This document shows, piece by piece, positions 1 through 33,233 of a stretch of 33,233 nucleotides of DNA; position 1 is the first letter of the stretch; each line of letters begins with the position of its first letter. The notes beneath the pieces were generated by a model, which saw only the letters and a list, made by a program, of their open reading frames with translations, had not been told where the DNA came from and made no database searches. Position numbers and translations under genes: made by a program. Source of the DNA: Alphaproteobacteria bacterium (lineage in GTDB: Bacteria > Pseudomonadota > Alphaproteobacteria > TMED109); NCBI GenBank assembly GCA_029243935.1, contig JAQWRB010000112.1, positions 1 through 33,233 on the forward strand, given 5' to 3'.

Positions 1-16
1 TTTATATTATTTTATA

Positions 17-32
17 TTATGATGAATCATAA
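17..32. promoter_or_regulatory. Short dyad TTATGAT-GA-ATCATAA just upstream of the first gene; possible operator
   Basis: 7-bp perfect inverted arms with a 2-nt centre, just before the GGAGG Shine-Dalgarno; follows a tandem tttatattat x2 at 1-20. Confidence 0.25.
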
Positions 33-47
33 ATTATGGAGGTAAAT

Positions 48-647
48 ATGTCTAGTATTCTTACATCACTTGAAAAAACTATTGGAGCAGGTATTGCTCT
101 AACTATATTATTTGTTCTTTACTATATTTCGACAGGAGGAGCGCTTGATACTGTTTTTTGGTCCTTAATATTAAGGTATGTACATGTTCTTTCGGGAATA
201 ATGTGGATAGGGTTATTGTGGTATTTTAATTTTGTACAAATACCAAATATGCCCAAGATTCCAGATGATCAAAAACCAGCAATTGGAAAAGTAATCGCAC
301 CAGCAGCACTATTTTGGTTTAGATGGGGCGCTATGGCTACTATAATTACAGGGTTATTAGTCGCGCATGTAAATGGGTACCTAACGCAAGCGATGACTTT
401 AGGAATTCTAGATGGAGTTGCTAAACACACTGCTATAGGAATTGGAATGTGGTTAGGTATAATTATGTTTATAAATGTTTGGTTTGTTATATGGCCCAAT
501 CAAAAAAGAGCTTTAGGAATTGTAGAAGCTGATCCTGCTTCTAAAGCTGCTTCAGCAAGAACTGCTATGCTTTTTAGTAGAACTAATACTCTACTTTCTA
601 TTCCTATGCTATTTGCCATGGCCTCTGCTCAAAACATATGGGGATAA
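48..647 (+). CDS. Stand-alone PuuD-type (urate oxidase N-terminal family) integral membrane protein
   Basis: Several hydrophobic segments; RYVHVLSGIMWIGLLWYFNFVQIP and FFWF/RWGAMATIITG-like pattern resemble the PuuD membrane domain. ATG at 48 has GGAGG 5 nt upstream; the ORF-track ATG at 36 overlaps that Shine-Dalgarno. Confidence 0.7.
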   Translation: MSSILTSLEKTIGAGIALTILFVLYYISTGGALDTVFWSLILRYVHVLSGIMWIGLLWYFNFVQIPNMPKIPDDQKPAIGKVIAPAALFWFRWGAMATIITGLLVAHVNGYLTQAMTLGILDGVAKHTAIGIGMWLGIIMFINVWFVIWPNQKRALGIVEADPASKAASARTAMLFSRTNTLLSIPMLFAMASAQNIWG

Positions 648-653
648 TAAATA

Positions 654-689
654 AACAGAAAGAGGTTATGCAAATAACCTCTTTCTGTT
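654..689. terminator. Bidirectional intrinsic terminator between convergent genes
   Basis: AACAGAAAGAGGTTAT-GCAA-ATAACCTCTTTCTGTT: perfect 16-bp stem with a 4-nt loop, between convergent stops at 647 and 697; T-rich tail (TTATTTATTA) on the minus strand. Confidence 0.85.
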
Positions 690-696
690 CGAGGAT

Positions 697-2382
697 TTAA
701 GCGTGAAAACCTCTAATTACTTTGCCAGGTAACTTGGAATTATTTACTAGGTTCATATCTTTTAAAACTCTTTCTCCATTTATCCAAACACCTTTAACTG
801 CATGTCCGTCAATATTTAATCTACTACCTCCTCCTGGAAGATCGCTTACTCTGTATGATTGAGAAACACCTACTTTATCTGGGTCAAATAATATCATATC
901 AGCATATTGTCCGGGGACCAATCTTCCTCTTTGATCGATTCTATAAATATCCGCTTGCTTTCCCGTCAAGTTATAAATAGCTTCTTCAATAGACATAATT
1001 TTATTTTCACGAACCCATTTTTGTAACATATATAACCCATATCCGGCATCATTAAAAAATGTTAAATGCGCTCCCGCGTCTGATAATGTAATATTAGCTC
1101 GTGGATGTTTGAGTAATTTTCCAACAGCCTTTTCATCACTATTCAATAACATTGCAATAAATAGAGTATCCATTCCATTGTCACTAAGGGCATGATCTAA
1201 GAGCCAGTCTAAAGGTTGTACATTAGAATCTAAAGCAATATCCTTAATGGACCTTCCTTCTAAATTTTGATATTTTTGATTATAAACTTCTCTAACTATA
1301 ATTTTATCCCAATCACCATTAAATAACCTTACTTGAGCATTATCTTCAATTTCATTTACTAAATTTCCACGAAAATTATTATCTGCTAATACTTTTTCAT
1401 ATAACTCTAATGAGCTGCACTCCATTGCAGGCCTCCAAGAATGAATACCTTCAAACAAGTATGGAGATTCCATTGTAAACTCCATAGATAGTGGCCTACA
1501 AGATACTTGTCCCCACATCTCTATCCCTTGATCTGTTGCATGAGATATATCTGATAACACTTTAAATGTTGAATTATCAGATAATGGGTTATGTAAAAGA
1601 GCTGCAACTACAGCTGGCCTATTAGAACCCTCCATCCATTTTCTAATATTTTCAATTGAAGTATTTGAGCCTCTAGTAAGCATAAATAAGCCTCGACCAA
1701 AGGAAGACATCGCCATTATAAGATTACGCATCTCTTTATCGTCTGCTAATCTAGATGGCATTGGTACACCATTTTCTCCGTTATGCCCTTCAAATGTTGA
1801 TGTAGCGAAACCTAACCCGCCACTAATCATACCTTCCTTTACTATAGTTTGCATTTTTATTATTTCTGTATCTGTAGCTTTTCTTGTTAACGCATCTTCT
1901 CCCATTACATAAACTCTAACAGATGAGTGGCCAACATAAGCTGCAACATTAGGACCAACGCCTCTAGTTTCTATAAAATCAAGATACTCAGGAAACGTTT
2001 CAAAATCCCATACTATTCCTTCCCTCAACACATCTAAGGACATACCTTCTACATTTGTAAGATTTTTCATAGTCAAGTCGCGATGCTCAGCTTTACAGGG
2101 AGCTATAGTAAAGCCGCAATTGCCAATAATAATTGTTGTAACCCCAAGTTTTGGTGAGGGATTAGCCCAAGGATCCCATGTTAATTGAGCGTCATAATGT
2201 GTATGACTATCTATAAACCCAGGAGCTAAAGTTAAGCCCTTTGCATCTATTATTGACTTTGCTTCACCTAAATCATTACCTCTATTAACAATAATGCCAT
2301 CTTCTACAGCAATATCTCCTGTAAAAGATGGCAATCCTGTACCATCAATAATATTTGCATTCTTAATTATAAGATCAAACAT
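697..2382 (-). CDS. N-acyl-D-amino-acid deacylase/D-aminoacylase-like amidohydrolase
   Basis: N-terminal LIIKNANIIDGTG, metal-site motif GFIDSHTHYDAQLTWDP, C-terminal GQYADMILFDPDKV; 561 aa. Confidence 0.85.
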   Translation of the reverse strand: MFDLIIKNANIIDGTGLPSFTGDIAVEDGIIVNRGNDLGEAKSIIDAKGLTLAPGFIDSHTHYDAQLTWDPWANPSPKLGVTTIIIGNCGFTIAPCKAEHRDLTMKNLTNVEGMSLDVLREGIVWDFETFPEYLDFIETRGVGPNVAAYVGHSSVRVYVMGEDALTRKATDTEIIKMQTIVKEGMISGGLGFATSTFEGHNGENGVPMPSRLADDKEMRNLIMAMSSFGRGLFMLTRGSNTSIENIRKWMEGSNRPAVVAALLHNPLSDNSTFKVLSDISHATDQGIEMWGQVSCRPLSMEFTMESPYLFEGIHSWRPAMECSSLELYEKVLADNNFRGNLVNEIEDNAQVRLFNGDWDKIIVREVYNQKYQNLEGRSIKDIALDSNVQPLDWLLDHALSDNGMDTLFIAMLLNSDEKAVGKLLKHPRANITLSDAGAHLTFFNDAGYGLYMLQKWVRENKIMSIEEAIYNLTGKQADIYRIDQRGRLVPGQYADMILFDPDKVGVSQSYRVSDLPGGGSRLNIDGHAVKGVWINGERVLKDMNLVNNSKLPGKVIRGFHA

Positions 2383-2383
2383 A

Positions 2384-2890
2384 TTATTTTAGCATATCTT
2401 TAACAGAATCAAGTGCAGCTTGAGCACATTCTTCATCTTGATCACCAGTCGCACCACTCACACCAATTGCACCTATAAGATCGCCATTTTGCGCTCTAAT
2501 TGGAAGACCTCCTGGAAAAGGAACCAAAAAATCAACTGTAGCTATACCTGGAAGCCCAGCTGGATTTCCTTCTTTACCATAAGCTAATTCCCCAATTGCC
2601 CTTGTAGGATATGGTATCATTGCTGCAGATTTCGCTTTATTCAATGCTATATCTATACTTCCTAAGAATGCTCCATCTTGCCTTCTAAAGAGAATTAAGT
2701 CCGCTCCAGAATCAACAATTGCTATATTTAGTGGTCTCCAATCAGTAGTAGCTCTTTTAGCTTCACAAGCATCAGCCATTTTTTTTGCTAATTGTAAATC
2801 GATAATAGTTTTTGTTTCTAGTGATAAGGCCGCTTTGCTTACAAAAATAACTGAAACGGCTATAATTAATAATAAATTAAAAAATTTCAT
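2384..2890 (-). CDS. Secreted HbpS/GlcG (DUF336) family protein
   Basis: Signal peptide-like N terminus (MKFFNLLLIIAVSVIFVSKAALS); FRRQDGAFLGSIDIALNKAKSA and GGLPIRAQNGDLIGAIGVSGATGDQDEECAQAAL are typical of the family. Confidence 0.85.
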   Translation of the reverse strand: MKFFNLLLIIAVSVIFVSKAALSLETKTIIDLQLAKKMADACEAKRATTDWRPLNIAIVDSGADLILFRRQDGAFLGSIDIALNKAKSAAMIPYPTRAIGELAYGKEGNPAGLPGIATVDFLVPFPGGLPIRAQNGDLIGAIGVSGATGDQDEECAQAALDSVKDMLK

Positions 2891-2913
2891 AATACTCTCC
2901 TATTTAAAAATAT

Positions 2914-2957
2914 AGTATAATTAGTTTTTATAATAATTCACAATAAAATTCTGTCAA
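2914..2957 (-). promoter_or_regulatory. Putative promoter for the HbpS-like gene and deacylase
   Basis: Minus strand TATACT (2914-2919) with TTGTGA 18 nt upstream (2938-2943); TTGACA also at 2952-2957. Confidence 0.4.
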
Positions 2958-2984
2958 TTTTAAATACCAATCAGTATAAAAATA

Positions 2985-3389
2985 CTAAATAATACATAAC
3001 TCTTCTAAAGCTTTATAAAGTTTACCTGGGTTTATTAATTCTTTCGCAGCTAAATCCTTAGGAGCTTTTTCATCTTTCAAATATCTCCAACCTTGGAAAG
3101 GTTTATGCCTAATAATTTGAGTATTAATAAGATTTTTATCTAAAACTATATGACAATAAAATTTACCATCATCATGCTTTACTTTATTAAAATCTATAAT
3201 TTTTTGTCTAACTGATATATAGCCATTAATTATCCAAAACATTGAACCTGTATCTTTAATGATTTCATATTTTTTTGGAAACAATCTAGTAATGTGAAGA
3301 TTTTGATTATATTTTTTATAGCGCAGAGACTGTCTCTCTCTTAATTCACTAATATTAGTAATACCTACAGCTAATTTTATTAAATTCAT
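2985..3389 (-). CDS. DUF1489 family protein
   Basis: LIKLAVGI...LRERQ...TRLFPKKYEIIKDTGSMFWIINGYISVRQKIIDF matches my recollection of this alphaproteobacterial family. Confidence 0.7.
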   Translation of the reverse strand: MNLIKLAVGITNISELRERQSLRYKKYNQNLHITRLFPKKYEIIKDTGSMFWIINGYISVRQKIIDFNKVKHDDGKFYCHIVLDKNLINTQIIRHKPFQGWRYLKDEKAPKDLAAKELINPGKLYKALEELCII

Positions 3390-3393
3390 GTAT

Positions 3394-4305
3394 CTATAAT
3401 AATTTTTTTCGTTTATTTTTTGATTCTAAAGCATTAAAAACTCTTGAAGAAGGGATTCTTCCTAATTTACTAAAAACAAATTTTGAAGCTTCACAAATTT
3501 TTTCTAAATCTACTCCTGTATTAATACCCATTCCATTAAGCATAAATAAAACATCTTCAGTAGCAACATTACCTTTAGCTCCTGGAGCATAAGGACAGCC
3601 TCCTAATCCTCCAACAGATGTATCTATAACTTTAATATTTAATTCTAAACTAACTAATATATTTGCTAAAGCTTGACCATATGTATCATGAAAATGGACG
3701 GCTAATTTCTCAACTCCTATTGCATCTCTGCATGCCATTAGCATATGTTTAGTTTTTATAGGAGTTCCGCTTCCAATTGTATCACCTAGAGAAATTTCAT
3801 AACATCCCATCTTGGCTAATTCTTCAGCTTGCTTTGCAACTTTTAACGGTTGAATTTCATTCTCATAAGGACAAAACATAACAGTTGATATATAACCTCT
3901 AACTTTCATACCTTTAACTAATGCTTCCTCAGCGACTTCTTTAGCTCTAGCCATAGCTTCGCTGACTGAACAATTTGTATTTTTTTTTGAAAACGTTTCG
4001 CTTGGAGTAGCAAACACACAAGCAGTATCTGCATTAAATTTTAAAGCATCATCTAAACCTTTAATATTTGGCGTTAAAACTGGGTACATTATGCCCTGTT
4101 TTTTCTTAATTTGTGTCATAACAACACTAGAATCCGCCATAGCAGGAACCCATTTAGGAGATACAAATGCACCGCTTTCTATAAACTTTAAACCTGTAGC
4201 TGATAGCATATTAATAAATATAACTTTTTCATCAGTTTCTAATGGGATATTTTCATTTTGAAGCCCATCTCTAGGACCTACCTCATATAGGGTAATCTCT
4301 GTCAT
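3394..4305 (-). CDS. hmgL: Hydroxymethylglutaryl-CoA lyase
   Basis: YEVGPRDGLQNE N terminus; AVHFHDTYGQALAN; GGLGGCPYAPGAKGNVATEDVLFML active-site region. Confidence 0.93.
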   Translation of the reverse strand: MTEITLYEVGPRDGLQNENIPLETDEKVIFINMLSATGLKFIESGAFVSPKWVPAMADSSVVMTQIKKKQGIMYPVLTPNIKGLDDALKFNADTACVFATPSETFSKKNTNCSVSEAMARAKEVAEEALVKGMKVRGYISTVMFCPYENEIQPLKVAKQAEELAKMGCYEISLGDTIGSGTPIKTKHMLMACRDAIGVEKLAVHFHDTYGQALANILVSLELNIKVIDTSVGGLGGCPYAPGAKGNVATEDVLFMLNGMGINTGVDLEKICEASKFVFSKLGRIPSSRVFNALESKNKRKKLL

Positions 4306-6290
4306 TATTTTTCTTTCATTTGGGCTACTGTATAACCTTCATCAACCTGTTGGCCCTCTTTTACATTAATTTTAATTATTTTTCCAGAATAAGGGGCCAA
4401 AATGGAATGCTCCATTTTCATAGCTTCAATTATTACTAAAATATCTCCTTTCTTTACTTGCTGATTATTTTTAGAAAAAACTTTAGCAATCTTGCCTGGA
4501 ACAGGCGAATCCATCGAGCCCTCAGATGCTTCTAATTTTATATCTAAATAAAATTTATCTCTAATATTTAAATTTAAAGAATAGCCACTTTGATTAATAT
4601 AAATATTGTCATTATTAACTGTAAAATATATATTTTCTATTTTTTTATTATTACGAAGTAAACTTAATTTTTTAGAAAAATCATCGTTTAATATTTTAAA
4701 AATATTCTTATTTTTTCTTTCCTCATCAATAACTAAGAACTCACTAGAATTTAATATCTTAACTTCATAATTAAAAACTTCTTTATCATAGATTAAAGAT
4801 ATATTTTCAAAATCATTACCTAAATGTCTCCAATTTATATTATTATGCCAAGGTGATAAACTCTTACTTATATAATAAGAGCTCCTAAATTTTATATATA
4901 ATGCTGCCGCTGAATCAAGTAATAAATCTTTACTCTCTTTACTTGATATTAATTTTTTCCAAAATTTATTTATAAAATCTGTATTAATTTTTTTTTCTGC
5001 AAAGGCAGAAACTTTTATTATCTTATTTAAAAAATCTATATTGTTTTTAATTCCTTCTAATCTTGTATTTTCTAAAGCAAAAGAGAGTTTTTTAATTGCA
5101 TCATCTCTATTAACTCCGTATGAAATAATTTTAGCAATCATCGGGTCATAATATGATGAAACTTCATCATTAGCTAAGTATCCTGTATCTAGTCTTAAAT
5201 AAGGCTTATCTGGAAAATTAAATTCTAGTATTTTACCTGGTGATGGTTGGAAATTTTTTTCGGGAATTTCTGCATAAACTCTGGCTTCTATTGCATGACC
5301 CTTAATAGAATCTTTATTGTAATCTAAAATTATCTTTTCATTGTTAGCAACTCTAATTTGCAATTCAACTAAATCTAAACCTAATATTAATTCTGTAACT
5401 GGGTGCTCAACTTGTAAGCGCGTATTCATTTCCATAAAATAAAAATTATTTTTTTCTAAAAGAAACTCTATAGTTCCTGCTCCAGAATATGAAATACTTT
5501 TTGCCACTTGCTTAGCTTGAAAAGCCATTCCTTCTCTAACTTCTAAATTAATGTTTGTAGCAGGTGCTTCTTCAATAACTTTTTGATGACGCCTTTGAAT
5601 ACTGCAGTCTCTATCCGCTAAAGTATAAATATTTCCATAATTATCTGCTAAAATTTGAACCTCAATATGCCTAGGGTTTTGCAAATACTTTTCTATTAAT
5701 ATACTATCATTCCCAAATGAACTTAGAGCTTCCCTTTTTGCCCCTTCTAATTTATTTATAATTTCGTTCTTTTTATTTATAACATGCATTCCTTTTCCAC
5801 CTCCTCCTGCGGAGGCTTTAATAATCAAAGGAAAACCTATATTTTCACATTTTTTTAATATCTGATTCTCTGATAAACCGTCTGCTGAAAACCCTGGCAA
5901 TACTGGAACACCTGCTTTTTCCATCATACTTCTTGCATCATTTTTCAATGACATACTTTTCATAGATGAAACAGAGGGGCCAATAAATTTTATATTATTT
6001 TTTTTTAATGCTTTTGCAAAATCAGGATTTTCAGATAAAAATCCATATCCAGGATGGATTGCATCAACCTTATTTTCTAATGCAATTTTTATTATTTTTT
6101 TATAATTTAAATAACTGTTTTCAGCTAAGGAATCACCTAGATGAATTGACTGGTCAGCTTCACGAGCATGCAAAGCATTTTTATCAGCATCAGAATATAC
6201 AGCAACTACAAAAATACCCATGGATTTACAGGTGCGTGTAATCCTAGTTGCTATTTCTCCTCTATTAGCTATCAATATTTTTTTTATCAT
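4305..6290 (-). CDS. mccA: Methylcrotonyl-CoA carboxylase biotin-containing alpha subunit
   Basis: Biotin carboxylase fold (ILIANRGEIATRI, SAGGGGKGMHV, MEMNTRLQVEHPVTE) with a C-terminal biotinyl site EAMKMEH; context of mccB/liuC/hmgL. Confidence 0.93.
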   Translation of the reverse strand: MIKKILIANRGEIATRITRTCKSMGIFVVAVYSDADKNALHAREADQSIHLGDSLAENSYLNYKKIIKIALENKVDAIHPGYGFLSENPDFAKALKKNNIKFIGPSVSSMKSMSLKNDARSMMEKAGVPVLPGFSADGLSENQILKKCENIGFPLIIKASAGGGGKGMHVINKKNEIINKLEGAKREALSSFGNDSILIEKYLQNPRHIEVQILADNYGNIYTLADRDCSIQRRHQKVIEEAPATNINLEVREGMAFQAKQVAKSISYSGAGTIEFLLEKNNFYFMEMNTRLQVEHPVTELILGLDLVELQIRVANNEKIILDYNKDSIKGHAIEARVYAEIPEKNFQPSPGKILEFNFPDKPYLRLDTGYLANDEVSSYYDPMIAKIISYGVNRDDAIKKLSFALENTRLEGIKNNIDFLNKIIKVSAFAEKKINTDFINKFWKKLISSKESKDLLLDSAAALYIKFRSSYYISKSLSPWHNNINWRHLGNDFENISLIYDKEVFNYEVKILNSSEFLVIDEERKNKNIFKILNDDFSKKLSLLRNNKKIENIYFTVNNDNIYINQSGYSLNLNIRDKFYLDIKLEASEGSMDSPVPGKIAKVFSKNNQQVKKGDILVIIEAMKMEHSILAPYSGKIIKINVKEGQQVDEGYTVAQMKEK

Positions 6291-7071
6291 TTATCTGCCA
6301 ATTTGGTTTTCTCTTGTTTAAAAATGCTTCTGTTCCTTCTTTGCCTTCATTAGTTGCTCTTGCATCTGCTATCCTTTTAGCCGTTTCCATCATAAGCACT
6401 TCATCTATATTTTTTCCTTCTACAAAAAATATTAATTCTTTTGAGGATTTAAGAGCTTTAGGTCCACCTTTTAATATATTATCTATATTTTTTTCAATTA
6501 AAGAATTAAAGTCTTCATTTTTTGCATGTTGATGCAATAATCCCATATGAAAAGCCTCTTCTGAAGAAATGATTGTTGAAGTTAAAAATAAATATCTAGC
6601 ATTTCTAGAACCCACTGCCCTAACTACATACGGACTAATAGTTGCCGGAATTAAGCCTAGTCTTACTTCAGATAAAGAAAACTTTGCATATTCATTTCCA
6701 ATTGCTATATCACATGCAGCTACTAAACCCACACCACCCCCAAAAGCAGCCCCGTTTACAGCGGCAATAGTCGGAAAAGGCAAGGAATATAATTTTTTTA
6801 GCATAACAGCTAATTTCATTGCATCACTCTGATTTTCTTCGTGACTTACACCAGACATTCGTCTCATCCAATCTAAATCACCTCCAGCAGAAAATGCTTT
6901 TCCTTCTCCTGTAAGAACTAGCGCTCTAATATCTTTATTATTTGATATCTCTGATAAACAAATATCTAATTCTTTAATTAAATTTTCATCAAAAGCGTTC
7001 ATAACCTGCGGACGGTTTATATTTAAATAATAAATGCCTCTACTATCTATTTTTTTTAATAAATTTTCCAT
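6265..7071 (-). CDS. liuC: Enoyl-CoA hydratase/isomerase family, probable methylglutaconyl-CoA hydratase
   Basis: Crotonase motifs ALVLTGEGKAFSAGGDLDWMRRM and NGAAFGGGVGLVAACDIAIG; leucine-degradation context. Confidence 0.88.
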   Translation of the reverse strand: MENLLKKIDSRGIYYLNINRPQVMNAFDENLIKELDICLSEISNNKDIRALVLTGEGKAFSAGGDLDWMRRMSGVSHEENQSDAMKLAVMLKKLYSLPFPTIAAVNGAAFGGGVGLVAACDIAIGNEYAKFSLSEVRLGLIPATISPYVVRAVGSRNARYLFLTSTIISSEEAFHMGLLHQHAKNEDFNSLIEKNIDNILKGGPKALKSSKELIFFVEGKNIDEVLMMETAKRIADARATNEGKEGTEAFLNKRKPNWQINDKKNIDS

Positions 7072-7074
7072 TAT

Positions 7075-8682
7075 CTACATCCTGAATAAACCAAATTTTG
7101 TATCTTCAATTGGTTTATTGTGAGCAGCTGAAATTGACAAACCCAATACTACTCTAGTATCAGCAGGATCTATTACGCCATCATCCCATATTCTTGATGA
7201 AGCGAAATATGGATTTCCTTCTTTTTCATATTGATCTAAAATTCCATTTTTAAAACTATTTTCATCTTTCTTCAACCATTTTAGTCCTCGTCTTGCGTTT
7301 ACATCTTTTTTAACAGTAGATAAAACATTAGCCGCTTGTTCTCCTCCCATTACAGACACTCTAGAATTTGGCCAAGTCCACATAAATCTTGGATTAAATG
7401 CTCTACCACACATACCGTAATTACCAGCTCCAAATGAGCCTCCAATAATTACAGTAAATTTTGGAACATTTACTGTGGATACTGCAGTAACTAGTTTTGC
7501 TCCGTCTTTAGCTATACCGGCTTCTTCATATTTTTTACCTACCATAAAACCAGAAATATTTTGTAGAAATATAAGTGGTATTTTTCTTTGACCACATAAT
7601 TCTATAAAATGAGCACCTTTTTTTGAACTTTCTGGAAATAAAATTCCATTATTTGCAATAATACCAACAGAATACCCCATAATTTTTGCAAAACCTGTAA
7701 CTAAGGTTGCCCCATATAGTTTTTTAAATTCTAAAAATTTACTTCCATCCACTATTCTAGCTATTACTTCTCTTACATCATATGGTATTGATAAAGATGA
7801 TGGTATTACTCCGTAAATACTTTTTAAATCATAATTTGGTTCTTCTGATTTTATTAAATCAATATCTTCATTCTTTTTCTTATTAAAAGTAGCTACAATA
7901 TCTCTAGCTATTTTTAAAGCATGTTGATCATTTTCCGCTAAATGATCAGTAACTCCACTTTTTTTACTATGCAGCTCTCCTCCTCCAAGGTCTTCTGCAC
8001 TAACTACTTCTCCTGTTGCAGCTTTTACCAAAGGAGGCCCTCCTAAAAATATTGTCCCTTGATTTTTTACTATTATACATTCATCACTCATTGCTGGAAC
8101 ATATGCTCCTCCAGCCGTGCATGAACCCATTACAATAGCTATTTGAGGAATACCCATTGCCGACATATTTGATTGATTATAAAATGTTCTACCAAAGCCT
8201 TCTTTATCCGCAAACATTTCACTTTGATTGGGTAAATTTGCTCCGCCTGAATCAACTAAATAAATACAAGGAAGATGGTTTTCTAATGCTATATCTTGTG
8301 CCCTTAATTGTTTTTTTACTGTTATTGGATAATATGTTCCTCCCTTTACCGTAGCATCATTAACAATAATTACACATTCTCTTCCAGAAACACGACCAAT
8401 TCCAGTAATAAGTCCAGATCCAGGAGCTTCATCATTATAATGACCATATGCTGCAAGAGATGAGAATTCTAAAAATGGAGAACCAGGGTCTAGTAAATAT
8501 CGTATTCTCTCTCTAGGTAAAAGTTTGCCCCTAGCAATATGCCTATCAATTGCTTCTTTACCTCCTCCCATTTGAGAAAATATAACTTTATTTTTCAGGT
8601 CAGAAACTAGACCTTCCATAATGCTAGAATTTTTTATATATTCTTTAGACGTTTCATCTACCGCACTCTTAATAATATCCAT
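7075..8682 (-). CDS. mccB: Methylcrotonyl-CoA carboxylase carboxyltransferase beta subunit
   Basis: Carboxyltransferase motifs [33 protein letters not shown] and [38 protein letters not shown]. Confidence 0.94.
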
Positions 8683-8693
8683 TTACATTCTTT

Positions 8694-9884
8694 CTAGTTT
8701 AAACATCGTTCTAAAGCTATAGCTGTAGCTTCTCCTCCACCTATACATAATGAAGCTACCCCTTTATCTACTTTATACTTATGCATTGCTGCAATTAAAG
8801 TGGCTATAATTCTAGCCCCTGATGTTCCAACAGGGTGCCCTAAAGCACATGCGCCTCCATGAACATTGACTATTTCAGGAGATATGCTTAAGTCTTTCAT
8901 TGCAGCCATAGGTACAACTGCAAAAGCTTCATTTATTTCAAATAATCCAACATCTATGATATTCCAGCCAGCCTTATCTAAAACTTTTTGAATAGCGCCT
9001 ATTGGAGCCGTTGTAAACCATGCAGGATCATGACTATTGGTTGCGTGTGCAACAATTTTAGCTAATGGAATAGAATTCTTATTCTTTGCTTCTTCTTTAG
9101 TCATCATTACTAAAGCCGCAGCACCATCGGAAATGGATGAAGAGTTCGCTGCCGTAACTGTTCCAGTTTTACTAAAAGCAGGTTTAAGGTTTGAAATTTT
9201 TGATATATCAGCAGAAAAAGGTTGTTCATCATTAGTAATTTCTTGTGACCCTTTACGAGTATTAATAATTACAGACACCATTTCTTCTTTAAAAGAACCG
9301 TCTTCATTTGCCTTTTTTGCTCTCTCTAAAGACCTAATAGCAAAATTATCTTGCTCTTCTCTAGTAAACTGATATGCCTCAGCTGTAGCTTCTGCATAAG
9401 CACCCATTAAACGACCTGGTTCATAGGCATCTTCTAACCCATCTATAAACATATGATCTTGAACCTGAGCATGCCCCATTCTTAAACCACTTCTTACTTT
9501 TGGAAGAATATATGGGGCATTAGACATGCTTTCAATACCTCCTGCTAAAGTAACAAAACTTGATCCTGCCAATAATTGATCATGCGCTATCATTGCAGCC
9601 TTCATACCTGATCCACACATTTTATTAATAGTTGTTGCGCCTGCAGTATTTGGAATACCAGCACCAATTGCAGCTTGCCTTGCTGGAGCTTGACCCATAC
9701 CAGCTGGCAAAACACAACCCATTACTACATCATCTATATCTGCTGCATTAATTCCAGCTTTTTTTATAGCTCCCTTTATAGCAATGCTTCCTAAATGAGG
9801 AGCATTTTCAGAAGACAAACTACCTTGAAAACTTCCCATAGGCGTTCTAGCCATACCTGTAATCACAATATCCTTTTTGTTCAT
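8694..9884 (-). CDS. atoB: Acetyl-CoA C-acetyltransferase (thiolase)
   Basis: NKMCGSGMKAAMIAHD nucleophile region, FEINEAFAV, HGGACALGHPVGTSGARI; GGEATAIALE C terminus; AGGAG before the ATG. Confidence 0.92.
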   Translation of the reverse strand: MNKKDIVITGMARTPMGSFQGSLSSENAPHLGSIAIKGAIKKAGINAADIDDVVMGCVLPAGMGQAPARQAAIGAGIPNTAGATTINKMCGSGMKAAMIAHDQLLAGSSFVTLAGGIESMSNAPYILPKVRSGLRMGHAQVQDHMFIDGLEDAYEPGRLMGAYAEATAEAYQFTREEQDNFAIRSLERAKKANEDGSFKEEMVSVIINTRKGSQEITNDEQPFSADISKISNLKPAFSKTGTVTAANSSSISDGAAALVMMTKEEAKNKNSIPLAKIVAHATNSHDPAWFTTAPIGAIQKVLDKAGWNIIDVGLFEINEAFAVVPMAAMKDLSISPEIVNVHGGACALGHPVGTSGARIIATLIAAMHKYKVDKGVASLCIGGGEATAIALERCLN

Positions 9885-9897
9885 TTTTTTCTCCTAT

Positions 9898-10167
9898 TCA
9901 TCTACATTGATTTATACAAATAATCATTTGAGATTGACAAATTTGTTCAAATTCAGGGTTAGCACCCTCAATTTTAATGCATGCATCTCTTCTTTTGAGA
10001 CACACTTTTGCACAAATTTTAGTTTGTGTAGCCTTCTCCTCAGGATCATATGGGAATTCTGGTTTATTGTCCTGTGCCAAAACTATAGTATTATTGAATG
10101 TCAAAAATATAAAAGCTAATAAAATTAAAACAGACCTAATATTTAGATGTTTTATATTTAAAAACAT
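9898..10167 (-). CDS. Small secreted six-cysteine protein with symmetric Cys spacing, unknown function
   Basis: Signal peptide-like MFLNIKHLNIRSVLILLAFIFLTFNNTIVLA|Q; cysteines C-x3-C-x6-C-x13-C-x6-C-x3-C. ATG at 10167 has AGGAG 7 nt upstream, so the ORF-track start at 10191, inside ivd, is probably not used. Confidence 0.75.
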   Translation of the reverse strand: MFLNIKHLNIRSVLILLAFIFLTFNNTIVLAQDNKPEFPYDPEEKATQTKICAKVCLKRRDACIKIEGANPEFEQICQSQMIICINQCR

Positions 10168-10177
10168 AACTTTACTC

Positions 10178-11350
10178 CTAAATTGATCCATTAAAAATTT
10201 CTCTACCTATTAGCATTCTTCTTATCTCACTAGTACCTGCACCAATTTCATATAACTTAGCATCTCTTAAAAGGCGTCCTACAGGATAATCATTAGTATA
10301 ACCATTGCCACCCAAGATTTGAATTGCCTGCAAAGCAATTTCTGTACATTTTTCAGCAGAATATAAAATAGCACCTGCTGAATCTTTTCTAGTAGTTTCT
10401 CTTCTATCACAAGCTTGAGCAACATTATAAACATAAGATTTAGATGCATTCATCGAAGTATATATATCTGCTAATTTACCTTGCATCAATTGAAAGCTAC
10501 CAATAGGTTTTTCAAATTGTTTTCTTTCATGAACATATGGAACTATTATGTCCCAACAGCTTTGCATAACACCAAGTGGACCCCCTGCTAAAACTACTCG
10601 CTCATAATCTAAGCCACTCATCAATATTTTTGCCCCTGAATTTAGTTCACCTAATACATTTTCTTCTGGCACTACACAATTATCAAATATAAGTTCGCAA
10701 GTATTAGAACCACGCATACCTAATTTGTCTAACTTTTCCCCCGTAGAAAAACCTTCAAAATGTTTTTCAATAATAAATGCTGTAATACCTTTAGAACCAG
10801 CACTCTTATCTGTTTTAGCATATACAACTAAATAATCTGCATCTGGCCCGTTAGTTATCCACATTTTTGACCCATTTAAAATATAATGGTCCGTTTTTTT
10901 TATGGCAACCGTCTTCATTCCTACGACATCTGAACCTGCTACAGATTCACTCATAGCTAGAGCTCCAACTTTTTTTCCAGAAATTAAACCTGGTAGATAT
11001 TTTTCACGTTGTTGATTATTTCCATTTAATCTTATCTGGTTTATACATAAATTCGAATGTGCTCCATAAGAAAGGCCTACTGAAGCCGAAGCTCTACTAA
11101 TCTCTTCCACACAAACTGTATGCTCCAAATATCCTAGACCACTTCCACCCCATTTTTCTTCAACAGTAACGCCAAGTATTCCTAAACTTCCCATTTTTTC
11201 CCATAAATCACTAGGAAAGTCATTATTCTTATCTATTTCAGCTGCTCTTGGCGCAATTTCATTCTGTGCAAAACTAGATACAGTTTCTCTAATCATATCC
11301 GCTGTTTCACCCAAATAAAAATTGAAATCTTCTGGTCTATTAATAATCAT
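10178..11350 (-). CDS. ivd: Isovaleryl-CoA dehydrogenase
   Basis: Acyl-CoA dehydrogenase motifs [74 protein letters not shown]; liu cluster context; GGAG before the ATG. Confidence 0.92.
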
Positions 11351-11366
11351 TATATCTCCATATAAC

Positions 11367-12773
11367 TTAGGTTAATAAAATTTTTGCTAAACCTAAAAAC
11401 ACAAAGAAACCTACTACATCTGTAACCGTAGTCAACAAAATAGAAGCTCCTAATGCAGGATCAATTTTCCAACGTTGTAAGAGCAAAGGAATTGAGGCAC
11501 CAAAAAAACCTGCTACAAACAAATTAAATAACATAGCTAATGCTATAACTATTCCTAGTCCCTTCTCACCAAACCATAAAGTAGCAACTAAACCAACTAT
11601 AATGGCAAAAATAATACCATTAATAATACCCACTAATATTTCTTTACCAAATACTCTTAATGCATTTGACTGATTTAATTCCCTTGTTGCAAGAGCTCTA
11701 ACTGCAACTGTTAAAGTCTGAGTACCAGCATTACCTCCCATTGAAGCAACGATTGGCATTAAAACTGCTAAGGCAACAATTTGTTTTATTGTACCCTCAA
11801 ATATACCTATCGCAATTGACGCCAATATAGCTGTAAGTAAATTAACAAATAACCAAGTAAATCTACTTCTTGCTGTTTGCCAAGCAGCCATATATATATC
11901 TGTATCTCCCGATATACCAGCCAGCTTCAACATATCTTCTTCTGCCTCTTCCTGTATAACTTCTACAACGTCATCGACTGTTACCATGCCTATTAATCTG
12001 TTTTGAGGATTTACTACAGGTGCAGATGTCAAATCATATTGTTCAAATAAAAAAGCCATATCTTCTTGGTCCATTGCTACAGGAACAACGACAGGTTCAG
12101 TAGTCATAATATCAGATAAAACTACTTTTCTTTCACTTCGCATTAATTTATGAAGCGGTATTGTTCCTACTGGAATATGTCTAGGGTCTACAATAAATAT
12201 TGCATAAAATTGATCTGGCACTTTTATTGAACCTCTCAAATAATCAATTACCTGTCCTACATTCCAATAACGCGGAACAGCAACATAATCTCTCTGCATT
12301 AATCGACCTGCAGACATTTCTGGAAACTCTAAAGCTTGAATAATTAAGTTTCTAGCATCACTAGAAATTTGATTTAAAAGATCAGTTCTTTTTTTTGTAT
12401 CTAAGGTTTCTAAAATATAAGCCGCATCATCTGTATCTAACTGACCAATTAAATCTGCTAATATAGTGGGTTTATAATTTTCTATTACATCCTTTAATAC
12501 TTGTTCATCTAAAGATGCTAAAGTATCTGGAGGTAGTCTATTTTGCAAAATTGAAAATAATATTTTTCTATCTTCTTGAGATAAAATTTCAAAAATATCT
12601 GCAATATCTGCAGGATGCAAAGATAGAATATCTGCTTCTAAGCCTTGCTGGTTTTTAACTTTAATATTATCTTTAGTCTTATCAATAAACTTAGCAGAAA
12701 TACCAAAACCAAAAGAAGTTTCATTATTATATATATTAATATTTTCTGCTATAGTTTTAGAATTATTTTGCAT
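11367..12773 (-). CDS. mgtE: MgtE-family magnesium transporter
   Basis: [14 protein letters not shown] domain, CBS pair, [25 protein letters not shown]-terminal TM region. ATG at 12773 is preferred over 12794 because AGGAG lies between them. Confidence 0.9.
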
Positions 12774-12807
12774 TTTCCTAAAACTCCTATGCATTTAAAT
12801 TATTAAT

Positions 12808-12837
12808 ATTATAATTTATTCTAACTCTATAAGACAA
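12808..12837 (-). promoter_or_regulatory. Putative sigma70-type promoter for mgtE and possibly the downstream liu operon
   Basis: Minus strand TTGTCT (12832-12837), 18-nt spacer, TATAAT (12808-12813), a short distance upstream of mgtE. Confidence 0.55.
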
Positions 12838-12856
12838 ATAATGCTAGGTTATAAAA

Positions 12857-13510
12857 ATGATTTCCTTAAATTTAAAATCTACTAATTCGAAGCCTATTAA
12901 ATGGAAATATGATAAAGATTTAGTTCCCTACAATACTGCTATTATAAAAATGGAAGACCGTATTCAAAAAATTTATGAGCATAAATCATCCGAACTAATA
13001 TGGCTATTAGAACACCCTTCGATTTATACATGTGGAACTAGTGCTAGAAAAGAACAGATTCTAAACCATACAGAAATTCCAATTGTTAACTCAGCAAGAG
13101 GAGGACAAGTTACTTATCATGGTCCTGGACAAAGAATAATCTATGTAATGCTGAATCTGAATTATAGAAAAAAAGATATTAGAGGGTATGTTAAAACACT
13201 AGAAAACTGGATGATAAAATCCCTCAAACATTTTGGTATAAAAGCATATACATGTAGTAATAGAATAGGAATATGGGCAGATGGACCTAATGGGGAATCA
13301 AAGATAGGTGCTATTGGAATTAGAATAAGTCGTTGGATTACATATCATGGCATATCAATAAATATTGACCCAGACCTTAGCTATTATAAAAATATAATTC
13401 CATGTGGATTAAAAGATTACCCGGTCACTTCTTTTAAAGAACTTGGTTATAATTATAGCATGAAAGAATTTGATATAATTATAAAAAAATCATCCAAAGA
13501 AATATTTTAA
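12857..13510 (+). CDS. lipB: Octanoyltransferase (lipoate biosynthesis)
   Basis: LLEHPSIYTCGTSA, RGGQVTYHGPGQRIIYVMLNL, IGAIGIRISRWITYHGISINI, PCGLKDYPVTSFKEL. Confidence 0.93.
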   Translation: MISLNLKSTNSKPIKWKYDKDLVPYNTAIIKMEDRIQKIYEHKSSELIWLLEHPSIYTCGTSARKEQILNHTEIPIVNSARGGQVTYHGPGQRIIYVMLNLNYRKKDIRGYVKTLENWMIKSLKHFGIKAYTCSNRIGIWADGPNGESKIGAIGIRISRWITYHGISINIDPDLSYYKNIIPCGLKDYPVTSFKELGYNYSMKEFDIIIKKSSKEIF

Positions 13511-13512
13511 TA

Positions 13513-15489
13513 TCAGAAAAAAGTAATTAATTCCTGGTCTACAGAAACAATATCACCTTCTTTAACATTTATTTTTTTTATTTTAATATCTTTATCAGCT
13601 TTAAGAATATTTTCCATTTTCATAGCATCTAAAATAATTAGGTCTTCTCCTATATTAACCTTTTGATTCTCAGAGACGCATATTTTAACAACTTGCCCAG
13701 GCATGGGAGATATTAGCATTTTAGATGATATGTTTTTAGATTTTTTTGGAATCATTTTAGATAAATTAAAAATTTCTAATTCTATCACTTTGGAGTGAAT
13801 ATCAAATCCTGCATGACAGATATTATAACTAGATAAAGCTTTTGAAACTTGCATTATAGATTCTGTATTATCTAAAGATATTTGTAAAATTGATTCGCCA
13901 ATATTCCATGAAACAACAATTTCATATAATTTTGAATTATACTCTACTTTAATTTTATAAATATTATTAAAGTCATTAGATATTATTTCATATTTTAGTT
14001 CAAAATGATGCTTAGAGATAATAACTACATAATTACCTTTATTTAATTTGCTTTCACGATTTATTTCTATAGCTTTCATAGCAAGAGATGCCAGAGAAAT
14101 TAATAATACCTTCTCTTTTGATTTTAATAAACCTGAATATCCTTTAGGATACTCTTCCTCTAAAAAAGCAGTTGTAATATTTCCAGATAAAAACTTTTTA
14201 TTAGTTAACACACTATTTACAAATGGGATATTTGTGGAGACACCTTTTATTACAAATGCGTCTAATGCTGAAGAGAGTTTACTACATGCCTCCTTTCTAT
14301 CTTTGCCATAAGTAATTAATTTTGCAATCATAGGGTCATAATACATAGATATTTCACCGCCTTCTTGCACTCCAGAATCAAGACGTGTTGACATCTCTTT
14401 TAGTTTCGGAGGAATAAACTTTCTCAGCCTACCAATAGACGGTGCAAAATGCCTAATAGGATTCTCTGCGTATATTCTAGCCTCAACAGACCAACCGGTT
14501 AATTTTATGTCAGACTGAACTAAACCTAATGGTTTCTTAGCACTTATATTTATCATTTTTTCTACAAGGTCTATTCCTGTTACCAACTCTGTAACTGGAT
14601 GTTCCACTTGCAACCTTGTATTCATTTCTAGAAAATAAAAGGACTTATCATTAGATGCTACAAATTCTACGGTGCCTGCACTCGAATAGTTGACTGCTTT
14701 AGCTAATAAAAGAGCTTGTTCACCCATTTCTTGTCTCATATCTTCATCTACCAAGGAACTAGGAGATTCTTCTATTACTTTCTGATGTCTTCTCTGAACT
14801 GAACATTCTCTTTCCCCTAAATAAACCATATTTCCAAATTCATCTGCAAGTATTTGAATCTCAATATGTCTAGGCCCAACAATAAATTTTTCTATAAAAA
14901 CTCTATCATCTCCAAAGGATTTTTTAGCTTCATTTTTTGCACTTTGAAAACCAGATATTAATTCTTTTTTATCTTTAGCAACCCTCATACCTTTTCCACC
15001 GCCGCCAGCTGAAGCTTTAACCATTACTGGATAACCAATTTCCTTAGCTGCTTTAATGGCATATTCTATATTTTTAATAACACCATCTACACCTGGAATA
15101 ACATTCACTCCAGCTTTTTTAGCAATGCGTTTAGATATTATTTTATCACCCATAGATTGTATTGCTTCCACAGAAGGTCCTATAAAAATAATTTTTTCTT
15201 TTTTTAAAGCCTCAGAAAATTCAGCATTTTCTGATAAAAAACCATATCCCGGATGTATGGCATCAACTTTCTTTTCTTTTGCAGCTTTAATAATGTTATC
15301 AATATTTAGGTAACTTTTTGATGACTCTGCAGGTCCTATATTAACTACTTCATCCATATGCTGTAAATGCATAGAATTTTTATCTGCATCTGAATATATC
15401 CCAACCGTAAAAATTCCCATTTTTTTACATGTTTTAGCGATTCTACAGGCTATTTCACCTCTATTGGCAATAAGTATTTTTTTAAACAT
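13513..15489 (-). CDS. pccA: Propionyl-CoA carboxylase biotin-containing alpha subunit
   Basis: ILIANRGEIACRI, ASAGGGGKGMRVA, LGERECSVQRRHQKVIEESPS, C-terminal biotinyl site DAMKMEN; adjacent to pccB. Confidence 0.93.
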   Translation of the reverse strand: MFKKILIANRGEIACRIAKTCKKMGIFTVGIYSDADKNSMHLQHMDEVVNIGPAESSKSYLNIDNIIKAAKEKKVDAIHPGYGFLSENAEFSEALKKEKIIFIGPSVEAIQSMGDKIISKRIAKKAGVNVIPGVDGVIKNIEYAIKAAKEIGYPVMVKASAGGGGKGMRVAKDKKELISGFQSAKNEAKKSFGDDRVFIEKFIVGPRHIEIQILADEFGNMVYLGERECSVQRRHQKVIEESPSSLVDEDMRQEMGEQALLLAKAVNYSSAGTVEFVASNDKSFYFLEMNTRLQVEHPVTELVTGIDLVEKMINISAKKPLGLVQSDIKLTGWSVEARIYAENPIRHFAPSIGRLRKFIPPKLKEMSTRLDSGVQEGGEISMYYDPMIAKLITYGKDRKEACSKLSSALDAFVIKGVSTNIPFVNSVLTNKKFLSGNITTAFLEEEYPKGYSGLLKSKEKVLLISLASLAMKAIEINRESKLNKGNYVVIISKHHFELKYEIISNDFNNIYKIKVEYNSKLYEIVVSWNIGESILQISLDNTESIMQVSKALSSYNICHAGFDIHSKVIELEIFNLSKMIPKKSKNISSKMLISPMPGQVVKICVSENQKVNIGEDLIILDAMKMENILKADKDIKIKKINVKEGDIVSVDQELITFF

Positions 15490-15504
15490 ATTTATTCTCT
15501 TTAT

Positions 15505-17031
15505 TTATAATGGAATATTTCCATGTTTCTTTTTGGGGTTTGATAGTTCTTTTGTTTTTAGAAGCTCTAATGCAGATGATAATCTATATCGAGTATTATG
15601 AGGAGTAATAATGTCATCTAAATACCCTCTCGAGGCCGCAATAAATGGATTTGCAAATTTATCTTGATATTCTCCAGTTTGTTTCTCTATTTCTTTTGTA
15701 TCAGAACCTCTAAAAATAATTTCTACAGCACCTTTAGCGCCCATAACTGCAATTTCAGCTGTTGGCCAAGCATAATTTATGTCTCCTCTTAAATGTTTTG
15801 AAGCCATAACATCATAGGCACCTCCATAAGCTTTTCTAGTAATCAAAGTAATTTTTGGAACCGTAGCCTCCGCATATGCATAAAGAAGTTTAGCCCCATG
15901 CTTAATAATTCCATTAAATTCTTGTGAGGTTCCGGGCAAAAAACCAGGAACATCCACTAAAGTAACTATTGGAATATTAAAACAATCACAAAAACGTACA
16001 AACCTTGCTGCTTTACGCGAGGAATCAATATCTAAACAACCTGCAAGCACCATAGGTTGATTAGCAACTATTCCTATAGTTTGTCCTGATATTCTAGCAA
16101 AACCAATTATAATATTTCGTGCGTAATCAGGCTGTATTTCAAAAAAGTCTTCTTCATCAATTATAGTTACTATCAATTCTTTCATATCATAAGGACTATT
16201 AGAATTATCCGGAATAAGTGTGTCTAGATTAAATGATTCTCTATCACTTGGGTCCTGAGTTGATCTGTACGGAGCTTTTTCCTTATTTGAAAGAGGCAAA
16301 AAATCTAAAAGTCTTCTAGTTTGTTGTAATACAGTTATATCGTCTTCAAATGATAAATCAGCTACACCAGATTTTTTTGTATGACTTGATGCTCCTCCTA
16401 GCTCTTCAGCACTTACAGTTTCATGGGTAACAGTTTTAACAACATCTGGACCTGTAACAAACATATATGATGAATCTTGGACCATAAATATGAAGTCTGT
16501 TATAGCCGGGGAATAAACCGCACCACCTGCGCATGGACCCATAATTACTGAAATTTGAGGGATAAAACCAGATGCTAATACATTTCTTTGAAAAACTTCT
16601 GCATAACCTCCTAGTGATGCTACTCCTTCCTGGATACGAGCACCACCTGAATCATTTAAGCCTATTACAGGTACACCTATTTTCATAGCTTGGTCCAAAA
16701 CCTTGCAAATTTTTTCTGCATGAGCCTCACTTAAAGAACCTCCATAAGCAGTAAAATCTTGGCTATATATTAATACTGGCCGTCCATTAATTTTACAATT
16801 ACCAGTCACTACTCCATCACCAGGTATTTTATTTTTTTCCATTCCAAAATCCGTAGAGCGATGCTCTACAAACATATCGTATTCAATAAATGAGTCTTTA
16901 TCAGCTAGAACCTTAATCCTTTCGCGAGCAGATAATTTTCCTTTTGCATGTTGCGCTTCTAAACGTTTTAAGCCTCCGGAAAGCCTTGCCATTTCTTTCT
17001 TCTTTTGGAGTTCTTTTAATACATCTTTCAA
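15505..17031 (-). CDS. pccB: Propionyl-CoA carboxylase carboxyltransferase beta subunit
   Basis: [100 protein letters not shown]. Confidence 0.95.
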
Positions 17032-17055
17032 AATTAAATCCTTATAATATAATTA

Positions 17056-17757
17056 TTAATCGTTTAAAGTATCATAGTATTTTTTTACATTTTTTATATC
17101 AATACTTATAGCCTTTAGTCTAGTAAAAGCTTCTTCATCCTTGCCCCAAAAAGTGGACTGATAAATTTCTTCTAAATTACTTAATTCGAAGGCATTTTTA
17201 ACATTAATTTTGTCATTTACAAGAGCTAATGAAATTATTATTGAGCTTGTTAGTTGAGAAAGTACAGATATTGCAGATAATTCAAAATTATTTTTCTTAC
17301 TTAATATAGCTTTTAGTTTAGATAAACTTTCTTTATTCTGGTTAATAGAAAAAATTTCAGTAGTATACAATATTTTAATATTATAAAAATCTTGCATAAA
17401 AGTAATGAGTGGAAGCCAAGACTTATTTTGTTTTTTTACTAAGTCTTCAGGAGAACTAGCAAAGTAACAAACGAGATCACTATTTGCATAGGAACATAAT
17501 TGTTTTATATAATTATTTTTATCTTCTGCAACCTTATCTATAGCTGTATTAGTTAACTTTATAGGAGAAACTATACTGGTATTTCTTTTAGTTTTATAAG
17601 ACTGATAATCCTTTAGAATGATTTTTGCGAGCTTTAACGTCGGTAACTCCATTAAATTACCTTCTGGAGTCTTTGCTATTTTATCATTTATTTGGATATA
17701 ATATTTATTATTATACGACCTAATAATTTTCAATGAAATTTTAGGAGTTTTATTCAT
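17056..17757 (-). CDS. ATP12 family F1-ATPase assembly chaperone
   Basis: KTPEGNLMELPTLKLAKII, SDLVCYFASSPEDLVKKQNKSWLPLI, C-terminal AFELSNLEEIYQSTFWGKDEEA. Confidence 0.85.
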   Translation of the reverse strand: MNKTPKISLKIIRSYNNKYYIQINDKIAKTPEGNLMELPTLKLAKIILKDYQSYKTKRNTSIVSPIKLTNTAIDKVAEDKNNYIKQLCSYANSDLVCYFASSPEDLVKKQNKSWLPLITFMQDFYNIKILYTTEIFSINQNKESLSKLKAILSKKNNFELSAISVLSQLTSSIIISLALVNDKINVKNAFELSNLEEIYQSTFWGKDEEAFTRLKAISIDIKNVKKYYDTLND

Positions 17758-17767
17758 AATATCTTTA

Positions 17768-18745
17768 CTAATTCAAAACATCTTTTGGTAATTTTAATAC
17801 ATCAAAAATATTTAACATATGTTCTGGAATAGGTGCTTTTATTCTGATTGTTATGCCGTCACAATCTGGAACACCTATTTCTCTTGCATGTAATTGCATA
17901 TTAGCAGAAAAAACATATAAATCTTTTAATTCGCGGTGAGATTTATAAATATACTTAGTATCACCTATTATTGAACAACCTACATAATTACAATGGGCTC
18001 TAATTTGATGCTTCCTTCCTGTTTCAGGAAAAAACTCTACTAAAGATAATTTAGTTTTCTTAAATTGACCTTTCCATAAAACATTATAAATAGTTTTACT
18101 TTCTTTACCATTAATATCAAAAGCTGTTCTTTCAAAATTTTTACTCTTAATTGTTCCTAATGGTGCATTAATTGAACCAGCTGTTTTTGGCATATACCCA
18201 ATTACTATCGCCCAATAAACCTTTTTTACATCTCTATTCTTAAAAGCATCTGACAACCGTCGAGTAGTGTCTGGTTTTCTAGATAATAATAATACACCAC
18301 TAGTATCCTTATCTAGCCTATGTAGTAATTGAGGCCTATAAGGTGATTCAAAACGAAAATAGTCCAATAGCCCATCTACATGATTAATGATCCTTGATCC
18401 TCCTTGAACAGCCAATCCTGCAGTCTTATTAACTGCTATTATCTCTTTATCTTTATATAATATAGAATTATCAATAAAATACTTTAAATCCTTATTTAAT
18501 TCCTTATATATTAAAAATTTAGCCTTTTGTATATCTCGAAATACAGAAGGAATTCTTATAATATTGCCTGATTCAATTCTTTTTTTACCTACTGCTCTCT
18601 TTCCATTTATTCTAATTTGACCAGTACGTAATAATTTTTGAATTGCTACAAATGATAAATTTTCAGTATGAGAAGAAACAAATTTATCTAGCCTCTGTCC
18701 AGATTCTTCAAAAGTCACTTCTATGGGGTCATTATTATGAGACAT
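17768..18745 (-). CDS. rluC: Ribosomal large subunit pseudouridine synthase, RluC/RluD family
   Basis: S4 domain (GQRLDKFVSS...LRTGQIRING) and catalytic LLHRLDKDTSGVLLLSR; FFPETGRKHQIRAH. The 18745 start (MSHNND) avoids the overlap with crcB but has no clear Shine-Dalgarno, so the start is uncertain. Confidence 0.88.
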   Translation of the reverse strand: MSHNNDPIEVTFEESGQRLDKFVSSHTENLSFVAIQKLLRTGQIRINGKRAVGKKRIESGNIIRIPSVFRDIQKAKFLIYKELNKDLKYFIDNSILYKDKEIIAVNKTAGLAVQGGSRIINHVDGLLDYFRFESPYRPQLLHRLDKDTSGVLLLSRKPDTTRRLSDAFKNRDVKKVYWAIVIGYMPKTAGSINAPLGTIKSKNFERTAFDINGKESKTIYNVLWKGQFKKTKLSLVEFFPETGRKHQIRAHCNYVGCSIIGDTKYIYKSHRELKDLYVFSANMQLHAREIGVPDCDGITIRIKAPIPEHMLNIFDVLKLPKDVLN

Positions 18746-18749
18746 AAAT

Positions 18750-19127
18750 TTAAAATACCAAACGAATAAAGTTAACACCCAGCATTAAGCCACTAATAGA
18801 TAAAACTACGGACAATAAAATAAAAGTCACCGCAGTAATATAATCAGCTTTTTCAAACATTATAAAAGCTTCCAAGGAAAAAGCAGAAAAAGTTGTGAAT
18901 GAACCTAATATTCCTACTTGAAGAAAAACCTTCATATTATCACTAAAAAAATCAGTTTTTGCTAGACTATCGTATAATAAACCTAAAATTAGTGATCCAA
19001 GAATATTACATACAAGCATTCCATAAGGAAAAGGACTTGAAGATAAACCTTGAATTGCATTGGACAAAATATACCTAGATGTTGCCCCTATCGCCCCGCC
19101 TATAGCTATAGATAAAATTAAATACAT
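18750..19127 (-). CDS. crcB: Fluoride ion channel CrcB/FluC
   Basis: GGAIGATSRYILSNA, GMLVCNILGSLILG, GILGSFTTFSAFSLEAF family signatures; 125 aa with TM segments. Confidence 0.92.
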   Translation of the reverse strand: MYLILSIAIGGAIGATSRYILSNAIQGLSSSPFPYGMLVCNILGSLILGLLYDSLAKTDFFSDNMKVFLQVGILGSFTTFSAFSLEAFIMFEKADYITAVTFILLSVVLSISGLMLGVNFIRLVF

Positions 19128-19150
19128 ATTTTTAGCCTTATTTAATTACT

Positions 19151-19173
19151 ATTATAGGTACTTAATTAAGCAC
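19151..19173 (-). promoter_or_regulatory. Putative crcB promoter -10 with overlapping or adjacent dyad
   Basis: Minus strand TATAAT (19151-19156) just downstream of imperfect dyad GTGCTTAATTAAGTAC (19158-19173) with core CTTAATTAAG; no good -35 seen. Confidence 0.35.
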
Positions 19174-19226
19174 TAATACCATAATAACTAAAAATATAAT
19201 TAAATATACTTTAGAAAACTGTTTTC

Positions 19227-19655
19227 TTAAGCTTGCTTCTCAGAATCTTCTTCTTTAGCTTCTATTACTGGTCCACTGTCTTGACCCTTCGCAGCAATAT
19301 TCCTGTCTACTAGCTCGATATATGCCATAGGAGCGCTATCGCCATATCTATTACCATCTCTTATTATACGAGTATAACCACCATTTCTACTTATATATCT
19401 CTGTGCTATTTCTCCAAACAACTTTTCTATATATGCATCAGGAGCCATTCTTGCAATAGCAAACCTCCGGGCATGAAGACTTCCTTTCTTTCCTAAAGTA
19501 ATAAGTTTTTCAACAATTGGTCTTAATTCTTTAGCTTTAGCTAAAGTAGTTCTAATTTGTTCATGTTTAATTAATGCTGCTGACATATTGGCGAACATAG
19601 CTTTTCTGTGAGAACTAGTTCTATTAAGTTTTCTATGACCCATTTTATGTCTCAT
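19227..19655 (-). CDS. rplQ: 50S ribosomal protein L17
   Basis: [25 protein letters not shown] terminus. Confidence 0.97.
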
Positions 19656-19685
19656 AATTAAATTCCTTCTTTATTATTCTATAAA

Positions 19686-20702
19686 TTAAAATTGATCATC
19701 AACTTTTTTAGCAAGTTGCTCTAAATTTTCTGGAGGCCATTCCGGAATCATTTGACCTAGATTTAAATTCATATTAGTCAAAACTTCTTTAATTTCATTT
19801 AGAGATTTTCTACCAAAATTAGGCGTTCTAAGCATTTCTGATTCAGATTTTTGTACTAAGTCTCCAATATATACAATATTATCATTTTTTAAACAATTTG
19901 CAGACCTAACAGATAGCTCTAACTCCTCAACTTTTCTTAAAAGGTGAGGATTTAATAATGCATCAGGTGTGATCTCTTCTTCAACTACTATAGGAAGAGG
20001 GTCTTCAAAATTAACAAAATTACCTAATTGTTCTATCATTATTCTAGCTGCCAATGCTGTTGCATCTTCTGGTGTAATAGTGCCATCCGTTTCAATATCC
20101 ATTAGCAATCTATCATAATCCGTGTCTTGACCTACTCTTGAGTTCTCTATTTTATATGACACTGTTCTTACAGGACTAAAAATTGAGTCTATAGGAATAA
20201 GACCTATAGGAGCATCTTCTGGCTTATTTTCAGCAGCAGGTGCATAGCCTCTTCCCGTATTAATTGTGAAATCAATGTTCAGTTCTGAATCTTTATCTAA
20301 ATGACAAATGATTAATTCTGGATTTTTTATTTCTACATTAGCATTACTTTGTATCATTCCAGCTGTTACATCACATGGGCCCTTTGCATTAAGTGACACT
20401 TTACTTATTCCATCTATATGAGACTTTACTGAAATATTCTTAATATTTAATATGAGGTCAACTACATCTTCTCTTACTCCGGGAATAGATGAAAATTCAT
20501 GAAGAACATTCTCTATTTGTATTGCTGTTATCGCCGCTCCTTGTAAGGAAGATAGTAAAACTCTTCTTAAAGAGTTCCCAATTGTAAGTCCATAACCGCG
20601 CTCTATTGGCTCAGCAACAACTGTACCTTTTATATCACCACTTTTAGCAGCAATTACAACATTTGATGGGGTGATCAAGTCATTCCAATTTTTTTCTAAC
20701 AC
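19686..20702 (-). CDS. rpoA: DNA-directed RNA polymerase alpha subunit
   Basis: [29 protein letters not shown]; alpha-[46 protein letters not shown]. Confidence 0.98.
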
Positions 20703-20757
20703 TATAAATTCCTTAATTTATTTAAATATATAAATTTCTTTGTATTGATACAATATA

Positions 20758-21144
20758 CTAAACTCTTCTGCGTTTAGGGGGTCTACATCCATTATGTGGC
20801 ATAGGAGTTACATCATTTATTGTAGTAACTGTGAATCCTATAGTTTGGAGCGCCCTTAATGCTGATTCCCTACCTGCACCAGGACCACTTACTTTTACTT
20901 CTAGGACCTTTAAACCATGTTCTTGAGCTTTTTTCCCCGCATCCTCTGCAGCTAATTGAGCTGCAAAAGGTGTAGATTTTCTTGAACCTTTAAAACCTTG
21001 AGTTCCAGCCGAAGACCATGAAACAGTATTGCCTTGATGGTCTGTAATAGTAATAATTGTATTATTAAAAGTAGAATTTACATGAGCTACTCCCGATGTA
21101 ATATTCTTTTTTTCTTTTTTCTTTTTTGTTTCTTTTGCAGCCAT
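20758..21144 (-). CDS. rpsK: 30S ribosomal protein S11
   Basis: [40 protein letters not shown] terminus. Confidence 0.98.
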
Positions 21145-21164
21145 AATACCCTCTGGTTGATTAA

Positions 21165-21533
21165 TTAAGCAGTTTTCTTATTAGCAATTGCCATATTTTT
21201 ACCCTTACGAGTTCTTGCATTTGTTTTAGTTCTTTGCCCTCTTACCGGCAAACCTTTTCTATGTCTTATTCCTCTGTAACATCCAGAATCTCTAAGCCTT
21301 TTAATATTCATAGAGATTATACTCCGTAAATCACCTTCTACTGTATATTTTGAGGTTAAATCTCTAAGTGTGTCTAACTCTACCTCAGTTAAATCATTAA
21401 CCCTTCTAGATTTAGGAATTCCTGCATCTTCAATTATCTTTGATGCAGTAGTGTTTCCAATTCCATAGATATAAGTTAAAGCTATTTCAACTCTTTTACC
21501 TGTAGGAACATTTACTCCTGATATTCTTGCCAA
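21165..21533 (-). CDS. rpsM: 30S ribosomal protein S13, probable TTG start
   Basis: [40 protein letters not shown]. The canonical MARISGVN start maps to TTG at 21531-21533 with GGAGG upstream; the ORF-track start (21545) is also TTG and overlaps that Shine-Dalgarno. Confidence 0.95.
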
Positions 21534-21581
21534 AAAAACCTCCAATTTTCATCGTATAAAAAAAATAGACCAAGGATCGCG

Positions 21582-21609
21582 ATTATATTCACCTTTACTA
21601 TCAAGTCAA
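21582..21609 (-). promoter_or_regulatory. Strong sigma70-like promoter upstream of rpsM-rpsK-rpoA-rplQ
   Basis: Minus strand TTGACT (21604-21609), 16-nt spacer, TATAAT (21582-21587), in the 75-87 nt gap between adk and rpsM. Confidence 0.65.
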
Positions 21610-21620
21610 CGATATCTAAC

Positions 21621-22268
21621 TCATTTTTGTATTAAACTCATTATTTCCTTAGTAACATTTTCTATATTAGATAAACCATCTATAGAAAATAATACTTCCT
21701 TATCTTTATAATAAGGTAATAAAGGCAGCGTTTCTTTATTATAGGCTTCTAGTCTTTTTGAAGCTGTTTCCCTATTATCATCTTTTCTTCTTATAAAATT
21801 ATTACCTTTACATACATCACATATACCATCTTCCCTAGGCATCTTCGTCTCATCATTAAATCCGGTTCCACAGCCACTACAGGAGAACCTGCCTTCTATC
21901 CTATTTAACAAGACCTCGTCATTTACAGAAAAATTAATTACTAAATCCACTGTAATATTATTATTAGATAACATATTATCTAATTCTTTAGCTTGAGCAA
22001 TTGTTCTTGGAAAACCATCTAAAATAAAACCATGCTCACAATCTTTTTTCTCTATTCTATCTTTAATAATACTTATAACTATCTCATCAGAAACTAATTT
22101 TCCTTCTTCCATGATTTTAGCTGCCTTTAAGCCTGTCTCTGTCTTTGATTTTACTGCTTCTCTCAGCATGTCACCCGTAGATAGATGTGCATAAGAATTT
22201 TCTTTAGCAATAAAACTAGCCTGCGTACCTTTACCACATCCAGGAGGACCAAAAAGTATAATTATCAT
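21621..22268 (-). CDS. adk: Adenylate kinase with Cys4 LID
   Basis: LFGPPGCGKGTQA P-loop; DGFPRTIAQA; RFSCSGCGTGF...GICDVCKG. Confidence 0.97.
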   Translation of the reverse strand: MIIILFGPPGCGKGTQASFIAKENSYAHLSTGDMLREAVKSKTETGLKAAKIMEEGKLVSDEIVISIIKDRIEKKDCEHGFILDGFPRTIAQAKELDNMLSNNNITVDLVINFSVNDEVLLNRIEGRFSCSGCGTGFNDETKMPREDGICDVCKGNNFIRRKDDNRETASKRLEAYNKETLPLLPYYKDKEVLFSIDGLSNIENVTKEIMSLIQK

Positions 22269-23608
22269 TAATTACGGCCTCTAAGTTTAGATTTTTTTAT
22301 TAAGCCCTCATACTGTTGCGCTATTAAATGAGAATGTATTTGTGCTACTGTATCCATCGTAACATTAACAACGATTAGCAAACTTGTTCCTCCAAAATAG
22401 AAAGGGACGGCATATTTTGCAATTAAAATTTCTGGAAGTATACAGACCACACTCAAATACAAAGCCCCCACAACTGTTAACCTTGTTAAAACATGATCAA
22501 TATACAATGCTGTATTTTGCCCAGGTCTTATACCAGGAATAAACCCACCATTTTTTTTCAGATTATCTGCTGTATCTTCAGGATTAAATACAATCGATGT
22601 ATAAAAAAATGAGAAAAACATTATTGCCCCAATATACAAAGCCATGTACAGTGGCTGCCCTCTGCCTAAAAGAGAAGTTACATCCAACATCCAGCTTGGT
22701 CCTGAACCTGCATTAAAACTCATTACAGTAACTGGAAGCAGTAAAATAGATGAAGCAAATATAGGAGGAATAACACCAGCTGTATTTATTTTTAATGGTA
22801 AATGACTAGAATCTCCCTGAAAAACTTTCATTCCCACTTGTCTTTTCGGATACTGAATTAATAGCCTTCTTTGTGCTCTCTCAACAAAAACTATAAACGC
22901 AATAATAGCTACTGACATTAATAATAAGAACATTATAAACAAGCCAGATAAAGCGCCTGTTTTTCCAAGTTCTAATGTAGACACTAAAGCTACGGGAAGA
23001 TTAGCAACAATCCCTGCCATAATTATAAGAGAGATACCATTACCTATTCCTCTTGCGGTTATTTGTTCGCCTAACCACATTAGGAAAACAGTACCACCCG
23101 TTAAAGAAACTACTGTAGTAAATTTAAACATTAATCCTGGCTCCATTACAGCCGGACCCGATGAAGAAGTTAGATTTTCTAGACCACTTGCTATTCCTAG
23201 GCCTTGAACAGCCGCTAAAAAAACTGTCCCATATCTAGTGTATTGTATAATAGTTTTTCTACCAGATTCTCCATCTTTTTTAAGAGTAGCTAAATGGGGA
23301 GAAACAGTAGTCATTAGCTGAATAATAATAGAAGCAGAAATATAAGGCATAATATTTAATGCAAAAATAGTCATTCTGCTAAGAGCCCCACCAGAAAACA
23401 TATCAAACATACCCAAAATGCCACCAGCATTTTGCTGAAATATATCATTTAGTGCCTGAGAATCTATTCCTGGAAGAGGAATATATGTCCCAAGTCTATA
23501 GACTATTAGAGCAGCTAAAGTAAAAATAATTTTCTTCTTTAATTCTTTAGCTTTTGATAAAGCTCCAAAATTTACAGAAGCAGCTAACTGTTCAGCAGCA
23601 GAAGCCAT
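22268..23608 (-). CDS. secY: Protein translocase subunit SecY
   Basis: YRLGTYIPLPGID, FALNIMPYISASIIIQLM, PLKINTAGVIPPIFASSI; 446 aa multi-TM. Confidence 0.98.
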   Translation of the reverse strand: MASAAEQLAASVNFGALSKAKELKKKIIFTLAALIVYRLGTYIPLPGIDSQALNDIFQQNAGGILGMFDMFSGGALSRMTIFALNIMPYISASIIIQLMTTVSPHLATLKKDGESGRKTIIQYTRYGTVFLAAVQGLGIASGLENLTSSSGPAVMEPGLMFKFTTVVSLTGGTVFLMWLGEQITARGIGNGISLIIMAGIVANLPVALVSTLELGKTGALSGLFIMFLLLMSVAIIAFIVFVERAQRRLLIQYPKRQVGMKVFQGDSSHLPLKINTAGVIPPIFASSILLLPVTVMSFNAGSGPSWMLDVTSLLGRGQPLYMALYIGAIMFFSFFYTSIVFNPEDTADNLKKNGGFIPGIRPGQNTALYIDHVLTRLTVVGALYLSVVCILPEILIAKYAVPFYFGGTSLLIVVNVTMDTVAQIHSHLIAQQYEGLIKKSKLRGRN

Positions 23609-23645
23609 TTTAAATCCTCTTTAATATTATTGTTAAAAATAAGCA

Positions 23646-24146
23646 CTAACTACTAGCACTTACACTTTCTTTTTTTTCTTTAACTTTTCGCACTAAAATT
23701 GATACATTTCCATCAACTTTTTCTATTGCTTCTTTAGCTGAAGTTGTTAAAGCAGCAACTTCAATATCTACTTTAGATTTAATTGATCCATTTCCTAATA
23801 ATTTAAGCCCATCTCTAACTTTTTTAATTACACCATTTAATTTTAAAACTTCTACATCTATTTTTTTATTCGGGTCAATCTTTCCTGAGTCTATTGCTTT
23901 TTGAATTACATCTATACCAACAGTTGTATATTCTTTTCTGAATATATTATTAAAGCCATGTTTAGGTAAACGTCTATGTAAAGGCATCTGACCTCCTTCA
24001 AAACCTTTAATAGCTACGCCTGCTCTAGCTTTTTGGCCCTTATGACCTTTACCTGCTGTCTTGCCCTTTCCTGATCCAATGCCTCTACCTACTCTTTTTT
24101 TATTTTGTTTGGCTGAATCATTATCTTTTATTTCATTAAGTCTCAT
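23646..24146 (-). CDS. rplO: 50S ribosomal protein L15
   Basis: RVGRGIGSGKGKTAGKGHKGQKAR; FEGGQMPLHRRLPKHGF. Confidence 0.96.
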   Translation of the reverse strand: MRLNEIKDNDSAKQNKKRVGRGIGSGKGKTAGKGHKGQKARAGVAIKGFEGGQMPLHRRLPKHGFNNIFRKEYTTVGIDVIQKAIDSGKIDPNKKIDVEVLKLNGVIKKVRDGLKLLGNGSIKSKVDIEVAALTTSAKEAIEKVDGNVSILVRKVKEKKESVSASS

Positions 24147-24172
24147 TTTAATTCTCCATTTACCCGCTTTAT

Positions 24173-24361
24173 TTAATTTGAATCAACTATTTTTACAAGA
24201 TGTTTGACTTTATAAACCATTCCTCGAATGGAGGGTGTATCTTCTAGAATACTTGTACGGTTAAGTTTATTAAGACCTAATCCAATTAGAGTTTTTCTTT
24301 GATCAGACTTTCGACCAATAGGACTTTGTACTTGCATAACAGTTATTTTACTATTAGCCAT
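24173..24361 (-). CDS. rpmD: 50S ribosomal protein L30
   Basis: [47 protein letters not shown]. Confidence 0.95.
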
Positions 24362-24365
24362 TAAA

Positions 24366-24926
24366 TTATGCCTCCGCTGTATTCTTATCTGTGGTTTTAT
24401 CTGTTTTCTTACCTACTACTGAACTAACTTTTAGGCCTCTTCTGCTTGCTACTCCCCTAGGAGATTGCAAATTAGATAAAGCATCAAAAGTTGCTCGCAC
24501 CATATTATATGGATTAGCACTACCTTGAGACTTTGTAACCACATCCTGTACACCCAAGGTTTCAAATACTGCTCTCATAGGACCACCAGCAATTATTCCT
24601 GTACCAGCAGGGGCGCTTCTCACTAGAACTTTAGATGCTCCGTGATAACCAATAACATCGTGGTGAACTGTTCTTCCATCTCTAAGTGGCACTCTTATCA
24701 TTTCTTTTTTTGCTTTGTCTGTAGCTTTTTTTATAGCTTCTGGAACTTCTTTAGCTTTACCTGAAGCAAAACCTACTTGGCCTTTTGCATCACCAGCCAC
24801 CACTAAAGCTGCAAAACCAAATCTTCTACCACCTTTTACAACTTTAGAAACACGATTGATCCCAACTAACTTATCAAGAAGATCATCACCTTCTTTATCA
24901 TTCTTTTTTCCTCTTGCCATAACCAC
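24366..24926 (-). CDS. rpsE: 30S ribosomal protein S5
   Basis: [55 protein letters not shown]. Confidence 0.97.
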
Positions 24927-24940
24927 TCCTAAAATTTAAC

Positions 24941-25306
24941 TTAAAATACTAAGCCATTGCCCCTTGCCGCCTCAGCTAATGCCTTAACTCGCCCATGATA
25001 TATATATGAACCTCTATCAAAGACAACTTCTTTTACTCCAGAGTCTTTAGCCAATTTAGCAATCATAGAACCAATTTCTTGCGCCGCTACTACATTACCA
25101 CCAAAAATCTTTTTTGTTTTAAACTCTTTATCCATTGTAGATGCTGATAAAAGAGTTTTACCATTTATATCATCAATAATCTGAGCATATATATTTTGAT
25201 TAGATCTATGTACACTTAACCTTAGTCTAGCTATACCATTCTTTTTCAGGTTATACCTATTTCTTTTTTTTCTTCTATCGTCTTTTTGTTTATTTTTTAA
25301 AGTCAT
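24941..25306 (-). CDS. rplR: 50S ribosomal protein L18
   Basis: [48 protein letters not shown]. Confidence 0.97.
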
Positions 25307-25313
25307 AATTCAC

Positions 25314-25847
25314 CTATTTTTTCTTACCTTCTTTTTGTCTAACATATTCATCAGAGTATCTTACTCCCTTACCCTTATAAGGCTCAGGCTTTCTTAATGA
25401 TCTAATTTCTGCAGCAAACTGTCCAACTTTCTGTTTACTAAATCCAGATATTATAATTTCTGTAGGATTGTCACACTTAACTTTTATTTCACTTGGAATA
25501 GCTACTTTAATATCATGACTATACCCTAACTGTAGATTTAAAATATTACCTTCAGCAGCTGCTCTATATCCAACACCTTTTACTTCAAGAGTCTTTGAAA
25601 AACCTGCATCAACACCAATTACCATATTATTAATTAAAGTTCTCACTAAACCCCATTGTGATAAAGAAGTCTTATCTTTATTTATTGGTTTAACAGAAAC
25701 TTTATTATCTTTATATATAACTTCTACTGCATCAGTAATAACCTCTGAAAGTTCGCCTAATTTACCTTTTACAGAAAGAACCTTTCCATCAATGCTAAAA
25801 CTAACACCTTCTGGAAGAATTACATCATTTTTACCAACTCTAGACAT
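25314..25847 (-). CDS. rplF: 50S ribosomal protein L6
   Basis: MSRVGKNDVILPEGV; EPYKGKGVRYSDEYVRQKEGKK. Confidence 0.97.
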   Translation of the reverse strand: MSRVGKNDVILPEGVSFSIDGKVLSVKGKLGELSEVITDAVEVIYKDNKVSVKPINKDKTSLSQWGLVRTLINNMVIGVDAGFSKTLEVKGVGYRAAAEGNILNLQLGYSHDIKVAIPSEIKVKCDNPTEIIISGFSKQKVGQFAAEIRSLRKPEPYKGKGVRYSDEYVRQKEGKKK

Positions 25848-25859
25848 TTACTTTATTCC

Positions 25860-26258
25860 TTAAAATACACTACACAAAATTTCGCCACCAATATTGGCAT
25901 TTCTAGCTTCATGGTCAGACATTAACCCTTTTGAAGTTGATACTATTGAAATCCCTAAGCCGCCATAATTCAAAGGCATATCTTTCTTAGAAGAATATAA
26001 TCTTAAACCTGGCTTTGATGAACGTTTAATTTCCTTAATTGCAGGCTTTCCTTCAAAATATTTTAACTCTATTATTAGATTAGCCTTATTATTCTCATTG
26101 GTTTTTATTGAATATCCTCTAATAAAACCTTCTTTTTTTAAAACTGCCAATACTGCAGCTCTTAATTTAGACATAGGACATTCTACCAATGCTTTTTTCG
26201 CCATATGTCCATTTCTAATTCTAGTTAACATATCTCCTAGTGGGTCTGTCATAGTCAT
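25860..26258 (-). CDS. rpsH: 30S ribosomal protein S8
   Basis: [52 protein letters not shown]. Confidence 0.97.
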
Positions 26259-26268
26259 AATAAATCTC

Positions 26269-26574
26269 CTACCAACTTGCTTTTGTTATACCAGGAAGTT
26301 GTCCAGAAGATGCTAAGTCTCTAAAAGCAATTCTGCTCATAGCAAATTTACGATAATTTCCTCTTGGCCTTCCTGTAATTTCACATCTATTTCTAACTCT
26401 AATTTTTGAGCCATTTTTAGGCAAAGCTGCTAACTTCAATACAGCTTTAAATCTGTCTTCTTGCGATACAGTTTTATCTCGTATTATCTTCTTTAATACA
26501 CCTCGCTTTTCTTTATGCAAGTCTACCATATACATTCTTTTTTTATTTTTATCTATTGCACTTTTTTTAGCCAT
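26269..26574 (-). CDS. rpsN: 30S ribosomal protein S14 (zinc-independent type)
   Basis: [41 protein letters not shown]; 101 aa. Confidence 0.97.
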
Positions 26575-26582
26575 TTTTACTC

Positions 26583-27125
26583 CTATTTCCTAAACGGAAA
26601 ATTAAATTTTTTAAGTAATGCTAATCCATGATCATTATTATTAGCAGTTGTACAAATTATAATATCCATTCCCCTTACTACATCTACATCATCATAATTA
26701 ATCTCAGGAAAAACTATTTGTTCTTTAATACCTAATGCAAAATTGCCCTTACCATCAAAACTTTTTGCACTTAGACCCCTAAAATCTCTAACCCTCGGCA
26801 AAGAGATATTTAACAATCTATCTAAAAACTCATACATTTTTTCTTTTCTTAAAGTTACTTTACATCCAATACTCATACCATCTCTTAACTTAAAAGTTGC
26901 AACAGATTTTTTAGCCTTAGTTACAACTACTTTTTGACCAGATATTTGGCTTAAATCTTTTATAGCACCTTCAATCTTTTTTTTATCAGAAGCTGCTTCT
27001 CCTACACCCATATTAATTACTATTTTATCAAGTTTTGGAACTTCATTAATATTCTTACAAGCCAATTCTTCATATAATTCTTTTTTAAAATTGGTTTCGT
27101 AAAGCTCTTTTAATCTTGCACTCAT
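26583..27125 (-). CDS. rplE: 50S ribosomal protein L5
   Basis: [63 protein letters not shown]. Confidence 0.97.
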
Positions 27126-27136
27126 TTAATACTCCA

Positions 27137-27454
27137 TTAATCTATTAAGTCACCAGAACGTTTTGCAACTCTGACTTTTCTTCCATCATCTAAAAATCTA
27201 TAACCAATTCTCGTAGCTTTATTGTCCTTAGGGTCTATATGTGAAACGTTAGACACATGTATCGATAACTCTTTATCTATAATGCCACCTTGAGATGCCT
27301 GGCTCTGAGCTGTGTGCCTCTTAGCAATATTTAAACCTCTAAGAATAACCCTATTATTTTTAGGGTATACAGTAACAATTTCCCCAGATTTACCTTTATC
27401 TTTACCACTAATTACTAATACTGTATCACCTTTTTTTACCTTTAATTTGCTCAT
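27137..27454 (-). CDS. rplX: 50S ribosomal protein L24
   Basis: [47 protein letters not shown]. Confidence 0.97.
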
Positions 27455-27455
27455 A

Positions 27456-27824
27456 CTATAAAACCTCCGGTGCCAAAGATATTATTTTCATAAAACTTTT
27501 TCCTCGCAATTCTCTAGTAACAGGCCCAAATATTCTTGTCCCTATTGGTTCTTCCTGCTTATTAATCAATACTGCAGCATTACTATCAAATCTTATGGCA
27601 CTCCCATCGACTCTTCTAATCTCTTTTCGTGTTCTTACAACTACAGCTCTATGAACATCACCTTTTTTAACTTTTCCTCTTGGTGCCGCCTCTTTAATAG
27701 ATACAACAATTACATCTCCAACTGACGCATATCTTCTTTTAGAGCCACCTAAAACTTTAATACATTGTACTCTCTTAGCTCCTGAGTTATCCGCAACCAT
27801 CAAATTTGATTCTGTTTGTATCAT
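27456..27824 (-). CDS. rplN: 50S ribosomal protein L14
   Basis: [37 protein letters not shown]. Confidence 0.98.
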
Positions 27825-27851
27825 TTTCTTTCCAATTAAATATTATGTATA

Positions 27852-28094
27852 TTATGAAGTAATAGCTTCAGGTAAAACAGTCCATGATTTTTTCTTAGAT
27901 ATAGGCCTACACTCTATTATTCTTACTTTATCACCAATTTTAAAATCATTATTTTCATCATGTGCATGGAATTTGTTAGAACGAGTAATAGTTTTTTTAT
28001 ATAGAGGGTGCCTTACACGCCTATCTACATTTACCACTATAGTCTTTTCACTTGCTGCACTAACTACTGTACCTTGTAAAATTCTTTTAGGCAT
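27852..28094 (-). CDS. rpsQ: 30S ribosomal protein S17
   Basis: [62 protein letters not shown]. Confidence 0.97.
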
Positions 28095-28290
28095 TTATTG
28101 AACTCCTATTTTGTGCCGATATTGCTGTCAAAACACGCGCAATATCTCTTCTTACTTGAAGTATTTTTGATGAATTTTCAAGCTGACCAGAAGCTGATTG
28201 GAATCGCAAATTAAACTGTTCTTTTTTTAAAGTGACTAATTCAGCTTTTAATTCATCTTCTGTTTTTTGTTTTATATCTGAAAACTTCAT
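28087..28290 (-). CDS. rpmC: 50S ribosomal protein L29
   Basis: [39 protein letters not shown]. Confidence 0.95.
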
Positions 28291-28707
28291 TTAAACTCCT
28301 AATTGTCTAGTAACAAATTTTGTACGAATAGGTAATTTTGCAGAACCTAATTCAAGGGCTTCTCTTGCAAGAGTTTCTGTTACTCCATCTAATTCAAACA
28401 TTATTCTTCCTGGCTTTACTTTAGCGGCCCAGAATTCAACGGAACCCTTACCTTTCCCCATCCTAACCTCTGTTGGCTTTTTTGTAACAGGTACATCTGG
28501 AAATATTCTTATCCAAACTCTACCCTGCCTTTTTATATGCCGAGTAATAGCTCTTCTTGCTGCCTCTATCTGTCTTGCAGTAATTCTCTCTGGCTGCAAT
28601 GCTTTCATTCCAAAAGAACCAAAATTGAGAACAGTTCCACCTTTAGCATCTCCATGAATGCGACCTTTATGAGCTTTTCTAAATTTTGTTCTTTTTGGGC
28701 TTAACAT
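28291..28707 (-). CDS. rplP: 50S ribosomal protein L16
   Basis: [50 protein letters not shown]. Confidence 0.98.
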
Positions 28708-29390
28708 TATCTCGGTGCTCCTTGTTGTGTACTTCTTGCATTTTCCATAGCCATAGGGTCATGCGACATTAACTCACCTCTGAATATCCATACTTTTATT
28801 CCACATATTCCATAAGCCGTAGAAGCTCTAGCTACTCCATAATCAATATCTGCTCTCAGAGTATGCAATGGGACCCTACCTTCTCTATACCATTCTATTC
28901 TGGCTATTTCCGCGCCTCCTAATCTACCTCCAGCATTAATTCTTATTCCTAGCGCTCCTGCCCTCATTGCGGATTGAACAGCTCTTTTCATTGCTCTTCT
29001 AAAAGCAATTCTTTTTACTAATTGGTCTGCAACATTTTCTGCAACTAGCTGTGCTTCAATATCTGGTTTTTTTATTTCAACTATATTTAGTTGTACATCA
29101 CCTTTAGTCATTGTATATAATCTCTTTTTTAAGAGATCTATCTCTGCCCCTTTTCTACCAATTATAATACCTGGCCTAGCAGAATATATTGTAACTCTTG
29201 CAACTTTTGCTGGTCTCTCAACTGTAATTCTACTTACTGCTGAAGTTTTTAATTTTTCTTTAAGAAAAGATTTTATTTTCAAATCTTCTCCCAATAATTT
29301 AGTATATGCATTGCCTTTAGCATACCATCTTGAATCCCATGTCCTATTTATTCCTAATCTAAGTCCGATTGGATTTACTTTTTGACCCAT
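28707..29390 (-). CDS. rpsC: 30S ribosomal protein S3
   Basis: [60 protein letters not shown]. Confidence 0.98.
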
Positions 29391-29770
29391 TAAGCTTCCT
29401 CCTGATTTTCTTTAACTATTACTGTTAAATTACTTATAGGTTTAAGGATTTTTGCACCCCTACCTCTAGCTCTTGGTCTAAATCTTTTCATTACCAATGC
29501 CTTGCCTACATAAGCCTCAGAAACAACTAATTTATCAATATCCAAGTCATGATTATTTTCTGCATTTGCTATTGCAGATTGTAAAACTTTTTTTACGTCA
29601 ACTGCTATACGTTTTTTTGAAAATTGCAACTGAAGTAAAGCTTTTGAGACATCCATACCTCTTATACTAGCTGCTACTAAATTAAGCTTCTGTGCACCAG
29701 ATCTAACTGACCTATCAAATGCCATAGCACAGTTATCCTCTAATTTTCTTTTTTTGCTAGTTTTACCCAT
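29390..29770 (-). CDS. rplV: 50S ribosomal protein L22
   Basis: [48 protein letters not shown]. Confidence 0.96.
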
Positions 29771-29772
29771 TT

Positions 29773-30051
29773 CTAAACCTTTTTAACTTTCTTATCCGCT
29801 GTATGTCCATAATATGTTCTGGTAGGAGAATATTCTCCAAGTTTTTGCCCAACCATTTCCTCAGTAATAAAAACTGGAATAAATTTTTTTCCATTATGAA
29901 CAGCAAAATTTAAACCTACAAATTGTGGCAAAATAGTAGATCGCCTTGACCATGTCTTTATAGCAGAACGAGAACCTGCTTTAGCAGCTTCTTGTACCTT
30001 TTTAAGTAAATAACCGTCTACAAACGGGCCTTTCCAAATTGATCTAGCCAC
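29773..30051 (-). CDS. rpsS: 30S ribosomal protein S19
   Basis: [50 protein letters not shown]. Confidence 0.98.
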
Positions 30052-30069
30052 TGATCTACTTCCTCCTAA

Positions 30070-30894
30070 TTATTTATATCTCTTTTTAAGTATTAATTTA
30101 TCTGTTCTTTTATTAGTTCTTGTTCTTTTACCTTTTGTAGAAACTCCCCAAGGTGTTACTGGATGACGCCCGCCTGACGTTCTACCTTCACCTCCACCGT
30201 GAGGGTGATCAACCGGATTCATAACTACACCTCTTACGTGAGGCCTTCTACCTAGCCATCTAGATCTACCAGCTTTTCCTAAATTTATATTTTGATGATC
30301 TGGGTTGGAAACAGAACCTACCGTAGCCCTGCATTCACCTCTAACTAACCTTTGTTCTCCAGATTGCAATTTTAGTATGACATACCCACTGTCTTTCCCA
30401 ACTAATTGAGCATATGCTCCCGCAGATCTAGCAATTTGACCACCTTTACCTATTTTAAGTTCTATATTATGAATAATTGTTCCCATCGGCATGTTTTTTA
30501 TTGGCATAGTATTACCAGGTTTTATATCTACCTTATCTCCACTTATAACCTTATCGCCCACATTTAACTTTTGTGGGGCTAGAATATAAGTCAGTTTATC
30601 ATCAGTATATTTAATAAGAGCAATGAATGAAGTTCTATTAGGATCATACTCTATCCTTTCAACGGTTGCTTCTATATCGTCATGTATTCTCTTAAAATCT
30701 ATAATTCTATAATTTCTTTTATGTCCACCACCTTTCTGCCATGAAGTAATTCTACCTGTATTATTTCTTCCGCCAGATTTACTTTGCCCATGTGTAAGCG
30801 CTTTTATTGGCCCCCCTGGATGTAATTCTGAACGGTCAATTGTAACGAGCTGTCTTCGTGATGGAGAAGTTGGTTTGTATTGTTTTAGCGCCAT
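30070..30894 (-). CDS. rplB: 50S ribosomal protein L2
   Basis: [53 protein letters not shown]. Confidence 0.98.
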
Positions 30895-30897
30895 CTC

Positions 30898-31197
30898 TTA
30901 TACTCCACTAGAAAGATCAATAGACTGACCTTCAGCTAAAGTTACCATTGCTTTGCGAATTGATGCTCTCCTACCCCTAACACCTTTAAATATTTTTCTT
31001 TTACCTTTAATATTTACAGTATTTACCCCAACAACTTTAACTCCAAATAAAGCTTCAACAGCAGTTTTTATTTGAGGTTTAGTTGCGACAGGAGATACTT
31101 TAAATACTACTTGGTTATTTTCTAATATTCTAGTCGCTTTCTCCGTAATTATAGGAGAAACTATAACATCATAATCTTGTGGTCTAGGAGCTACCAT
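30898..31197 (-). CDS. rplW: 50S ribosomal protein L23
   Basis: [52 protein letters not shown]. Confidence 0.96.
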
Positions 31198-31860
31198 TTA
31201 TTTTACCTCCTTAGATTTTTTTATTTTAGGTTTTATTTTTGCCAACCTACTCACTAAAGCCTCAGCTGAAGCCTTGCTTAACACTAAAGTTTCTCTTCTA
31301 AGTATATCATATACGTTAGCGCCTTGAACAGGCAATAAATCATGCATAGGAATGTTCTTCAAAGCTTTGTTAAAATTTTCATCTAATTTATCACCAGAAA
31401 CAAATAATGTTGATTTTCCAAGCGGTAATTTACTTAAATTTTCTTTAAGTAATTTCGTTTTCATAGAAGAGAAAGATATATCATCTAATATTATTAACTG
31501 TCCCTCTTTTGCTTTTGAAGATAAAGCACACCTCATAGCCATATTTCTTACTTTACGGGGTAGTTTATGTTCATGACTTCTAACCCTAGGGCCGTGAGCA
31601 ACACCACCCCCTCTATATTGTGAAACCTTTTTGTCTCCATGTCTTGCTCCACCTGAACCCTTTTGCCTAACAATTTTTGCTCTAGAACCAGTTACTTCAC
31701 TTCTCTCTTGAGTTTTTCTTGAACCTGCACGCCTTTTAGCAAGTTGCCACGTCACCATTCTATGTAATATATCCGCTCTTACTTCAGCTTCAAAAACAGA
31801 TTTATCTAATTCTAAAATTGAGGATTTTTTGTTATCTAAAGTTAATATATCAAGCTTCAT
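31198..31860 (-). CDS. rplD: 50S ribosomal protein L4
   Basis: RAGSRKTQERSEVTGSRAKIVRQKGSGGARHG; GPRVRSHEHKLPRKVRNMAMRCALS. Confidence 0.97.
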   Translation of the reverse strand: MKLDILTLDNKKSSILELDKSVFEAEVRADILHRMVTWQLAKRRAGSRKTQERSEVTGSRAKIVRQKGSGGARHGDKKVSQYRGGGVAHGPRVRSHEHKLPRKVRNMAMRCALSSKAKEGQLIILDDISFSSMKTKLLKENLSKLPLGKSTLFVSGDKLDENFNKALKNIPMHDLLPVQGANVYDILRRETLVLSKASAEALVSRLAKIKPKIKKSKEVK

Positions 31861-31862
31861 TT

Positions 31863-32711
31863 TTAATTCTCTTTTTCATTATTATCATCAATTTGATTGT
31901 TATCTGACAATGTTTCTTCTTTTACATTAGCTACAGCCTCAACCTTTGATTCACTAGATTCAGCTTCCACTGCTGAAACTTCTTCTTTAGTAGAAATTTC
32001 TTCTATTTTAACATCTTTATTATCAGAGCTCAATAAAGTGTCTTTTAAACCTGCTGGATAAGGGACATCATTTGGCAACGCTTTTTTAACCGCATCTTTA
32101 AGGCTTATCCAAGAACCTTTTGAACCGGGTAAACCACCTTTTATAAATATTAAACCCCTATCTTCATCTGCTGCAACAACTTGTAAGTTTTGTATAGTTC
32201 TTTGTTTATCACCCATATGACCCGCCATCTTCTTACCTTTAAATACTCTTCCAGGATCTTGGCTATTACCAGTTGAACCATGACTTCTGTGTGACACAGA
32301 TACACCATGCGAAGCTCTTAAACCTCCAAAATTATGACGCTTCATTGCACCTGCAAAACCTTTACCAATAGTAATCCCAGTCGCATCTACATATTGACCT
32401 ACAACAAAATGATTTGCAGTTATTTCAGCACCTATAGTAATCATATTTGATTCACTTACTCTAAATTCCTTTTGTTTCTTCTTAGGCGTAACCTTAATCT
32501 TAGAATACGCTTCTCTTTGTGCTTTATTAGTATTTTTTAGCTTTGCTTCCTCGGAACCCAGAGTAACAGAATTATAACCATTCCTATCTTTCGTCTGATT
32601 AGCTACTACCTGACAATCTTTAAGACTTAAAACGGTAACCGGCACGTGAGTTCCATCTGTCATGTACAACCTTGTCATGCCTATTTTTTTTGTAATTATT
32701 CCCGTGCGCAT
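31863..32711 (-). CDS. rplC: 50S ribosomal protein L3 with long acidic C-terminal tail
   Basis: [76 protein letters not shown]; tail rich in E/D/S/N. Confidence 0.97.
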
Positions 32712-32726
32712 CTTCTAAATCCTTAT

Positions 32727-33041
32727 TTAAAGCTTAATTTCTACATCTACCCCAGCAGCAAGATCTAATTTCATTAGAGCATCTACAGTTTGAGGAGTTG
32801 GGTCTACTATATCCAATAACCTCTTATGCGTTCTAATTTCAAACTGCTCTCTAGATTTTTTATCCACAAATGGAGAACGATTTACTGTGTATCTCTCAAA
32901 TTTAGTAGGTAATGGAATTGGGCCACGTACACTGGCTCCAGTTCTTCTAGCTGTATTTACTATCTCAAGTGTAGAAACGTCTAAAACTCTATGATCAAAA
33001 GCCTTTAAACGTATTCTAATATTCTGATGTTCCATTGCCAT
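32727..33041 (-). CDS. rpsJ: 30S ribosomal protein S10
   Basis: [71 protein letters not shown]. Confidence 0.98.
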
Positions 33042-33075
33042 TTATAAATTAATCCTTATCTATGTAAACTTAAAA

Positions 33076-33233
33076 TTATTCAATAATTTTAGATACAACT
33101 CCTGCACCTACTGTTTTACCACCTTCTCTAATAGCAAACCTTAAACCTTCTTCCATCGCTATTGGAGCTCCTAGGTTTACTTCGAACTGTATGTTATCTC
33201 CAGGCATTACCATTTCTGTCCCACTTGGAAGAG
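33076..33233 (-). CDS. tuf: Elongation factor Tu, C-terminal fragment (continues past the window edge)
   Basis: Reverse-complement translation [51 protein letters not shown]-stop; absent from the ORF track because it is truncated. Confidence 0.96.

Follow-up and report, generated by a model that had tools for sequence, protein, structure and literature searches.

Between the ivd and thiolase genes of a leucine-catabolism operon, an alphaproteobacterial contig (JAQWRB010000112.1, assembly GCA_029243935.1; its full 33,233 nucleotides are referred to here as the window) carries a short gene whose product appears to represent a previously undescribed family of exported proteins. The family is conserved, is missed by the standard family libraries and is predicted to form a minimal, palindromic helical hairpin with three disulfides. 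Table 1 presents an overview of the gene, its parts and its neighbors.

Table 1. Coordinates in the window of the six-cysteine gene, its parts and the surrounding operon.
Feature	Position	Strand	Basis or remark
ORF of the six-cysteine protein, 89 codons	9898..10167	-	Translation; homologues with dN/dS well below 1
ORF from the alternative in-frame ATG at 10191, 97 aa	9898..10191	-	14 nt overlap with ivd
Predicted signal peptide, residues 1-31 (VLA/Q)	10075..10167	-	Hydrophobic core, charged n-region, -3/-1 site, fast divergence
Mature part, residues 32-89, 58 aa	9901..10074	-	Within-genus dN/dS 0.04-0.09
PEFPYDPE motif, residues 36-43 (P36 and F38-P42 invariant)	10039..10062	-	Alignments A1-A4
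Predicted antiparallel helical hairpin, helices 42-67 and 71-88	9904..10044	-	AlphaFold2 local pLDDT 82-94; symmetric cysteine pairs
AGGAG ribosome-binding site, overlapping the ivd stop	10175..10179	-	Sequence
AGGAG ribosome-binding site of the thiolase, just 3' of the six-cysteine gene's stop	9891..9895	-	Sequence
mgtE, directly upstream of ivd	11367..12794	-	Pfam
ivd-type acyl-CoA dehydrogenase, upstream neighbor	10178..11350	-	Pfam
Thiolase, downstream neighbor	8694..9884	-	Pfam
Rest of leucine operon: carboxyltransferase (mccB-like), enoyl-CoA hydratase, biotin carboxylase (mccA-like), HMG-CoA-lyase-like	3394..8682	-	Pfam

Judged from the comparison of genomes, the ORF is a real gene, conserved and under strong selection in its order, because it has homologues, a fixed place, a low dN/dS ratio and invariant cysteines and motif. 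Homologues were found at 47-85% identity in a search of related genomes, and a profile search located the gene in 16 of the 28 genomes of the order, in single copy each time. They keep the six cysteines and the leader, and their reading frame is intact, including in GC-rich genomes. Those of the refuting outcomes listed in the initial annotation that could be checked all turned out in favor of its interpretation. By the NG86 method, dN/dS of the mature part was 0.07 for G000/G003, 0.07 for G000/G001 and 0.04 for G001/G002; the within-genus range of 0.04-0.09 lies near the values of ivd and thiolase and far under the ratio near 1 that the initial annotation had named as a warning sign. In genus g7, where divergence is low, pairs gave 0.07-0.36.

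Retranslation of the minus strand reproduced exactly the 89-residue product described in that annotation, with its VLA/Q junction and the cysteine stretch C-AKV-C-LKRRDA-C-IKIEGANPEFEQI-C-QSQMII-C-INQ-C-R. The translation signals stand as well: the ivd stop codon (TAG, 10180-10178) shares bases with an AGGAG (10179-10175) that lies 7 nt ahead of the ATG at 10167, and the thiolase ATG at 9884 follows its own AGGAG (9895-9891). The start at 10167 is less secure, as the ATG at 10191 is also possible. This upstream ATG is retained in the nearest genera, g1 and g2, and its equivalent is the sole ATG in the leader of three genomes (G001, G004, G002); in genera g4, g6 and g7 the start is a TAATG or TGATG at the ivd stop. 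From the sequence, then, the exact start is uncertain, and the predicted exported part is the same from either ATG. The arrangement of the three genes suggests that translation of the six-cysteine gene is coupled to that of ivd and thiolase.

The leader was assigned by the simple criteria of hydrophobicity, charge, -3/-1 site and divergence. Its hydrophobic core has a KD15 of 2.47, and the leaders of the homologues likewise have a hydrophobic core, a mostly positive n-region and -3/-1 sites that read VLA/Q, SIA/Q, LYA/E or ALA/Q. Between most genomes, identity is 7-25% in the leader and 57-97% in the mature part; a fast-diverging leader attached to a conserved mature part is typical of signal peptides. 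Such a leader points to export of the protein by the Sec route. The long leaders could be uncleaved membrane anchors.

In the mature part, cysteines C52, C56 and C63 on one side and C77, C84 and C88 on the other give gaps of 3-6-13-6-3, the palindrome reported by the initial annotation. The GC-rich sister genus g7 has a longer protein (three measured members have 162-189 residues), and its gaps are 3-6-9-6-3; the palindrome therefore recurs, and it is the central spacing of 13 that is not conserved. With six cysteines and their span held fixed, palindromic arrangements account for 0.26%, a post hoc figure. The six cysteines and the PxFPYDP motif (P36, F38-P42) are invariant throughout the family alignments and E43 and R60 nearly so; aside from the cysteines, the motif and R60, these alignments hold no conserved histidine or methionine and no catalytic set. 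In alignment A2, the row for L007 had an ambiguous residue entered as proline, and A3 and A4 exclude that row. The long g7 homologues carry two more PFP segments upstream of the PFPY one, making PFP(I/L/Y) three times over; this repetition of PFPI or PFPL ahead of PFPYDPE (L010-L016, L042-L048) suggests a putative repeated short binding motif.

A helical hairpin had been put forward as a natural model, and AlphaFold2 predicts one for both members that were modeled, although they are only 28% identical. Both predictions are antiparallel with a local pLDDT of about 90, a value to be read in light of shallow input alignments (13-14 rows) and the ease with which two-helix hairpins are predicted. 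In the domain of the g7 homologue, the helices span residues 11-34 and 39-55 with a core pLDDT of about 95. On each helix the three cysteines are no more than 40 degrees apart, and the symmetric pairs have residue numbers that sum to a constant (i+j = 140, 140, 140), so that their members sit at the same level of the antiparallel hairpin. Since the levels match in this way, the pairing C1-C6, C2-C5 and C3-C4 is favored in the model. The genome also encodes enzymes of the kind that could form these bonds: a leader-bearing, DsbA-like protein with a CSYC motif (L068) and a DsbB-like protein whose motif is CHLC (L084).

Consistent with the earlier failure to recognize a family, the protein had no match in Pfam (even at permissive E-values), NCBIfam or PHROGs. 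A match to PhrA (E 0.049) fell on the leader and was rejected as a hydrophobic chance match, and the sequence search of the PDB returned only a plant mitoribosomal match on PYDPE (E 0.075-0.6), also attributed to chance. Fold searches of the PDB with the two models (Foldseek) gave nothing significant, the best E-values being 3.1 and 4.7. Outside the order, no credible homologue was found in two overlapping sets of 289 and 385 genomes from the class or in 399 genomes sampled from the phylum. In the profile searches of large genomes, the best 16-22 candidates were scored. Several weak profile matches from other families (L033, L034, L117-L119, L121) were discarded for internal stops, an absent leader, missing cysteines or a position antisense to another gene, and two more (L065, L120) for internal stops as judged from the match tables alone.

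The closest parallels are analogies. The initial annotation likened the protein to the twin CX3C small Tims and twin CX9C (CHCH) proteins, which have antiparallel helices, symmetric cysteines, nested disulfides and oxidation outside the cytosol, all as predicted here. The likeness holds for the predicted hairpin and goes no further than analogy, as Pfam and PDB searches gave no sequence or significant fold match to these proteins. Two CXnC motifs with four cysteines and two rungs (C1-C4, C2-C3) define them, whereas the present protein has six cysteines and a predicted three rungs; they also depend on Mia40 import and lack a cleaved Sec leader, in contrast to the Sec-type leader and the DsbA-like and DsbB-like proteins found here. 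Other disulfide-stapled helical hairpins are the B-IV neurotoxin (four disulfides), kappa-KTx and the plant alpha-hairpinins (PMC6410017, PMC11722136). Like the predicted product they are small, secreted and cross-linked; they are eukaryotic venom or defense peptides, and no common ancestry with it is implied; the B-IV structure, 1VIB, was matched by Foldseek at chance level (E 7.3). By analogy and from the models, the six-cysteine protein may work as a stapled helical hairpin in the manner of small Tims, B-IV or alpha-hairpinins, and it is a member of none of these groups.

The place of the gene is as constant as its cysteines. In all 15 genomes in which both genes are assembled, it lies between ivd and thiolase, the context whose conservation the initial annotation had proposed to check, and in the sixteenth carrier (G006) a fragment at a contig end adjoins thiolase and mccB. 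In G005, a genome 96% complete, ivd, mccB and the six-cysteine gene are all absent. The sister clade, consisting of genera g3, g5 and g8, has an ivd-thiolase gap of 32-42 nt and no such gene, and six genomes of the same family have adjacent ivd and thiolase genes without it. Because the sister clade keeps the operon intact, leucine catabolism does not, on this genomic evidence, need the six-cysteine protein. In a tree of ivd and thiolase, a single branch parts carriers from non-carriers. When outgroups are added the root is unresolved and the data do not reject a single clade of carriers (p-AU 0.44), so that the tree is compatible with a single gain of the gene, alone or together with one loss. 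Nothing comparable lies between ivd and thiolase in the outgroup orders where the two adjoin (L070, L076, L078). Elsewhere in the window, a lipB-like gene (12857-13510) encoded on the other strand separates the mgtE-ivd operon from a propionyl-CoA carboxylase-like pair, and the C-terminal third of a 203-aa ORF (36-647) corresponds to only a portion (positions 172-238 of 295) of PF06181, the urate oxidase N-terminal model.

A second exported cysteine protein occupies the same place in another family of bacteria. In the family of G049, which is alphaproteobacterial and, at a guess, rhodobacterial, a secreted LprI protein (PF07007, DUF1311) directly follows ivd in the leucine operon of 11 of 41 genera. 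These ivd-linked proteins (L082, L085-L095, L109-L111) have six conserved cysteines, and in three genomes (G049, G682, G717) the gene is a tandem pair. They are small and cysteine-containing like the six-cysteine protein, and exported as it is predicted to be; they differ from it in length, in cysteine pattern and in their motifs WD..LN..Y and QR.W...RD.C. Homology was rejected, as hhalign gave a probability of 0.2% against eight ivd-linked LprI proteins and the Pfam LprI model does not match the six-cysteine protein. ScwA of Salmonella, an LprI protein, is a periplasmic substrate of DsbA/DsbB with two disulfides and controls how much of the lytic transglycosylase MltD is present (PMC7933661). 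A literature search found no papers that connect LprI to ivd or DUF1311 to leucine. The presence of two unrelated exported cysteine proteins at one operon position reflects either coincidence or a tie between leucine use and the envelope.

As to function, we see about an even chance that the product is a small binding protein of the periplasm, stapled by disulfides and made together with the leucine pathway; it might also be anchored in the membrane or secreted further. It would be translated from the leucine-catabolism mRNA in coupling with ivd and thiolase, exported through Sec, and oxidized, probably by the encoded DsbA/DsbB-type enzymes, into a two-helix hairpin with a three-rung ladder of C1-C6, C2-C5 and C3-C4. 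The rigid hairpin could then present the invariant PxFPYDP segment to a putative partner in the envelope, and an envelope enzyme or transporter may in this way be stabilized, inhibited or scaffolded during leucine or isovalerate use. This reading is favored because of the fixed ivd-thiolase place, the joint absence with the pathway in G005, the dN/dS values and the invariant cysteines and motif, together with the predicted hairpin, the palindromic ladder kept at two loop lengths, the Dsb proteins and the lack of a catalytic set. The position of LprI after ivd and the periplasmic location of ScwA lend it further support, although the LprI parallel could be coincidental given that the profiles show no similarity.

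The main alternative is that the gene is a passenger, encoding a lineage-specific exported protein with an envelope role unrelated to leucine, which entered the operon by chance and was kept there for strong, regular expression. We regard this as possible but on the unlikely side. It would accommodate the intact operon of the sister clade, the empty ivd-thiolase junction of the outgroup orders and a tree that requires a single gain and at most one loss. A passenger would be less expected, however, to hold its place across five genera despite great change in codon and genome GC, to be absent together with the pathway in G005, or to have a counterpart in another family, where an unrelated secreted cysteine protein occupies that position.

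The remaining alternatives concern the nature of the protein itself. That the six cysteines serve as copper or zinc ligands in a periplasmic metal-binding protein, instead of forming disulfides, appears improbable. Helical CX3C motifs can bind metal, as reduced small Tims bind zinc (PMC3759932), and mgtE lies upstream; however, mgtE immediately precedes ivd in all the genomes read from the order, carriers and non-carriers of the six-cysteine gene alike, conserved histidine or methionine is absent, the palindromic pairs at matching helix levels suit disulfide rungs, and the genome encodes Dsb enzymes. A secreted bioactive peptide, akin to a bacteriocin or toxin, is still harder to credit: stapled helical hairpins are indeed common among animal toxins and plant defense peptides, with B-IV, kappa-KTx and the alpha-hairpinins as the fold type, but the match to 1VIB is not significant, genes for immunity, export or processing are absent nearby, the location is fixed in a housekeeping catabolic operon, and selection within the genus is strongly purifying rather than diversifying. 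Finally, the ORF is short and belongs to no database family, yet a spurious ORF without a protein product has next to no chance of being the answer and is refuted by the synonymous bias of its substitutions, the frame kept by homologues even in GC-rich genomes, and its ribosome-binding sites.

The fixed place of this predicted exported protein in a cytosolic catabolic operon, taken with the LprI parallel, points to a putative link between branched-chain amino acid (BCAA) catabolism and the cell envelope. A broader proposal is that Alphaproteobacteria have, at least twice and independently, put an exported, cysteine-rich helical protein in the middle of the leucine operon, that BCAA use is thereby coupled to control of the envelope from the periplasm, and that bacteria have in the triple-rung stapled hairpin a new fold; taken as a whole, we consider this doubtful and offer it as speculation.
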